Of a DNA stretch of 64,000 nt, positions 1 through 64,000 are shown piece after piece; position 1 is the first letter of the stretch, and every line of letters begins with the position of its first letter. Source of the stretch: Siphonobacter sp. BAB-5405 (GTDB lineage Bacteria > Bacteroidota > Bacteroidia > Cytophagales > Spirosomataceae); NCBI RefSeq assembly GCF_002872335.1, contig NZ_NJAG01000011.1:62001-126000 (forward strand). The letters are read 5' to 3'. Below the pieces are notes generated by a model. That model was not told the origin of the DNA. It searched no databases and saw nothing but the letters and a program-made list of their open reading frames with translations. Position numbers and translations under genes: made by a program.

Positions 1-437
1 CGTTTCACGACATGGCGGTCCAGATTGATGCTTAAATCATGATACGTATACTGTTCAAAGTTTCCTTTTTCGAAGGATTTCCGCCGCAGCTGAGCATTGA
101 TTCGAGCAATCAGTTCCAGAAAGTTGAAGGGCTTTCCCAGGTAATCGTCGGCCCCAGCTTCGAGTCCCTGAATCTTCTCCTCCGGCGTATTTAACGCACT
201 CAGCATGATGATCGGAACGTTGATTTCCCGCCGCCGAATCGTTCGGCAAACATCAAATCCATCCAGATCCGGCAACATAATGTCCAGAATAATGGCATCA
301 AATTCCTGCTGCATACACTCCTCGATGGCCTCGTAACCCTTCGTGACGTGCCGGACCTGAAACATTTTTTCCCGCAATCCTTTTTCAACAAAGGAAGCCA
401 CCCGGCTATCATCCTCAACGAGCAGAATTTTTGACAT
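1..437 (-). CDS. OmpR/PhoB-type response regulator, 3' end cut by window edge
   Basis: The first 145 codons are in the window, starting at an ATG whose complement is at 435-437. The receiver domain is complete: the acidic pair is in LLVEDDS near residue 9, the phospho-acceptor Asp is in ILDIMLPDLDG near residue 52, the conserved Thr/Ser position is in MLSA, and the Lys is in GKPF near residue 102. The sequence continues past the receiver into what looks like the start of a winged-helix output domain (the segment with YHDLSINLDRHVV), so an OmpR-class DNA-binding regulator is likely. It is divergent from the permease gene at 645. Its sensor kinase may lie left of the window, and regulation of the neighbouring efflux cluster is only inferred from the divergent arrangement. 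Confidence 0.9.
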   Translation of the reverse strand, partial: MSKILLVEDDSRVASFVEKGLREKMFQVRHVTKGYEAIEECMQQEFDAIILDIMLPDLDGFDVCRTIRRREINVPIIMLSALNTPEEKIQGLEAGADDYLGKPFNFLELIARINAQLRRKSFEKGNFEQYTYHDLSINLDRHVVK

Positions 438-644
438 AGCAGTATAAGCTGGTTACTGAAGTATCATTCATTAATGACAAAACTAGTATGCTATTGTTCA
501 AAACCGCACAGCTTACTGTTCATAACTGAGCAACCCTTTATTTATAACTACTTGTTTATCTGAGACTTAACAAACTTTAACTTTTATTGGAATACTTTTA
601 GGGCCACTTACTTCCGTTCGTTTTTTCATTTCTTTCATTCGCCT

Positions 645-2990
645 ATGTTCGGAAATTTCCTTACCCTTATCTTCCGTCAGTTTGCTCGTCAGAAAGTCTA
701 TACTTTTCTGCATTTGGCGGGTTTGGCCGTGGGCATAGCTGGTGGCATCCTAACGTTTCTGTTTATCCGCTACCATTATACTACGGATCGGCATCATCAG
801 AAATTCGATCGCATTTTTCGAGTAGTGACCGATTTACGGCTGGACGATGGGTCCGTTGAAGCCTATCCCGAAGCCATGCCTCCGCTGGCTCCTTTGTTAC
901 GGCGTCAGTTTCCGCAGGTAGAAGAGGCCACCTTCTTCGTGACCAATCAGGATGTAACGGTACGTCAGGGTGACCGGGTTTTTCCCGAACATACGGGCGT
1001 TTTTCTGGTCGATTCCTCCTATTTCAAGATTTTCGACTACCAGTGGAAGCAAGGGACACCCGCGTCGCTGCAAAAAAATACGGCGATTCTAACCGAGCGT
1101 TGGGCAAAAAAATACTTTGGTGATCGGAATCCAATGGGCCAACGCCTCGACATCGACAAAGAAACGAGCGTACTCGTCACGGGTATTATCGCTGATCCCC
1201 CACCCACGACGGATCTGAAAGCAGGGATGTTCTTACCGCTAGACGTTATTCCCACTTTTGAAAAAGACAATTGGTGGTATTTAAACAGTACCAATCGCGT
1301 TTACGCTACGCTTAAAGATCCTACCAAAGAGGCCCAAATGGAACAGGCCATGCCAAAGGTTATCCGAAAGGCCCTCGGAGCGGATGCTCGTTATATTCAA
1401 CTGCATTGGCAACCCCTGCGAGACGTGCATTTCGATCCACGTACGCCCGGCTCCATCCGCCGTATGCTGGTACATACACTGGCCTGGGTGGGGCTTTTTC
1501 TGGTACTAACGGCCTGTATGAACTTCATTAACCTTACAACGGCTCAATCGCTTCGCCGGGTGAAGGAAGTGGGCATTCGCAAGAGCCTGGGTAGTTCACG
1601 CCGGCAGTTACTAACTCAGTTTCTGCTTGAAACGGCCGTACTCGTAGGGATTGCTTTTCTACTGGCCCTGTTTCTGGTGGAAGTATTGCTTCCGTATCTG
1701 AATCAATGGACCCAGAGTCAGCTAAGCTGGCAACTGGACACCAGTCTTACGTTTTTTCTACTGCTACTTGCCGGAACGATTACGGGGCTGGCGGGTGCTT
1801 ATCCGGCGTACCTTCAAGCCAGCTTTGCTCCCATCGCGGCGTTGAAAGGTACCCTTCGTTCCCACCGTACTCTTTCCTTGCGACAGGTACTTACCGTTAC
1901 GCAGTTTGTTGTTTGTCAGGTACTGATCACCGGTGCGATTGTGATGGTGTGCCAGACCCGGTATTTCGAGCAAGCAGATTTGGGATTTAAAAAAGATAAT
2001 ATCCTGCTAATCAATCTCCCCGAGAAAGGCAAAGAGCACGTAGTACGACAGGCCCTGGAGACGTATCCGGAAATTCAGGCTCTTACCTTCCAGTTTCGTC
2101 CACCTTCCTCGACGAAGATAAACGGCGGTACGTTTAAGTTTGCCGACAAAGCTTCGTTTGAAACCTTCGCCCTACGGGAAAAAATTGCGGATGCGGCCTT
2201 TATACCGACGTATGGCTTACAGCTCGTGGCCGGGCGAAATATTATACCGAGTGACACCCTTCGGGAAATCGTGGTGAATGAGGCTTTTTTACGCAAGCTT
2301 CACCTCAAAGACCCCAACCAGATTCTGGGACGAAAACTGGATTATTACCTGGCTCACAGCTCGTTACCCATTGTGGGCGTTGTTAAAGATTTCCATCACT
2401 TATCCTTACACAAAGCCATTGAACCCTGCTTCATCGGTAGTCAGGCTTCGCTTTACCAGCAGGTAGGTATCAAACTGGCCGTGGATGATCTGGAAGAAAC
2501 ACTACCCCGGATACGAACGGTTTGGGAAAAAATTTATCCGCAACAACCCTTCGAGTACCAGTGGTTGGATCAGCAGTTGGCCCAGTCGTACCAGGCCGAA
2601 GGTAGCCTAGCCAACCTGATTGTACTGTTTGCAGGGGTAGCCGTCTGGATTTGCGGCTTAGGTCTGTTTGGCCTCATCCGGTTTATGGCCGAAACACGAA
2701 CCAAAGAAATAGGCATCCGAAAAGTCCTGGGGGCCAGCGAAGGACAGATTCTGTACCTCTTCGGGAAATCCTTCGTGATCATGGCTGCATTAGGCTTCGT
2801 AGTGGCAGTACCCATTGCTACCGTACTCATGCAAAGCTGGCTTGAACAGTTTACGTACCGTATTTCACTGCATTGGCTGTATTTCGGCGGCACCCTGCTT
2901 AGTACGCTGGCCTTAACGCTGGCAGTCATTGCGTATCAGTCCATTCGAGCCGCCCGTACCAATCCCGTATACAGTCTGAAAGCGGAGTGA
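645..2990 (+). CDS. FtsX/MacB-type ABC transporter permease
   Basis: This 781-residue membrane protein has the double-FtsX layout common in Bacteroidota. There is an N-terminal membrane segment near residues 22-43, then a periplasmic MacB_PCD-like domain, a first FtsX block near 285-400 with RVKEVGIRKSLGSSRRQL, a second periplasmic domain, and a second FtsX block near 660-775 with RTKEIGIRKVLGASEGQI. Such permeases act as mechanotransmission subunits with a MacB/LolD-type ATPase; the ATPase at 4232 is the obvious partner. No ATPase domain is fused here. The start is the first ATG of the frame and begins right at the typical MFGNF(L) N-terminus. No adaptor (HlyD/MFP) gene is seen nearby. The substrate is unknown. 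Confidence 0.9.
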   Translation: MFGNFLTLIFRQFARQKVYTFLHLAGLAVGIAGGILTFLFIRYHYTTDRHHQKFDRIFRVVTDLRLDDGSVEAYPEAMPPLAPLLRRQFPQVEEATFFVTNQDVTVRQGDRVFPEHTGVFLVDSSYFKIFDYQWKQGTPASLQKNTAILTERWAKKYFGDRNPMGQRLDIDKETSVLVTGIIADPPPTTDLKAGMFLPLDVIPTFEKDNWWYLNSTNRVYATLKDPTKEAQMEQAMPKVIRKALGADARYIQLHWQPLRDVHFDPRTPGSIRRMLVHTLAWVGLFLVLTACMNFINLTTAQSLRRVKEVGIRKSLGSSRRQLLTQFLLETAVLVGIAFLLALFLVEVLLPYLNQWTQSQLSWQLDTSLTFFLLLLAGTITGLAGAYPAYLQASFAPIAALKGTLRSHRTLSLRQVLTVTQFVVCQVLITGAIVMVCQTRYFEQADLGFKKDNILLINLPEKGKEHVVRQALETYPEIQALTFQFRPPSSTKINGGTFKFADKASFETFALREKIADAAFIPTYGLQLVAGRNIIPSDTLREIVVNEAFLRKLHLKDPNQILGRKLDYYLAHSSLPIVGVVKDFHHLSLHKAIEPCFIGSQASLYQQVGIKLAVDDLEETLPRIRTVWEKIYPQQPFEYQWLDQQLAQSYQAEGSLANLIVLFAGVAVWICGLGLFGLIRFMAETRTKEIGIRKVLGASEGQILYLFGKSFVIMAALGFVVAVPIATVLMQSWLEQFTYRISLHWLYFGGTLLSTLALTLAVIAYQSIRAARTNPVYSLKAE

Positions 2991-3050
2991 AGCGTCGAGC
3001 CGTGCAACAAAAAGGAAACGAGCGTTGTCTTTGTCCAAAAACTACCAGAA

Positions 3051-4079
3051 ATGATGAAACGTTTGTACCTTTTCCCGTTGCTGACGCTTGCGTTGGGTAC
3101 AGCCTCGGCCCAATCCTCTGAAGATCAACCTTACCAGACGAAAACCTTCACGGGTAACTTATCCAATGTTCGCGTGGACGTTTCCGGCGGTAGTATTCAG
3201 GTTGAAGGGGGTTCTTCTTCCGACGTGAAAGTAGAAATGTACGTACGGCTGAATAACTGGCCCGCGAACAAGATCGATAAAGCGGAAATTGAAAAGCAAC
3301 TCGCCGAGTATGAGCTGAGCATGAAAACAGAAGGTTCGTCGGTGGTCGTCTACTCCCGTCGTAAATCAGGGGTCTCCTGGAATTCAGATCGTAACATCAG
3401 CGTATCCTTCAAGATTTTTACGCCTCGCACCTTCTCTACGGACCTGCGTACCAGCGGAGGAAGTATTCGGTTGGCTCACCTGGACGGACCGCAACAGTTT
3501 CAGACCAGCGGGGGCAGTTTGCACATGAGCGACGTAGCCGGTCTGATTCAGGGTCGGACCAGTGGCGGCAGCATTCATCTGAACAATTGCCGGAAGGAAA
3601 TGAACGTACAGACCAGTGGGGGTAGCATTCAGGCCGAAGACCTGGAAGGTAAAATCACGTTAAAAACTTCCGGTGGTAGTGTACGTCTGACTCGCCTGAA
3701 CGGTACCATCGAAGCCACCACCAGTGGGGGCAGCGTTCAGGGCGATGCCATTAGCGGAGAACTTTATGCGAAAAGCTCAGGCGGCTCCATCCGTTTATAT
3801 AATTTGTCAGCGGCGGTGGACGCAGAAACGAGTGCCGGTAGTTTGGATGTAGAATTTGCTAAACTCAATAAGTACGTCAAATTGCGGTGCTCAGCGGGCA
3901 GCATCAAGGTCCGCTTACCCCAGAATCAGGGCGTAGATCTGGCCGTACGTGGTAGCCGGATTCACTTTCCGCTCGCGAAGTTCCGGGGAGAAGCCGATGA
4001 TACGCACGTGGATGGCAAACTCAACGGCGGTGGCGTACCCCTCACGATTCACGGGAGTAATTCTGTATCCATTCAATAA
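3051..4079 (+). CDS. DUF4097-type beta-strand repeat protein (secreted/periplasmic)
   Basis: This 342-residue protein starts with a signal peptide ending in TASAQ near residue 21. From about residue 134 to 285 it is built of eight to nine copies of an 18-residue unit beginning TSGGSI/V, the last two degenerating to TSAGSL and CSAGSI. This is the pattern of a right-handed beta-solenoid of the DUF4097 putative-adhesin family. The gene follows the permease by 60 bp and is followed by a hairpin, so the two may form one transcript. A second possible start is the ATG at 3054. In other bacteria DUF4097 proteins are found with PspC and two-component envelope-stress genes; a PspC gene and a response regulator are also nearby here. 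Its exact role is unknown. Confidence 0.85.
   Translation: MMKRLYLFPLLTLALGTASAQSSEDQPYQTKTFTGNLSNVRVDVSGGSIQVEGGSSSDVKVEMYVRLNNWPANKIDKAEIEKQLAEYELSMKTEGSSVVVYSRRKSGVSWNSDRNISVSFKIFTPRTFSTDLRTSGGSIRLAHLDGPQQFQTSGGSLHMSDVAGLIQGRTSGGSIHLNNCRKEMNVQTSGGSIQAEDLEGKITLKTSGGSVRLTRLNGTIEATTSGGSVQGDAISGELYAKSSGGSIRLYNLSAAVDAETSAGSLDVEFAKLNKYVKLRCSAGSIKVRLPQNQGVDLAVRGSRIHFPLAKFRGEADDTHVDGKLNGGGVPLTIHGSNSVSIQ
3450..3905 (+). repeat. In-frame 54-bp tandem repeats encoding TSGGS units
   Basis: The coding sequence repeats an 18-codon unit starting with ACC/ACT-AGC/AGT-GGx-GGx-AGx about eight times. The register is kept at exactly 54 bp through most of the array. The copies have diverged at synonymous sites, so this is an old repeat under protein-level selection. 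Confidence 0.8.
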
Positions 4080-4097
4080 CTGAATTTCCTTTCTTGC

Positions 4098-4137
4098 ATG
4101 TCCGAAAGCGAACACTCAATTGTTCGTTTTCGGACAT
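4098..4137 (+). terminator. Hairpin after the DUF4097 gene, probable terminator
   Basis: The arms at 4098-4114 and 4121-4137 match at 16 of 17 positions (the odd one a G-U pair) around a 6-base loop. The run after the stem is A/T-rich rather than a clean T tract. It separates the permease/DUF4097 unit from the ATPase gene. Confidence 0.55.
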
Positions 4138-4231
4138 AATTATTTTATAAATATCTCATAATCAAAACATTAATTCTTTTTTTATCGCTTTGGCACAGCT
4201 TTAGAAAATAGAACCTTCAAACAGCATCTCC

Positions 4232-4918
4232 ATGATTTCACTGCAAGACATCGAACGGTATTACCAGAACGGGTTCACCAAAACATACATTCTCCGGCAC
4301 GTTACGACCGAAATTAAGGAAGGAGAATTTGTTAGTATCATGGGTCCATCCGGGGCGGGCAAGTCTACCCTACTGAACATCATTGGCCTACTCGATCAGC
4401 CTACTTCAGGTGAGTATACGTTCCTCGATCAGCCGGTACAGCGACTCAGTGAGAAGAAACGTTCGGAGTTGTACAAAGCCTATATCGGTTTCGTCTTTCA
4501 GGCCTATCACCTCATCGATGAACTGACCGTATACGAAAACCTGGAAACGCCGCTACTGTACAAAAACGTACCGAGTTCAGAGCGGAAAAGCCGCATAGCC
4601 GATATTCTGGATCGATTTAATATGGTTGCTAAAAAGGATTTGTTTCCCAATCAGCTTTCCGGTGGGCAACAGCAACTGGTAGGCATCGCCCGGGCATTAG
4701 TGGGTCAACCTAAAATTATTTTGGCGGATGAACCTACGGGTAACCTCCAGTCGGCCCAGGCTGAAGAAATCATGCAGATTTTCAAGCAGTTGAATCAGGA
4801 AGGTATTACGATCATTCAGGTGACGCACTCGGAGAAGAATGCGGCTTACGGCAACCGGATTTTACACCTGAACGACGGAAAAATTGTCGAAGACCTTCGC
4901 GTAGAATCCATCGCCTAG
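4232..4918 (+). CDS. ABC transporter ATP-binding protein, MacB/LolD type
   Basis: This 228-residue ATPase has Walker A GPSGAGKST at residues 38-46, a Q-loop in VFQAYHL, signature LSGGQQQ near 141 and Walker B ILADEPTG near 165, followed by the H-loop in VTHSE. It is the size of a stand-alone LolD/MacB-type ATPase and should energise the FtsX permease at 645. After the signature the sequence reads QQQLVGIARAL where most relatives have QQQRVAIARAL; the Arg-to-Leu change is unusual but need not be inactivating. The gene is separated from the permease by the DUF4097 gene and a hairpin, and it lies 55 bp upstream of the TolC-like gene, suggesting an ATPase-TolC transcript with its own promoter. 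Confidence 0.93.
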   Translation: MISLQDIERYYQNGFTKTYILRHVTTEIKEGEFVSIMGPSGAGKSTLLNIIGLLDQPTSGEYTFLDQPVQRLSEKKRSELYKAYIGFVFQAYHLIDELTVYENLETPLLYKNVPSSERKSRIADILDRFNMVAKKDLFPNQLSGGQQQLVGIARALVGQPKIILADEPTGNLQSAQAEEIMQIFKQLNQEGITIIQVTHSEKNAAYGNRILHLNDGKIVEDLRVESIA

Positions 4919-4973
4919 CGTCTCTCGTTCGACCTTCAACTTCCCCCTTGTTTTCCTTTAGGTACGCATTTCC

Positions 4974-6284
4974 ATGAAAAAATTACTCCTTTTCACCGGA
5001 CTCCTGTTGAGTGGCTCCCTGCAGGCCCAAACGCCCATGACGCTGAAACAGGCCGTAGATGTAGCCATCCGTAATAACCTGACGGTGCGGCAGAATGAAC
5101 TGCTGGTGGAAACCAGTGAAAATAACCTTCTGCAGGCGAAGCTGGCACTTCTGCCTACGGCACAGGCTGCCGCCTCGCAATCGATCAATTACGGCCGCAG
5201 TATTGACCCCTACACGAACGGGTTCGTTAACGAAAAGCTAAACTCTTCGGCTTTCAGTCTTTCGGCGGGTGTAACCCTCTTCAATGGTCTATACAATCAG
5301 AATTTTATCAAGCAGAATAACCTGCTCATGAAAGCTGCCGAACAGGATGTCCGACAAGCGAAGGATCAGGTGACGATCACGACGATTCTGGCGTATTTAC
5401 AGGTGCTTAGCAGTGAAGATCAGGTCAACCTGGCAGAACAGCAGCTGGAAGCTTCCAAAATGCAGCTGGAACGGGCCGTAGCTCTGGTAAAGGCCGGAAA
5501 CCTGGCTCCGTACGATGAATACACCCTCGGTTCGCAGGTGGCAAATGACCAGTTGAGTCTGGTTACCATGCAGGGTCAGTTGAAGCTCAACCGACTGGCC
5601 TTCTGGCAAACCCTCAACAACCCGCAGGTTCCCCTGGACTTTAAACTGGAACGTTTAACCCCACAGGGCGAAATGGGTTATGAAAGCACGGCCACACAGG
5701 TGTACGAACTGGCCGAACAAAACCTGGGGGTCATCAAAGCGGCCCAGCTTCGCGTCAAGAGCTTTGATCATACCATCAAGATGTACCGGGGTTTGCAGTA
5801 TCCGCTCCTTTCGTTGAATTCGTACTTCAGTACGCGGTACTCTTCTACGGCAAACCTGACTTACGGGGATCAGCTGGGCAACAATTTTAACCGATACTTT
5901 TCGCTGGATTTAGCCATTCCCATCTTTCGAAGCTGGATTTACAGAAACCGGGTTCAAAACGCAATTGTAGATAAAAAACGCAACGAAGTGCAGGCTCAGA
6001 ATGTACAGATTCAGGTTAAACAAGGCATTGAGCAGGCATACGCTAACCTGGAGGTAGCCAAAATGCGGTACGACGCTCTGGAAAGTCAAGTGAAAAACTT
6101 CGATGAGACCTTGAAATCGGCCGAAAGCCGTTTTCAGGCCGGTACGCTGAACGTGGTTGAATACAACATTGCCAAAACCAATCTGGATCGGGCCCGCTTA
6201 AATCAGATCCAGGCTCGTTATGATTATCTGTTTCGGGTAAAAATTCTCGATTACTATCAGGGTAAGAACCTGTTCGTGGACTAA
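4974..6284 (+). CDS. TolC family outer-membrane efflux protein
   Basis: This 436-residue protein has a signal peptide (hydrophobic stretch to residue 18, ending SLQAQ) and the two-repeat architecture of TolC/OEP proteins. Long coiled-coil helices rich in Q, A, N and L (for example TLKQAVDVAIRNNLTVRQNE and the EQAYANLEVAKMRYDAL region) alternate with short barrel segments (INYGRSIDP, SAFSLSAGVTLFNGL). It should form the trimeric outer-membrane channel for export. It follows the ATPase gene by 55 bp on the same strand and ends 7 bp before the convergent PspC gene. The periplasmic adaptor normally linking TolC to the inner-membrane pump is absent from the window. Confidence 0.92.
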   Translation: MKKLLLFTGLLLSGSLQAQTPMTLKQAVDVAIRNNLTVRQNELLVETSENNLLQAKLALLPTAQAAASQSINYGRSIDPYTNGFVNEKLNSSAFSLSAGVTLFNGLYNQNFIKQNNLLMKAAEQDVRQAKDQVTITTILAYLQVLSSEDQVNLAEQQLEASKMQLERAVALVKAGNLAPYDEYTLGSQVANDQLSLVTMQGQLKLNRLAFWQTLNNPQVPLDFKLERLTPQGEMGYESTATQVYELAEQNLGVIKAAQLRVKSFDHTIKMYRGLQYPLLSLNSYFSTRYSSTANLTYGDQLGNNFNRYFSLDLAIPIFRSWIYRNRVQNAIVDKKRNEVQAQNVQIQVKQGIEQAYANLEVAKMRYDALESQVKNFDETLKSAESRFQAGTLNVVEYNIAKTNLDRARLNQIQARYDYLFRVKILDYYQGKNLFVD

Positions 6285-6291
6285 GCCTAAG

Positions 6292-6513
6292 CTATAGCTC
6301 CCAAACCGTAGGGTTTTGATGCCGACGCAGGTGCTTTCCAAAGTTCATCCAGAAGGCCATGATCAGGTACAGAACCAATGGCGAGCCCATCGTTAAGCAG
6401 GACGTATAGATGAAGTACAAACGGATGCTGCTGGCGGAGATTCCAAGCCGTTCGCCTACCAACGAACACACGCCAAAAGCCTGACTTTCAACAAGATATC
6501 GTAAACGGTTCAT
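6292..6513 (-). CDS. PspC domain small membrane protein
   Basis: This 73-residue protein has the PspC signature: an N-terminal RYLVESQAFGVCSLVGERLGI segment (fold-defining Gly and Ile/Leu positions) followed by a hydrophobic region that could form one or two membrane segments. PspC proteins are linked to envelope stress sensing. It is convergent with the TolC-like gene, 7 bp away. The alternative frame on the same strand is a shadow. Confidence is good for the domain and low for any specific partner. Confidence 0.75.
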   Translation of the reverse strand: MNRLRYLVESQAFGVCSLVGERLGISASSIRLYFIYTSCLTMGSPLVLYLIMAFWMNFGKHLRRHQNPTVWEL

Positions 6514-6672
6514 GATTGGGCGATCTTTTGTTAATCGAAAATACGGACACTTCCCGAAAACTTAAAAATTCATACCAATGTTTAAAAAAAAATTTTTTCG
6601 CTAAAACTGTATTAACCCTAATAATTTCTCTTTTATTTCGGGAAAATCTTCCGTTTCAATATTTAATTTGTT

Positions 6673-6870
6673 ATGCAAACAGGTACAGTAAAGTTTTACA
6701 ACGAAAGCAAGGGGTTTGGCTTCATCGTTGACGATGCCACGGGACAGGACATCTTCGTTCACGTCACGGGTTTGAATGGATTGCAAATCCGTCAGGATGA
6801 TCGCGTATCGTATGAAACGATCAGCGGTAAAAAAGGCGTGAACGCAGTAAACGTAAAGAAATTGGCTTAG
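6673..6870 (+). CDS. Cold-shock domain protein (CspA family)
   Basis: This 65-residue single cold-shock domain protein has both RNA-binding motifs, KGFGFI (RNP1) and DIFVHV (RNP2), preceded by the canonical GTVKFYNESKGF start. Such proteins bind single-stranded RNA/DNA and melt mRNA structure. The ATG at 6673 gives the usual length. A long A/T-rich leader precedes it, and a strong hairpin terminator follows 30 bp after the stop, so the gene is monocistronic. Confidence 0.96.
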   Translation: MQTGTVKFYNESKGFGFIVDDATGQDIFVHVTGLNGLQIRQDDRVSYETISGKKGVNAVNVKKLA

Positions 6871-6899
6871 TCTTTCTAAGTCACTTGTCTTAACTCCGG

Positions 6900-6931
6900 T
6901 CCCGGACTCTAGCAGAGTTCGGGATTTTTTT
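6900..6931 (+). terminator. Rho-independent terminator of the cold-shock gene
   Basis: An 11-bp stem (6900-6910 with 6914-6924, one G-T wobble) closes a 3-base loop and is followed by seven T residues. Confidence 0.85.
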
Positions 6932-7029
6932 CTGTCCGGACGGATTGGAAATTATTCGAGCGTACGCTTTTTATTTATATCTTTCAAAAGCTACCTATTT
7001 ACCTTTTCTACCTGAATCATATCCCTTTA

Positions 7030-7497
7030 ATGGAACCGTTTTCCTACTCCCCTCTGCCTAGTATTGACCTTACGTATGCGTCCAGATGGACTCGTCTTGC
7101 CAACTACATTATCGATTGGATTTTCTTTGGTTTGGTTTTAATGCTGGGGCTACTGACCGTTAGCATTATTCTTACCCTGGTGGATGAACGTCTCAATGAT
7201 TCTTTATTTCGGACCATTGATTCTCTTCCTGAACTAATTCAACGCATCATCACAGTACTACTGTATGGGTTGGTGATGGCTCTGCAGGAGATTCTAACGC
7301 AGGGCCGATCGATGGGTAAGTGGATTACAAAAACTCAGGTCGTAACGGAATCAGGCGAGACACCCGATTTAAGTACGCTGTTCAAACGCAACCTGTACCG
7401 ATGTGTACCCCTGGAAACGCTTTCCATCTTTTTTGAAAATATTCCCTGGCATGATAAATGGACGGATACACGGGTAGTCAGGAAAATAGTTCGCTAA
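7030..7497 (+). CDS. RDD family membrane protein
   Basis: This 155-residue protein opens with YASRWTRLANYIIDW, a good match to the Arg-Asp-Asp family start (R...N..ID), followed by hydrophobic segments near residues 34-55 and 74-92 and the conserved G(R/S)S(M/L)GK motif (QGRSMGKWI) near 95. RDD proteins are small multi-pass inner-membrane proteins, some proposed to act in ion transport; the function here is unknown. The start is the ATG after an A/T-rich leader. It is convergent with lysS. Confidence 0.82.
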   Translation: MEPFSYSPLPSIDLTYASRWTRLANYIIDWIFFGLVLMLGLLTVSIILTLVDERLNDSLFRTIDSLPELIQRIITVLLYGLVMALQEILTQGRSMGKWITKTQVVTESGETPDLSTLFKRNLYRCVPLETLSIFFENIPWHDKWTDTRVVRKIVR

Positions 7498-7609
7498 TTA
7501 ACGTATCGTACTATCCGTTTCTCGACCTATTCTTTTACAAACCAGTTTCCGTGGGACTCTTTATGAGGACTGTTCGCAACGATACGGCCTTTTTTTTGCC
7601 CTTAACAAG

Positions 7610-7642
7610 CGAAACGGGTTCTCCCCTGAGAAAACCCGTTCG
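7610..7642. repeat. Inverted repeat between RDD gene and lysS
   Basis: AACGGGTT at 7613-7620 pairs with AACCCGTT at 7633-7640, with partial extension outwards. There is no clear T tract on either side, so a terminator role for the convergent genes is possible but not shown. Confidence 0.4.
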
Positions 7643-7669
7643 CCTGTTCAAAATGGTAAACGCCTAAGC

Positions 7670-9382
7670 CTATACCCAGCTTTTCACCTCGTCCAGCGTC
7701 GGCATTTTCGCTTCGATTTTCAGCTTCTTACGCAGTCCACCCAGATCATTGAATACTTTGTTCGGATTTGCTCCTTTCAGGGCTTCTACGGTCAGAAAGC
7801 CCATCTTCTGGATAGCCGGTACCCACTCGGCAGGGATCCCCGCGGCTACGTAATCGGCTTCGGTAGCTACTTCCGCTTTCTTCTCCGGACGCATTTGTGG
7901 GAAGAACAGAACTTCCTGAATGCTGGCGTTATTGGTCATCATCATCGTCAAACGATCAATGCCGAAGCCAATGCCGGCGGTAGGCGGCATACCGTATTCC
8001 AGTGAACGGATGAAATCTTCATCGAGAGCCATGGCTTCTTCATCGCCACGTTCTGCCAGACGAAGCTGTTCTTCAAAACGCTCCCGCTGATCAATCGGAT
8101 CGTTCAACTCCGAGTAGGCGTTAGCAATCTCCTTCCCGTTAACGTATATTTCAAACCGCTCCACTACTCCGGGTTTGCTCCGGTGCTTTTTGGTCAGGGG
8201 TGACATTTCCAGCGGGTGGTCCATGATGAACGTAGGCTGCACCAGATTGCTCTCCACAGCTTCACCAAAGATCTCGTCGATGAGTTTTCCTTTACCCATG
8301 GTGGCATCTACTTCCACGCCGAGTTTCTGAGCTTCGGCCCGCAGTTCGTCTTCCGATAACGCGTCTACGTCAAGGCCCGTGTACTTCTGAATGGCCTCGG
8401 AAATACTCAGCCGGGCATACGGTCCCTGGAATTCAACGAGGTTCTCACCGATCTGTACCTGCGTTTGTCCATTGGTAGCGATGGCAACCTTTTCCAGGAT
8501 TTCTTCCGTCATGTTCATCATCCACTCGTAATCCTTGTAGGCTACGTAGAATTCCATGGCGGTATATTCCGGATTATGCGTCCGGTCCATCCCTTCGTTA
8601 CGGAACATCTTTCCAAATTCATACACCCCTTCGAATCCACCCACAATCAGTCGTTTCAGGTATAATTCGTTCGCAATCCGCAGATATAGAGGCATATCGA
8701 GCGTATTGTGGTGCGTTTTAAACGGACGAGCCGCGGCTCCACCGTGAATGGGTTGCAGAATCGGGGTTTCTACTTCCAGCCAGCCGCGATCATCAAAGAT
8801 TCGCCGCATGGTTGAAATGATTTTGGCCCGTTTTACGAAAATATCTTTTACCTGCGGGTTTACAATCAAATCGACGTATCGCTGCCGGTAACGTAACTCA
8901 GGATCCGTAAAGCCGTCGTACACGTTCCCTTCTTCATCCCGTTTCACGATGGGAAGCGGACGAAGCGATTTGGTCAGGATCGTAAATTCCTGTACGTGAA
9001 TGGAAATCTCGCCGGTCTGCGTCGTAAATACGTACCCCTTAATACCGATAATGTCTCCGATGTCAAGCAGCTTTTTGAAAACCGTATTATACAGGGTCTT
9101 GTCTTCGTCCGGACACAGGTCATCGCGACGGAAGTACAACTGAATACGGCCCGTAGCATCCTGTAATTCAGCAAAACTGGCCGAACCCATAATCCGGAAG
9201 CTCATCAGGCGGCCGGCAATGGAAACGGTTTTATAATCGGTTTTATTCCGTTCGTAGTTTTGGAGAATGTCAGCGGCCGTAACGTTGATTTCGTAGCCTT
9301 CAGCCGGATACGGATCGATGCCCAGCCGGTATAGTTCTTCCCGTTTCTGACGACGGAGTAATTCTTGTTCAGAAAGTTGCAT
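7670..9382 (-). CDS. lysS: Lysyl-tRNA synthetase, class II
   Basis: This 570-residue enzyme charges tRNA-Lys. It has an N-terminal OB-fold anticodon-binding domain (about residues 50-150) and a class II catalytic core with motif 1 around FLEVETPIL-like [14 protein letters not shown], motif 2 [13 protein letters not shown] and motif 3 [11 protein letters not shown]. The last ~65 residues after RPEKK extend beyond the roughly 500-residue bacterial norm and look like a small helical domain (helix-hairpin-helix-like, ending LDEVKSWV); I recall similar extensions in other Bacteroidota LysRS. The start [11 protein letters not shown] is the expected N-terminus. A TANNTTTG element lies at 9442-9449 upstream. 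Confidence 0.97.
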
Positions 9383-9441
9383 GATTTAATATCACCCTTC
9401 TCAGGGAATGTTGACAATACATCCACCCAGTGGATTGGCTG

Positions 9442-9449
9442 CAAAAATA
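9442..9449 (-). promoter_or_regulatory. Candidate -7 element for lysS
   Basis: On the minus strand this reads TATTTTTG, an exact match to the Bacteroidota -7 consensus TANNTTTG, about 60 bp upstream of the lysS start. No good -33 TTTG is seen at the expected spacing. Confidence 0.45.
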
Positions 9450-9528
9450 ACCATTGCGGACTGCTCCGTTAGCATAAATACCTGCTCAATTTTAAGGTTT
9501 TATTCTTTCGCTACCTTTTAACTATCCT

Positions 9529-9536
9529 TAGCTTTG
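9529..9536 (+). promoter_or_regulatory. Candidate -7 element for rpoN
   Basis: TAGCTTTG matches TANNTTTG exactly. Transcription would start near 9542, just before the first ATG (9553) and about 55 bp before the ATG at 9598 that I prefer as the start. Confidence 0.5.
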
Positions 9537-9597
9537 TAGAAATCACCGCCCCATGTACTCATTTAATGGGTATGGGGACCTTTTACTAGGAAGAGAT

Positions 9598-11040
9598 ATG
9601 CAGCGACTGACCCAAACGCAACGCCAAACGCTGAAGTTTTCACCCCTGCAGATTCAGATGTTGAATTTGCTGGGTCTGAATACCTTGGAATTGGAGCAGC
9701 GAATAAAAGATGAGCTGGAAGAAAATCCGGTACTGGAAGAAGGCGTTGAAACGCCCGAACAAGCAGAAGAAAATTCCGACGGTCTGGATGACTTCCAACC
9801 CGAAGGCAATGATTTACCCACCGATGATTTTCGGGACTGGGATGAATTTGCCGATGATGACATTCCTGAATACAAAACCCGGTCGGATAACTTTGCCGCC
9901 GACGAGGATTTCTATACTTCTCCCATCGTTCAGCTGAATACCTGGCGGGAGGAACTCAAAGAACAGGTAGGTACGCTTGAATTAACCGAGCGGCAGCGAT
10001 TGATTGCTGATTTCATCGTGGACTCGCTCGATGATGATGGCTTTCTGAAGTACGACGCCTACAACATCGCGGACGACATTAGCTTTACCAATAACATCTG
10101 GGTAGAAGAATCGGAGATAGAAGAAATTCTTCCCCTGATCCGCTCGCTCGACCCACCGGGTGTGGCCGCCCGCGACCTGCAGGATTGTTTACTGTTACAA
10201 CTGGAACGCAAGCCGCATACGCCCGAAAATACGTTGAGTATAGAAGTCGTACGGCGGCACATGCACGAACTGGCAGGACGAAATTACGAGAAAATCATGC
10301 GGGTGATGAACCTGGACAACGAACAGTTGAAGGAAGTACTCGGCGTGATTGCTCACCTGAACCCCAAACCCGTAGTGGGTGGACAAAGCAGTAGTCTGGT
10401 CGTTAATGAGAATATTCTGCCCGAGTACTTTGTTACGAACGATAATGGTCTTTTTGAAGTAAACCTCAATGGTCGCGACTTACCCAGCATCCGGCTGAGT
10501 AAGGCAGTAGTCGAAATGGCCGAATCCCGCAACAAAAGTGACCGGGCCACGGCTCAGTTCGTTAAAAGCAAGCTGGCTTCGGCCCGCTGGTTTATCGATG
10601 CTCTGAAGCAACGCGAGCAAACCATGCTGAATACGATGCGGGCCATCATTGAGTTTCAGAAGGACTACTTCATAACGGGCGATGTACGGCAGCTTAGACC
10701 CATGATTCTCAAGGATATTGCTGACCGCATTGGCATGGACATTTCGACCATTTCACGGGTTACTTCGGGCAAATACGCTCAAACGCCTTTCGGGATCATT
10801 CACCTGAAAGACCTGTTTACCGAGGGCGTAAAAAACGACGAAGGTGAAGAGGTTTCTAACCGTGAGATCCAACAGGCCATCGTTGAAATCATCGAAAAAG
10901 AAGACAAGCAGTCGCCGTATACCGACCAGCAGATTCAGGAACTATTGACGGAGAAAGGGTATCCGGTTGCCCGACGTACGGTGGCCAAATACCGTGAACA
11001 ACTGAACATACCCATTGCCAAAATTCGCCGGGAACTTTAG
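9598..11040 (+). CDS. rpoN: RNA polymerase sigma-54 factor
   Basis: Sigma-54 directs RNA polymerase to -24/-12 promoters and needs an AAA+ activator. The protein has the Q/L-rich activator-interacting N-terminus (LTQTQRQTLKFSPLQIQML), an acidic region (about residues 45-100), the core-binding domain, the HTH region (ISTISRVTSGKY) and the diagnostic RpoN box ARRTVAKYRE near the C-terminus. I chose the ATG at 9598 because family homology begins there; an in-frame ATG at 9553 would add 15 residues of unrelated sequence. A strong hairpin follows the stop. No sigma-54 activator gene is in the window. Confidence 0.96.
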   Translation: MQRLTQTQRQTLKFSPLQIQMLNLLGLNTLELEQRIKDELEENPVLEEGVETPEQAEENSDGLDDFQPEGNDLPTDDFRDWDEFADDDIPEYKTRSDNFAADEDFYTSPIVQLNTWREELKEQVGTLELTERQRLIADFIVDSLDDDGFLKYDAYNIADDISFTNNIWVEESEIEEILPLIRSLDPPGVAARDLQDCLLLQLERKPHTPENTLSIEVVRRHMHELAGRNYEKIMRVMNLDNEQLKEVLGVIAHLNPKPVVGGQSSSLVVNENILPEYFVTNDNGLFEVNLNGRDLPSIRLSKAVVEMAESRNKSDRATAQFVKSKLASARWFIDALKQREQTMLNTMRAIIEFQKDYFITGDVRQLRPMILKDIADRIGMDISTISRVTSGKYAQTPFGIIHLKDLFTEGVKNDEGEEVSNREIQQAIVEIIEKEDKQSPYTDQQIQELLTEKGYPVARRTVAKYREQLNIPIAKIRREL

Positions 11041-11062
11041 CATCCATTACTCATAAATTAAT

Positions 11063-11096
11063 AAAAAGGCGGATCGTAGATACGATCCGCCTTTTT
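11063..11096 (+). terminator. Terminator after rpoN
   Basis: A perfect 16-bp stem (11063-11078 with 11081-11096) with A and T runs at the two outer ends, so it could terminate transcription from either direction. Confidence 0.85.
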
Positions 11097-11170
11097 ATTG
11101 ACAGGCTGTACAGGAAGAAACTCACCTTCCCATACGTACAACTCCGCGTTTAATCAGGCAACCTGTAAAC

Positions 11171-11203
11171 AAAAAAGGCTCCACTTGTAGCGGAGCCTTT
11201 TTT
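11171..11203 (-). terminator. Terminator of the 603-residue protein gene
   Basis: A 12-bp stem (11171-11182 with 11192-11203) with a 9-base loop ends in a run of T on the minus strand, 16 bp after the stop of the gene at 11219. Confidence 0.8.
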
Positions 11204-11218
11204 GTTACTCAGGAAAGA

Positions 11219-13030
11219 TTAGTTTCTTCTTCTAGGCTTTCCTTTTTTAGCCTTACGGCCTTCTTGTTCGATGATACGTTGTTTCTCTTCTTCCGTAATC
11301 TGACGAATACTGGTTTTAGAGATGATGTATTTACCTTTCGAACGAGTGATGGTTACCTGGTAATCACCTAAGTGACGAACCACTTCACCGTTTGCTTTCA
11401 CTTCATCGATTTCGTAGATAGCCTTGAAGTATCTTGGACGCTTCATGCTAGATACCAGAGCATCGAATTGAGCAGGAACTGCGATTTCGATATCGTCTTT
11501 CAGTTCTTCGAAAGCGTTCAGCTTAGCTTGTTCCAGTTCTTGCGTATACGTTCCGTACAGGGTGCGTTTGCGGTACGTACCACTTGCTTGACGCGTTCCA
11601 TCGCAGTAGCAGTAGCATTGTACTGAATCACGGCCTACTACCGTAGAGTAGTATGCAGAAACTTCAACTAAGCGGTGACGGAAGCGAGTTTTTTCTTCAA
11701 CAACTTTCGGAGCTGCTTTTTCGAAACCGAAGCTTGCCGTAGCTACTTCAGAGATACAACGTCCACACTTGTTGTTACGCTCTGAGTGAACCGTTACGTA
11801 GTAGAATTCCGTTTGAGCGATCGAGTCACCCGGGAATTTCAAATCCTGAGGCCATTCGAAGCTACGTTCGGTCGTACTCTTCAGTGAGTATACGATTTCA
11901 TCCGAGTTCGGAGATTTCTTATGAACATTCACCGTATACGTTTCGCCAGCTTCTGAGCTTCCACTCGTCCAGGTAACTTTTGGATAGGTACCGGCCCGGA
12001 AGAACGTGTTCGCTAACGAATCTTTTACTGTCAGACCCGTGATTGTTTGATCACCCAGCGTCACACCCGTAATCGTCGGAGCTACGCAAGTGGGGCATTC
12101 AGCCGGAGCCACTTGTACCAGCGTCGTACGGTTGAACGATTTGCGAAGAGCTAATTGCAGAGCCCAGCCACCATGCTTACGCTTGAATTCCCAGATGTGA
12201 GCTGCGTTATCTTGCGTAAAGTAGTTTACCTGCGTGTAGAAACCGCTGATTTGTGCTCCACCGTACCAGTTATTACCGAAGGGGAAGAAGGCTCCAATGT
12301 GTCCTTTAACGCCTGGGTGTAATAGTTTGTCCGTCGGAGAAACCATTGAAATCAACTGGTTGTTGCGGGTGTCAATTGCACCAATCATCGCTGACTGTGT
12401 ACGGAAAACCCCTCCTTTTACAGCAGCTTCCAGGAAGCTACTCTGTGGTTTCTTCGTCAGATCGTATGAAATAACGGGACCGACTAAGAGGAACATGTCT
12501 TCAGAAGCACGCTTTCTAATGTCGATGTTATCTGCACCAATGTTTGCAGCTGCAGGTTGATTCAGAAGGTAGTTACGGTACGCTCCACGAACGAAGAACG
12601 TTTGCCAGCCCCCTTCAACGCCCAAACCAAATTTGAAACGATTTTCAGGTCTGAAGAAATAATCCGCTCCTACAGAAACGTTCAGACCAAAGCCGTTAAA
12701 CAGGGAGCGATCGCGGTGATCGTTAAAGGTGCCGTTCCAAGTGCCGCAATAGGCAATACCTGGACCAAATGGGATGGCAAGACGCCAGGGTGATTTTCCA
12801 AGAACCGGAATGTACGTGATCGTGTCACAAGCGGTCAGAGAGTCACCAACAGTAATGTACGTTGATGAGGTTTGTGCGTTCAAAGCCTGCTTCCGCCACT
12901 GGCGTAACGTTAGACGTTTGCTAGAGGTTGACGGATCGGTGGTCTGAGCTGTTGCTTTGAATTGGGTTGAACAAAGTAAAATTGCTAAAATTCCCCACCC
13001 CATGCACAACGAGCGGTAGATACTCTTCAT
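11219..13030 (-). CDS. Unrecognised secreted, probably outer-membrane protein
   Basis: I do not recognise a named family. The 603-residue protein begins with a signal peptide (hydrophobic core then FKATAQ, residues 1-29). Residues about 75-310 look like an outer-membrane beta-barrel (alternating aromatic/Gly strands such as FGLGVEGGWQTFFVRG and GHIGAFFPFGNNWYGG). Residues about 320-430 resemble an Ig-like domain containing paired cysteines (CPTC, CGRC). A C-terminal alpha/beta region (about 450-580) contains a CYCYC cluster and ends in a very basic tail KKGKPRRRN. The gene is monocistronic, with a TANNTTTG element 60 bp upstream and a strong terminator. A cell-surface structural or binding role is only a guess. 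Confidence 0.7.
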   Translation of the reverse strand: MKSIYRSLCMGWGILAILLCSTQFKATAQTTDPSTSSKRLTLRQWRKQALNAQTSSTYITVGDSLTACDTITYIPVLGKSPWRLAIPFGPGIAYCGTWNGTFNDHRDRSLFNGFGLNVSVGADYFFRPENRFKFGLGVEGGWQTFFVRGAYRNYLLNQPAAANIGADNIDIRKRASEDMFLLVGPVISYDLTKKPQSSFLEAAVKGGVFRTQSAMIGAIDTRNNQLISMVSPTDKLLHPGVKGHIGAFFPFGNNWYGGAQISGFYTQVNYFTQDNAAHIWEFKRKHGGWALQLALRKSFNRTTLVQVAPAECPTCVAPTITGVTLGDQTITGLTVKDSLANTFFRAGTYPKVTWTSGSSEAGETYTVNVHKKSPNSDEIVYSLKSTTERSFEWPQDLKFPGDSIAQTEFYYVTVHSERNNKCGRCISEVATASFGFEKAAPKVVEEKTRFRHRLVEVSAYYSTVVGRDSVQCYCYCDGTRQASGTYRKRTLYGTYTQELEQAKLNAFEELKDDIEIAVPAQFDALVSSMKRPRYFKAIYEIDEVKANGEVVRHLGDYQVTITRSKGKYIISKTSIRQITEEEKQRIIEQEGRKAKKGKPRRRN

Positions 13031-13090
13031 AGTTTGTGTGTTTTTGTTTGATAAGTCGCTAAGCTAAACAACAGCAATGAAGTACTTTCT

Positions 13091-13098
13091 CAAATATA
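13091..13098 (-). promoter_or_regulatory. Candidate -7 element for the 603-residue protein gene
   Basis: The minus strand reads TATATTTG, an exact TANNTTTG match, giving a leader of roughly 55 bases. A TTTG lies at 13124-13127, but its 25-base spacing is longer than usual. Confidence 0.45.
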
Positions 13099-13282
13099 CG
13101 GAGAAATTTGACTTTCAGTTCCACAAAGTAAACTAAGTCCCAGTGACATTGTTTACTTCCCAGAGAATAATTTATCGAAAGGATACTTCGCTGTAATAAA
13201 TATAATAACTGTGCCAAGTGGCCAAATACCGTATAATAATTTCTATATTATTCTATCCTCTAATCCTAACTTATTGATTTAA

Positions 13283-13322
13283 AAACCAGTACCTAAGCAA
13301 GTTTTTGCTCAAGTACTGGTTT
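13283..13322 (-). terminator. Terminator of the sdhCAB operon
   Basis: The 10-bp outer stem (13283-13292 with 13313-13322) encloses a second short stem (AGCAA/TTGCT). On the minus strand it ends in a TTTTT run, 15 bp after the sdhB stop. Confidence 0.8.
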
Positions 13323-13337
13323 ATCATTAATTTATAA

Positions 13338-14087
13338 TTAATCTTTTGTACCAATTTCTGCCACAAAAAATTCGCGGTTCATACGGGCAATATTTTCCAT
13401 GCTGATGCCTTTCGGGCACTCGGCAGCACAGGCTCCCGTGTTGGTACAGGCTCCAAAGCCTTCTTCGTCCATCTGGGCTACCATTTTCTTGGCTCGTGCG
13501 GTCCGTTCGGCTTCACCCTGCGGTAACAGGGCTAACTGAGAGATTTTAGCCGAAGTAAACAGCATCGCCGAAGCGTTTTTACAAGCGGCTACACAGGCTC
13601 CGCAACCAATACAGGCTGCTGCCATGAAGGAAGCATCTGCGTTTTCTTTGGCAACCGGGATCGCATTTGCATCCTGAGCATTACCCGTATTGACCGAAAT
13701 ATACCCACCTGCCGAAATAATCCGGTCGAAGGCGGCACGGTCTGTTACCAGATCTTTGATAACCGGGAATGCCTGAGCCCGCCAGGGTTCTACTACAATC
13801 GTATCGCCATCTTTGAAGCTACGCATGTGCAGTTGGCAGGTAGTTACGCCCTGTAAGGGTCCATGAGGACGACCGTTGATGTACATGGAACAGGCTCCGC
13901 AGATCCCTTCACGGCAATCGTGATCGAAGGATACGGGGTCTTTGCCTTCGTGTACGAGTTGCTCGTTCAGTACATCAAACATTTCCAGGAACGACATATC
14001 CTCGGAAATGCCGGAAAGCTGGTAGGTTTCCATCCGGCCTTCCGTTCTACTATTTTTTTGACGCCACACCTGGAGCGTCAGATTCAT
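13338..14087 (-). CDS. sdhB: Succinate dehydrogenase/fumarate reductase iron-sulfur subunit
   Basis: This roughly 249-residue subunit passes electrons from the flavoprotein to the quinone site. It has the N-terminal [2Fe-2S] ligands ([15 protein letters not shown] then TTCQL) and two C-terminal ferredoxin-like motifs, [14 protein letters not shown] and [14 protein letters not shown], for the [4Fe-4S] and [3Fe-4S] clusters. I place the start at the ATG complement 14085-14087 ([12 protein letters not shown]), where family similarity starts; an in-frame ATG at 14097-14099 would add four residues. It is the last gene of sdhCAB, 42 bp after sdhA, followed by a clear terminator. Confidence 0.96.
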
Positions 14088-14129
14088 ATTACCTTCCATT
14101 GTTTCGTTAACTCTCTAATTGTTAACCTA

Positions 14130-16118
14130 TTACTTATAAGAACGCTGGGCGATTTTGATGTTCTCGTAGTTGAGTTCTTCTTTGTGAAGCTCCCACTGCG
14201 ATTCACCCTGATATTCCCAAGCGGATACGTACATGTAATTCTCGTCGTCGCGTTTCGCTTCGCCTTCTTCCGTCTGATATTCTTCGCGGAAGTGACCGCC
14301 GCAGGATTCATTGCGATCCAGAGCGTCCATACACATCAGTTCGCCCAGCTCAATAAAGTCAGCCACGCGGTTCGCCTTATCCAGTTCTGGGTTGAACTCA
14401 TCTACGTCACCCATAACTTTCACATTCGACCAGAATTCTTTTTTCAATGCACGAATTTCCTGGATGGCTTCTTTCAAACCCTGCTCATTACGGGCCATTC
14501 CACACTTATCCCACATGATCTTACCCAGTTCTTTGTGGTAAGCTTCGGGAGATTTCGTGCCTTTGATCGAAATCAGTTTAGTGATCCGGTCGTTTACTTC
14601 TTTCTCAGCCTGTACGAAGGCAGGGTGATCCGTTGAAATCGCTTTCGTCCGGATTTCGCTCGCCAGATACGCTCCAATCGTATAAGGAATTACGAAGTAA
14701 CCATCGGCCAGCCCCTGCATCAGGGCTGAAGCTCCCAGACGGTTCGCTCCGTGATCGGAGAAGTTGGCTTCGCCCAGGGCATACAGACCGGGTACCGTCG
14801 TCATCAGGTTGTAATCCACCCAAAGACCTCCCATGGTGTAGTGAACGGCTGGGTAAATACGCATTGGCACCTGATACGGATCTTCACCCGTAATCTGCTT
14901 ATACATATCGAAAAGGTTACCGTATTTCTCTTTTACGACGGCCTTTCCTAACTGAAGAATCTGATCGGCTGAGGCATTGTGGATACCTCTTTTATTTACT
15001 TCACCTTTACCGTACCGCTCATAGGCTGCGTAGTAGTCCAGGTAAACGGCCATTTTCGAAGTCCCTACCCCATAGCCTGCGTCGCAACGCTCCTTGGCGG
15101 CACGGCTGGCAATATCCCGGGGTACGAGGTTACCGAAAGCCGGGTAACGACGCTCGAGGTAATAATCACGCTCGTCTTCGGGAATCTGATCTGCGGGACG
15201 ATTGTCATCTTTCTTCTTAGGAACCCAGATCCGACCGTCATTCCGTAAGGATTCGGACATCAGCGTCAGTTTCGACTGATGATCGCCCGATACCGGAATA
15301 CACGTGGGGTGAATTTGCGTAAAGCAGGGATTTCCGAAGAAAGCTCCTTTTTTATGAGCTTTCCAGGCAGCCGTTACGTTGGAACCCATGGCGTTCGTTG
15401 ACAGGTAGAATACGTTTCCGTACCCTCCTGAACAAATCAGAACCGCATGACCAAAGTGACGCTCAAGTTCACCCGTAATCAGGTTACGAGCAATGATCCC
15501 CCGGCATTTGCCGTCAATCATTACGACGTCAAGCATTTCGTGGCGGGTATACATCGCAATGTTCCCGGCTCCTACCTGACGCTGTAGACCTGAATAGGCT
15601 CCCAGCAGCAATTGCTGACCCGTTTGACCTGCCGCATAGAACGTACGTTGAACCTGCGTACCACCGAATGAACGGTTGGAAAGCAGTCCGCCGTATTCAC
15701 GGGCAAAGGGGACCCCAGCGGCTACGCACTGGTCAATGATGTTACCTGATACCTCAGCCAAACGATATACGTTAGACTCCCGGGCCCGGTAATCGCCACC
15801 TTTAATCGTATCGTAGAACAAACGGTAGACAGAGTCACCATCGTTCTGATAGTTTTTAGCAGCGTTGATTCCACCCTGAGCTGCAATGGAGTGAGCCCGA
15901 CGAGGGGAATCCTGAAAACAAAACGCTTTTACTTTATAACCTAATTCCGCCAAAGTTGCAGCTGCCGAAGCTCCTGCAAGCCCCGTACCAATGACGATGA
16001 TTTCCAGACTCCGTTTATTGGCAGGGTTAACGAGCGGCACGGTCGAGCGGTACTTTGTCCACTTCGTCTCCAGCGGCCCGTCAGGTATTTTGGCATCCAA
16101 TTTGGGTGATGTTGCCAT
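14130..16118 (-). CDS. sdhA: Succinate dehydrogenase/fumarate reductase flavoprotein subunit
   Basis: The 662-residue catalytic subunit interconverts succinate and fumarate. It shows the FAD dinucleotide-binding motif [17 protein letters not shown] near residue 46, the covalent-flavin histidine region [15 protein letters not shown] near 95 and the active-site HPTCIP-type segment ([13 protein letters not shown]), with Arg-rich substrate loops near [10 protein letters not shown]. The length matches the long form found with B-type, menaquinone-linked complexes of Bacteroidota. It lies between sdhC and sdhB on the same strand. Direction of catalysis cannot be read from sequence. Confidence 0.97.
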
Positions 16119-16206
16119 GGAATGATTTCAGTTTATAAACTCCGGATAATTCCGGACTGATGACTAACGAGAATACACACGCCTTCACTAAGGTTGAAGG
16201 CAAAGG

Positions 16207-16995
16207 TTACGCTCCTAAACTCTTAATGTAAAAATAAATCGGCATGGCTGCAAAAGCCAGCGGGATACCAATACCAAATACCCACACGCCCAGAAAACGG
16301 ATCAGCGGATTATACTTGGGGTGATTCCAGCCTAGTGTCTGGAAGGCACTCCAGAAGCCGTGCACCAGGTGATAGGCCAGTGCCGCCATTCCCAGTACAT
16401 AAAAGAGTACCAGCAGTGGATTAGAGAAAGCTACGGTCGTTTCCTTGTACAAATCCTTTACAATCGTAACACGGGTTTGTGAATCTTCACGTACGTACTC
16501 TTCCAGCCGGCCCTTAATCGGTTGTCCCGTATACGGCGTAGAAGAAATTTCACCCGTTACCAGGCTTTCTTCGTACTGACGATACGGTACATCTCCATAA
16601 TGATACACATACCAGAAATCGTGCATGTGTACCACAATGTACAGCAACAGCATCGTACCCAGCAGGGCCATGTTACGGCTTGCCCAGGTACTTTGGTTAT
16701 GAACGACTACATACCGCTGTGCCCCACGAGCTTTGCGGTTGTCTTTTGCCAGCCACAGACCCTGGACGGCATGCCAGAGAATGAATGCATACAAGCCGTA
16801 GGAAACGACCCGAATGGGCGTGAACGTAGACATGAAGGCAGCGTACTTATTAAAGCCATAGCCTTCATCGTGATTGAACAATTGCAGGTTACCGCTCACG
16901 TGTACCACCAGGAAAGTACATAAGAACAACCCGGTTAAGGACATAATGAGCTTGCGGCCCAGCGAACTCGAAAAAGTTTGTGTGACCCAGGACAT
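16207..16995 (-). CDS. sdhC: Succinate dehydrogenase cytochrome b subunit
   Basis: This 262-residue integral membrane subunit anchors SdhAB and carries the quinone site and haems. Five hydrophobic segments are visible, near residues 15-35, 60-82, 100-125, 180-205 and 225-255, with conserved His residues in the membrane segments (for example LFLCTFLVVHVSGN, YIVVHMHDFWYVYHYG, YHLVHGFWSA) as expected for the dihaem B-type family. It is the first gene of the operon; a well-formed promoter lies 60 bp upstream. Confidence 0.94.
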   Translation of the reverse strand: MSWVTQTFSSSLGRKLIMSLTGLFLCTFLVVHVSGNLQLFNHDEGYGFNKYAAFMSTFTPIRVVSYGLYAFILWHAVQGLWLAKDNRKARGAQRYVVVHNQSTWASRNMALLGTMLLLYIVVHMHDFWYVYHYGDVPYRQYEESLVTGEISSTPYTGQPIKGRLEEYVREDSQTRVTIVKDLYKETTVAFSNPLLVLFYVLGMAALAYHLVHGFWSAFQTLGWNHPKYNPLIRFLGVWVFGIGIPLAFAAMPIYFYIKSLGA

Positions 16996-17411
16996 CGTTT
17001 TTTGACTCGAAGAACAGTTAAAAATGGTAGGGAACCAACCCTTAATTAGGCATCAAAACTACGGCACAAACGGTGGGTTGCCAAAGTCGATTTCTGATTT
17101 TTTGCTAATTAAAAATACCTTTTGCTTCCGAAAAGCGTTCAGCATTTGAAATTAGTGCCCGCTTCAAGGCTGGTCAAGCTCTGTTTCAGTACCTTATTGT
17201 CAGAACATTTTCCCCCAGGAAAAAAACTTCTTTAGCAGTGAAAAAGTTTGTTGTAAAAACAATTGTTTTCAGAATTGAAAGAACATTCAAATCTGTACCT
17301 TGGCCCTGCATTACACCCGTACCTTTACAAGCCTGTTTTTGAGGCATCTGTACCGATTACCGCTATTTTTTGAATACTACCGAACTGATTGTCTGATTAT
17401 ACCAGCGTAGC
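16996..17411. other. Intergenic region between divergent sdhC and the T9SS type B gene
   Basis: This 416-bp A/T-rich region contains the sdh promoter (17054-17085) and, for the rightward gene, a weaker candidate at 17275-17303 (TTG, 18 bases, TACCTTGG). No ORF or RNA gene was seen. Confidence 0.55.
17054..17085 (-). promoter_or_regulatory. Promoter of the sdhCAB operon
   Basis: On the minus strand TTTG (17082-17085) is followed after 20 bases by TAGTTTTG (17054-17061), an exact TTTG-N20-TANNTTTG promoter of the Bacteroidota primary sigma factor. Confidence 0.7.
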
Positions 17412-20261
17412 ATGAGAACCCTTTACCGTTTATTTGGATTACTGGTTTTTACCATTTGTGGGTTAACCTCCACGGCCTGGGCTACCCACGTGCGGGCCGG
17501 TGAGATTACCTCCCGCCGGATCTCCAGTACCAGCCTAACCTACGAGTTAACGCTTACGATCTATTGCGACTGGGCTCAGGGCCGTCCGGCTACCGAGGGT
17601 ACGGCTGGTACTGGCGTAAAATTCTGTTTTGGGGATGGAACCCCCGTTCAGAACACCCCCCTTTTCACGCAGGGTTTACCGAGTGGAGGCATAGTCGATG
17701 TGGGGAATAGTACGGTCCGGCTGATCTTTCGCACGACGCATACCTTCAGTGCTCCCGGTACGTATACCGTTTCCGTTGGCATCGACAACCGAAACAAAGG
17801 AACGCTTAACATTACCAATAACAGATCAGACGAATATCCTTTCTTTGTTGAATCTACGCTGGCTATCAACGCCTTCCTGGGTCTGAACAGCACGCCAGTC
17901 ATGTTGAATCCCCCCGTTGATTTTGAAGCCTGTGCGGGTCAGCGATACATCCACAACCCCAGTGCTTTTGATGCAGACGGCGACAGCCTGGCGTATCGCC
18001 TGACGCAAAACAAATCAACGCTGGTGGGCGAGTCCTGTAATGGATTTGTGATTCCAAGTATTGTGTACCCCAACGACATTCCGAATTGTAATGATCGTAA
18101 CGAAGCCAACAATGGCCCTGCGGGTTATAGTATTAATTCTGTTACTGGTGATTTAATATGGGATGCTCCCACCTGCCCCGGTCAGTACAACGTAGCCTTT
18201 ATTATTGAAGAATGGCGAAGTGGGGTGAAAATTGGCGAGATCACGCGGGATATGCAGATTATCGTTCGTGACTGTCAGAATAAACGGCCTACGTTAGAAG
18301 CTCCCGATGAAATTTGCGTAGAGGCAGGATCAACCGCTACGTTCAATGTCCGGGCTACGGACCCTGACGGCAACCGCCTGACGATTACCTCTACGAGCGG
18401 GGTGTATCAGCAAAGTTCACTCGGCATAAACCTGATCCAGCCGCCCTTTGCGACGTTCACTACCCCTACCCAACCGCAGGCGTCGCCAGCCACGGGTACT
18501 TTTAGCTGGCAAACCAACTGTACCCATTTACGACAGTTGCCCTACGAAGTGCTGTTCAAGGTACGGGATCACCCCGGATCCGTTCAACCCTATTTGACAG
18601 ATAGCAAAACGGTGAAAGTCCGGGTGGTAGCTCCCGCTCCCAAAAACTTACGCTCTGAACCCAGCGGCCCGGGCTATGTACTCAACTGGGATGCGTACCC
18701 CTGCCAGATTACGGGTGCCCAAATCGTGATTTATCGTCGACAGGGTTGTGTGAACCTGACCCCTGATCTCTGTAAACCGGGGCCACCGCCGGGTTATGTA
18801 GAAGTAGGTCGCGTGCCGATTACGCAAACAACGTACACTGACAATTCCAGCGGTCTACGACCCAATACCGAATACAGTTACCGGCTTGTGGCTTCGTTCC
18901 CCGGTCCGAATAACCTGACGCGATTTAACAGTACGTTCTCAAACCAGGCCTGTCAGCGATTACCCAATCAGGCCCTGTACATTACCAATGTGACGGTCGA
19001 TGAAACTTCGACTACGCAGGGTCAGATTACCGTAAAATGGACCCGGCCTGAAGGTGCAGGAGCCCGGCAGTATCGCATTTTCCGGACTACGGGTTTGAAT
19101 GGTACGGCCTATACGCAAGTGGGCACGATCAATACCAACTTATCAGCCCCCCGTACCAACGATACCATTTATGTGGATCGTGGACTGAATACCGAAGCGA
19201 ATGCCTACCGCTACCGCGTAGATGTGTTCAACGGTACCACGCGGCAGGATTCTTCGCAGGCGGCCAGTAGTGTTCGTCTGAGCGGAAGCGGTCAGTCACG
19301 TGCGGTACAGCTCTCCTGGCAGGCCAATGTACCCTGGAGCAATGATAACCAGACTCACCGCATTTACCGTCAGGTACGGCCGGGCGTGTACAACCTGATT
19401 CAGCAGGTAGCCGTACAGGGCCCCGGAACCTATACCTACACGGATAATGGACGCGATAACGTAACCTCCGATGGTGACATCAGTACGACACTTTCCGCTG
19501 ACTCTACGTATTGTTACCGCGTGGAAACGGTGGGCACGTACGGTGACCCGAGCATTCACAGCGGTCTGTTGTACAACTTCTCGCAACGCCTGTGTCTGAC
19601 GCCTACGGATACGACTCGTCCCTGCCCGCCCGTGCTCACGCTTGACCAGCTTGACTGTGCAACGTACGTACAAGGCATCTGCGAAACAGGACCGTATAGC
19701 AATAGGTTAAGCTGGACCGACGCAACGACGGGTCCCAACGGTGCCGCCTGTGATCCGAACATTGTTCAATATAACATTTACTACAAACGCTACGGCGATA
19801 CGGGTGACTTTGAGAAAATCGGTGAAACCAAATCGCCTCCAAGCCGCAACTTTACGCACGATAACCTCGGTAGTTACGCTGGGTGTTATTACGTAACTTC
19901 GGTAAACCGTTTTGGTACGGAGTCTGTGCCGAGTAATACGGTCTGCAAAGACAACTGTCCCGATTACTCCTTACCGAACGTAATCACGCCCAACAGTGAC
20001 GGCAAAAACGATACATTCGAGCCGATTCGCTGTCCTCGTTTTGTGAAAAACGTCCGGTTCCGGGTGTACAACCGCTGGGGAGTGAAAGTTTTTGAGAGCA
20101 ATGACAATGTGCTCATTCAGTGGGACGGACGGACGGACGCAGGTAAGGAACTGGCCGCGGGTACGTACTACTACGAAGCTCAGGTTACTTACGAACGCCT
20201 GAACCGGGCTGACGAAAATCGTCCGGTTATTCTGAAGAGCTGGGTACAGATTATTCGCTAG
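17412..20261 (+). CDS. Large cell-surface protein with type B T9SS (gliding motility-associated) C-terminal domain
   Basis: The 949-residue protein has a signal peptide (to about residue 24, STAWA) and then an N-terminal region beginning THVRAGEIT with PKD-like segments (FGDGTPVQN). From about residue 415 it has fibronectin-III-like modules (LNWDAYPC, SYRLVASFP, ITVKWTRPEGAGARQYRI, LSWTDATTG). The last ~90 residues are the CHU_C/gliding-motility-associated domain: PNVITPNSDGKNDTFEP, VRFRVYNRWGVKVFES, WDGRTDAGKELAAGTYYY. That domain is the type B signal for secretion by the type IX system and surface attachment. Binding target unknown. A long perfect hairpin terminates it, so the gene stands alone. 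Confidence 0.93.
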   Translation: MRTLYRLFGLLVFTICGLTSTAWATHVRAGEITSRRISSTSLTYELTLTIYCDWAQGRPATEGTAGTGVKFCFGDGTPVQNTPLFTQGLPSGGIVDVGNSTVRLIFRTTHTFSAPGTYTVSVGIDNRNKGTLNITNNRSDEYPFFVESTLAINAFLGLNSTPVMLNPPVDFEACAGQRYIHNPSAFDADGDSLAYRLTQNKSTLVGESCNGFVIPSIVYPNDIPNCNDRNEANNGPAGYSINSVTGDLIWDAPTCPGQYNVAFIIEEWRSGVKIGEITRDMQIIVRDCQNKRPTLEAPDEICVEAGSTATFNVRATDPDGNRLTITSTSGVYQQSSLGINLIQPPFATFTTPTQPQASPATGTFSWQTNCTHLRQLPYEVLFKVRDHPGSVQPYLTDSKTVKVRVVAPAPKNLRSEPSGPGYVLNWDAYPCQITGAQIVIYRRQGCVNLTPDLCKPGPPPGYVEVGRVPITQTTYTDNSSGLRPNTEYSYRLVASFPGPNNLTRFNSTFSNQACQRLPNQALYITNVTVDETSTTQGQITVKWTRPEGAGARQYRIFRTTGLNGTAYTQVGTINTNLSAPRTNDTIYVDRGLNTEANAYRYRVDVFNGTTRQDSSQAASSVRLSGSGQSRAVQLSWQANVPWSNDNQTHRIYRQVRPGVYNLIQQVAVQGPGTYTYTDNGRDNVTSDGDISTTLSADSTYCYRVETVGTYGDPSIHSGLLYNFSQRLCLTPTDTTRPCPPVLTLDQLDCATYVQGICETGPYSNRLSWTDATTGPNGAACDPNIVQYNIYYKRYGDTGDFEKIGETKSPPSRNFTHDNLGSYAGCYYVTSVNRFGTESVPSNTVCKDNCPDYSLPNVITPNSDGKNDTFEPIRCPRFVKNVRFRVYNRWGVKVFESNDNVLIQWDGRTDAGKELAAGTYYYEAQVTYERLNRADENRPVILKSWVQIIR

Positions 20262-20271
20262 CTTATTTTGA

Positions 20272-20322
20272 TTCAGATACAGAAAAAGGAACTGCTGGGC
20301 GGTTCCTTTTTCTGTATCTGAA
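20272..20322 (+). terminator. Terminator with a 21-bp perfect stem
   Basis: The arms 20272-20292 and 20302-20322 are perfectly complementary around a 9-base loop. The right arm contains TTTTT, and the structure begins 11 bp after the stop of the T9SS gene. Confidence 0.8.
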
Positions 20323-20373
20323 CGTTTCAGTCCTTACCCGTGTCTTCATCCAGTAACATCAGGGCCTTCACGC

Positions 20374-20759
20374 ATGGTAGTCATTCTCTTTGATGGCGTT
20401 TGTAACTTCTGTAACGCCACCATCAACTACATCATGGATCATGACGGCGGAAGGCATCAGTTTGCTTCCCTGCAATCCGCGTATGGTCAGTCTTACTTGA
20501 ACAACTGAATCGGCCTTCCCGTACTTTTGATAGTGTACTGCTTTGGGAAAACGGTCGCATCTACCAGAAATCGGAAGCCGCCCTCCGCATCGCCCTCCAC
20601 GTTAAAGGGTGGCAATGGCTCTGGGGCTTTCGGTTTTTACCCCTTTCAATCCGTGATCGCGTGTACAGTCTGATTGCCCGAAACCGCTATACCTGGTTTG
20701 GCAAACGCGAGAGTTGCCGACTGCCGAGCCCCAAAGAGCGGCTTCGTTTTGTGGGATAA
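20374..20759 (+). pseudogene. DCC-family thiol-disulfide oxidoreductase-like gene with a frameshift
   Basis: The first frame starts at ATG 20374 with VVILFDGVCNFCN, the Cys-x-x-Cys motif of the DCC (DUF393) family, and hits TGA at 20506. The rest of the family sequence continues in the next frame (LLEQLNRPSRTFDSV... RNRYTWFGKRESCRLPSP) and stops at 20757-20759. Joining the frames at about 20492-20494 requires one extra base, most simply TTT in place of TT, and gives about 128 residues, the usual size. So it is either a recent single-base-deletion pseudogene or a sequence error. The end of this gene overlaps the region carrying the fabD promoter. Confidence 0.8.
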
Positions 20760-20780
20760 GCCGGGGAAGTTCTATTTTTG
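20748..20780 (+). promoter_or_regulatory. Promoter of fabD
   Basis: TTTG (20748-20751), 21 bases, then TATTTTTG (20773-20780): an exact match to TTTG-N21-TANNTTTG. It overlaps the 3' end of the DCC gene and supports the fabD start at 20803. Confidence 0.65.
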
Positions 20781-20802
20781 CGGTTCTATCAAACTTGTCA
20801 GT

Positions 20803-21690
20803 ATGAAAGCTTATGTTTTCCCGGGTCAGGGATCGCAATTTTCGGGTATGGGAAAAGACCTGTACGAACGTTCCGAAGAAGCCCGCATTCTTTTTGAAAA
20901 GGCTAACGATATTTTAGGGTTTCGCATTACGGACATCATGTTCAATGGTTCCGATGAAGAACTCAAGCAAACGAAAGTTACGCAACCGGCTATTTTCCTG
21001 CATTCCGTGATCCTGGCATCCATTACGCCCGATCTCAATCCGGATATGGTCGCAGGTCACTCCCTGGGTGAATTCTCGGCTCTGGTTACGGCGGGTGTTT
21101 TATCGTTTGAAGATGGCGTACGGCTGGTTTCCAAACGGGCTTTGGCGATGCAGCGAGCCTGCGAAATCAACCCCTCAACGATGGCGGCTGTTCTAAGCTC
21201 GCTGCCGGATGAGCAGGTAGCTCAGTTGTGTGAGCAGGTACGTCAGGAAACGGGCGAGATCGTCGTAGCGGCTAACTACAACTGCCCGGGTCAGCTGGTC
21301 ATTTCCGGTTCGCACGAAGGCGTACGTATTGCGGGCGAACGCTTGAAGGAAGCGGGAGCCAAACGCGTACTGCCCTTGCCCGTAGGTGGAGCGTTCCACT
21401 CTCCTTTGATGGAACCCGCTCGGGAAGAACTGGCTGCTGCCATCGAAGTGACGCCTTTCCATACGGCCAGGTTTCCCGTGTACCAAAACGTGAACGCCCA
21501 GCCCGCTACGCAGATTGACGCCATCAAAACGAATCTGATTGCTCAACTAACTGCTCCCGTACGCTGGACGCAATCGGTACAGGCCATGCGGGCCGACGGA
21601 GCCACGTTATTTGTTGAATGCGGCCCGGGTAAAGTGTTACAAGGACTGGTGAAAAAGATCGACGCCGCTGCCGAGACCGCAGGTGTGTAA
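20803..21690 (+). CDS. fabD: Malonyl-CoA:ACP transacylase
   Basis: The enzyme loads malonyl groups onto acyl carrier protein for fatty acid synthesis. The 295-residue protein begins MKAYVFPGQGSQFSGMGKDL, has the nucleophile motif GHSLGEFSA (Ser near residue 87), and the catalytic His in GAFHSPLM near 195. The frame is open further upstream to 20674, but that part belongs to another gene's end and has no FabD similarity, so the start is at 20803, 23 bp after the -7 element. It stands alone rather than in a fab cluster. Confidence 0.97.
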   Translation: MKAYVFPGQGSQFSGMGKDLYERSEEARILFEKANDILGFRITDIMFNGSDEELKQTKVTQPAIFLHSVILASITPDLNPDMVAGHSLGEFSALVTAGVLSFEDGVRLVSKRALAMQRACEINPSTMAAVLSSLPDEQVAQLCEQVRQETGEIVVAANYNCPGQLVISGSHEGVRIAGERLKEAGAKRVLPLPVGGAFHSPLMEPAREELAAAIEVTPFHTARFPVYQNVNAQPATQIDAIKTNLIAQLTAPVRWTQSVQAMRADGATLFVECGPGKVLQGLVKKIDAAAETAGV

Positions 21691-21771
21691 TTTTTTTCAA
21701 TGAAAAGCGATTCGTATTCAGGCATTTAAAAAAATTTGCTCACTGAATTCAAATTTATTTTCAGGAACGAC

Positions 21772-21803
21772 TTGACAAGGCTTTCAAAAACCCCCTATAT
21801 TTG
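21772..21803 (+). promoter_or_regulatory. Promoter of the tRNA-Gln gene
   Basis: TTG of TTGACA (from 21772) and TATATTTG (21796-21803) are 21 bases apart and match the Bacteroidota -33/-7 consensus. The tRNA begins 18 bp after the -7 element. Confidence 0.7.
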
Positions 21804-21821
21804 CACCACGGAACACGGAAA

Positions 21822-21891
21822 TGACCGATGGTGTAATGGTAACACAGGAGATTTTGGTTCTCTTATTCAGGGTTCGAATCCTTGTCGGTCA
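21822..21891 (+). tRNA. tRNA-Gln (anticodon UUG)
   Basis: A full cloverleaf can be drawn by eye. The acceptor stem is TGACCGA with TCGGTCA, the D stem GTGT with ACAC, the anticodon stem GGAGA with TCTCT, the loop TTTTGGT with anticodon TTG at 21854-21856, and the T loop is in GGTTCGAATCC. U1-A72 is typical for tRNA-Gln. CCA is not encoded. It has its own promoter and terminator. Confidence 0.95.
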
Positions 21892-21896
21892 ACTTC

Positions 21897-21930
21897 AAAA
21901 GCCCCTCAGATTAATTTCTGAGGGGCTTTT
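21897..21930 (+). terminator. Terminator of tRNA-Gln
   Basis: A 14-bp perfect stem (21897-21910 with 21917-21930) and a T run lie directly after the tRNA. Confidence 0.88.
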
Positions 21931-21981
21931 TCCTTTTGATACGATTCTTCACTCATCGGATATGTTAGCTCATCTTTCGCA

Positions 21982-22152
21982 TTAACGAGCGAGCTCGTGC
22001 GGGGATGCTTTGTATAGCGTACGGATCGTCCGAACGTTTCCTTCAAAACCGGTTTTGTCGTCCTGGTTGGAACCCGTAAAATTTTCCCGGATACCTAAGA
22101 ACATGCTCGCCATTACGAGGAGCATTACGATAACTATGGGTAGGATCATCAT
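21982..22152 (-). CDS. Short membrane peptide, 56 residues
   Basis: The ORF begins MMILPIVIVMLLVMASMFLG, giving one hydrophobic segment, and is followed by a polar tail with a pattern FEGNVRTIRTLYKASPHELAR. The tail has the look of a conserved small protein rather than random sequence, and the ORF fills a gap between the tRNA and the Nudix gene that otherwise holds no gene. No family name is known to me. A single-pass inner-membrane peptide with its C-terminal tail exposed is the simplest reading; the function is unknown. Confidence 0.55.
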   Translation of the reverse strand: MMILPIVIVMLLVMASMFLGIRENFTGSNQDDKTGFEGNVRTIRTLYKASPHELAR

Positions 22153-22346
22153 GGCTTTTATCGTTTAAAATGAGTGGGCTTTGTATGCCCCCTATTTATA
22201 CTAAGCTTCCTTTAAAAAAATGATGTGCCATGAGACGTATATTCGTTCCAGAAAAATGCGAACGAAGTCATAGTCTGCCCAAAAGCCTTACTAATTTAGC
22301 TTAGACCATTGCTTTGGGGCTTGGGAAGTAAATATTCCCAAAGCCT

Positions 22347-22787
22347 TTAACCAAACCATTCCTGGCGAATTTTGCCGATGTACGGGGAGCTTCGTACACC
22401 CGTTACCAGTTCCAGTAACTCAACGCCCACATTTGGATACAGATGTAGTCCAGCGATACTTGACAGCGGTCGCCATACAACTTCCAGAGCCGTTGTTTCG
22501 GCTGGATTAATTCGGGGAATTCCTCCCACCAACGTACCCAGAAATACGCAGTGCAAAACACCCTGTTTGAGCTGAGGGAGTAATACTTCACCCATGACCA
22601 GCAAGCCCTGTACTTCAATCTCGATGCCTAGTTCTTCCCGAAGTTCCCGCATAAGGGCTTCGGGCAGGGTTTCGCCAGGATCGGGATTGCCTCCGGGTAA
22701 CTGAAAAACAGTTTGATCACCGTATTCATAGCGAGTCAGTAAAACATGGTCATTTTCAACCAGAACGACTGCGGGGCGTACTTTCAT
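22347..22787 (-). CDS. Nudix hydrolase
   Basis: The 146-residue protein has an intact Nudix box at residues 33-55 matching GX5EX7REUXEEXGU (from GNPDPGET to REELGI). It therefore should hydrolyse a nucleoside diphosphate linked to another group; the substrate cannot be told from sequence. The N-terminus KVRPAVVLVENDHVLLTRYE is the normal first strand of the fold. It is monocistronic on the minus strand, divergent from the PASTA gene. Confidence 0.92.
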   Translation of the reverse strand: MKVRPAVVLVENDHVLLTRYEYGDQTVFQLPGGNPDPGETLPEALMRELREELGIEIEVQGLLVMGEVLLPQLKQGVLHCVFLGTLVGGIPRINPAETTALEVVWRPLSSIAGLHLYPNVGVELLELVTGVRSSPYIGKIRQEWFG

Positions 22788-22997
22788 GAGAATCTACTTC
22801 GGTTTATTAAGCAATTAATACGAACAAAATAAAAAGGTCAGCTGGAGTTTTCAAGATAAATTCCGTGGCTACTGCGGAAAAGCCCCAGCGTAAACGCCCG
22901 CAAATCCTGTATTTTCTGTAAACTTGTATCCCAATTGACGCAGAAATTTTCGTTAGGTACGTAGCTCCTGCACGGCTTCGCACCCTATTACCCAACT

Positions 22998-23813
22998 ATG
23001 GCCATTTATCTGAATACCCGTTCCCGAAAAGACCTCATCATTCACCTGATGCTGGTCGTCGGTATCATTCTTTCTCTATTTCTCAGTTTTTTCTTCGTTT
23101 ATCTGCCCTGGTCGACTAACCACGGACAAAGTATTACGGTCCCTGATTTACGAAAAGCGAACCTGGAAGATGTGAAAGCAACGCTGAGCGAACGGAAACT
23201 CGACTACATTGTCTCGGACTGCACCTTTGTGCCTGGCGTACCGCCTTTTACGGTGCTTTCCCAGTATCCTTTTCCTAATTCACTGGTAAAAGAGGGCCGG
23301 AACATTTATCTCACCGTCACCATGGCGACGGCCCCCATGATTCGGATGCCGGATCTGGTATCCACGAACATGGGTCTTCGCAGTGCCTTGTCGCTCTTAC
23401 GCAGTGTGGGTTTGCAGGAAGGCAACATTCGCTACATTCCCGATATCGCCGAAAATGCCGTACTGGAACAATGGTACCAGGGCAAGAAGATTGAACCGGG
23501 CACGCAGGTTCCCAAAGGCTCCAAAATCGAACTGGTGGTGGGTAACGGGATTGGCAATACCGAACTCGACGTACCTAACCTGATTGGCGTTTCGCTGGAA
23601 GAAGCCGAAATCATCATCAAGGGCTCGGACCTTCGCATGGGCACCATCCTCTACAAGCAGGTTCCCGGAGCGGCCCCCGGTACGGTAGTTGAACAGCGAC
23701 CCGCTCCCGGCATTGGCACCAAAATCAACGTGGGTGAAATTATTGACTTGTGGATCGCCGGAAAACCCGATACCGACACGGGTGAAGGCCCCACCGAACC
23801 CGAGCGTAATTAA
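22998..23813 (+). CDS. Membrane-anchored PASTA domain protein
   Basis: The 271-residue protein has a short cytoplasmic N-terminus, one membrane segment near residues 14-36 and three PASTA-like repeats outside (about 46-112, 116-190 and 195-262). These carry the typical VPDLRKANLEDVKATL, MPDLVSTNMGLRSALSLL and VPNLIGVSLEEAEIII motifs. There is no kinase or penicillin-binding domain, in contrast to the classical PASTA proteins. Peptidoglycan or cell-envelope binding is inferred from the family only. It is followed by a clear hairpin. Confidence 0.9.
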   Translation: MAIYLNTRSRKDLIIHLMLVVGIILSLFLSFFFVYLPWSTNHGQSITVPDLRKANLEDVKATLSERKLDYIVSDCTFVPGVPPFTVLSQYPFPNSLVKEGRNIYLTVTMATAPMIRMPDLVSTNMGLRSALSLLRSVGLQEGNIRYIPDIAENAVLEQWYQGKKIEPGTQVPKGSKIELVVGNGIGNTELDVPNLIGVSLEEAEIIIKGSDLRMGTILYKQVPGAAPGTVVEQRPAPGIGTKINVGEIIDLWIAGKPDTDTGEGPTEPERN

Positions 23814-23816
23814 TAC

Positions 23817-23852
23817 CGAAGCGGAACCATAAAACAGGTTCCGCTTCGTTTG
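23817..23852 (+). terminator. Terminator after the PASTA gene
   Basis: A 12-bp perfect stem (23817-23828 with 23837-23848) starts 3 bp after the stop and is followed by a T-rich stretch. Confidence 0.7.
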
Positions 23853-23912
23853 CTTTTCTGAATATCCTACCCAATCCATCAACGATCAATGGCTCATTGG
23901 TCCGGTATCTGT

Positions 23913-25724
23913 ATGCGATTACTTTTTACCCTTCTGCTGTGTTCCTTAGGTTTTGGAGTACAGGCCCAATTCCGAGAGTTTCCGATTACGACAGCTCCGA
24001 TACCTACGCAGTCTTCCGGAGCCCGTACCGCTGCGGTATCGCTGCCCTTTTTTGACGATTTTTCCATTACACGAACGGGTATACCCGATCCTTCACTGTG
24101 GATGCCCGGCGGTGGTACGGTGGTCAACAATAGCCTCACCAATAATCATCCTTCGCTGAATATCGTTTCGTTTGATGGCCTTCGCCGCGATGGAATCCCT
24201 TATAATTCAAATACTCCATTAGCTACTGGAGAAACGGATTCCCTTACTTCTCAGCCGATTAATCTGGCCGGTCTATCGCCCCGTGACTCGGTATACTTGA
24301 GTTTTTTCTGGATCACCAAAGGGCTGGGCGAACAACCCGATTCAAAAGATTCATTGCGGGTACAGTTTCTTACTACTGGCAATGTTTGGCAGACCGTCTG
24401 GGTTCAAAAGGGTGGGCAGGTAATGAATGAATACGCCCAGGCTCGCATTGCCGTACGGGCGGCTCTATATTTACACGCGGGTTTTCAGTTTCGGTTTCAG
24501 ACTTTTGGCAGGCAATCGGGCGAGTTCGATGCTTGGCATATTGATTACGTATACTTGAACAAGGGTCGTTCGGTTCGCGATCAGTACATTAAGGATGTTT
24601 CCATCCGCCGGTCCATCAGTTCGTATTTGAAGCACTACCGGGCGATGCCGCTGGCTCATTACTTAGTCAATCCGGCGGCTGAAACGGCAGATACGATCAG
24701 TACGGACATTACGAACCTGTTCAACAACAACAACTTTACGACCTTACGATTCCGGATTCAGGAACTTACAACGGGTCAGGCTATTCAGAATTTTACGCAG
24801 AATATTTCCGAGAACATTCCCCAGCTCCGTTCACAGGAAAAACGGGTAGTTCCTTCGCCCCTGCCCGCCTTTGCGGGTAAACGAGCCCTCGTTCGGACCA
24901 CGTTTGATATTCTCACCACGGACGACCAGAACCCGAGTATTCCGGGCGTAGATTTGCGGCGGAATGATACGCTCTCTTCCATTACTGAATTGGCGGATTA
25001 CTTTGCCTATGATGACGGATCGGCGGAATATGCGGCCGGCATCAACCAGCAGTATGGCTTTGTAGCGGTTCGATTTGTTACGCGAAAAGCTGACGTAGTT
25101 TCCGCCGTACGGATGCAAACCATCCGGTATCCAACGGATACCCCAAACAATACTTTTGTTTTACATATTCTGGCTAACCGCAACGGTCAGCCCGGTCAAA
25201 CGCTTACCCGACAGTCGTTTCTGATTAGATATCCCGACGATCCACAAGGTTTTGTCGAGTTCAAACTTCAAAATCCTGTCGCCGTACGTGACACCTTTTG
25301 GGTAGCCTACCAGCAGCTTTCGCAAAACCGGATATCGATTGGACTGGATAAAAACAGTACGAAATTTTCCAATCAGATTTATTACAATCTGGGCAATGAA
25401 TGGGCTCAGAATACCAATCTACAAGGAGCTCTGATGATTCGTCCGGTTATGGGTGGACAAGCGAGCGAAGTGGTTACGGGCGTAGAGGAAATCAGGGAAA
25501 ACGATCTAAGGATTCATCCCAATCCGAGTGTCGGGCGTATTCGCTGGAATCTTGACAGCTTCCGGTCGCTGGAAGTACTGGACCTGTCGGGACGCACGCT
25601 CTGGTCGAAATCCGACCTGCCGGAACCCGCGGCCGATCTTTCGGGCCTGAGTCGGGGACTGTACCTGCTGCGTCTTTCGAATGGGAAACAAACCCTGGTG
25701 AAAAAACTGGTCGTTGAAAAGTAA
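23913..25724 (+). CDS. Secreted protein with type A T9SS sorting domain
   Basis: This 603-residue protein has a signal peptide (MRLLFTLLLCSLGFGVQAQ). The ATG at 23913 is preferred over 23889 because the hydrophobic signal begins there. The C-terminal ~80 residues form the type A (Por-secretion) sorting domain: LRIHPNPSVGRIRWNL, VLDLSGRTLWS, LSRGLYLLRLSNGKQTLVKKLVVEK. The middle region, with FFDDFSITRTGIPDPSLWMP and a YFAYDDGSAEYAAGI segment, resembles lineage-specific T9SS cargo with lectin-like or jelly-roll strands, but I recognise no catalytic motif. Confidence 0.9.
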   Translation: MRLLFTLLLCSLGFGVQAQFREFPITTAPIPTQSSGARTAAVSLPFFDDFSITRTGIPDPSLWMPGGGTVVNNSLTNNHPSLNIVSFDGLRRDGIPYNSNTPLATGETDSLTSQPINLAGLSPRDSVYLSFFWITKGLGEQPDSKDSLRVQFLTTGNVWQTVWVQKGGQVMNEYAQARIAVRAALYLHAGFQFRFQTFGRQSGEFDAWHIDYVYLNKGRSVRDQYIKDVSIRRSISSYLKHYRAMPLAHYLVNPAAETADTISTDITNLFNNNNFTTLRFRIQELTTGQAIQNFTQNISENIPQLRSQEKRVVPSPLPAFAGKRALVRTTFDILTTDDQNPSIPGVDLRRNDTLSSITELADYFAYDDGSAEYAAGINQQYGFVAVRFVTRKADVVSAVRMQTIRYPTDTPNNTFVLHILANRNGQPGQTLTRQSFLIRYPDDPQGFVEFKLQNPVAVRDTFWVAYQQLSQNRISIGLDKNSTKFSNQIYYNLGNEWAQNTNLQGALMIRPVMGGQASEVVTGVEEIRENDLRIHPNPSVGRIRWNLDSFRSLEVLDLSGRTLWSKSDLPEPAADLSGLSRGLYLLRLSNGKQTLVKKLVVEK

Positions 25725-25861
25725 GTTGTGCGAACATTTTGCTTGCTTTGCCTTAACTAAGGGGGATACTAATGGCTACTCGCTGAACGTTCAGCAGAAA
25801 AGGCCCGCTTAGCAACCTCTAACGATTTGCTTTTTTAACCGTTTACCAAACGCTACGACAC

Positions 25862-26164
25862 ATGGATATTTCTGTGCAGGAACTGAAGGAACGCCTCGAC
25901 AAAGGTGAAAAAATAAACCTGATTGATGTTCGCAACCCCGACGAATACGAAGAGCAAAACCTGGGTGGTACGCTAATTCCGCTGGGCGATCTGCCCGACC
26001 GGATCGACGAACTGGAGCCGATGAAAAATGAAGAAGTCATTATTCACTGCCGTTCTGGTGCCCGCTCCGCCCGAGCTCAGCAGTTTTTGGAAAGTCAGGG
26101 CTTTACGAACGTTCGCAACGTACTGGGAGGCATTCTGGCGTACAACGAAATCGAATCGAAGTAA
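25862..26164 (+). CDS. Rhodanese-like domain protein 1
   Basis: The 100-residue single-domain protein has the catalytic loop Cys63 in IIHCRSGARSA and the family start motif with LIDVRNPDEYE. It may transfer sulfane sulfur or act as a thiol carrier; no partner can be named. A second rhodanese gene follows 57 bp downstream, separated by a terminator. Confidence 0.93.
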   Translation: MDISVQELKERLDKGEKINLIDVRNPDEYEEQNLGGTLIPLGDLPDRIDELEPMKNEEVIIHCRSGARSARAQQFLESQGFTNVRNVLGGILAYNEIESK

Positions 26165-26173
26165 GCATACACG

Positions 26174-26210
26174 AAACGCTCAGGGCCTGTATAGACCCTG
26201 AGCGTTTTTA
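26174..26210 (+). terminator. Terminator between the two rhodanese genes
   Basis: A 12-bp perfect stem (26174-26185 with 26196-26207) followed by T residues lies 10 bp after the first rhodanese stop. Confidence 0.8.
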
Positions 26211-26221
26211 TTTTTACAGCT

Positions 26222-26518
26222 ATGGAAGCTATTTCTGCCTTTGAATTAAAACGTCGTCTGGATGCAGGCGAAGACCTTCGAATTCTGGACATCCGAACGC
26301 CCTACGAATGGGAAAGCTTTTCCATCGGCGGTCTGCATATTCCACTCGATGAGTTACTGCTGCGGGTACACGATATTCCCGATAGCTGGAAGAACGAAGA
26401 AATCGTCGTCATCTGTGGCTCGGGAATGCAAAGTCGCGTGACCCGCGTACTCGCCAAGCAGGGTTTCAACCGTATCCATAACCTGGAAGGGGGCCTGCAG
26501 GCGTACCTGAGTCTTTAG
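26222..26518 (+). CDS. Rhodanese-like domain protein 2
   Basis: The 98-residue protein has the active-site Cys65 in VVICGSGMQSR and the start motif ILDIRTPYEWE. It is paralogous to the preceding gene but clearly diverged, with a different loop (CGSGMQS instead of CRSGARS), so the two likely differ in substrate. Its stop lies 1 bp from the stop of the convergent glycosidase gene. Confidence 0.92.
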   Translation: MEAISAFELKRRLDAGEDLRILDIRTPYEWESFSIGGLHIPLDELLLRVHDIPDSWKNEEIVVICGSGMQSRVTRVLAKQGFNRIHNLEGGLQAYLSL

Positions 26519-26519
26519 G

Positions 26520-27638
26520 TCAGTTTTCGTGAACGGCTACGGCAATTTTAGAGTCCGCCGTTCCGTAGTATAGAAACCACTTATTTTTAAAGGGAACCAG
26601 TCCCTCCAGAAAGACGACGTTGTTGACCTGCCCCGTGAGTTCGTAGTTTTTTTCAGTAACGAAAAAGGGTTCGCTGGTTCGGGCTACTATTCGCGTCGGA
26701 TCCTGTTTATCGAGCAGCACTTGTCCGGCTGAATAGACCAGTGCGTCTTTTTTATCGGGAATGGGGCGGGCAGAGTTATAGATCAGTAAAATTCCCTTTT
26801 CCGTCAGTAACGCATAGGGACCAGGTTCAACGAGCTGGCCGTCAAATTTACCGGGGCGTGGCCGCACAATCGGTTTAAGCGAGCCATCGGCTTCTTCCAG
26901 CGGCGTCCAGTGAATCAGGTCATCGGATTGGGCCAAAAACAGATTCGTATCGCCAAAATACATCCAGTACTTTCCATTGATCTTTTCGGCTACAATCTGA
27001 TCCCCCTTTTGCTTCGCTACGATGGCTCCGGATTTTGACCAGGTATTCAGGTGTTTGCCTTCGCCGAGTACGGGGCCGTGTTTCGTCCATTTCCGTAAGT
27101 CCGGGGAAGTGGCCAGCATCATCCGGGCCGTTTTTCCATCGTAGGCCGTATAGGTCATGACGTAATCGCCCTGCGGACTTTCCACAATACGCGGATCTTC
27201 GGAACCACCCTCCCACTCGTACTTTTTCTGGGCGTCGTTGTCGGGAAAGAAAATGGGTTTATCCTCTTTTTCGAAATGCAGGCCATCGCTACTAATCGCT
27301 AGCCCTAGTCGCGAAACGCCCGCGTATTTGCCCAGTTTATCTTCGGCCCGGTATACCAGATAGACTTTCCCATCCCGTACCACCGCCGCCGGATTGAATA
27401 CGTCTTTTTCTTCCCACTTCACGTCTTTTTTCCAGATGGGATCACGGAAGGTTAATGCGGGCGACGGTACCAGAACGGGATTCAGACTATCCACTTTTTC
27501 GAAGGGAAGCATGGCCCAGTCGGTACCGGTTGAGTCGGGCGAGGTAGTGGTTTGCTGGGCCGTCTGGCGGTCCGTAGAATTTCGGCAGGCAGTCAGGCTT
27601 AGCCCCAGGGCTGCCGAAAGCAGAAGTAAGGATTTCAT
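26520..27638 (-). CDS. Five-bladed beta-propeller glycosidase-like lipoprotein (GH43/GH130 type)
   Basis: The start is taken at 27638, where MKSLLLLSAALGLSLTACRN forms a lipoprotein signal with lipobox LTAC; the open frame reaches 27686 without similarity. The 372-residue protein shows the propeller pattern of GH43/GH32/GH130 enzymes: FRDPIWKKDVKW and FNPAAVVRDGKVYLVYRAED, LGLAISSDGLHFEK, the acidic motif GGSEDPRIVES, MTYTAYDGKTARMMLATS and FDGQLVEPGPYALLTEKGI. The EDPR motif and order suggest GH130-like mannoside enzymes, but the exact family and substrate are uncertain. It follows cobC by 52 bp on the same strand; a functional link with B12 is not evident. Confidence 0.75.
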   Translation of the reverse strand: MKSLLLLSAALGLSLTACRNSTDRQTAQQTTTSPDSTGTDWAMLPFEKVDSLNPVLVPSPALTFRDPIWKKDVKWEEKDVFNPAAVVRDGKVYLVYRAEDKLGKYAGVSRLGLAISSDGLHFEKEDKPIFFPDNDAQKKYEWEGGSEDPRIVESPQGDYVMTYTAYDGKTARMMLATSPDLRKWTKHGPVLGEGKHLNTWSKSGAIVAKQKGDQIVAEKINGKYWMYFGDTNLFLAQSDDLIHWTPLEEADGSLKPIVRPRPGKFDGQLVEPGPYALLTEKGILLIYNSARPIPDKKDALVYSAGQVLLDKQDPTRIVARTSEPFFVTEKNYELTGQVNNVVFLEGLVPFKNKWFLYYGTADSKIAVAVHEN

Positions 27639-27690
27639 AGGTTTGCGAGGCCCCCCCTTAGATACGGGAACTTCACAAATAAACAAAAAA

Positions 27691-28260
27691 TCAGTTAACT
27701 ACCGAGCTTATCCAGCGATCAAAGGCGGGTTCCGGACCCAGTTCGAATACCTGGATCTGACCGTAGGAAACCTCAATTTTAAAGATGTTTTGCAAGGGTA
27801 CACCCAGCAAAGCCGCCCATACGCAACGTACGACTCCCGCGTGGGTTACGACCCCCACCCGCTGATGAGGTACGTTTCGCAGTTCATTCAGAAACTCGTT
27901 TACCCGCGTATACAGTTGCCGTAAACTCTCCCCGTCCGGCGGGGCTACGTCAACAAAATCATCCATCCAGGGATCGAGTTCCGTTCGGGTAATGTCGTTC
28001 CAGGCTTTTTGTTCCCAGCTCCCGAAAGATACTTCTTTCAGTCGATCATCCGTTTGTACTTCCCGGGTGGGCAACTGCCCGGCCAATTGCGTACAACGCT
28101 GTAAGGGACTACTGAATACCACATCAAAGATTTCCGGACACCGATCTACGATTCGCTGTGATTCAGCGGCAAACGTTTCGGCCAGAGCCATTTCACTCTG
28201 CCCATAACAAAGCCCCTGGGCCTCTTTGACGGCGGTATGACGAATTACAAACACTTCCAT
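27691..28260 (-). CDS. cobC: Alpha-ribazole phosphatase-like histidine phosphatase
   Basis: The 189-residue protein is a histidine-phosphatase-superfamily member with the RHT form of the catalytic motif (VFVIRHTAVKEAQGLCYGQSEMAL) typical of CobC, and later VVTHAGVVR containing the second His. CobC removes the phosphate from alpha-ribazole-5'-phosphate during cobalamin assembly. It overlaps the cobS gene by 16 bp, which indicates translational coupling in a cobT-cobS-cobC unit. Confidence 0.88.
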   Translation of the reverse strand: MEVFVIRHTAVKEAQGLCYGQSEMALAETFAAESQRIVDRCPEIFDVVFSSPLQRCTQLAGQLPTREVQTDDRLKEVSFGSWEQKAWNDITRTELDPWMDDFVDVAPPDGESLRQLYTRVNEFLNELRNVPHQRVGVVTHAGVVRCVWAALLGVPLQNIFKIEVSYGQIQVFELGPEPAFDRWISSVVN

Positions 28261-29015
28261 CCCGCGTACAGACTAAGGTAAAAAATCACTTCACTCACCT
28301 GCTGAATGGCACCCAGGCAATCGCCCGTATACCCGCCGATCCATCGATTGAAGTACTGAGCTAGTATTACTTTACTGCCGAACGCCAATACTGCCGCCAA
28401 TCCCAGCCAGTAATTGGGTAAGGTCAGCAGGGATACCAGGCAAAAGAAGAATCCTACGAACAACGCTGGCCTCTTTAATCGGGCGGAAGCCATCGGTTTC
28501 ACTTTACTGGTATCGATATCCCGAACGTAGGCGTGCGTATCAATCATGGTGGAGGCGATAAAGCGACTTACGATTTGTCCACTCAGAATACCACTCCAGA
28601 ACAGTTGCGAGGAGACTCCCGCTATTTCCAGTAAAATCAGAAATTTCAGACTCAGTAGCAGACCCAAGCCGACTACTCCATACGTTCCGACCCGACTGTC
28701 TTTCATGATCGTCAGGATTTGCTCCTTCGTCCAGCCACCGCCAAAGCCATCGCATACGTCCGCAAAGCCGTCTTCGTGGAAGGCTCCCGTCGTTAGGATT
28801 CCAGCAATCATACTCAGCAAAATACTGATCGTTTTGGGGAAAATCAGTTCACTACTGAAATAGACCGCCAGCATCATTCCCCCCACGATGGCTCCAATCA
28901 GGGGGAAGTATTTGCGGGAGGCATTGAGTTGTTCGGCCCCGTAGCCCACCCAGCCCGGAATGGGAATGCGGGTGTAAAAACCCACCGCCGTTAGGAATAA
29001 TCGTAATTCAGTCAT
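28245..29015 (-). CDS. cobS: Adenosylcobinamide-GDP ribazoletransferase
   Basis: The polytopic enzyme joins adenosylcobinamide-GDP and alpha-ribazole. The start at 29015 gives MTELRLFLTAVGFYTRIPIP, the family's usual beginning; the frame is open further upstream without similarity. The 256-residue protein has the conserved EDGFADVCDGFGGGWTKEQILTIMKDSRVGTYG segment (family DGxxDxxDGxxGG plus DSRxGxxG motif) and several membrane segments. It overlaps cobC (16 bp) and the end of cobT (8 bp). Confidence 0.92.
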   Translation of the reverse strand: MTELRLFLTAVGFYTRIPIPGWVGYGAEQLNASRKYFPLIGAIVGGMMLAVYFSSELIFPKTISILLSMIAGILTTGAFHEDGFADVCDGFGGGWTKEQILTIMKDSRVGTYGVVGLGLLLSLKFLILLEIAGVSSQLFWSGILSGQIVSRFIASTMIDTHAYVRDIDTSKVKPMASARLKRPALFVGFFFCLVSLLTLPNYWLGLAAVLAFGSKVILAQYFNRWIGGYTGDCLGAIQQVSEVIFYLSLYAGWKCL

Positions 29016-30017
29016 CGAGCGAAGAAACACCGGCTTCGGCGAAAGTAGACATTTGATTGAGAAAGGCCACGGCATTTTTTAGCAGTGGATACGCCAAAGC
29101 ACAGCCCGTACCCTCGCCTAACCGCAGGTTCATCCGTAACAAAGGTTCCGCTTGCAGAAAATCCAGTAGTAAGCCATGCCCCTGTTCGGCGGAATGGTGG
29201 CAGAAGATTACGTTCTCCAACACCTCCGGCTGTATCCGGCTGGCTACGAGCAAAGCAGCCGTCGAGATAAAACCATCCACCAGCAACACCATGTGTAACG
29301 AACGGGCCGTTAGCATTGCTCCCACCATCTGGGCGATTTCGAAGCTCCGTAGGTTTGCAGGATTTTATAAGGGTCGGTGGGCGAACCGTGCCGAGTCAGA
29401 GCTTGCTGTAATACGCTTTGTTTACGGGATAGCTGATCCGTCGTCAGTCCCGTTCCTTTGCCCACGCACTGGTCCAGCGGGATGCCCGTACAAACGCTCA
29501 TGAGCATACTCGCCGAGGAAGTATTTCCGATTCCCATTTCCCCAAATCCGACGACATTACAGCCGGTTTGCTGTAAGCTTTGTACCAGTTCCGCTCCTTT
29601 GGCCAGACAGAATTCCAGCTGTTCAACCGTCAGGGCGGGACCGTGTAGAAAACTAGCCGTTCCGTAGCCCGCTTTCGCTGCGATTAAAGAAGAATGCTCC
29701 GGAAAAGCAGCATTCACGCCCGCATCTACGACGCGTAAATCAAGACCATTTTCCCGGCAAAAAACGTTGATGGCCGCTCCACCCCCTAAAAAATTAAGGA
29801 CCATCTGATACGTCACCTCCGCCGGGTAGGCACTCACGCCTTCCGCCGCAATCCCGTGGTCAGCGGCAAATACCAGTATCGTCGGATGTTTCAACGCAGG
29901 GGCCTCCGTTTGCTGGATCAGACCGATCCGTAGGGCCAGCGTTTCGAGTTGACCCAGGGCTCCCAGCGGTTTGGTTTTTAGATCAATCTTTCGACGAAGC
30001 GTTTCTTCTAAAGTCAT
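29008..30017 (-). pseudogene. cobT: Nicotinate-nucleotide:dimethylbenzimidazole phosphoribosyltransferase gene with a frameshift
   Basis: The N-terminal part starts at 30017 with MTLEETLRRKIDLKTKPLG and runs to about 29349 (LVFAADHGIAAEGVSAYP, GEMGIGNTSSASM). There the frame breaks: the family sequence continues in another frame as SFEIAQMVGAMLTARS... LDGFISTAALL-like LVDGFISTAALLVAS, HHSAEQGHGLLLDFL and the catalytic-Glu segment LRLGEGTGCALAYPLL, ending at 29008. Reinserting one base in the GG run at 29347-29348 gives about 336 residues, the normal length. As sequenced, translation would stop at 29310 and lack the catalytic Glu region. It is either a pseudogene or a sequence error. It is second in the B12-riboswitch operon. 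Confidence 0.88.
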
Positions 30018-30018
30018 G

Positions 30019-30120
30019 GGGTGTTTTGGTTTAAGGTTTGAATGGTTTGATAGGTGGTTTAAGGGCTGTTTGAAGTAGACACATTTGCTAAAGCCTCCAC
30101 TCAAACGCTTGCTATTGAGC
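30019..30120. repeat. G/T-rich to A/C-rich intergenic element, copy 1 (weak)
   Basis: The left part (30019-30075) repeats GTTTTGG/GGTTTGA/GGTTTAAG-type words; the right part (30095-30110) reads CCACTCAAACGC. It resembles the other copies but the right arm is short. It lies directly upstream of cobT. Confidence 0.4.
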
Positions 30121-30129
30121 TGTACTAAA

Positions 30130-30176
30130 AACCCCAACGGGGTTCAATTTGCTTAGCCCGGGGTTGCACCCCGGGC
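30130..30176. repeat. Twin palindrome, REP-like
   Basis: Two adjacent inverted repeats: AACCCC with GGGGTT (30130-30144) and GCCCGGGG with CCCCGGGC around TTGCA (30156-30176). The second is a strong GC-rich hairpin in an otherwise A/T-leaning gap between btuB and cobT. It has no T tract and looks like a REP-type extragenic palindrome. Confidence 0.6.
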
Positions 30177-30205
30177 CAGACCCTTCAACTTACGTACTTC
30201 TCGTA

Positions 30206-32095
30206 TTAAAACTGAAATCGCACGCCCGCCGTAAAGTTTCGGCCCCGGGTATTGTATCCGTAAATGTCAAAATACTGCATATCAAACAGATTACGGACAT
30301 CGCCGTATACGCGTAGGAAAGTATTGATCTGGTAGTCGGCGTAAACGTCCAGAGTGGTGTAAGGTTTCAGCTCGACAAGCTCCGTTTGGTAGGTTTCACC
30401 GTTGTAGAATCGATCTGCACGTTTCCCTAAAGAGCGTACTGTAGCGGAAGCAAATACTTTCGGGGTAATCTGATAACCCAGCGTCGCATTGACCAAAATC
30501 TTTGGGCGACGGAATAGATTATTAAACGTCGTATCGCGTCCATTCACGGGCTGCGTAACCTGCCCGGTCACGTAAGTGGCATTCGCCGTCAGCGACCAGC
30601 CGTTTGACAGGTAAGAGCCTTCGAGTTCAAACCCATGATCTTTTTGTTGATTGTAATTCACATACCGGCCATACGGAGGCTGACTGAGTGACTGGAAATC
30701 GATCACTTGTTTAATTAATCGATCAAAGTACAGTACCCGTACATTGGACTTTTTGTCTTTGCTAAACCATTGTACCCCCAGCTCCAGCGAACGACTGGTT
30801 TCCGGTTTCAGGCTTTTGTTGCCATATTCCGAATACAACTGATACAGCGTAGGCGTTCGGAAGCCACTAGAGAGATTGGCAAAGGCTTTGTATCGATCCT
30901 TGAACAGATACGAAGGGTTGATCGAATACGTAACGTTGCTTCCGTACAACGAATGGTGATTATACCGGCCACCCAATTCCAGAGCAAGGTTGGTTCGACT
31001 ACGTAACAGAGCGGTTACGTAGGCACTTATCAACTGCGTATGAGCCGTATCTTTTTGAATGGGTGGGCCGTATGGATTAGCCTGATAGGTATTTTGTGAA
31101 CGAAGATCGGCTCCCGTGATGAGATCAAACCAGGGTCGTATATTCCAGGAATGGTAGAGTTCGGCGAAATGGGTATTCCCCTCAAAACTCGACTGATCCA
31201 GCTCGGATTTCCGGTCAAAGGTCGTAAACGCATAATTGGCCGTCAGCTTTCCGAGTTTGTGCGTATACTCAAAACCCGTACCGGCCATTTTCATGGTATT
31301 GGTATAGTCGTATTGAGTACTATCCTTGAAGGCTCCCCCGTCAAGTTCATTTCGGTACCAGGAATACATGCCCCGTACTTTCCAGAGCAACTTCGATCCC
31401 AATTGGATTCCGCCGTTGAACAAGGCGTTATCCTGCCAGAAACCGTCTTTGTCGAAGTTTTGATTGCCTTTGGCATCGTATGCCGCCGAAAACCCATCGG
31501 AACGTAACCGCGTGTACTGGGCGTTGAAGTATCCGGCTTTGGAAGAACCATTCAGGCCCACCGTACCCCGAAACGTACCATAACTCCCGCCCTGTACCGT
31601 AGCCGAAGCTCCTAACGGACGGTCGCCTTCTTTTCGGGTGAAAATGTTGATGACCCCGGCTACGGCATCCGAGCCGTACAGGGTAGACTGGGCTCCTTTA
31701 AGAATTTCGATCCGTTCGATTTCGCCCACGGAGAGTAAGTTCAGATCGAAGGTATTGTTGATGCCGGAAGGATCGTAAATGGGTACACCGTCGAGAAGAA
31801 TCAAGGTATTGCCCTGGCCAGCTCCACGTACGTATACGTCCTGATTGGTACCGAGAGGCCCCTGGGCACCAACTACCATGAAGCCAGCCTGACGCGAAAG
31901 CAATTCACCGACGGACTGCGTAGCGTATTTTTGCAGGACTGAATCCGGGAGTACAGTGACGACTTTTCCGGTCTGGGAGAGTTTCTGATCGGTACGGTTG
32001 GCCGTCACGGTGACGGGTTCCAGCTGGGTTTCCTGAGCCCAAACGGCGGTCGTAGCCAACAAACAGAGAAGGGTACTTTTGGTAAAAACGCTCAT
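30206..32095 (-). CDS. btuB: BtuB-like TonB-dependent vitamin B12 receptor
   Basis: The start is the ATG at 32093-32095, which opens a signal peptide (MSVFTKSTLLCLLATTAVWA). The 629-residue protein then shows a plug domain (PVTVTANRTDQKLSQTGKVV, GVPIYDPSGINNTFDLNLL, RIEILKGAQSTLYGSDAVAG) and a C-terminal 22-strand barrel ending in FTAGVRFQF with terminal Phe. BtuB identity is inferred from the cobalamin riboswitch directly upstream and cobT-cobS-cobC downstream, plus the relatively small barrel size. It lacks the SusC-type N-terminal carboxypeptidase-like domain. Confidence 0.9.
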   Translation of the reverse strand: MSVFTKSTLLCLLATTAVWAQETQLEPVTVTANRTDQKLSQTGKVVTVLPDSVLQKYATQSVGELLSRQAGFMVVGAQGPLGTNQDVYVRGAGQGNTLILLDGVPIYDPSGINNTFDLNLLSVGEIERIEILKGAQSTLYGSDAVAGVINIFTRKEGDRPLGASATVQGGSYGTFRGTVGLNGSSKAGYFNAQYTRLRSDGFSAAYDAKGNQNFDKDGFWQDNALFNGGIQLGSKLLWKVRGMYSWYRNELDGGAFKDSTQYDYTNTMKMAGTGFEYTHKLGKLTANYAFTTFDRKSELDQSSFEGNTHFAELYHSWNIRPWFDLITGADLRSQNTYQANPYGPPIQKDTAHTQLISAYVTALLRSRTNLALELGGRYNHHSLYGSNVTYSINPSYLFKDRYKAFANLSSGFRTPTLYQLYSEYGNKSLKPETSRSLELGVQWFSKDKKSNVRVLYFDRLIKQVIDFQSLSQPPYGRYVNYNQQKDHGFELEGSYLSNGWSLTANATYVTGQVTQPVNGRDTTFNNLFRRPKILVNATLGYQITPKVFASATVRSLGKRADRFYNGETYQTELVELKPYTTLDVYADYQINTFLRVYGDVRNLFDMQYFDIYGYNTRGRNFTAGVRFQF

Positions 32096-32240
32096 CGTTT
32101 TCTGAATAAAAGAGATGATGAGCAATCCGGTTACGCGAGGCGAAAGGCATAAACGATACGGACGGGCGTCAGAGCCACCCGCCAATAGTCTACCTTTCCT
32201 AAACGACTTTTCACCCGAAAGCTCGAAATGGATTTCGTTT

Positions 32241-32485
32241 CAGGCAGGTCTTCTGGCTCGTTTCATCCCAGACGCCTTCCCATACCGGAATGCGTACAGT
32301 GGCGAATTGTCTGGAAATTGGATTGTTTTGGGTTTTGTGTTCAGCGTTTTGCGTTACTATTCATTAGAACCCCAAACGCTAAACTCACACTCGAAACGAT
32401 CCCGAAACTTACAGCTACGGGGATAGCCCCGGATTTACACCGGTGTTCCCTTTTAATCCGGTACCGGGAGGTACCGAAACCTAAA
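32241..32485 (-). ncRNA. Cobalamin riboswitch
   Basis: Read on the minus strand, the leader contains the conserved cobalamin riboswitch segments: AAAAGGGAACACCGGTG then AATCCGGGGCTATCCCCG and TAGCTGTAAG, later GCCACTG, and the B12-box variant AGCCAGAAGACCTGCC at 32242-32257. The region between GCTGTAAG and GCCACTG carries a long variable arm (about 105 bases). It lies about 150 bp upstream of the btuB ATG and should turn off btuB-cobTSC expression when B12 is bound. Confidence 0.93.
32325..32397. repeat. G/T-rich to A/C-rich intergenic element, copy 2, inside the riboswitch
   Basis: The left arm (32325-32355) contains GTTTTGGGTTTTGTG and TTCAGCGTTTTGCG; the right arm (32368-32397) reads ACCCCAAACGCTAAACTC and on. 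AGCGTTT pairs with AAACGCT, and the two arms are imperfect inverted copies around a 12-base centre. It occupies the riboswitch's variable arm. Confidence 0.65.
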
Positions 32486-32492
32486 ACGTCCG

Positions 32493-32500
32493 CAAAAGTA
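32493..32500 (-). promoter_or_regulatory. Candidate -7 element for the riboswitch-btuB transcript
   Basis: The minus strand reads TACTTTTG, an exact TANNTTTG match placed just upstream of the riboswitch 5' end. A -33 element is not obvious. Confidence 0.5.
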
Positions 32501-32551
32501 GGGAAAATAAAAATGCTGACCCGGTATTTCTCCGAATCAGCATTGGGGAAT

Positions 32552-32748
32552 GGGTTTGAGGTGCGAGTAAAGTTTCAAGTGTGAAAAGGTTTGATAGGGA
32601 TTTCAGATGAGAGAGGAGCTTGTAAGTACATTCAGATGAACCTAGGCTATGAATGTTACTAACCTATTTTGCTCAACCTTGCACTCTACTTAAACTTCAA
32701 ACTTTACTCAAACTTCAAACCCTATCAAACCACCTTTAAACCTCAAAT
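32552..32748. repeat. G/T-rich to A/C-rich intergenic element, copy 3 (large)
   Basis: The left arm (32552-32602) is G/T-rich, the right arm (32690-32748) is A/C-rich. They share an exact 12-bp inverted repeat, GGTTTGATAGGG at 32588-32599 with its complement at 32720-32731, and further weaker matches (GTTTGAGGT with ACCTCAAAT). The centre is about 90 bp. Confidence 0.6.
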
Positions 32749-32749
32749 C

Positions 32750-33361
32750 TTATTCATAACTCAAGCCATACTGTTTCAGCACCTCTTCGGGTACACCTTC
32801 CCAATTGTTGGGGGTGTTTCCTACGTAGCCGAGGTCGTCAAAGCCCATGCGAGTGGTATAGAAGCCGGTGAGCGTCATGTCACGCATTTTGTTGAAGAAA
32901 GCTACTCCCTGAGAGTACTGGGGCTTGGCCTGTTCAGGGTAGGCAATGTCATCGACGATTTCGATTTGCTGGGGCTTCGTCAGTTCTACGAACTTCTTGT
33001 TAAAGCGTTTGCGGCTTTCGCTGTCGAGCCAGGCCAGCCCACCCCGCAGGGGCGTCTGGTGTACGGGCTGGTCTTTCGCCATAAACTCGATGAACGCGGG
33101 TACGCCCGCCTGCGAGGCACTCCCCGACTTCTGATCGGCGGGAAGGATGATGTCGCAGAGGACCGTAATCGTTTTCAGCTCGTGCGGCGTAAAGAACTTT
33201 TCCGCCATGAGTTTGGCATCCCGAATGGCTTCGGATTTCTGCCGTCCACCGGGAATGGGTAGCGGTTTTTCGGGCGGTGCCGCCACCAGGTCCGTCGAAG
33301 GAACCGTAGCCATGCCCAGCGACCCGAGTGCAATGGATTTAAGTGTATCGCGACGTTTCAT
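32750..33361 (-). CDS. Gluconate 2-dehydrogenase subunit 3 family protein
   Basis: The 203-residue protein starts with RRDTLKSIALGSLGMA, a Tat-like double-Arg signal (KRRDTL), then has the family's FFTPHELKTITVLCDIILPAD motif. Such small subunits chaperone or hitchhike export of a GMC-type dehydrogenase partner. That partner, the GMC oxidoreductase, lies upstream on the same strand at 33916-35661, but the two are separated by the four-helix-bundle gene and its inverted repeats. Confidence 0.88.
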   Translation of the reverse strand: MKRRDTLKSIALGSLGMATVPSTDLVAAPPEKPLPIPGGRQKSEAIRDAKLMAEKFFTPHELKTITVLCDIILPADQKSGSASQAGVPAFIEFMAKDQPVHQTPLRGGLAWLDSESRKRFNKKFVELTKPQQIEIVDDIAYPEQAKPQYSQGVAFFNKMRDMTLTGFYTTRMGFDDLGYVGNTPNNWEGVPEEVLKQYGLSYE

Positions 33362-33378
33362 GTGTGTCAGTGTTTGAA

Positions 33379-33904
33379 GTTTTGAGTTTAGGGTTTTGAG
33401 TTGTCAGCGTGAGCTTTCCTGATCGATTACTAACTCATAGGCCATTTCTGGTTCTTCTACTTTGGAAGACGGATTACCCGATTGATACCGACTGCCTTTG
33501 ATCGTAGACTGATTTAAATACTGCATCAGTTTACGAATCATGCCAGCTATTTCATCCGCTGTTTTATAGTGATCGTCAAATACGGACTGTTTCATATAGC
33601 CACGATCCAGGGCTCGATACAATTGCGATTTTGATTCCTCTAGAGAGCCTTTGGCAATCGACAAAAAATGAACGAATTCATTTCGATTCCCGCGGCCAAA
33701 TCCTTCAGCAATGTTATCCATGACCGAATCTACAGCTCTTCGGAGCTGACGTTTATGGTCAAAATCCGTTGAAAAGGAACCCTGACTCGTCAGATCGAAA
33801 ATGGCTTTAGAAAAAAGACGAGCTTTTTGCCATACCTGTAAATCTTCGAAACGATTGACTGTAGCCATGCCAGGTATTTTAACTCAAAACACTAAACCCA
33901 AAAC
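33379..33904. mobile_element. Putative cassette: four-helix-bundle gene between 24-bp inverted repeats
   Basis: The 24-bp arms at 33379-33402 and 33881-33904 are inverted copies matching at 22 of 24 positions (core words TTTTGAG, TTTAGGG and AACTCAAAAC, ACTAAACCC). The left arm ends 1 bp from the gene's stop codon and the right arm begins 12 bp before its start, so they tightly bound the gene. The cassette sits between two genes expected to be adjacent. No transposase is encoded; mobility is an inference. Confidence 0.6.
33404..33868 (-). CDS. Four-helix-bundle protein (S23/23S-rRNA-IVS-protein family)
   Basis: The 154-residue protein has the family signature: FEDLQVWQKARLF start, DHKRQLRRAVDSVMDNIAEGFGRGNRNEFVHFLSIAKGSL(EE) across helices 2-3 and a long final helix (ADEIAGMIRKLMQYL), followed by a polar tail. 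Family members are found in rRNA intervening sequences and resemble the accessory protein of diversity-generating retroelements; this copy is free-standing. The function of this one is unknown. It is flanked by near-identical 24-bp inverted repeats and interrupts an otherwise typical dehydrogenase gene pair. Confidence 0.88.
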   Translation of the reverse strand: MATVNRFEDLQVWQKARLFSKAIFDLTSQGSFSTDFDHKRQLRRAVDSVMDNIAEGFGRGNRNEFVHFLSIAKGSLEESKSQLYRALDRGYMKQSVFDDHYKTADEIAGMIRKLMQYLNQSTIKGSRYQSGNPSSKVEEPEMAYELVIDQESSR

Positions 33905-33915
33905 GCATCAACTCT

Positions 33916-35661
33916 TTATAAATTCTTCTGTTTCACCTGATCAATGATGTAGTCACTCGTTCGCATGGACATCGCCAGGATCGTCCAGGTTACGTTTTTG
34001 TCGCCCTGGGTAACGAACGGAGCGGCGTCTACGACGAACAGGTTCTTCACGTCGTGACCCTGCATGAACGAGTTCAGAGCGGATTTTTTGGGATCGCTGC
34101 CCATCCGGACCGTACCGATTTCGTGAATGATCTTGCCAGGAGCTTCCAGACCGTAGTTCTGTTCTTTACCCGGTTTGTTTCCTAACGCAATACCGCCCAT
34201 TTCGTGGATCATTTCTTCAAACGTATCCTGCATGTGCTGGGCCTGCTTCACTTCGTTTTCCGACCATTTGTAGTGGAATCGCAGCGTAGGAATCCCGTAT
34301 TTATCAACGTTATTCGGATCGATTTCGCAGTAGTTACTTTCCAAGGGAATCGGTTCACCGCGACCGGCCATACCCACGTACGCTCCGTAGAAACGGCGGG
34401 CATCTTCTTTCAAACGCGAACCGTAACCACCCGAAGGCAATGACTTTCCATCGGTATAGGCGTACTTGCCGTTCATGCCGTGAATCCCCATGCCGTAGCC
34501 GTACATGGGCATACCCATGCCGCCGCCGTATTCGATGTGGTAGCCCCGGGGGAAGTCCAGCTTTTTGTTATCCAGCCACCAGGGTGTGTATACGTGCATA
34601 CCACCCACACCGTCTTCGTTGTACCGTTTCCGGTTCATCAGAGCCGGAATGAAGGCCGAACGGCTGGCTCCCGTCGAGTCATTCAGGTATTTACCGATGA
34701 CCCCGCTGGAGTTAGCGAGTCCATTCGGGAAACGGGCTGATTTGGAGTTCAACAGCAATCGGGCTGATTCACAGGAACTAGCCGCCAGTACCACAATCTT
34801 TCCGCGTACCGTCCGCTCCTGTAAGGTAGCGGTATCCACGTACGAAACGCCCGTACACAATCCGGTTTTCTGATCGGTCAGTACTTCGCGAACCATCGCT
34901 CCGTTGATCAGCCGGGTATTACCCGTTTTGACCGCGGGTTTGCAAAGGCAGGACGAAGAAGAAAAGTCAGCGTATACCTGACAGGCCCGGCCACACTGCG
35001 AGCAGTAGAAACACTGACCGCGTTCGTCGTTAATTTTTTTTGTCAGAATCGATAGACGCGACGGAATAACCGGAATTCCCAGATTTTTTCCCGCCTTCTT
35101 AAGCATCAATTCGTGCAAACGCGGTTTGGGAGCCGGTAAGAAATGACCGTCGGGTTCGTTGCGAAGCCCTTCTTTCGAACCGAAAATACCGATGAGTTTA
35201 TCGACTTTATCGTAATACGGAGCGACATCGTCATATGTAATCGGCCAGTCATCCCCGATGCCCGTGAGCGTTCCGCGACGAAAATCGTCGGGACCAAAAC
35301 GCAGGGAAATACGCCCCCAGTGGTTGGTACGGCCGCCGAGCATCCGGCTACGAAACCAGTGAAATTCGGTACCCGGTGCCGCTGAATACGGTTCGCCTTC
35401 CAATTGCCAGCCTCCCCAGGCGGCGTCGAAATCGCCGAAGGGACGTGTGGTACTGGCTCCGCGACGAGGGGACTCCCAGGGAAATTTCAATTGCGTAATG
35501 TACTTGGGATCAGCAGGATCGTAGTAACCTCCTGCTTCCAGTAAACAGACTTTGGCTCCGGCTTTCGATAACTGATAAGCCGCCATGCCGCCACCCGCAC
35601 CCGAGCCAACGATGATGACATCGAATACTTCGGGCGTTTCCTGGATGTGGAAATTGCTCAT
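33916..35661 (-). CDS. GMC family oxidoreductase, large subunit of a gluconate-dehydrogenase-like enzyme
   Basis: The 581-residue flavoprotein has the FAD-binding motif VIIVGSGAGGGMAAYQLSKAG near residue 15, the ELD-like segment of GMC enzymes (WGRISLRFGPDDF, GGRTNHWGR) and a C-terminal GMC_oxred_C region (IHEIGTVRMG, VDAAPFVTQGDKN). It oxidises an alcohol or sugar with FAD; the substrate is unknown. A Cys-x2-Cys-x2-Cys-x3-Cys stretch (CFYCSQCGRAC) could bind an iron-sulfur cluster as in related sugar dehydrogenases. Its export/maturation partner is likely the subunit 3 gene at 32750. No electron-transfer cytochrome is nearby. Confidence 0.9.
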   Translation of the reverse strand: MSNFHIQETPEVFDVIIVGSGAGGGMAAYQLSKAGAKVCLLEAGGYYDPADPKYITQLKFPWESPRRGASTTRPFGDFDAAWGGWQLEGEPYSAAPGTEFHWFRSRMLGGRTNHWGRISLRFGPDDFRRGTLTGIGDDWPITYDDVAPYYDKVDKLIGIFGSKEGLRNEPDGHFLPAPKPRLHELMLKKAGKNLGIPVIPSRLSILTKKINDERGQCFYCSQCGRACQVYADFSSSSCLCKPAVKTGNTRLINGAMVREVLTDQKTGLCTGVSYVDTATLQERTVRGKIVVLAASSCESARLLLNSKSARFPNGLANSSGVIGKYLNDSTGASRSAFIPALMNRKRYNEDGVGGMHVYTPWWLDNKKLDFPRGYHIEYGGGMGMPMYGYGMGIHGMNGKYAYTDGKSLPSGGYGSRLKEDARRFYGAYVGMAGRGEPIPLESNYCEIDPNNVDKYGIPTLRFHYKWSENEVKQAQHMQDTFEEMIHEMGGIALGNKPGKEQNYGLEAPGKIIHEIGTVRMGSDPKKSALNSFMQGHDVKNLFVVDAAPFVTQGDKNVTWTILAMSMRTSDYIIDQVKQKNL

Positions 35662-35884
35662 AAGCAGTGCGTGAAGAAATAGGTATAGACTCGTTGTTGG
35701 TACTGAAACTTAAAGGTAAAGATTTGTACGCTTACTTCCAGAGAAGTCAGGCTTTGAAGCAAGTAGAATTTTTCCAAGAAGGTTTAGAACTCTTTTCTGG
35801 AATAAAAATGTCTGCTCCAAAGCCACTGCTTTTCCTGAGTACGCTCCTTTTAGAAACGCTACAATTACTTAAAAATTTTACGAA

Positions 35885-36661
35885 TTAGTTCTGATCGACG
35901 GGTTCTAAACGACTCGTGATGGAATTCCATAGATCAATCCGCTGACGAATGGATTCTTCCGCCGTGGCAATGGCTTCCTGCCATTTGGTCTCGTCGTTAC
36001 CACAGAGTTCCTGCACCATGGCTTCGGCCAGATGACCATGATGACCGCCGTCTACTTCAATGTGTCGTTCGAGGTAGTACCGGAAGGTATCGAGCTGACC
36101 CGGAAAGCGTTCGTTGAGATTGCGTACCAGTTCGATGAACAGATCCGGAATCAGGTCTTCGCGTCCGTACGTAAAAGCGGCGGCAATTTCGTGGGGACGA
36201 TTGCGATCAATGACGGAAAATGTAAAGGCTACGAAATTCCGGGCTCCTTCGGGAATGCCAGTATTTTCCAGGACTTCGCTTACGGATTTACCCTGCCGCA
36301 GGTCGGCTACGAACGTTTCAATGACCGTAGTATCCGCCTGTAGTTCCTGCATGGCCCGCAGGTACAATTCGTAGTGGCTCATGCGTACGCCGTGCTGATC
36401 GACGTCACTTTCTTCACCCGTTACGATTTCATTAATCAGATACGCCGTGTTCCCTGAAGCCGTTGGTAACCAGGGCACTTGCACGCAGGTCAATTGCCGT
36501 TGCAGGGCTTTGAGCAACGACATAAAATCCCAGACGGCAAAGGCGTGACTTTGGGTAAAGACCCGTAGAGCCTCTATGGAGTGAATACGGTGATAGACGG
36601 AGTGTTCAATTAACTGCTGACGTAAGGGGTCCAGTCGTTCGTTGAGCAGATGTTGATACAT
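35885..36661 (-). CDS. DUF3050 family protein
   Basis: The 258-residue protein matches the DUF3050 pattern (HPVY-like EHSVYHRIHSIEALRVFTQSHAFAVWDFMSLLKALQRQLTCV, then PWLPT, LINEIVTGEESD). The helical, His-rich layout suggests a haem-oxygenase-like or iron-binding fold, but this is a family-level inference. The gene lies upstream of the GMC gene on the same strand with a 223-bp gap holding no convincing gene. Confidence 0.85.
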   Translation of the reverse strand: MYQHLLNERLDPLRQQLIEHSVYHRIHSIEALRVFTQSHAFAVWDFMSLLKALQRQLTCVQVPWLPTASGNTAYLINEIVTGEESDVDQHGVRMSHYELYLRAMQELQADTTVIETFVADLRQGKSVSEVLENTGIPEGARNFVAFTFSVIDRNRPHEIAAAFTYGREDLIPDLFIELVRNLNERFPGQLDTFRYYLERHIEVDGGHHGHLAEAMVQELCGNDETKWQEAIATAEESIRQRIDLWNSITSRLEPVDQN

Positions 36662-36707
36662 GGTTTTGGGGATTTGCGGTGTCGTAGTCTGATTCGCTAA
36701 CTAAAAG

Positions 36708-36737
36708 AAAAGGCCGATGGCAAGCCACCGACCTTTT
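36708..36737 (-). terminator. Terminator after the YcxB-like gene
   Basis: A 13-position stem with two G-U wobbles (36708-36720 with 36725-36737) lies between the YcxB-like stop and the DUF3050 start; the minus strand continues TTTTCTTTT. Confidence 0.7.
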
Positions 36738-36765
36738 CGCTTGATTATATGGAATACCTTTTCAA

Positions 36766-37329
36766 TTACTTCAACAGTTCTTTACGCGTCAAAATCGTCT
36801 CGAACATTTTGATGTCGTGCTCCGAATTAAAGACATTGAAAGGAAGGTAGAGATACTGATATTTTCCTAAAATGAACAGATACGCATCTTTCTCCTTCTG
36901 TACCGACTGAATCATATTCCAGGGCAACTGACCTCCTTCTTTCTTCTCGCGGTTTTTCCAGACAAAGATCTGACGGTTGTCGAATTCATAAACGAATTTT
37001 TCAAACATCTGCTTATTCTGTTCCACCTGCGTAGTAGCCGTGAACTGCATGGCCCGGAACAATCCGAAACCTACTGCACCTAAGACGGCTACCAGATAAA
37101 TCCACCAGTTGGGATACGCATTGGTGACGTTCAGAACTACGTTGATGATAATTACAGCCACGGGGATCAAAAACCAGAACCATTCCTGCTTAATCCAGTC
37201 ACGCAGGGCCAGGTTAATGTACTTTTTGGGTTCAAGGCCATATTTTTTCGTGCGAACACCCTGGGGCATTCCCATCTGACCGCTGTTAATGTAGGGCTGT
37301 TGGTAGCGATTTACCGGAACTTTTGCCAT
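36766..37329 (-). CDS. YcxB-like domain membrane protein
   Basis: The 187-residue protein has a basic N-terminus, two adjacent membrane segments near residues 51-70 and 75-95 (FWFLIPVAVIIINVVLNV, WWIYLVAVLGAVGFGLF) and a C-terminal soluble domain of the YcxB type (YEFDNRQIFVWKNREKKEGGQLPWNMIQSVQ then YLFILGKYQYLYLPFNVF). That pattern is seen in small pleckstrin-like membrane proteins of unknown function. A TATTTTTG element sits upstream at 37406-37413. Confidence 0.8.
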   Translation of the reverse strand: MAKVPVNRYQQPYINSGQMGMPQGVRTKKYGLEPKKYINLALRDWIKQEWFWFLIPVAVIIINVVLNVTNAYPNWWIYLVAVLGAVGFGLFRAMQFTATTQVEQNKQMFEKFVYEFDNRQIFVWKNREKKEGGQLPWNMIQSVQKEKDAYLFILGKYQYLYLPFNVFNSEHDIKMFETILTRKELLK

Positions 37330-37405
37330 TTCTTCAGTAGTGAAAAACTAAATAACGAAAATCGGGAAACTTGACGGGCTTGCTGACCGATTCTCATCGA
37401 AAGTA

Positions 37406-37413
37406 CAAAAATA
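37406..37413 (-). promoter_or_regulatory. Candidate -7 element for the YcxB-like gene
   Basis: The minus strand reads TATTTTTG (TANNTTTG match) about 75 bp upstream of the start; no convincing -33. Confidence 0.4.
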
Positions 37414-37530
37414 CGAAAAGGCGGGTGTACTAAATGATGTCGGCTCCGAGAATATCTTATCGACGGTCAATTTTATGATTTTTCCGGCGTACTATGGTTT
37501 CCGTACGAAGCGGACCCCGTAAATTCGGCC

Positions 37531-38040
37531 ATGATTTCGACTGAAAAAACTTTGCTCCTGAATCCGGAACAACTCAAGCAGAAGTTACGCCGGATTGCGT
37601 TTGAGGTCTACGAAACCAATTTTGAAGAGCGGGAAATCGTTCTGGCGGGCATCGTAGGTCAGGGTGTCGTGATGGCAACCCTGTTGAAAGAACAACTGGA
37701 AGCCATTTCGCCGCTGAAGGTACAGCAGATTGACATTCAGCTTCAAAAAACCGATCCCGCCTCCCACGCCATTCAACTAGACATTGACTCAGCCACGCTG
37801 GCGGGCAAATGCGTGATTGTCTGCGATGACGTGTTGTATACGGGCCGTACACTCGCCTACAGCCTGATGCCCTTTTTTCAGACGAAGCTCAAACGCTTAC
37901 AGGTATCGGTGATGGTCGATCGCAACTACCGCCGCTACCCCGTATCCGCTGATTTCGTCGGCTACGCTCTGATGACCACGCTCAATGACCACATTGAGGT
38001 GGTACTGGAAGGTCCCGAGGCGGGCGTGTACCTGCGGTAA
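37531..38040 (+). CDS. Phosphoribosyltransferase, PyrR/HPRT-like
   Basis: The 169-residue protein has the type I PRTase PRPP-binding motif VIVCDDVLYTGRTLAYSL near residues 93-110 and a PyrR-like start with LNPEQLKQKLRRIAFEVYE, with the flexible-loop region around IDIQLQKTD. It could be the bifunctional pyrimidine regulator/uracil PRTase or a related purine enzyme; the absence of pyrimidine genes nearby makes the exact role uncertain. purN follows on the same strand. Confidence 0.85.
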   Translation: MISTEKTLLLNPEQLKQKLRRIAFEVYETNFEEREIVLAGIVGQGVVMATLLKEQLEAISPLKVQQIDIQLQKTDPASHAIQLDIDSATLAGKCVIVCDDVLYTGRTLAYSLMPFFQTKLKRLQVSVMVDRNYRRYPVSADFVGYALMTTLNDHIEVVLEGPEAGVYLR

Positions 38041-38100
38041 GTTCCAACTGTTTTGACTTTTCGGGTACGTTGAAGGTACCTGCGTAACTACTATTTGCTT

Positions 38101-38670
38101 TTGAAACGTTTAGCACTTTTTGCTTCGGGTTCGGGTACGAATGTCGAGAATATCGCCCGCTACTTCGACGGTCACGCTGAGATTTCGGTCGAACTGATTC
38201 TCTGTAATAACCCATCGGCGGGCGTCATCGAACGGGCGAATCGCCTGGGCATTCCCCTTCGTTTATTCGATCGGCAGCAGTTTCGCTCCGGCGAGGTACT
38301 GAGCTGGCTCCAGGAAGCCCGCATCGACTGGGTCATTCTGGCTGGATTCCTCTGGCTGGTACCCAAAGAGCTGGTCGAAGCTTTTCCTAATCGAATTCTC
38401 AATATTCATCCGGCGTTGCTGCCTTCGTACGGTGGTAAGGGCATGTACGGCGAACGCGTACACGAAGCGGTCGTGGCGGCGAACGAAACGCAATCGGGCA
38501 TTACGATTCACGTTGTCAATGAACATTACGACGAAGGAAACATCATTTTTCAGGCTTCCTTCCCCGTAGAACCGGGTGATACCGCCGCTGAAGTGGCCCG
38601 TAAATGCCACCAGCTGGAATATAAACATTATCCTTCGGTGATTGAAGAAGCCGTTTTGAAGGGACTCTAG
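38101..38670 (+). CDS. purN: Phosphoribosylglycinamide formyltransferase
   Basis: PurN transfers a formyl group from 10-formyl-THF to GAR in purine synthesis. The protein opens LKRLALFASGSGTNVENI, shows the catalytic NPSAGVIERA region, the HPALLPSYGGKGMYG motif and DEGNIIFQ. There is no ATG at the right place; the TTG at 38101 gives the family N-terminus (189 residues), while an in-frame TTG at 38095 would add two residues. A strong terminator follows. Confidence 0.95.
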   Translation: MKRLALFASGSGTNVENIARYFDGHAEISVELILCNNPSAGVIERANRLGIPLRLFDRQQFRSGEVLSWLQEARIDWVILAGFLWLVPKELVEAFPNRILNIHPALLPSYGGKGMYGERVHEAVVAANETQSGITIHVVNEHYDEGNIIFQASFPVEPGDTAAEVARKCHQLEYKHYPSVIEEAVLKGL

Positions 38671-38686
38671 TGCTTGTTACTCCATT

Positions 38687-38727
38687 AAAAGAAAACCTCC
38701 GCTGCTCAGCAACGGAGGTTTTCTTTT
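38687..38727 (+). terminator. Terminator after purN
   Basis: A 15-bp perfect stem (38687-38701 with 38713-38727) with A and T rich ends lies 17 bp after the purN stop and can serve both convergent genes. Confidence 0.85.
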
Positions 38728-38743
38728 GTCTTTCCTGTACTTG

Positions 38744-39286
38744 TTAGTAGGAAGAACGCTCGCGGTTTTGAGCCTGATACGTCAGCGAGAACGTATTATA
38801 GCCAAGCAGTACATTTCGGGTAGCGGTGCGAATGGCTTTTCGATCGAAAAACCCTTCGGGTGATACGCGAGCCGCGTAACCCTGCCACACCGTTTTGTTC
38901 ATGAACGTATCCTGAAATTGAATCAGCAGGGTTCCTTTCCGCAGAAACGTTTTGTCCACTACGTAATCCACGTCTGGATAACGGTAGCTTTTTACGTAGG
39001 TGTTCAGTTTGATTTTATCGGGATGCAGGGAATAAAAGACCAGTACGTCCGGTTGTTGGGTGGTATACTGAAAACCTCTCAATTGCATTTGCCGATTGAT
39101 TTCGGCTGTAATAATGTCGTGTTGAAGTGTTGTATCCTGAGCAGTGATGGGATCGAAAGCAATACAGTACGTATTGTAAAGGTGCGTGTAATTGGGAGCA
39201 TATCCTGAGTGGATAACCAGACTTTTCGGATTACAGGCTGAGCATAGCACGCCCATAACAGCAAAAACAAATAAAAACTGTTTCAT
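38744..39286 (-). CDS. DUF4136 lipoprotein
   Basis: The 180-residue protein has a lipoprotein signal with lipobox LCSAC near residue 18. It then has the DUF4136-like pattern: YNTYCIAFDPI, HDIITAEINRQMQLRGFQYTTQQPDVLVFYSL, KGTLLIQFQDTFMNKTVWQGYA. Family members are outer-membrane or periplasmic lipoproteins of unknown function. It is convergent with purN. Confidence 0.85.
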   Translation of the reverse strand: MKQFLFVFAVMGVLCSACNPKSLVIHSGYAPNYTHLYNTYCIAFDPITAQDTTLQHDIITAEINRQMQLRGFQYTTQQPDVLVFYSLHPDKIKLNTYVKSYRYPDVDYVVDKTFLRKGTLLIQFQDTFMNKTVWQGYAARVSPEGFFDRKAIRTATRNVLLGYNTFSLTYQAQNRERSSY

Positions 39287-39640
39287 AAAAGTTAATGGCC
39301 GTGAAGCCGTATTTAAATGGAAATTTGGTTTTCTGAAGAACTGGGTTCGTAAGCGGCAGGAAAATCTAAAAAATAATGCCAGATTTTGACTTACTGAATC
39401 CGAAGTACTGCTTTCGTAACCAGCGAGTTAAGCTAAGGTAAGCATACGTTGCTTGAAAGTATTAAACTCCGCATAATTTGACAAATATCAAAATATTTGC
39501 ACTCTCTTTTTTGCTAAAAAAAACATCCTTTTGCAGGAAACTCTTCTAGGGATCGTTTTGCCCAACCTGTAGGCTTTTAAGAACTTTTAACTTCCCCACT
39601 TCTCACTTTGTTTTACTTTAACGCTTCAAAATCAACCGCT
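39287..39640. other. Intergenic region between the DUF4136 gene and the 261-residue lipoprotein gene
   Basis: This 354-bp A/T-rich gap between divergent genes holds a short dyad CAAATAT with ATATTTG at 39482-39499, possibly a protein-binding site, and a weak TC-AC-TTTG promoter-like match near 39602-39609. No ORF or RNA gene is evident. Confidence 0.45.
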
Positions 39641-40426
39641 ATGAAAACTTTACGTTTATTACTATTCCTACTCGCCTTAGGGCTTGTGTCTTGTACGCCC
39701 AAGGTTCAGGTGGTTACGTTACACAGTCCAAACGTTATTCTGCAGGATAAGGCTTTCGTTTACGAAACCGATTCGCTCCGCCTTCAATTTAACTTTCAGG
39801 GAGAAAATGGTGTAGTTCGGATGAACATCTACAACAAACTAGAGGTACCCTTATACATCGACTGGAAACGCTCGGCCTTTATTAAAGACACTGAAAAGTT
39901 TGATTACTGGGTTGATGAGGCTAGCTTTCAGGGAGAATATTCGGGCACCTCTGCTAATCGATACCGTTGGTATTCCTACCAGGGTGGATCATTCAGCGGC
40001 ACTCTTCGCAAAGAGGACCGGATTGCGTTTATTCCGCCCAAAACTAAACTGGTACAGGCTAAATTCGTAGTAGCTCCTGGCAAGGCCTGGCGTTTTTCGA
40101 AAGAGCCTACCGCTGTAGAGCAAATAGATATCCCTATTGTGGCGACTCAGGTAAAGAAACAGTCTCTGGTGCGTTATGAGTTTTCAGAAGCGAACAGTCC
40201 GCTGAAATTCCGTAATTACCTGACGCTGTCCACGGACGCCCAATTTCGTACTGAATTCCACATTGATACGCCGTTTTACGCTTCCAAAGTCGAAAATGTA
40301 GACGGCCGCTATTTGTTCGGTTCTGCCTACTCGGCTTCGGATCTCAATACGCCTACGGCTATTAACCATTTGCCCGCTTCGTACCAGGAGCAGAATAAAT
40401 TTTTGCTTAAGATTCCGGTTAACTAG
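39641..40426 (+). CDS. Small lipoprotein of unknown function
   Basis: The start at 39641 opens a lipoprotein signal (MKTLRLLLFLLALGLVSCTP, lipobox LVSC); the frame is open 33 bp further up without a signal. The 261-residue protein is mostly beta-strand-like, with no recognised motif. Its stop overlaps the stop of the convergent CRTAC1-like gene: the two share the CTAG at 40423-40426. Confidence 0.75.
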   Translation: MKTLRLLLFLLALGLVSCTPKVQVVTLHSPNVILQDKAFVYETDSLRLQFNFQGENGVVRMNIYNKLEVPLYIDWKRSAFIKDTEKFDYWVDEASFQGEYSGTSANRYRWYSYQGGSFSGTLRKEDRIAFIPPKTKLVQAKFVVAPGKAWRFSKEPTAVEQIDIPIVATQVKKQSLVRYEFSEANSPLKFRNYLTLSTDAQFRTEFHIDTPFYASKVENVDGRYLFGSAYSASDLNTPTAINHLPASYQEQNKFLLKIPVN

Positions 40427-43400
40427 CGAGGCTTTGGCTGCGTACGCACCCATTGAGCGGCCGCTCCATTTTTGGCAAAAATCAGTCCGGTTCCCTGCGG
40501 CGTTTTTAGCTCGGCCGAACGTCGTACCTGCCCTTCGACGATCAAACCCGTCTGAGCGGAAGGTACGACGTTGAATTTTTGTTGTCCCATGCCTTTTAAT
40601 ACGACTCCCCGGTTGGCGTCGTAACGGCCCAGTTCGGGCAGGCACTCGAAGAAATTACCCGTCAGGATCAAATCCAGCTTTCCATCCTGATCGTAATCTA
40701 CACTGCTGATTCCATAAATGGGCGAAAACTGAACATCCCGGGGTAAGGCTTCAAAGCGGAAATTCCCCTTTCCGTCGTTCCAGAATACGCCCGTCCGGTC
40801 TTCCACGGCTGAACGCTTGAGCATACCTTCGCGGGAGCTTTCATCGAACAGGTCTTCGACCGTTTTTTCGGCGTAATCCGTAAACTTCAGGAATTTCTTT
40901 TTGATGGAAGGCACTGCTTTCTGTAAATCCTGCTTGAGTACCATGGGATAGCTTTTGCCGGTTTCGGTCCAGCAATTGATGATTTGTTCCATGGTACCAT
41001 TGCGGTCAAAATCGTTGACGTACAGCTCCGCCGGGTGCTCTGCCGAAGCATGGTACCGATTATTGCTACCCAGATTACCCGCTACCAGATCGAGATCGCC
41101 ATCGCCGTCGAGATCCCGCACGTACAGGCGATTCCACCAACCCGTCAGTTCCGACAGTTGAGGCGACCTTGCCAGGCGTTGCCCCTTTTCATTCAGGAAA
41201 ATGGTAACGGGACCCCAGTCTTCACTGATGATCAGATCGGGCCAGGAATCGCGGTTGACGTCCGCCCAGACCGCGTCAGTTACCATTCCAATTTTTGAAA
41301 ATTCCGGGATATACCGTTTGGTCATTACCTTGAATTCTCCCCGACCATTATTGACGAGCAACTGACTCTGCGGCGACACCCCGTACTGTCCGGATACCAT
41401 GCGACTTCCCACAAACAAATCCTGATCCCCATCGCGATCGAAGTCAGCCGCCGTGACACTGGAGCCGTTTAAATACAATAAGGGCAGGCGACGGTCACGA
41501 GTAAACGTTCCTTTCCCATCGTTCAGGTACAGACGATCTTCGAGTTCAGCGGAGCCGTCGATAAATTCATTCCCTCCGCTCACCACGTACAAGTCCTGGT
41601 CACCGTCCTGATCCGCGTCAAAGAAGGTGGCCGCAACGTCCTCGTACAGGCGTTCGGTATCCAGCATGATCAGCTCCTGACCTTTAAACGTACCATTGGC
41701 TTGTTGCACGAATAATTTTTTGGGCGAGCCGGAAGCCCCGCCGAGGTATACGTCATCCAAACCATCGCCGTTGACATCCCCTACGGCCAGCGGCGGTCCC
41801 TGCGTGGAGTACATCTGTTTGAGCAGTGGATCGCGATTGTAGTCCACAAACGTATTTTCTACGTGGGTATAGTCCAGGCGAGCGGGAGCCGTTGCATCAG
41901 TGAAGTAAGAAGCAGGCGTCGCTTCACTTCGAGGTACCCCGGCTTTTGATTGTCGATAATCCAGAACGAGTTCCGTATCCGCTTTTACCTTCGGGAGGGC
42001 CTGTTGCTGACCGTCCGGCCAGACAATCGTTACGGAATCAATCTTGGTTTCCGTTCCCAGGCCAAAGACCAGCGTCAGGTCTACGGAAGACTGAAAACCC
42101 CGGTTCGGCATTTGTTGCAGGAGTATCGTACGATTAGGCTGGTGCACCCGAACTTTCGCTCCGATGCCATTCCGGTTCTGATCCGTTCCTTTCAGTTTCA
42201 CCCGTAAAAAATGCTGGTGGTTACGGTCGCTGGCGTGATTGCGGTAGACCGACAGGGGTTGGTTGACGTTGCTGACAATCAGATCCAGGTCGCCGTCATT
42301 ATCCAGATCGCCGTAAGCCGATCCGTTCGAGAAGTTGGGTTCAGCGAGTCCCCACGCCTGGGCCTGATTACTGAATTTCAGATTGCCTTCGTTGCGAAAG
42401 GCATAATTGGGAATCGGTTCCGAGGGCATTTTGGGTAGAAATTCCGCAAAATTGAAGCCCTGGGTTACCACTTGTTGCATGGTCTGGTCGTCGGAAAAGA
42501 AGGAGATAAAATCCTGATCCGAAATAGTTTTATATAGACCATTCGCTACGAAAATATCCTTCTGCCCATCGTTGTCCATGTCGAATAGCAGGGCTCCCCA
42601 GCTCCAGTCGGTGGCGGCTACTCCCGCGTACTGCCCCACATCACTGAACGATAGTTTTCCCTTCGCATCCAGTCCGTTGTTAAGGTGCAGCATGTTTCGC
42701 ATGTACTGGTAATGGTAGTCCTGACTGAGCTTGAACTGTTCCAGCTCGTAACTTTCAAACAACGTGGTCGTTTTCAGTCGGCGGTCGGTGCCGGGCAACA
42801 TTTCTGTTACGAAAATATCCAGTCGTCCGTCGTTGTTCACGTCAGCTACGTCCGCTCCCATCGAGGACAGGCTGATGTGCGGAAAGGTTTCCTTCAGCGA
42901 TTCGCGGAAGGTTCCGTCGTGATTGTTGAGGTACAGATAATCGTGTTCGTAGAAATCATTGGAAACGTAGATGTCCAGCCAATCGTCGTCGTTTACGTCC
43001 CCCACGGTAATGCCTAATCCAAAACCAATGACACTTCCATAAATGCCCGCTTTCTCTGAAATATCTACGAACTGCGTGGTTACCGGAGCCGCATCTTTGT
43101 GAATGACCCGGTTTTCAAAAAACTTGTGACCGCCGTCGTAATCGCGTTGGTTCCGCAGATTTTTATAGCCCAGTCGCCCAACCGGCATGAAGCTGTTGTT
43201 AAGCAGAAACATGTCCAGATCGCCATCGCGGTCGTAGTCGAAAAAGGCGGCGTGCGTCGATACGCCCCGATCATCCAGCCCGTATTCTTTGGCTTTTTCG
43301 GTAAAGGTCAGGTTGCCGTTGTTGATAAAGAGTTCGTTGGCCCGGTCGTCATTGGGACGATTCCCTGCATTACAGATGTACAAATCCAGAAGACCATCGC

Positions 43401-43761
43401 CGTTCACATCCGCAAACGTGGCTCCGGTACTCCAGGCGTGCTTTCCTTTGATTCCGGCTTTCTCGGAAATATCCTCAAACTTAAAATTGCCTTTGTTGAG
43501 ATATAGCTTGTTATCGCCCATGTTGGACGTTAGCAACACGTCGGGCAAACTGTCATTGTTGATGTCACCGATGGCTACGCCGCCGCCGTTGTAGAAGTTT
43601 CGGTAATTGAAAATGTTCAGTTCCTTATCGTCCTTCACTTCGTTGACGAACGTAATCCCCGTTTGTTCCGCCGGGAGCGACTCAAACAGGGTTTCTTCCT
43701 GCTTCTTTCCGCACGCGGCCAGGATCAGAATCAGGGCCATTATTCGAATCAATTGCTTCAT
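40423..43761 (-). CDS. FG-GAP/VCBS repeat lipoprotein with ASPIC/UnbV domain (CRTAC1-like) 1
   Basis: The 1112-residue protein has a lipoprotein signal (start 43761, lipobox LAAC in MALILILAACGKK). It then has many FG-GAP blades with calcium-site motifs such as DINNDSLPDVLL, DVNGDGLLDLYI, DYDRDGDLDMFL and DRDGDQDLFV, interrupted near residue 520-590 by an ASPIC/UnbV module (NGIGAKVRV, GFQSSVDLTLVFGLG, IVWPDGQQQ). These are surface/periplasmic beta-propellers that bind ligands. The upstream paralog overlaps nothing but lies only 14 bp away, so the two are coexpressed with susCD. Confidence 0.92.
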   Translation of the reverse strand: MKQLIRIMALILILAACGKKQEETLFESLPAEQTGITFVNEVKDDKELNIFNYRNFYNGGGVAIGDINNDSLPDVLLTSNMGDNKLYLNKGNFKFEDISEKAGIKGKHAWSTGATFADVNGDGLLDLYICNAGNRPNDDRANELFINNGNLTFTEKAKEYGLDDRGVSTHAAFFDYDRDGDLDMFLLNNSFMPVGRLGYKNLRNQRDYDGGHKFFENRVIHKDAAPVTTQFVDISEKAGIYGSVIGFGLGITVGDVNDDDWLDIYVSNDFYEHDYLYLNNHDGTFRESLKETFPHISLSSMGADVADVNNDGRLDIFVTEMLPGTDRRLKTTTLFESYELEQFKLSQDYHYQYMRNMLHLNNGLDAKGKLSFSDVGQYAGVAATDWSWGALLFDMDNDGQKDIFVANGLYKTISDQDFISFFSDDQTMQQVVTQGFNFAEFLPKMPSEPIPNYAFRNEGNLKFSNQAQAWGLAEPNFSNGSAYGDLDNDGDLDLIVSNVNQPLSVYRNHASDRNHQHFLRVKLKGTDQNRNGIGAKVRVHQPNRTILLQQMPNRGFQSSVDLTLVFGLGTETKIDSVTIVWPDGQQQALPKVKADTELVLDYRQSKAGVPRSEATPASYFTDATAPARLDYTHVENTFVDYNRDPLLKQMYSTQGPPLAVGDVNGDGLDDVYLGGASGSPKKLFVQQANGTFKGQELIMLDTERLYEDVAATFFDADQDGDQDLYVVSGGNEFIDGSAELEDRLYLNDGKGTFTRDRRLPLLYLNGSSVTAADFDRDGDQDLFVGSRMVSGQYGVSPQSQLLVNNGRGEFKVMTKRYIPEFSKIGMVTDAVWADVNRDSWPDLIISEDWGPVTIFLNEKGQRLARSPQLSELTGWWNRLYVRDLDGDGDLDLVAGNLGSNNRYHASAEHPAELYVNDFDRNGTMEQIINCWTETGKSYPMVLKQDLQKAVPSIKKKFLKFTDYAEKTVEDLFDESSREGMLKRSAVEDRTGVFWNDGKGNFRFEALPRDVQFSPIYGISSVDYDQDGKLDLILTGNFFECLPELGRYDANRGVVLKGMGQQKFNVVPSAQTGLIVEGQVRRSAELKTPQGTGLIFAKNGAAAQWVRTQPKPR

Positions 43762-43775
43762 GGGGTATAGGGAAT

Positions 43776-46700
43776 TCACTGAATGGGGTGCGTATGGGTT
43801 TTAAATACAAGAAGCCGATCATTGTTCCGGCTAACCAGCCAGCGGGTGCCCGCTGCCGTTCGAAGGGCCTGGATGTCGCGGATTTCGCCGTTTACCGAAA
43901 ATCCGGAAAGAGGTCCGGGACTGGCTCGGAAGTTCCCTTTGCCGTCGTTGAACAGTACCAGGCCGGGGTTTGCATTATACTGCCCCTGAGCCGGATTAAC
44001 GCTGTAGAGGTTTCCGCCGGTCAGTACGTCCGGTGTTCCGTTACCGTCCACATCGCCAATCGCGAACGCGTACAGTTTTGACCATTGGGCCGGGGCTGGC
44101 AGTTCGTGAATGACAAACCGAAGGCCGCCTTTGTTTTCCAGCCAGACGGAACTGTAGCGGTTGATTTCAAATTCAGTCGCTCCGTTCAGCTCGCCTTTAT
44201 TGAAGATGTCCTCAACGGTTTTTCCGGCGAAATCAGCGTAGGTGGTAAACTTCTTATTGATGACCGAAGGAAGCTGTTTGCCCAATTCGTCTTTGCCCGC
44301 CAGTGGGTAATACGAGCCAGATTGATCTTCGTACGCCAGAATTTGTTCGGCCTGTCCATTCGAATCGATGTCTTTCACCCACATTTTCAGATGGTTAGAG
44401 CCTTTTCGCCGAAAACGACTATTCAGACCCAGGTTACCAAGTACGACATCTTCCCGCCCGTCTTTATTGAGATCGCCCCAGGCCATACGACTCCAGAAAC
44501 CTTTCATACGGGTGGATTCCGTACCGTCGGCTTCTTCCATCCGAATGGGTTTTCGGGTGAATTTTCCACCTTTTTGTACGAAGAGTTGGGGTTGCATCCA
44601 ATCGCCGATCACCAGTAGATCGGGTTTCTGGTCGCCATCAAAGTCACTCCAGTGGGCATCCGTTAGTAAACCTGCCAACCTTAATTCGGGAGCTAGCCGA
44701 TCTGTTTGATCACTGAAATTCCCTTTCCCATCATTTACGAGCAGGAAAGACCGGGGTGGTTTACCGTAGGCATAAGCCGTCACGCGGCCCGAAACGAACA
44801 AATCAATATCCCCGTCTTTATCGAAGTCCGCCGGGTACACGCCCGACTTGTTTTCCAGCATTTTCGGTAACGCCGTACTGGCTTTGGTGAATGAACCTTT
44901 TCCGTCATTGAAGTACAACAGGTCCTGTAACTGACCCATTTCGCCGTAGTATTCGTTCCCCCCCGCAACAACGTACAGATCCAGATCACCATCCCCATCG
45001 GCATCAAAAAACGTAGCGGCTACGTGTTCAGCCGAAGAATCAGCGTCGAATGCGGGTTGCTTACTACGGACCAACTGACCGTCGGGTTTCTGCATGAATA
45101 GCTGCCCGACCTTGAGCTTGGCTCCGGGAATGTAAATATCTTCCAGGCCATCGCCGTTTATGTCACCCTTGGCCAGTCGCGGGCCTTCCGTCGAAAGCTG
45201 AAAAGGCATCAGTGGTTCGCGGCTAAAGTCAAAATAATCTTTGTTTTCGTAATGCGTGTAGGGAATAGGACCGGGCTGTACTTCTTCCAGTACGGGCGTT
45301 TCGGCGGTTTTCCACCACTGCGATACTTCCTGATTTTTGGCAGAAGCATGCCGCAAGGTCAGGTTCTGGTCCGTTTTAACATTCCGCAGGATTTCTGATT
45401 TTCCATCCGGCCAGATGACCAGCAGGCTGTCGATCACGGTCTGTTTCCCTAAACCAAACGTTAACGTAGGTTCTACGGACGATTGGAACCCGCGTACGGG
45501 GCTGTTTTGCTGGTAAAACAACTGGGTACTGTCCCGCATCAATACTTTCGCCCCGACGCCAAAAACATTCGCTTTCTCTCCCTGAAACTTTACTTTCAGG
45601 TAATGATTGCCCAGCGTCTGACGGGCTGTATTTCGATACACGCCCGCGGTCTCATTGATATCATTACTGATCAGATCCAGATCGCCGTCGTTATCCAGAT
45701 CGGCGTATACCGCTCCGTTACTTATATTTTCCTTCGCAAATCCCCAGTCCGCAGAGCGGTTTTTGAAGTTGAAATCGAAAGGCCCTTTAGCAACGCCCTG
45801 GTATAAATAATTGTGCGTTTTTCCTTCGGGCATGTGTTGAATGGATCTGCGAACGGCATCTTTCACCCGTTTATCCAAGGCGGCGTATACGGAGTCCTGA
45901 AAGACGTATTTAATGTAATCCATGTTGTTGGGTCGCCGGACGATACCGTTGGTGATGAATACGTCCTTCACGCCATCGCCGTCGTAGTCGGCCCAGAGCG
46001 GTGCCCAGCTCCAGTCCGTAGCAGCCATGCCGAGTTGGGCGGCAATATCCACGAAGCGTTTACCCTGTAGGTTTAATTGCAGACAATTGCGGGCATACTG
46101 ATAGTGATACCCATAGCTGAGTTTGAACGAAAAAACGTCGAACGCATCTTCGCCCGCCGATGATTTTTCGACGGTTTCATCTTCGGGATACATATCCAGC
46201 GTCATCACGTCCAGCCAGCCATCGTTGTTGATGTCGGCCATGTCGTTGCCCATCGAAAAGCGGCTGGTATGAGCAAAAGTCTCCTTTAGTTTTTCGGTAA
46301 ACGTGCCGTTTCCATTATTGTGATAGTAGTAATCGTCTTCGTGAAAGTCGTTGGAAACGTAAAGATCTTCCCAACCGTCGTTATCCAGATCGCCCACGGA
46401 AATCCCCAGACCGTAGCCCATGGGTGCTCCGTAGATACCCGCTTTTTCGGATACATTCACAAACAAGGGTTTCGCCTGATTTTCCTTATCAATGATTTTA
46501 TTTTCGAAGAGGTAATCCCCGGCTTCGTTATCCCGCAGAAACCGGGCATTTACGTTGTTGTACGAAATGGCTTTATGAATGGCGTGGTTGAGCAGATAGC
46601 AATCCAGGTCGCCATCGTGATCGTAATCGAAAAAGGCTGCCTGCGTTGAAAAGCCCGTAAAATCCAGCCCATACTCGGCGGCCTTTTCCGTAAAGGTTCC

Positions 46701-47174
46701 GTCGTGATTGTTGATATACAGTTCGTTGGAACCTTCCAGTCCCCGGTAATTTCCGACGGCACATACGTACATATCCAGCCAGCCGTCACCGTTGACATCG
46801 GCCATACTCACGCCCGTCTGCCAGTCGGCAAAACCGCCGACGCCCGCCTGCTCGGTAATGTCTTCAAACTTCCAGTTTCCTTTATTGAGGTATAATTTAT
46901 TCTTGCCACGGTTGCTAACGAAGTACAAATCCGTTAGTCCATCGTTGTTAATGTCTCCCGCCGCTACGCCCGCTCCATTGTAGAAATACAGGTATTCGAC
47001 AATATTCAGGCTGTCATCGTCTATAACGGTATTCTGAAACGCAATACCCGTTTGGGTCGAATCCAGCGTTTCAAACAGGGGTTTTTCATGGGAAGATGTA
47101 CAGGCCGTCAAGCCTAGTAAGAAACCACTCGCTACGATTAGTACTTTCAGGACTACGTTACACTGCTCACGCAT
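43776..47174 (-). CDS. FG-GAP/VCBS repeat lipoprotein with ASPIC/UnbV domain (CRTAC1-like) 2
   Basis: The 1132-residue protein is a paralog of the next gene, with the same order of parts. The lipobox is LTAC in FLLGLTACTSSHEK, followed by FG-GAP repeats (DINNDGLTDLYF, DVNGDGWLDMYV, DYDHDGDLDCYL, DGDGDLDLYV), an ASPIC/UnbV module (NVFGVGAKVLM, GFQSSVEPTLTFGLG, VIWPDGKSE) and further propeller blades. The tandem arrangement suggests a duplicated pair that diverged. It is 87 bp downstream of susD with an imperfect hairpin between. Confidence 0.92.
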   Translation of the reverse strand: MREQCNVVLKVLIVASGFLLGLTACTSSHEKPLFETLDSTQTGIAFQNTVIDDDSLNIVEYLYFYNGAGVAAGDINNDGLTDLYFVSNRGKNKLYLNKGNWKFEDITEQAGVGGFADWQTGVSMADVNGDGWLDMYVCAVGNYRGLEGSNELYINNHDGTFTEKAAEYGLDFTGFSTQAAFFDYDHDGDLDCYLLNHAIHKAISYNNVNARFLRDNEAGDYLFENKIIDKENQAKPLFVNVSEKAGIYGAPMGYGLGISVGDLDNDGWEDLYVSNDFHEDDYYYHNNGNGTFTEKLKETFAHTSRFSMGNDMADINNDGWLDVMTLDMYPEDETVEKSSAGEDAFDVFSFKLSYGYHYQYARNCLQLNLQGKRFVDIAAQLGMAATDWSWAPLWADYDGDGVKDVFITNGIVRRPNNMDYIKYVFQDSVYAALDKRVKDAVRRSIQHMPEGKTHNYLYQGVAKGPFDFNFKNRSADWGFAKENISNGAVYADLDNDGDLDLISNDINETAGVYRNTARQTLGNHYLKVKFQGEKANVFGVGAKVLMRDSTQLFYQQNSPVRGFQSSVEPTLTFGLGKQTVIDSLLVIWPDGKSEILRNVKTDQNLTLRHASAKNQEVSQWWKTAETPVLEEVQPGPIPYTHYENKDYFDFSREPLMPFQLSTEGPRLAKGDINGDGLEDIYIPGAKLKVGQLFMQKPDGQLVRSKQPAFDADSSAEHVAATFFDADGDGDLDLYVVAGGNEYYGEMGQLQDLLYFNDGKGSFTKASTALPKMLENKSGVYPADFDKDGDIDLFVSGRVTAYAYGKPPRSFLLVNDGKGNFSDQTDRLAPELRLAGLLTDAHWSDFDGDQKPDLLVIGDWMQPQLFVQKGGKFTRKPIRMEEADGTESTRMKGFWSRMAWGDLNKDGREDVVLGNLGLNSRFRRKGSNHLKMWVKDIDSNGQAEQILAYEDQSGSYYPLAGKDELGKQLPSVINKKFTTYADFAGKTVEDIFNKGELNGATEFEINRYSSVWLENKGGLRFVIHELPAPAQWSKLYAFAIGDVDGNGTPDVLTGGNLYSVNPAQGQYNANPGLVLFNDGKGNFRASPGPLSGFSVNGEIRDIQALRTAAGTRWLVSRNNDRLLVFKTHTHPIQ

Positions 47175-47205
47175 TGATTACTTGTTTACTGGGGCTAGTA
47201 TCAAT

Positions 47206-47238
47206 ACAGGCCCCTTCCCAACCTGGAAAGGAGCCTGT
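47206..47238 (-). terminator. Imperfect hairpin between susD and the CRTAC1-like genes
   Basis: Arms TACAGGC (47205-47211) and GCCTGTA (47233-47239) pair, with a partly matched inner stem (CCCTTCC region). It could attenuate transcription so that the downstream genes are expressed less than susCD, or protect the upstream mRNA; there is no long T run. Confidence 0.4.
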
Positions 47239-47261
47239 AAAATAAGGTAAAGCATTTGTAA

Positions 47262-48779
47262 TTAATAACCCGGATTTTGCTCCAGCAGAGGGTTACTGTT
47301 TCGCTGCGTAGCCGGAATCGGCATCAGGTTATACTTGGGATCCGTTACGGGTTTAAACTGCCATGCTTTTTGAGTAAAGGACTGGAAGCGAATCAAATCC
47401 GTACGGCGACGGCCTTCGAAAGCAAATTCCCGTCCGTATTCTTTCAGCAGGTTGTCCAGCGTCATATCGGAAGCCGTAAAATCAGCTACACCCGCCCGTT
47501 TCCGAATCTGATTGATGTAAGGCAGTGCCTCCGCTACTTTTCCCTGGCGGAATAAAGCTTCGGCCTTGGTCATCAACACGGATGCATACCGGAAAATCGG
47601 AAAGTCGTTATCCTGACTGGTAATCAAGTTATTCGCCTGAATTTCGAATTTCTGAAAACGAACCCCCTGATAAGCCAGAGCTCGTTCCAGAGCATTGATT
47701 TCCGGGGTAAAATTCACGTCGTGCCGTTGTCCATCTACGCGGTCATCGTACTGGATAACCCGTCCATCGGGACCCGTCTGCGGACCAGCTAACCACATTT
47801 TCTTACGGGCATCCTGATCGCTGAACGTTGAATAGAAATCAGCGTACGTACAGTAGCCATTCCAGGGGCTGTTGGCCAGTCCATACTTCTGCTGCAACGC
47901 GTAGTGCAGGGTACGCAATTGGAAGGTGTTCCCGGTAGCAAACGTTTTGTCGTAAGGAATGACGAAAATGTTCTCGGCTCTTGATCCGTTCCGATCGTTA
48001 TTGACGGCGAAGTTGTCCAGGAAATTCGGCGATAGCGAGTACAGTTTTGAGTTGATCACCGAGTCTGCTTCTGCGGCGGCCTGAGCCCAGCGAGGCGTAC
48101 CCGTGAAGACTCCTGCGTTCAGGTACACGTGAGCCAGCAGAGCATGTCCAGCCCCGCGTGACATCCGTCCGTACATGGCGACGCTGTTTTCATTCCGCAT
48201 CAGAGGAATCGCTTCTTTCAACTCCTTTTCAATAAAGTAGAATACGCTATCCCGGGGGCTTTGTCGGGGGTTTCCGGCAGGAGAATTTTCCGTCAGAATG
48301 GGAACCCTACCGAACAGATCCACCAGATAGTAGTAGTTCAAAGCCCGGATTCCCCGCAATTCCGCAATCGTGTTCTCCTTATTGGCTACGTTAGACTCTT
48401 TCAGAGTACCAATATTGATATTAACGTTAGCAATACTGCGGTAAAAAGCTTCCCAGGCTCCGTTAATGTTTGATGGAATAACGGGCGTAAACTGATGGCG
48501 GGCTAACTGTTGCCAGCGACCATCATCGTACCAGTCAGGTCCCCGCGTCGGTACTACCACTTCATCCGTAGTGGTTTCCTGCAACACGAAGGGATCGTCT
48601 ACGAAAGACCGTAACGTTCCGTAGGAGGAACCAATAACGGCGTTCAGATCGGATTCAGTAGCTGGGAAATTACTTGCATCGGCCCGATCGTATACGGTAG
48701 AATCCAGATTGGTACAGGATTGATTGAAAATCATCATCCCTGTAAGCCCGAGTCCGTATAAAATTTTAAGCGTTTTCAT
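47262..48779 (-). CDS. susD: RagB/SusD-family nutrient-binding lipoprotein
   Basis: The 505-residue lipoprotein has lipobox FNQSC near residue 22 and the SusD layout: SSYGTLRSFVDDPFVL, ELRGIRALNYYYLVDLFGRVPIL (the TPR-like signature), PRDSVFYFIEKELKEAIPLM and a C-terminal RRTDLIRFQSFT plus PIPATQRNSNPLLEQNPGY end. It forms the lid over its SusC partner and binds substrate at the surface. The partner susC lies upstream 72 bp on the same strand. No family-specific substrate can be named. Confidence 0.95.
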   Translation of the reverse strand: MKTLKILYGLGLTGMMIFNQSCTNLDSTVYDRADASNFPATESDLNAVIGSSYGTLRSFVDDPFVLQETTTDEVVVPTRGPDWYDDGRWQQLARHQFTPVIPSNINGAWEAFYRSIANVNINIGTLKESNVANKENTIAELRGIRALNYYYLVDLFGRVPILTENSPAGNPRQSPRDSVFYFIEKELKEAIPLMRNENSVAMYGRMSRGAGHALLAHVYLNAGVFTGTPRWAQAAAEADSVINSKLYSLSPNFLDNFAVNNDRNGSRAENIFVIPYDKTFATGNTFQLRTLHYALQQKYGLANSPWNGYCTYADFYSTFSDQDARKKMWLAGPQTGPDGRVIQYDDRVDGQRHDVNFTPEINALERALAYQGVRFQKFEIQANNLITSQDNDFPIFRYASVLMTKAEALFRQGKVAEALPYINQIRKRAGVADFTASDMTLDNLLKEYGREFAFEGRRRTDLIRFQSFTQKAWQFKPVTDPKYNLMPIPATQRNSNPLLEQNPGY

Positions 48780-48851
48780 AAGAAGTATGATATTCTATAA
48801 ATAAGCGTAAAGCCTATTACTGATTACATAATGAATTTACTCGCAACTAGC

Positions 48852-51800
48852 CTAGAACGTTAATGAAACACCAGCTACCAACGTGCGAGCCCGCGGGTAG
48901 TAAGACACAGGGTCAACGCCGGGTGACAGGTTCACCGCCCGGTTATCGTCGCTGATTGAACCATACTGGCTACGCGAGTCTCCGGTACGTACTTCTGGAT
49001 CAGCTCCACGGTATTTCGTAATAACGAAAATGTTTTGACCGGAAAGGTAGACCTGAGCATTCTGAAGAATTTTCTTCAGGCCCGGAATACGGTAACCCAA
49101 ACGGAAGTTGTCCAGGCGTACAAACGAGGCATTTTCCAGCCATAGATCCGACCAGGCAGAGGATACGCCCGTGCCGATACCCGTCGTAAACGCATCTTTC
49201 AGCAAGTTTTCGCCGGGGAACCGGTTGGGGTTCGCAAAGTAGATGTACATTCCGTTGGCTACTTTCTGACCTAAACTTCCGCGGAAGAAGATGGACAAAT
49301 CCCAGTTCTTGTACGTGAAGTTGTTTTGCCAGCCTAAGGTCAGCTTGGGTTGAGCATTACCCAGGTAAGTACGGTCGGCACCGGCAGGTTGCGTTCCTCC
49401 ACCCCCTAAATCCTGATAAATGTACTCACCCCGGTCGTTGAAACCCGTTACCCGGGGACCGTAGAACGTACCGATGGGATAGCCTTCCTGCAATACGATG
49501 GGGGAAGCAATACCGCCTTGTCCGCTACCAAAACCACCGTAAAGGATAGGGTTACTGGTGTTGTACTGAAACAGGTCGTTACTCAACGATACGATTTTAT
49601 TCGTGTTGTGAGCCAGATTCAGGGTGGTACGCCACTCGAAATCCTGTTTGCTAATGGCCTGGAAATCCAGAGCTAACTCAACCCCTTTATTGGATACCCG
49701 ACCTACGTTTGCCAGGACGTTGTTCGTTCCGGCAACGAGTTGCTGTGAACCATACCGGGAGCCAATGGCAACGGGGTAGTTAAACAACAGATCGCGGGTG
49801 TCTTTGTAGTAAAATTCCAGCGAGCCCGTCAGGCGGCCTTTCATGAAACCGAAGTCTACCCCGATGTTGGTCATGGCAGAGGTTTCCCATTTCAAGTCTG
49901 GATTCGCGTTTTGTGAGTAGAAGTAAGCCGTTTGGAATCCACCGTTGGTGTAATACGATCCTTGCGAACCGTATAAACGCCGAGCTGCGTAGTCCGCAAT
50001 ACCATCCTGGTTACCCGTGACGCCGTATCCGGCCCGCAGTTTCAAATCGCTAAAGAGGTTACTATTTTTAATGAAATCCTCTTCAATTAAACGCCAGCCC
50101 GCTGATACGGAGGGGAACCAACCCCAGCGGTTATTGGCACCGAAACGCGAAGAACCATCACGGCGAATATTGGCCGTCAACAGATACTTTTCGTTGTACG
50201 AATAGTTAAGCCGACCAATCAGACCTACCAGGATCGCTTCTGATTTATAGGAGTTTACCCGACGGTTGGTCGATCCGTCCGCGTTATCGTTACCCGATTC
50301 CAGGTTATTGTAACCAAAGGCATCGGGGAAATTGCTGTGCTCGGCACCAAAACCTTCGTTGCTAACCTTTTGATACGTATGACCTAACAGAACGCTAAAG
50401 TTGTGTTTATCAATCGTATTCGAATAGTTAACGGTGCTTTCAATCAAGCGATCCAGTACTTCCTGCGTTTCCCGACGGGCCCGCGAAATACTGTTTCCAC
50501 TACCCCGGAAATAACTGGGGATGAAGAAACCATACAGGTAATCAAACGTACTTTGCGAAGCATTCACCCCTACTTTCAAGCCTTTCACAATTTCGTAGCT
50601 GGCTTTGGCATTCAGTAAGGTCTGACGCTCTTTGCCTTCGTTCGTCAATTGCATCAGTCGAGCCAACGGGTTTTCTACTTCAAACTGTCCCTGAGGTTGG
50701 TTGAAGGTTCCGTCGGCGTTGTAGATCGGCTGCGTCGGGTTGAAACGTACCGCTGAACGCAGGGCTCCGTAATCGACGAATTTTTTGTTATTTGTCTGGT
50801 GGGACAGTAAAAGTTGAATTTCCAACCGGTCGTCCAACGCTTTCTGTACCAGGTTCAAACGAGCGTTAATCCGGTTGAATCCAGAGTTTTTCACGATGCC
50901 GGGCTGATCCAGATACACCAGTGAACCCCGGTAGCTGAATTTTTCGGCCCCACCACTGACGGCTACCGAGTGGTTCTGCGTCCAGGAAGTTTGGGTGACC
51001 TGATCAATCCAGTTGGTTGAAGCTCCAAAGTCCTGACCCGTGACGTTCCGTTCCGCTAACTTCGCCCGGAATTCGTCTGGCGTCAGGAACCCAGGACGAC
51101 GTACTTCTTTACCCATCGAGATGTAACCACTGTATTCAACCGAAGTACGACCTGCGGTACCTTTTTTAGTCGTAACAATGATTACGCCGTTTGCCCCGCG
51201 TGAACCGTAGATCGCCGCGGCAGAAGCATCTTTCAATACGTCAACCGACTGAATATCTTCCGGAGCAACGCTGTTTAACGGAGCACCGGCTACTCCGTCA
51301 ATTACAATCAGAGGCTCGGAGTTAGCAGACAGCGATGACGTTCCGCGTAGACGAATCGTAGGACGGTTGTTCGTAGGATCACTGTTGGGAGCACTGATAA
51401 CCAGACCGGAAACTTTACCCTGTACGGCCTGTAAGGGGTTGTTCAATACCCCCGCGTTAAAGTCTTTCGAGGTTACCGTAGCGGTGGCTCCAGTTACGTC
51501 CGCTTTTCGCTGCGTACCGTATCCGACTACTACTACTTCCGAAAGCGACTGAGAATTAGGCTGTAAGCTTACATTGAGTGTGGTCTGGCTGGTGATGTCA
51601 ATTTCCTGTGAAATCATACCAACCGACGTAAACCGAAGTTTAGAACCGGATGTAACGTTAATCTTATACGTTCCATCGGCGGCGGTTTGTGTACCGTTAG
51701 AGGTGCCAACGACCAGGATGCTCACCCCGGGGAGATCGCTTCCATCTTCAGCTGAAGTAACCTTTCCAGTGAGGGTTCTTTGCTGAGCCCAGGTCGTCAT

Positions 51801-51902
51801 GTTGAGAAGAATCATTAAAAGACTCAGACATGCGGTAGACCACTGTCTGAATTTACTTTTTTGACCCAACGAGCTACGCTGCAAGTAAGTCTGTTTCATC
51901 AT
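48852..51902 (-). CDS. susC: SusC/RagA-family TonB-linked outer-membrane transporter
   Basis: The 1016-residue transporter has a signal peptide, an N-terminal carboxypeptidase-regulatory-like domain (LTGKVTSAEDGSDLPGVSILVVGTSNGT), the TonB-plug region starting VVVVGYGTQRKADVTGA with the SusC signature DVLKDASAAAIYGSRGANGVIIVTTKKG, and a beta-barrel ending YYPRARTLVAGVSLTF. It imports a large ligand captured by the SusD next to it. It is the first gene of the locus; upstream is an A/T-rich 283-bp leader region and then the haloperoxidase gene on the same strand. Confidence 0.96.
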   Translation of the reverse strand: MMKQTYLQRSSLGQKSKFRQWSTACLSLLMILLNMTTWAQQRTLTGKVTSAEDGSDLPGVSILVVGTSNGTQTAADGTYKINVTSGSKLRFTSVGMISQEIDITSQTTLNVSLQPNSQSLSEVVVVGYGTQRKADVTGATATVTSKDFNAGVLNNPLQAVQGKVSGLVISAPNSDPTNNRPTIRLRGTSSLSANSEPLIVIDGVAGAPLNSVAPEDIQSVDVLKDASAAAIYGSRGANGVIIVTTKKGTAGRTSVEYSGYISMGKEVRRPGFLTPDEFRAKLAERNVTGQDFGASTNWIDQVTQTSWTQNHSVAVSGGAEKFSYRGSLVYLDQPGIVKNSGFNRINARLNLVQKALDDRLEIQLLLSHQTNNKKFVDYGALRSAVRFNPTQPIYNADGTFNQPQGQFEVENPLARLMQLTNEGKERQTLLNAKASYEIVKGLKVGVNASQSTFDYLYGFFIPSYFRGSGNSISRARRETQEVLDRLIESTVNYSNTIDKHNFSVLLGHTYQKVSNEGFGAEHSNFPDAFGYNNLESGNDNADGSTNRRVNSYKSEAILVGLIGRLNYSYNEKYLLTANIRRDGSSRFGANNRWGWFPSVSAGWRLIEEDFIKNSNLFSDLKLRAGYGVTGNQDGIADYAARRLYGSQGSYYTNGGFQTAYFYSQNANPDLKWETSAMTNIGVDFGFMKGRLTGSLEFYYKDTRDLLFNYPVAIGSRYGSQQLVAGTNNVLANVGRVSNKGVELALDFQAISKQDFEWRTTLNLAHNTNKIVSLSNDLFQYNTSNPILYGGFGSGQGGIASPIVLQEGYPIGTFYGPRVTGFNDRGEYIYQDLGGGGTQPAGADRTYLGNAQPKLTLGWQNNFTYKNWDLSIFFRGSLGQKVANGMYIYFANPNRFPGENLLKDAFTTGIGTGVSSAWSDLWLENASFVRLDNFRLGYRIPGLKKILQNAQVYLSGQNIFVITKYRGADPEVRTGDSRSQYGSISDDNRAVNLSPGVDPVSYYPRARTLVAGVSLTF

Positions 51903-52185
51903 TTGTAAGGGTTATGTATTGTATTAGTAAACTTGGTTAGAGAAAAATGCACATCTAATCAAAAAAAGACAAATCAAACTACTCGAATTTGTCTAGTATA
52001 CTATTGGATGGATACATTTTTACCGCTTTCCGGTACGCAAACTACAATATTTAGTTCATATAATACAATTTAGCCCCTAATGTTTTAAAAAAAACAATTT
52101 AAGTGTTTATACCTAGCTAAAATCCTAATTTGAATCCCTTAAAATTGTTTTTTACAAATGAGTTTTTTACACCTAAGTATTTATT
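51903..52185. other. A/T-rich leader upstream of susC
   Basis: This 283-bp region is strongly A/T-rich. On the minus strand it contains two TAGTTTG near-matches to a -7 element (at 51977-51983 and 52038-52044) but no exact consensus. No ORF was seen. Confidence 0.4.
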
Positions 52186-53505
52186 TTACTGCCTGGTCTT
52201 TATTTTATGCAAAATCCAGGTACCTACTGCCTCTCCCTGATCAAAACCGTGATCAATGGCCGTTTTAAAGTGAATGCCACCGTATAGCCGACTGATCGCC
52301 GCTTCAGTAGCCGCCGCTTTAAAGGAAGTGTATTGCCGCACGGGCAATCCATAGGCTACTTCGGAGGAATCGGCAAAAGTTAAATGATCTCCCAGTACAG
52401 CCGTTAATGCAACCGCTGAGGCAGCGGAAACGACACTGTGTCCGGAAGGATATTCAGGAAAGGGTGGTGTTTGTAACAAAGGCTGCCACTGCTCATCGAT
52501 CAGGTTATTGATGTACGTTTCTGGTCGAATACGAACCGTACGGTATTTTTCATCCCAGCAAGCGATGAATCCATCAAATAAAGCGATGGACGTAAGCAGA
52601 TACGCTTCGGCAGTTTGCATGAAATCTTTCTGGGTTTTCCGGGTGGTAAGACCCACGATACTCATCCAGTGCCCACCTGGGGACATTTTCTTCGTAGCGA
52701 ACGCAGCGTGCCCCTGAATATTCATTTTGAAAGGATTACAATCCCAGAAATTTGCGATTTCCTTCTCCTCTTCAGTACTGAACTTTACGGCCTCGTACAC
52801 CTTTTTTGCCTCTTTGTAACAATCACTGGCAGGATTATCGCTGTAGGCTGGAAAACCCTTAAGCCGGAATTGAGTAGCCGAATCCAGTGCCAAAGGCCGG
52901 ATTTTGGCCCAGAACGGTTCCAACGCATCCATGTACGCGGGTGGCGTAGGAACCCAGCTTCCTTTTTGATTCGTTACGGTATAGCGAAATCCCCGGGTTT
53001 CCTTATACTGGTCTTTTAACGAATACGCAATGACGTGTTTGGCTACCGCCTCTCCATACTGCATGGAGCGTTCGTAGACGTCCGAAGGCAAAGCCTTTTC
53101 AAACGATTCGTAAAAATCTTTTTCAAAATCATCAATCATACCCCCTGAGAAGGTCCACTGCCGACCGACCAGCAGAAAGGCCCGGCTACTGGCCAGCGGA
53201 AAGCAGTACTCCTGATCGGCTTCGGGCTTAGGCGTAGCTGTGTACTCATTCAACTGTCCTGCCATGCTCCGATACTGTGGATACGCTGGCAACAAGGCTT
53301 CATACGCGGCTAAACTAGAATACGCGTAGATACGGGCAGCTACGGGTGGCCCAAATACATCGTGGATGATTACCTGCGTGAGTTTGCGTTCAGCCTTTCG
53401 TAAAAATTCAGGATTATTGGTAAGACGGGTATATTCCTGCTTATTTTTCTGACAACTACTAAGAATCAGAATAGGAAGAAGTAAGATGAGGAAAAGTTGC
53501 TTCAT
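52186..53505 (-). CDS. Vanadium-dependent haloperoxidase-like (PAP2 superfamily) lipoprotein
   Basis: The 439-residue protein has a lipoprotein signal (MKQLFLILLLPILILSSCQK). It shows the vanadate/phosphate-binding motifs of the PAP2/vanadium chloroperoxidase superfamily: an Arg-rich helix with RIRPETYINNLIDEQWQPLL, EYPSGHSVVSAASAVALTAVL near residue 350, and a C-terminal FDQGEAVG-like region with a catalytic-type HFKTAIDHGFDQGE. It may halogenate or act as an acid phosphatase-like enzyme; oxidant and substrate are unknown. It is 284 bp upstream of susC on the same strand, with its own promoter. Confidence 0.85.
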   Translation of the reverse strand: MKQLFLILLLPILILSSCQKNKQEYTRLTNNPEFLRKAERKLTQVIIHDVFGPPVAARIYAYSSLAAYEALLPAYPQYRSMAGQLNEYTATPKPEADQEYCFPLASSRAFLLVGRQWTFSGGMIDDFEKDFYESFEKALPSDVYERSMQYGEAVAKHVIAYSLKDQYKETRGFRYTVTNQKGSWVPTPPAYMDALEPFWAKIRPLALDSATQFRLKGFPAYSDNPASDCYKEAKKVYEAVKFSTEEEKEIANFWDCNPFKMNIQGHAAFATKKMSPGGHWMSIVGLTTRKTQKDFMQTAEAYLLTSIALFDGFIACWDEKYRTVRIRPETYINNLIDEQWQPLLQTPPFPEYPSGHSVVSAASAVALTAVLGDHLTFADSSEVAYGLPVRQYTSFKAAATEAAISRLYGGIHFKTAIDHGFDQGEAVGTWILHKIKTRQ

Positions 53506-53547
53506 TCGAACTTACTATACGTATTATTTTATTACAATAAATTACCA

Positions 53548-53555
53548 CAAAAATA
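53548..53555 (-). promoter_or_regulatory. Candidate -7 element for the haloperoxidase gene
   Basis: The minus strand reads TATTTTTG, an exact TANNTTTG match, about 43 bp upstream of the start. Confidence 0.45.
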
Positions 53556-53680
53556 ACAAAACTGGCAGCATCCTATGTTATTTTTCAGGAATTAACTATA
53601 ATTTATTTTTATACGATTTCCCAGATAATCTCATCGCTCTAGATTCCGCATTAGCCTCCGTAGAACAAAAGCATCCGTAG

Positions 53681-53688
53681 TATCTTTG
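53681..53688 (+). promoter_or_regulatory. Candidate -7 element for the glycosyltransferase gene
   Basis: TATCTTTG matches TANNTTTG exactly, about 85 bp upstream of the glycosyltransferase ATG; the -33 is not clear. Confidence 0.45.
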
Positions 53689-53771
53689 TCGGAAACAGTC
53701 GTTCGCAATGCATTTCCTGAACGTACAGTTAGTAGCTTTCCGGCCTGCTTTAGAAACGGAGTTATTTCTGC

Positions 53772-54890
53772 ATGAAACCTAACGTACTACACCTGAGTAC
53801 CCTGCATCGGGGGGATGATTCGCGAATGGTCCTGAAGATGGCGGTTAGTACGGCCCTGCGTTACCCGACTACTGTACTAGCGACGCCACCGCTGAACTCC
53901 GATACTTCCATTACGTTCCTTCCGATTCCCTACGAATCTTCGTTACTGAAACGGTTGCTGTTTGTACATCCACAGGTTTTGTGGCACAGTTTACGAGTAC
54001 GAGCAGACATTGTACACGTACACGCCCCCGAAGCCTTACCCATTGCGTTGCTGAATCAGTGGTTGGGGTCAAAAGTCATTTTCGATGCATACGAAAATAT
54101 GGCGAAGCAACTCGATGGGAAGCAGATCAACAATGGTCGGCTGTTTCGCTGGTTTTTCCGACTCTTCGACCGTATCGCTCGCCGGAAGTTTTACTTCATT
54201 TTTGCGGAAGATTCGTACCTGGAATCGTATACGGACGTACAGAAGCCGTCCATCGTCCTGCATAATTTTCCGGACCTTTCTTTATTTCCTTCGTCTGCTC
54301 CTTCAACGACAGGTGGGCCGCCCGCCTTTTTTTATCTGGGACAAATCAGTAAGGCCCGTTGCCTGGATGTCATGATTGAAGCGTCCCGCCTTCTTCGGAA
54401 GGAGTACCCGGATTTTCGCTGGCATATTTTCGGAAAACCGGGATTCGATCTTCGCTCCTTTGAAGAAATTGAACAGTTACCCGGCTATGAGGAGGTCAAA
54501 GAAAACCTGATTTTTCACGGACATACACCAGCTCCGGAAGCGTATCGAACGGGAGCTGGATGTCTGGGTGGGGTCGCCCTGCTACGACCCATCGGCGATT
54601 TCCCCGGATCGTATCCCAGTAAAATCTTTGAGTACATGGCCTTGGGTTTGCCCGTGGTTACGTCCAACTTTCCTTTGTATCAATCGGTAGTTGAGGAAAA
54701 CGAATGCGGCTTTTGTATCGATCCTACTGACGCGGAGCAGTTGTACGAATCCCTGAAGATTTTAATTGAGCAACCTGCCGTCCGAACACAGATGGGTGAA
54801 CGCGGCAAACGGGCCGTCCGGCAACGTTACAATTGGGCTTACGAACAACAGCGGCTGCTGGATTTTTACGAACGCATCCTTCAAAACTAA
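53772..54890 (+). CDS. Glycosyltransferase family 4 protein
   Basis: The 372-residue enzyme has a GT-B fold: an N-terminal half with DIVHVHAPEALPIALL (residues about 78-93), and a C-terminal nucleotide-sugar-binding half with FYLGQISKARCLDVMIEA, the GSYPSKIFEYMALGLPVVTSNFP motif containing the conserved Glu, and IDPTDAEQLYESLK. It likely adds a sugar during envelope polysaccharide or glycan synthesis. It stands alone and ends inside a hairpin shared with the convergent GH127 gene. Confidence 0.9.
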   Translation: MKPNVLHLSTLHRGDDSRMVLKMAVSTALRYPTTVLATPPLNSDTSITFLPIPYESSLLKRLLFVHPQVLWHSLRVRADIVHVHAPEALPIALLNQWLGSKVIFDAYENMAKQLDGKQINNGRLFRWFFRLFDRIARRKFYFIFAEDSYLESYTDVQKPSIVLHNFPDLSLFPSSAPSTTGGPPAFFYLGQISKARCLDVMIEASRLLRKEYPDFRWHIFGKPGFDLRSFEEIEQLPGYEEVKENLIFHGHTPAPEAYRTGAGCLGGVALLRPIGDFPGSYPSKIFEYMALGLPVVTSNFPLYQSVVEENECGFCIDPTDAEQLYESLKILIEQPAVRTQMGERGKRAVRQRYNWAYEQQRLLDFYERILQN

Positions 54891-54923
54891 AAAGGCTCAT
54901 CCGAAGATGAACCTTTTTAGTTT
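54886..54923. terminator. Bidirectional terminator overlapping two stop codons
   Basis: The hairpin (CTAAAAAGG...CCTTTTTAG) contains both stop codons of the convergent glycosyltransferase (54888-54890) and GH127 (54922-54924) genes. A and T runs at the two ends allow termination in both directions. Confidence 0.75.
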
Positions 54924-56892
54924 AGCGATTGTGTAGCCAAACGGCCATTTTCCCCACACCCCGATGACTCCAGAGGTGGTACGGAATAGCTGTAAATTTC
55001 GCTCCGCCGGGGTTTTCCCCTTTGATGAGTACACTCGTGGTGATGAAATCCGGAGCGTTAATGGCTTTTAGTTTCGTCTGCTCATTAACGGAGATTTGCT
55101 CGACCTCACCACCATTATCCACGCCCTCCACGCAGTATACAATCGGGCCGCGTTCGAGAGCGACCCGACCCTGATCTGCTTTCACCTTTTCGTGAGCCAG
55201 TACTTTGCGAATGGGCATTGGTAATTCCATTTCTACGACATCCCCTTTCTTCCAGGTACGCTGCAATACGGCAAAGCCTTTTTCGAGCCGATACGCAGCT
55301 TTTTTTCCGTTGACTTTAATCGTGATGGGCTGAGCTTCGGCGTTCTGATACCGGTACAGATCGCCAGGCATGGGTTTGCCCTGAGCCCAGCCGGGAATTC
55401 GAATTCGTACCGTAAAGTCGGTAGTTTTTTCGGGCATGAGCGTCAGTTTTTGAAAGCCATTCCAGGGGTAATTGGTCTCCTGCGTTACAGTAATCGGCTG
55501 ATTGTTGAGGGTCAAATTAGCGGTACCGGCCATGAACAGATTCAGGTACAGATCATTATTTCGAACGGCATACACGTAGCCCGGCAGAGAAGGCATGACG
55601 CGGGTAACATTGGTGGGACAACACGAGGTCGCAAACCATTCGACTCGGGTTGCTTCGCCATTGAACTTGGTTACGCCATCGGCAGCCAGTGGGTTGGGAT
55701 AGAAGAAGTGCGTACCGTCCAGCGAGACCCCCGACAGAAAGCCGTTGTACATGATTCGCTCGAAGACGTCCAGATAAGCGGCATCGCCCGACTCCAGAAA
55801 CATCCGGTAATTCCAGAGCATCTGAGCTACGGAAGCACAGGTTTCCGCGTAGGCTTCCTGATTGGGTAATTCGTAATCTTCACCGAATCCTTCGTTCGTC
55901 CGATTAGCTCCTACCCCGCCCGTCAAGAACATTCGCTGATCTACGGCGTTGTGCCAGAGTTTATTGAGGGCTTTGCCATAGGTTTTGGCTCCCATTACGG
56001 CATCTACATCGGTCATACCCGCGTACAGGTATCCTGCACGTACCGAATGGCCCACTACTTCGGTTTGTTCCGTTACAGGAATGTGATCCTGGAAGTACAA
56101 ACTATCGGCGTGCGAAGCACTACCGTCGGGTTGTTGCACGATGAGAATCCGGCGAAGGTCTTTACGGCCCCGCATATCAATGAAAAATTTGGCCAGATCC
56201 AGGTATTCTTTCTTCTTAGTTGCCCGGTAGAGTTTAACCAGCCCCAACTCAATTTCTTCGTGGCCGGGTACCTCAATTAATTTTTCTGGACCGAATACCT
56301 TCAATAAATAATCGGCGTTTTTGGTGGCTACGTTTAGTAAGGTTTTCTTTCCGGTAGCCTGGTAGTGAGCCACGGCGGCTTCGTACAAATGGCCTACGTT
56401 GTATAGTTCGTGCGAGCCATTTAAGAAATTAAACCGGGTATAGCCGGATCGCCAGTCCCGGTCCATTATTTTATCGCCCAAAATGGTACGAATTGTGTAC
56501 AGGTATCCATCGGGTTCCTGAGCCGCCGCGATTTTAGTGATGACCGTATCCAGGTACGCCTCCAGTTTCGGATCGGGATGACTGGCCAGCGAGTACGAAG
56601 CTCCTTCGACCACTTTGAACACGTCGGAATCATCAAATCGCTGCCCCTGAAATTCTCCTTTCTTCAACTTCCCCGCAATAGCAAAATTGTCAATCCGACC
56701 CGTTTCCTCACATTTTTGAAAAGCAAAAGGAATGGTTTGGGTACGATTAGTTTCAATCCGGGGCTGCCAGAAAGCCGAAGTAATTTTAACGTTCGTAAAG
56801 GGTACGGGTTGAATCGGATAATCCTGGCTCCGGGCGGAAAACGTCAGGAGTGAACCGAGTATCGCAGTGGTCAGGAAGGTACTTTTTCTCAT
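54922..56892 (-). CDS. GH127 beta-L-arabinofuranosidase-family protein
   Basis: The 656-residue protein has a signal peptide (to about residue 22) and the DUF1680/GH127 pattern: RFDDSDVFKVVEGASYSLASHP, GGVGANRTNEGFGEDYELPNQEAYAETCASVAQM (the Glu-x-Cys of the metal/nucleophile site) and SCCPTNVTRVMPSLPGY (the paired Cys of the site). It should remove terminal L-arabinofuranose or a similar sugar. Secreted but with no T9SS signal or lipobox seen. No other carbohydrate enzyme gene is adjacent. Confidence 0.9.
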   Translation of the reverse strand: MRKSTFLTTAILGSLLTFSARSQDYPIQPVPFTNVKITSAFWQPRIETNRTQTIPFAFQKCEETGRIDNFAIAGKLKKGEFQGQRFDDSDVFKVVEGASYSLASHPDPKLEAYLDTVITKIAAAQEPDGYLYTIRTILGDKIMDRDWRSGYTRFNFLNGSHELYNVGHLYEAAVAHYQATGKKTLLNVATKNADYLLKVFGPEKLIEVPGHEEIELGLVKLYRATKKKEYLDLAKFFIDMRGRKDLRRILIVQQPDGSASHADSLYFQDHIPVTEQTEVVGHSVRAGYLYAGMTDVDAVMGAKTYGKALNKLWHNAVDQRMFLTGGVGANRTNEGFGEDYELPNQEAYAETCASVAQMLWNYRMFLESGDAAYLDVFERIMYNGFLSGVSLDGTHFFYPNPLAADGVTKFNGEATRVEWFATSCCPTNVTRVMPSLPGYVYAVRNNDLYLNLFMAGTANLTLNNQPITVTQETNYPWNGFQKLTLMPEKTTDFTVRIRIPGWAQGKPMPGDLYRYQNAEAQPITIKVNGKKAAYRLEKGFAVLQRTWKKGDVVEMELPMPIRKVLAHEKVKADQGRVALERGPIVYCVEGVDNGGEVEQISVNEQTKLKAINAPDFITTSVLIKGENPGGAKFTAIPYHLWSHRGVGKMAVWLHNR

Positions 56893-56974
56893 AAAATGCC
56901 AGCTTGGGTACGTTTACAACGCATGTTCTCAAAAAAATGATACCTCTTCGCTTCAAACGGTCCGAAAAATGATC

Positions 56975-57003
56975 GGCCTTGGCTGAACAAATCAGCCAAG
57001 GCC
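56975..57003 (-). terminator. Terminator after the ModF-like gene
   Basis: A 12-bp perfect stem (56975-56986 with 56992-57003) with a 5-base loop is followed on the minus strand by GATCATTTTTC. Confidence 0.75.
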
Positions 57004-57040
57004 CGCTTCTCGCTTCCTACCCTACTACTCGCTCAAAAGC

Positions 57041-58507
57041 CTACTCCATTTCCGCTACTTTTCCGCCATTCAGCTGAAGCATACGGGTTACACATTCAGG
57101 GATTTCCTCCGTGTAATGCGAAACGTACAACAAGGTACGGTCCGTATTTTCACACAAACTATCAACCGTATCCCGAAAACGAACCATCTGATCCGTGTCC
57201 AATCCCTGACAGGGTTCATCGAGAATGAGCAGAGGCGGATTTTTGATCAAGGCCCGAGCCAGCAATACCAGCCGCTGCTGCCCGGTGGAAAGCTGAGCCA
57301 GTCGTTTATCGTGATAAGCTTGCAGTTCAAACGCCGTCAGGAATTGTTCGACGTAAGCGGCCTGATCGTCTTTGAGTTTTTTAAACAGACCCATGGTATC
57401 AAATAGGCCGGAAGCTACCACTTTCCAGACGTTTTGATCGCGGGGAAAGTACAAATGCAGTTCGGGTGATACGAATCCGATGTTTTTCTTAATATCCCAG
57501 ATGCTCTCGCCCGTACCCCGTTTCCGGTCAAACAAGTCAAAATCATTGGCGTACGCTTGCGGGTTATCGCCCGTAATCAAACTCAGTAAGGTAGATTTTC
57601 CGGAGCCATTCGGGCCAAGCAAAGCCCATTTTTCGCCCCGTTTCACCTCCCAGTTTATTCCGTCCAGTACTTGGGTTTCTCCGTAGCAAATCGAGATATT
57701 TCGCATACGGATGGCATACGAGAAAGCCGCCGCGGGCGTCAGCGGTTCGGGTAACTGAATCTGGTCCCGCCGCTTGGCTGCCGCAGGAGGTACATAGTTC
57801 CATCGCAGTAGGGACTTGCCTTCGGGTAACTCAAGTATATGCGTAATGGGGTTGGGAATATCCGTCGGCGGAGCGACCAGAATCAGCGTCGTACCCGTTT
57901 CGGCAATGTGCGTGAGAATATCGTGCAAAGCGGCCCGGCTCGCTACATCCAGTCCGACAAAAGGATTATCCAGTAAAAGTACCTGCGGATTTTTCAGAAA
58001 GCTCAGCGTGAGCAACGTACGCCGGGTTTCGCCGTTGGAAAGCGAGGTAACGTGCCGATCCAGCAAATGACTAACCCGTAACCGTGTAGCCACTTCCTGC
58101 ACATACGCTTCCTCGTAAGCCAGCGGCGGTAGCTGTATCGAGTGAGCGTCGACGGTACCTACGGGTTTCACTTGGTTTTGCAGGACTTCCCATACCGTTG
58201 GACTTTCCACCGATGCGTAACTATTGAAACGCTGCTGATAGAAGGTGGCCGAAGCCGCAATATTTCGGTTAAAACTGAAATCGTTGGGGACCAATTCGAC
58301 GCTTTCTTTCGGCAGATCGGAATGAAATACGCCTCCCAGTACGGATCGTTTTCCGGCCAGTATGGATAACAGCAAAGACTTTCCCGAACCCGTAGGGCCT
58401 ACCAAGGCCCAGTGTTGGCCTTTTTCCAGCGTCCAGTTTAAGTTTTCGATCAGGGTTTCTCGCTCCCAACCGATGCGGGCATTTATCAATTCAAAAGATA
58501 CAGACAT
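57041..58507 (-). CDS. Double ATP-binding-cassette protein, ModF/PhrA-like
   Basis: The 488-residue protein has two fused ABC ATPase domains. The first has Walker A GPTGSGKS and signature LSNGETRR, with Walker B QVLLLDNPFVGLD; the second has Walker A GPNGSGKS, signature LSTGQQRL and Walker B LLILDEPCQGLD. No membrane domain is fused. This matches the ModF (molybdenum-related) / photorepair-type double ATPases of uncertain function. gldD lies 55 bp upstream on the same strand. Confidence 0.88.
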   Translation of the reverse strand: MSVSFELINARIGWERETLIENLNWTLEKGQHWALVGPTGSGKSLLLSILAGKRSVLGGVFHSDLPKESVELVPNDFSFNRNIAASATFYQQRFNSYASVESPTVWEVLQNQVKPVGTVDAHSIQLPPLAYEEAYVQEVATRLRVSHLLDRHVTSLSNGETRRTLLTLSFLKNPQVLLLDNPFVGLDVASRAALHDILTHIAETGTTLILVAPPTDIPNPITHILELPEGKSLLRWNYVPPAAAKRRDQIQLPEPLTPAAAFSYAIRMRNISICYGETQVLDGINWEVKRGEKWALLGPNGSGKSTLLSLITGDNPQAYANDFDLFDRKRGTGESIWDIKKNIGFVSPELHLYFPRDQNVWKVVASGLFDTMGLFKKLKDDQAAYVEQFLTAFELQAYHDKRLAQLSTGQQRLVLLARALIKNPPLLILDEPCQGLDTDQMVRFRDTVDSLCENTDRTLLYVSHYTEEIPECVTRMLQLNGGKVAEME

Positions 58508-58561
58508 TCGCTACTGCTATTGTAGGCCAGGTTCTATGCTCCCAGCCGCATTACTCATTGG

Positions 58562-59149
58562 TTATTTTTTCCACTTCAGGGTGTTCACCAGGTGCATTAC
58601 ATCCTGCTTGATGTACTCGACCACCGGAGCCAGGGAATCATTCTCCGTAGCCGTTTGCAGATACATGGCTCCGCGTAGAAAATGCTTCGTGGAATCTGTC
58701 GTATAAAACTGCATATGACTGGGTACATCTCCGGCGATTTCCAGCAGAGTAAAGGTCTGTCCGGACTTGCCCAAGGCGACAGCATCTTTTAGAGCATAAG
58801 CCTTTTCCTGATGTTTGGCAGCCAGCTTGTACGCGTCGGAAATAAAGCCCCGCAGGCGTTCTTTACTGCCCTGTACGGGCTTGTAAGTCAGTTGAACATT
58901 CGCTTTCAGGGACGGATACGTAATGAAAATCCAATGGGGCTCGGCTCCTTTGAACGTATCCGGTTTGATGACTGCGGCTTTGGAATACTCGAAGGTATAC
59001 GGATGATTTTCCGTGAGGGGCTGATACGCGTGCGGGGGTAAATCAATCCGGGGAAAGCCTTTGGGTTTGGGCGTATAATCTTCACTACAAGACCATAAAA
59101 TACTACTCATCAAAAAGGTCAGGAAGCTGTAAGAAAGAGTTCGGAGCAT
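58562..59149 (-). CDS. gldD: Gliding motility lipoprotein GldD
   Basis: The 195-residue lipoprotein (lipobox ILWSC, Cys21) matches GldD, a component needed for gliding/type IX secretion in Bacteroidota. Conserved segments are YTPKPKGFPRIDLPPHAYQ, YPFTFEYS-like HPYTFEYSKAAVI, WIFITYPSLKANVQLTYKPV and GDVPSHMQFYTTDSTKHFLRGAMYL. It is consistent with the two T9SS cargo genes in the window. It is upstream of the ModF-like gene by 55 bp. Confidence 0.92.
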   Translation of the reverse strand: MLRTLSYSFLTFLMSSILWSCSEDYTPKPKGFPRIDLPPHAYQPLTENHPYTFEYSKAAVIKPDTFKGAEPHWIFITYPSLKANVQLTYKPVQGSKERLRGFISDAYKLAAKHQEKAYALKDAVALGKSGQTFTLLEIAGDVPSHMQFYTTDSTKHFLRGAMYLQTATENDSLAPVVEYIKQDVMHLVNTLKWKK

Positions 59150-59223
59150 CTTTTTAGTAGTCTGTTTTCCGTTTTCTGTTTCAAACCTTACGTTCAGGAA
59201 AACGGTAAACGCTATAACGAAAA

Positions 59224-59250
59224 GCGGGAATCCAACTGATGGATTCCCGC
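59224..59250 (-). terminator. Terminator after the AIM24-family gene
   Basis: A 10-bp perfect stem (59224-59233 with 59241-59250) is followed on the minus strand by TTTTCGTT, before gldD. Confidence 0.7.
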
Positions 59251-59293
59251 GAATTTATCATTATTTTCCTAGGAGTTGAGTCCCAATGTTCGT

Positions 59294-60076
59294 TTACTCA
59301 AACAAGTTACCCAGGCCGCCCAGTACCGAACCACTTTCCTTACCACTACCCGTGACACTGGTCATGGAACCCAGGGCGTTCGCTAGTTTCACAATCGGCA
59401 TCGACTGAATCCAGACCCGCCCCGTACCCGAAAGGGTCGCCAGGAAGATACCTTCACCGCCGAATACCATGGATTTTAAACCACCCGAACGCTGGATGGA
59501 ATAGTTGATTTGCTGCTCAAAACCTACGATACAGCCCGTGTCAACCCGTAGGGTTTCATTATTCAGATACCGCTCAATGACGACCCCTCCGGCGTGGATA
59601 AACGCCAGTCCGTCGCCCTGCAATCGCTGGAGGACAAAGCCTTCCCCACCGAATAGTCCCGAGCCGATTTTTTGATTGAACGTGATCGCTACTTTCGTTC
59701 CCAGGGCGGCACACAGGAAGCTATCTTTCTGAGTAATGAGGGCCTGGCCCGGTAAATTGGCCAGATTGATGGGCAGTACGGTACCCGGATACGGAGCCGC
59801 AAAAGCCACCTTACGCTTGCCGTAGCCACGGTTGGTAAAGTGCGTCATGAAGAGCGATTCGCCCATCAGCTTCCGGCTTCCGGCCTGCAGGAGTTTTCCC
59901 AGCAAGCCGCGATCAGGTTCCGAGCCGTCGCCCATCTTGGTTTCGAACTGAATGCCATCTTCCATAAAGAGCATGGCTCCGGCTTCGGCAATTACCGTTT
60001 CGTTGGGGTCCAGTTCGATTTCAACGATCTGAATATCTTCACCAATAATTTTGTAATCAATCTCGTGGCTACGCAT
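59294..60076 (-). CDS. AIM24/TIGR00266-family protein
   Basis: The 260-residue protein has the family features: an early [16 protein letters not shown], then [15 protein letters not shown]-like [71 protein letters not shown] and GRVWIQSMP. Members are double-psi-like beta proteins of unknown role found in bacteria and mitochondria. It stands between gldD and the 91-residue gene. Confidence 0.9.
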
Positions 60077-60267
60077 GGTAGTGTTCCGGTTTTAAAGCGT
60101 TTGAGTCGTTTGATAAAGGGCCAGGAGCTGAAATAAACGTTTATATTTTCAGTAACAAGCACTGCTTTAAACTACTATTTCCCAGCTACTTATATAAAAT
60201 TCAATGTGCTAAATACGGCTTTATGCTGATGACTCAAACCCCATAACCTGAAACGTTCCAAACGTAG

Positions 60268-60543
60268 TTACTCCCCTAATTCCCGTTTGAGATCGTCCGG
60301 CAAATCGAAATCTTCCTCTTCTTCTTCATCCTCACGTTTGCGACCCGGCAAAGCTTCCAAGTCATCCCGATGACGAAGTTTTTTATCATCTACCGTCCGG
60401 TTCAGGAATTCGTTGATCTTGTCGATGGGCAGAGACATATTCAGCTCGCCAAAGTTATTAATCGTAATATCCAGGCCTTCCAAGTCTTTATGAACTCGCG
60501 GCTTTTCGGGTTGAACGGGCTTTTTTGGTGATTTCTTAGCCAT
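60268..60543 (-). CDS. Short hydrophilic protein of unknown function
   Basis: The 91-residue protein starts with a basic K/P-rich segment and ends in a long acidic stretch (DEEEEEDFDLPDDL). The centre has a conserved-looking core, LDITINNFGELNMSLPIDKINEFLN. I know no family name. An element of the dispersed inverted repeat lies directly upstream. Its charge suggests a nucleic-acid- or protein-binding role, which is only a guess. Confidence 0.65.
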   Translation of the reverse strand: MAKKSPKKPVQPEKPRVHKDLEGLDITINNFGELNMSLPIDKINEFLNRTVDDKKLRHRDDLEALPGRKREDEEEEEDFDLPDDLKRELGE

Positions 60544-60552
60544 GGCTTTTAT

Positions 60553-60659
60553 GTTTTGAGTTTTGCGTGTCGGGTTTAGCGTTCAGTCTAACTTTCTCGA
60601 CTTTTTGCCAAAAAGGATGGGCCAACTCCAAACGCTACACCCAAAACTCCGAACGCTAC
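60553..60659. repeat. G/T-rich to A/C-rich intergenic element, copy 5
   Basis: The left arm (60553-60586, GTTTTGAGTTTTGCG, GGGTTTAGCGTTCAG) and right arm (60624-60659, AACTCCAAACGCTACACCC, AAAACTCCGAACGCTAC) are imperfect inverted copies around a short centre. The right arm runs into the gltX stop codon at 60656-60658. Confidence 0.65.
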
Positions 60660-62149
60660 AGGACTTTCGTTAATCGGTTAATGACTTCTGCTTTACCCAT
60701 GATTTCCATGGAAAGCATCAAATCCGGCCCGGCAGCGGCTCCGGTCAGTACTACCCGAAGGGGTTGCATCACCTTACCCAGTTTGATGCCTTTCTCATCG
60801 GTCACCTTGTGCAAGGCTTCCTTGGCCGTCTCGGCGGTGAAGGGTTCAACGGCGGGCAAAGCCTCGGCATAAGCCTGTACTACCCCGGCTACATCCGCAT
60901 TCCATTTGCTGTTCATCACCTGCTCATCGTACTGCGTGGGAGCTTCGAAAAGAAACTTCGATTGCTCGACGATTTCCTGCGGAAACGTGACGCGGTCCTT
61001 CAACAAATGAACAATGCTCTGTACTTGTTCCGCTGTAGAAGCGGGAAATGACGCCTTCAGTAATTCAGCTATCGAATCATCCGAACGTTGCCGCAAATAC
61101 TGCTGGTTGAACCATTTGGCTTTCGCAATATCGAAACGGGCTCCGGCTTTGTGAATCTTATCCAGACTAAACGCCGTAATCAGTTCGTCCATCGTAAACA
61201 TTTCCTGCTCGGTACCGGGGTTCCAGCCTAAAAAGGCTAAGAAGTTCACGACAGCCTCGGGCAGGTACCCGTCCTCACGAAAGCCACGGGCCACGGTACC
61301 CGTTGCCGGATCTTTCCATTCCAGCGGAAATACCGGAAATCCGCCCAGATCCGCGTCACGTTTCGACAACTTGCCATTGCCTTCGGGTTTCAGTAACAGC
61401 GGCAGGTGAGCAAATTCGGGACGTTCCCAGCCAAAAGACTGGTATAATAATACATGTAAAGGAGCCGAGGGAAGCCACTCTTCCCCGCGAATGACGTGCG
61501 TAATGCCCATCAAATGGTCATCCACCACGTTCGCCAGGTGGTACGTTGGCATTCCATCGGCTTTGAGTAAAACTTTATCATCAATCTGGGACGAATGAAC
61601 GTTTACCCACTCCCGAATCAGATCTTTAAAGCGAATTTCTTCTTTGGCTGGTACTTTCAGACGGATCACGTGTGGTTCACCAGCGGCAATCCTGGCCTGT
61701 ACTTCTTCCAGCGGCAGCGTCAGCGAGTTTTTTAAACGAGTTCGCGTGATGCTGTTGTACTGAAAGGCCGAACCTTGTTTTTCAAACGTCTGACGCATTT
61801 CGTCCAGTTCTTCCGGCGTATCGAAGGCGTAGTAAGCCTTGTCCGTAGCCACGAGCGTTTCGGCAAAATCGCGGTACATGTGTTTCCGTTCCGACTGGCG
61901 ATAGGGTTCGTGGGGACCACCCACGCCGATGCCTTCATCGATGGTGATACCCACCCAGGCCAGTGCTTCAAGGATGTAGTTTTCGGCTCCCGGTACAAAG
62001 CGGTTCTGATCCGTATCTTCGATGCGAAGGAGCATCTTTCCGCCCGTCTGGCGGGCGAACAGGTAGTTATACAAAGCGGTACGAACGCCGCCAATGTGTA
62101 AGGCTCCCGTGGGACTGGGAGCAAAACGTACGCGAACTTGAGTAGACAT
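60656..62149 (-). CDS. gltX: Glutamyl-tRNA synthetase
   Basis: The class I synthetase charges tRNA-Glu. The start at 62149 gives MSTQVRVRFAPSPTGALHIGG, containing the HIGH-type motif; the frame is open 246 bp further up without similarity. Other features are KLSKRDADLGGFPVFPL (the KMSKS-type motif), EDTDQNRFVPGAENYI and the anticodon-binding helical end. The 497-residue length is normal. A TACCTTTG element lies at 62233-62240, in the divergent region with the TatD gene. Confidence 0.97.
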   Translation of the reverse strand: MSTQVRVRFAPSPTGALHIGGVRTALYNYLFARQTGGKMLLRIEDTDQNRFVPGAENYILEALAWVGITIDEGIGVGGPHEPYRQSERKHMYRDFAETLVATDKAYYAFDTPEELDEMRQTFEKQGSAFQYNSITRTRLKNSLTLPLEEVQARIAAGEPHVIRLKVPAKEEIRFKDLIREWVNVHSSQIDDKVLLKADGMPTYHLANVVDDHLMGITHVIRGEEWLPSAPLHVLLYQSFGWERPEFAHLPLLLKPEGNGKLSKRDADLGGFPVFPLEWKDPATGTVARGFREDGYLPEAVVNFLAFLGWNPGTEQEMFTMDELITAFSLDKIHKAGARFDIAKAKWFNQQYLRQRSDDSIAELLKASFPASTAEQVQSIVHLLKDRVTFPQEIVEQSKFLFEAPTQYDEQVMNSKWNADVAGVVQAYAEALPAVEPFTAETAKEALHKVTDEKGIKLGKVMQPLRVVLTGAAAGPDLMLSMEIMGKAEVINRLTKVL

Positions 62150-62232
62150 AGTAATAGTTTCGGATGGCGGATGTACGAGCGTTCGATACGGTCTGATCGA
62201 TTCGTAACCTGGCTCCGCTCCAGTTGCTGCGA

Positions 62233-62240
62233 CAAAGGTA
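62233..62240 (-). promoter_or_regulatory. Candidate -7 element for gltX
   Basis: The minus strand reads TACCTTTG, an exact TANNTTTG match about 85 bp upstream of the preferred start, which also argues against the longer upstream start. Confidence 0.5.
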
Positions 62241-62301
62241 CTTGTTTTCCAGGCGGCGTGTTTCGTTTTTTGCGTACGATTCGCTTTTCTTCCAACAAAC
62301 G

Positions 62302-62961
62302 ATGGCTGATTTATCTTTTTTGAATTTCCATACCCACCGTATCGAGCCCAACGAAGGGACCGAGAGCATTTATAATGCTCATTTTTCGGAAGCAACGCCT
62401 GCCGGGCAACGCATCAGTCTGGGCATTCATCCCTGGTATATTCAGGAAGCAGCCATCGACTCGCACCTGGCTCTAATCGAGCAGGCTCTTCAGCAAAAAC
62501 AGTTGACTGCCGTGGGCGAATGCGGACTGGATCGGCTGACGGAAGCTCCGCTTTCCCTGCAACAATCGGTATTTGAACGGCAGTTGTTACTGGCCCATCA
62601 GTACCAGATGCCCGTCATTATTCACTGCGTACGGGCGTTCCCTGAATTGATTGCGTTGGTCAAGCGACTGAAACTGAAGATTCCATTGATTGTACATGGC
62701 TTCAATGCCAATGAGCAGATTGCCCGGCAATTGCTCCAGCACGATTTCTATTTTTCCCTCGGTCATGCTTTACTAAAAGAAGGATCGAACGCTTCGAAGT
62801 GTCTGAAAATGATTCCGTTAGACCGACTTTTTCTGGAAACGGATGATCAGCGACTCCCCATTGATCGTATCTTTGTGGAGGCTTCCCGGCAGCTGAATGG
62901 TTCTGTGAATGAGCTACAAAATCAAATCTGGCAGAATTTTCAGCGGATCACGGCCTGTTGA
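62302..62961 (+). CDS. TatD-family metal-dependent hydrolase
   Basis: The start at 62302 (MADLSFLNFHTHRIEPNEG) gives 219 residues and places the His-x-His metal motif at residues 9-11; the longer frame to 62224 has no similarity. Other metal ligands are visible in VGECGLDRL, IIHCVRAF, IVHGFNAN and FLETDDQ. It is shorter than the usual ~255-residue TatD. A DNase role is possible by family. tcdA follows after 18 bp. Confidence 0.88.
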   Translation: MADLSFLNFHTHRIEPNEGTESIYNAHFSEATPAGQRISLGIHPWYIQEAAIDSHLALIEQALQQKQLTAVGECGLDRLTEAPLSLQQSVFERQLLLAHQYQMPVIIHCVRAFPELIALVKRLKLKIPLIVHGFNANEQIARQLLQHDFYFSLGHALLKEGSNASKCLKMIPLDRLFLETDDQRLPIDRIFVEASRQLNGSVNELQNQIWQNFQRITAC

Positions 62962-62979
62962 AGCGGTATCCTTAAAGCG

Positions 62980-63807
62980 ATGAGTTGGTTATCAAGAACT
63001 GAATTATTGATCGGGCCAGAAGGGCTCGATTTGTTAGCAAAGGCCCACGTTCTGGTGATTGGCCTGGGTGGTGTAGGCTCCTTCGCCGCCGAATTTATCG
63101 CCCGCTCGGGTGTGGGTGAAATGACTATTGTGGATGGTGATGTGGTAGATCCTTCCAACCGAAACCGGCAATTACCCGCCCTGGCTACTACGCACGGACT
63201 TTCCAAGGCCGATCTCATGGCCGAACGCTTGCTGAGTATCAATCCGGAATTGAAACTGCACGTACGCAAGGATTTTCTTTCTCCCGAAGCCGCCCGCGAC
63301 ATTCTGAATCAGCCGTTTGATTACGTCATGGATTGTATCGATTCGATTACGCCGAAACTGACGCTGCTGGAAACGGCGTATCAGAAGGGGTATCGCATCA
63401 TTAGTTCGATGGGTGCAGGTGGAAAATTTGACCCAACGCAGGTACAGGTGGCGGACCTGTTTCAAACCAAGTCCTGTACCCTCGCCTACTACGTACGCAA
63501 ACGGCTGCGTCGCCTTGGCGTGCAATCGGGAATCAAGGCGGTATACTCGACGGAGCTGGTACGAGCCGAATCGCTCATGCATACCGACGGTTCGAATTTT
63601 AAACGTTCGGCCTACGGAACGATCTCCTACCTTCCCGCTACGTTCGGAGCCGTCTGTGCTTCGGTCGTTATTCGGGATTTGCTGGGTGAACCCATCGCCG
63701 ACTACGAAGCGTCTCAACTGGAGGCCCGGAAGAAAGAACAGCGGAAACGGGAAGAATTTTTCCGTTTACAGGCGAAGCGGAAAGCTAAACAGGCTTTAAA
63801 AAAGTAG
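62980..63807 (+). CDS. tcdA: tRNA threonylcarbamoyladenosine dehydratase (TcdA/CsdL)
   Basis: The enzyme makes the cyclic form of t6A at position 37 of tRNA. The 275-residue protein has the ThiF/E1-like fold: ATP-binding LGGVGSFAAEFIARSGVG with GVG, VDGDVVDPSNRNRQLPA, DCIDSITPKL and SSMGAGGKFDP. It ends in a basic coiled segment (ARKKEQRKREEFFRLQAKRKAKQ). It follows the TatD gene by 18 bp, suggesting coexpression. Confidence 0.92.
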   Translation: MSWLSRTELLIGPEGLDLLAKAHVLVIGLGGVGSFAAEFIARSGVGEMTIVDGDVVDPSNRNRQLPALATTHGLSKADLMAERLLSINPELKLHVRKDFLSPEAARDILNQPFDYVMDCIDSITPKLTLLETAYQKGYRIISSMGAGGKFDPTQVQVADLFQTKSCTLAYYVRKRLRRLGVQSGIKAVYSTELVRAESLMHTDGSNFKRSAYGTISYLPATFGAVCASVVIRDLLGEPIADYEASQLEARKKEQRKREEFFRLQAKRKAKQALKK

Positions 63808-63831
63808 GGCTGGACTAAAGTCCAGCCCTAC
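63804..63831. repeat. Palindrome with 13-bp stem, REP-like
   Basis: GTAGGGCTGGACT (63804-63816) pairs perfectly with AGTCCAGCCCTAC (63819-63831) around AA. It overlaps the tcdA stop (63805-63807) and has no T tract. Confidence 0.7.
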
Positions 63832-63844
63832 GAAAAGGGTCCAG

Positions 63845-63930
63845 CTTACGGCTCTGGTTCGGAAGTACGCTTTAATGGTTCGGATCACAATCCTCTACCT
63901 ACGATACCTTTTGCGTACCAGAGCCGCAGG
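63845..63930. repeat. Third inverted pair in the terminal repeat block
   Basis: GCTTACGGCTCTGGT near 63844-63858 and an inverted version around GTACCAGAGCCGCAGGC (63915-63931) share ACGGCTCTGG(T) and its complement, with a GTACGC/GCGTAC pair outside. It lies between the two perfect palindromes. Confidence 0.5.
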
Positions 63931-63938
63931 CTCGATCC

Positions 63939-63976
63939 ATCTGGTAGCCACGGACGTTGGTCCGTGGCTACCAGAT
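63939..63976. repeat. Palindrome with 17-bp stem at the right end of the window
   Basis: ATCTGGTAGCCACGGAC (63939-63955) pairs with GTCCGTGGCTACCAGAT (63960-63976) around GTTG. With the two neighbours it forms a compact mosaic of palindromes in the last 200 bp, which contain no gene. Confidence 0.7.
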
Positions 63977-64000
63977 CATCGCCGTGCTTGCTCAATACCC

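Follow-up and report, generated by a model that had tools for sequence, protein, structure and literature searches.

Within the window (the whole 64,000-nucleotide stretch of contig NZ_NJAG01000011.1 of Siphonobacter sp. BAB-5405 that was analysed), a small gene for an S23-type four-helix-bundle protein, enclosed by inverted repeats, separates a GMC oxidoreductase gene from a dehydrogenase subunit gene, which raises the question of whether the gene and the repeats belong together and, if so, what kind of element they form. The explanation that is probably correct, with appreciable room for doubt, is that the arms and the S23 gene constitute one cassette, resembling an intervening sequence (IVS) and occupying operon junctions, that is akin to the 23S rRNA IVS yet non-ribosomal. 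The parts of this S23-heptad unit are known separately.

Anatomy of the unit

The S23-type gene (33404–33868, minus strand, 154 amino acids) is the sole gene inside the unit and matched both PF05635 (E = 3.2e-33) and TIGR02436 (E = 2.6e-30) in profile searches. Domain matches identify its neighbours as a GMC oxidoreductase gene upstream (33916–35661, minus strand) and a gluconate 2-dehydrogenase subunit 3 gene (Gluconate_2-dh3) downstream (32750–33361, minus strand). The two 24-nt arms (33379–33402 and 33881–33904) are 92% complementary (22/24) across a spacer of 478 nt, and their pairing score of 19 was reached in 0 of 2,000 dinucleotide shuffles. On the minus strand the upstream arm (33881–33904), which lies 12 bp 5′ of the ATG, reads as the heptads GTTTTGG, GTTTAGT and GTTTTGA followed by GTT, and the downstream arm (33372–33402, plus strand) consists of the paired part, 1 bp beyond the stop codon, plus one extra heptad. 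The first-pass annotation had described the inverted arms, their distances from the gene and the placement of an S23-type gene between these two neighbours, all of which was borne out. One correction applies: both arms are stretches of degenerate 7-nt repeat tracts, (GTTTNNN)n, rather than a unique 24-mer.

The S23 protein is predicted to fold into four helices (pLDDT 86), and the solved structures closest to this model were 2gsc (Xcc0516) and 2rld, each entry with five chains; the available part of one study describes a Xanthomonas S23-type protein as a toroidal homopentamer (PMC4990558). With a pI of 6.8, against a family median of 8.7, the protein is not basic. In the predicted fold of the unit's transcript the arms pair and close it (z = −3.97). 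The unit lies outside rRNA, between two protein genes, with no rRNA model match in 31900–34100.

Inverted flanks at S23 genes

Flanks of 100 nt on either side of S23 genes were compared with the same flanks of neighbouring ORFs, using 125 Bacteroidota genes (from 130 loci) and 77 genes of named records (from 80 loci; those with a short flank or ORF were dropped), where the sampled loci, including the phylum-genome set, were best-scoring matches and not a random draw. Inverted flanks beating all 50 shuffles occurred at 56% of the 125 and 58% of the 77 S23 genes, compared to 5.6% of 250 control ORFs (drawn from 443). After removal of proteins at least 60% identical, significant inverted flanks were present at 65/120 S23 genes and 3/120 neighbour ORFs (again from the 443), leaving 55/120 S23 genes without significant arms, and strong scores (≥15) were reached by 44 S23 genes and 0 controls (120 each). 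When upstream and downstream flanks were paired across different elements, no strong score resulted (0/600). The flanks peak at lag 7 (Mann-Whitney p = 5.8e-20, non-redundant set), with a smaller signal in the control ORFs. By this comparison, S23 genes across many bacteria carry inverted heptad flanks that match within, and not between, elements. Strong arms occur in the window's own genome at the window unit only, L001 and L003 scoring 10 and 8.5, which is the range of mismatched pairs.

Most of the 90 elements scoring ≥13 have, by eye, a word of their own (e.g., GTTTNNN, AGCCGAT, GGTGCTT, GAGTGAG and GGTTCAT), such that armed S23 elements elsewhere mostly use a seven-base word other than that of the window unit; L226 and L246 resemble periods of 8 and 9. 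In 80 of 83 armed elements, G outnumbers C in the upstream arm. The 90 elements span records titled Clostridia, Geobacter, Vreelandella, Hydrogenedentota, Terriglobia, Peregrinibacteria and others, the labels being record titles and many of the records metagenome bins. The idea that the arm word tracks protein similarity was rejected, with only close relatives sharing words, as expected from descent alone. A test for wobble pairing as a sign of selection on an RNA stem was also negative: G-U pairs are not favoured among the arm mismatches (80 vs 112), which argues against such selection. The family is present in 235 of 296 sampled phylum genomes, and the S23 gene is mostly co-directional with its operon: where neighbours were present on both sides, it shared the direction of both in 156/188 cases (of 202 S23 genes), compared to 125/192 neighbour ORFs (of 300 sampled controls).

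A protein search placed S23 genes in 29 plasmid records, 23 of which are cyanobacterial by name, and the flanks were examined in 14 of the 29, all cyanobacterial. Inverted flanks exceeded all 200 shuffles in 7/14 (L327, L330, L331, L332, L335, L337 and L338), with those of L332 resembling period 8, and L334 equalled its best shuffle. The arrays of L328 and L333 are direct, not inverted; in L329 and L336, short heptad runs precede the gene; and L326 and L339 have no heptad flanks by eye.

Inverted flanks also mark another single-gene family, the GxxExxY-type genes (PF13366; L001:2488–2874 and L351–L380), where they are significant at p ≤ 0.02 against mononucleotide shuffles in 17/29 cases (29 genes from 30 loci). 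A ACCACAGAG-like motif lies upstream of 9/29 and downstream of 8/29 of these genes, compared to 1 and 0 of 202 S23 genes.

Turnover at operon junctions

Genome comparison shows fixed junctions that hold an S23 unit, lack one or have had it exchanged as a whole. At the window site, G000 and G001 encode GMC proteins with 99.8% identity but S23 proteins with 52–53% identity, and their arms differ, so the S23 unit was replaced as a whole. By identity, the S23 protein of G000 is closest to those of G003 and G005 (73 and 76%) and that of G001 to that of G002 (72%). The corresponding S23 group (G000/G003/G005) has a tree support of 84/94, under the star of the tool, and the GMC pair G000 + G001 is starred; the histories of S23 and GMC at this site thus appear to differ. 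Among G000, G003 and G005 the upstream arm is 23–24/24 identical and the ORF DNA 73–85% identical.

Examination of 30 of 57 GMC matches yielded 10 loci with an S23 gene, 19 without the gene and one in another genus (L050) in which both arms are kept around a shrunken S23 ORF, a clear internal-deletion derivative. The 10 occupied loci include all six genomes of the genus, plus 4 loci in other genera with the same S23 subfamily. The empty sites that the first-pass annotation had proposed to look for therefore exist at this junction (19/30), all in other genera and none within the genus (6/6 occupied). Since all six genomes carry the gene here, it is an old occupant with exchanged versions and a recent insertion at the window site was rejected; of the earlier suggestion of a mobile or hairpin-forming element, what stands is that arms and gene act as a unit, and from comparison we infer that the window unit is mobile. 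In L044, L048, L049, L051 and L053, which are without S23, the gap of ~100 bp between GMC and subunit 3 genes resembles by eye a different long hairpin with no heptads.

Empty sites within the genus were found at other operon junctions. Between leuC and leuD, S23 units are present in G000, G003 and G004 (the arms of G004 being quite different), the junction is empty in G001 and G005, where the aligned pieces stand 34 and 28 bp apart, and G002 has a small gene and a PIN gene. A Gfo/Idh-type junction holds S23 in G001 and G003, a copy with two stops in G002 and one alignable over its full length in G005; it is empty in G004 (47 bp) and contains DUF433 and DUF5615 in G000. The third S23 gene of the window's own genome (L003) has no counterpart at this position in the other five species. 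Inspection by eye revealed no target duplication at the leuC-leuD, L003 and Gfo/Idh-type junctions, and the window unit has no exact empty site in a same-species pair. When stretches of G000 and G001 were compared, only 2 of the 11 larger differences listed clearly involved heptad units (the window unit and an exchanged gene-less pair). The toxin-antitoxin-like pairs at sister-species S23 junctions (unnamed small gene and PIN, L096:921–1501; DUF433 and DUF5615, L344:890–1491) were noted as well.

Heptad tracts without the gene

Within the window, 8 matches to GTTTNNNGTTTNNNGTT occur where 0.05 would be expected, 5 of them inside the S23 arms and the other three in an inverted pair (32325–32341 and 32368–32384) and a single run (59164–59180, plus strand). 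The first-pass annotation had the arm family recurring without the gene in at least three other places of the window, a count that is reached only when a diverged run (60547–60576, plus strand) with 77% similarity to the arm is included. Genome-wide, the 24-mer arm has 87 matches at ≤3 mismatches, compared to 16 for the pattern read backwards, and the tracts are tandem 7-nt intergenic repeats of the kind that defines STRR-type heptamer repeats. Many form convergent pairs without an S23 gene. Across 864 kb from G000 and G001, the 17 pairs of neighbouring tracts comprised 14 convergent ones (one or two of the 14 doubtful by eye) and 0 divergent, with orientation taken from G over C. The gene-less pairs in the examined stretches of these two genomes hold no clear S23 remains, a single weak match (E = 0.002) occurring in L288, and one gene-less pair is swapped between G000 and G001 for one with another word. 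Internal deletion may account for part of the scattered genome pairs. Ubiquitous arms with no link to the gene had been named in advance as grounds for abandoning the idea of an element; the recurrence is indeed wide, but the enrichment of arms at S23 genes and their match within elements argue against the absence of a link.

The gene-less inverted pair of the window (32325–32384, with no strand of its own) lies within a cobalamin riboswitch (RF00174, 82.9 bits; 32226–32499, minus strand) 5′ of a TonB-dependent receptor gene, where the hairpin occupies the variable part (125 nt vs 44 in the model) and is conserved in G001. Elsewhere in the window, numerous diverged direct repeats of families D1 to D7, along with others, lie at 40671–46955 and probably encode a repeat-domain protein.

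Alternative explanations

That the S23 protein is an inherited dehydrogenase accessory, with heptads as common slippage repeats lying beside its gene by chance, would accommodate the presence of the gene here in 6/6 genus genomes, the same subfamily at 4 loci of other genera, the commonness of heptad tracts genome-wide and the small period-7 signal of control ORFs. The excess of inverted flanks at S23 genes (65/120 vs 3/120), the 0/600 between-element pairings and the differing histories of S23 and GMC stand against this account, which is already disfavoured and quite unlikely. It is likewise unlikely that the arms arise as a side effect of DNA copying (slippage and hairpin template switching) on any small inserted cassette, with the S23 protein having no role. 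The arms lack a wobble bias, gene-less pairs are abundant and GxxExxY, another small cassette family, has inverted flanks (17/29), all as a copying origin would have it; however, the GxxExxY arms use other words and have no lag-7 peak, and the upstream arm is far better conserved among G000, G003 and G005 (23–24/24) than the ORF DNA (73–85%).

The alternation of S23 with a toxin-antitoxin-like pair between species at two junctions would suit an addiction module of the toxin-antitoxin type, an explanation that is very improbable given a unit without a partner gene and three S23 proteins that match no PADLOC model. That PADLOC result for the three proteins also led to rejection of a defence gene, and mobility through a reverse transcriptase was rejected for the window's own genome (RVT_1, PF00078, 0 matches).

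Relation to known elements

The preferred reading, an IVS-like cassette of operon junctions, draws on a likeness to 23S rRNA intervening sequences that had been proposed from the window sequence and that the anatomy supports. The available part of PMC4990558 describes a Coxiella 23S rRNA element that carries an S23 ORF and terminal inverted repeats, is excised by RNase III and has tandem heptamers in a number that varies between strains, and cites a Leptospira 23S rRNA IVS with an S23 ORF (Ralph and McClelland 1993, as cited in PMC4990558). As far as that part goes, the rRNA element shares with the window unit its S23 ORF and terminal inverted repeats, tandem heptamers 5′ of the start codon and a hairpin fold; in the window unit the S23 ORF lies within stem-capable terminal repeats. 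The difference is one of location, the IVS lying inside rRNA and the window unit between protein genes, so the unit is not itself a 23S IVS; 20 other S23 loci (of the 80 named) also gave no Rfam match. Arms that pair in the predicted fold, the hairpin in the riboswitch and the Coxiella-like anatomy therefore lead to the unit being read as a non-ribosomal IVS relative whose hairpin may loop out. Such a unit would spread by DNA exchange, settling in junctions where the cost of an inserted hairpin is smallest, since its arms could pair in the transcript and loop the S23 gene out of the operon message. We further infer binding of heptads by the S23 protein, which might act on those of its own arms and so help to keep or move the unit, and internal deletion would leave gene-less hairpins.

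REP/RAYT and MITE elements also comprise inverted repeats with many gene-less copies, as seen here; REP/RAYT elements have a Y1-type transposase gene and MITEs a target-site duplication. The only gene of the window unit belongs to PF05635 and is not a transposase, and no duplication was apparent by eye at the examined junctions. The fold of Avd from diversity-generating retroelements (4dwl) resembles that of the S23 model, with a TM of 0.85 over the target at weak significance (E 0.14), and such elements need a reverse transcriptase, which the PF00078 search of the window's own genome did not return.

Intergenic heptamer repeats are described in the available parts of two further studies, for Xanthomonas and Nostoc (with 70 and 75 convergent pairs in Xanthomonas; PMC4692102) and for Beggiatoaceae (TAACTGA repeats; PMC4679880). 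These are intergenic as here; the same parts contain no mention of 'S23' or 'four helix', and in the present elements heptads bound an S23 gene. In the open-access literature searched, which leaves most subscription papers aside, no paper was found linking S23 genes of protein operons with inverted heptad arms, and PMC4990558 alone links S23 with heptamers. The findings suggest that gene cassettes of this type, related to rRNA insertions, are widespread and have drawn little notice, and they give a common family (235/296 phylum genomes) the heptad arms as a candidate physical partner. A bolder proposal, put forward tentatively and more doubtful than not, is that S23 is the addressing factor of pan-bacterial, recombinase-free intra-operon elements, in which each ring would recognise the heptad word of its own inverted arms, each subunit perhaps reading one heptad, and would spread or protect gene-bearing and gene-less copies; the unexplained cyanobacterial, Xanthomonas and Beggiatoaceae heptamers would then, like the rRNA intervening sequences, be manifestations of a single class.

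Three puzzles are joined in this way: the rRNA intervening sequences, the S23 genes scattered among operons, including cas genes, and the bacterial heptamer repeats. An S23 gene within an operon should be taken with caution and not as a member of the pathway of that operon. The available part of PMC3936711 places S23 genes in cas loci, often beside cas4 or cas6, and reports them among CRISPR-Cas-associated functions; there, as in the window, S23 stands among operon genes, and three such genes of the present set (L328, L332 and L335) sit in period-7 or period-8 arrays.
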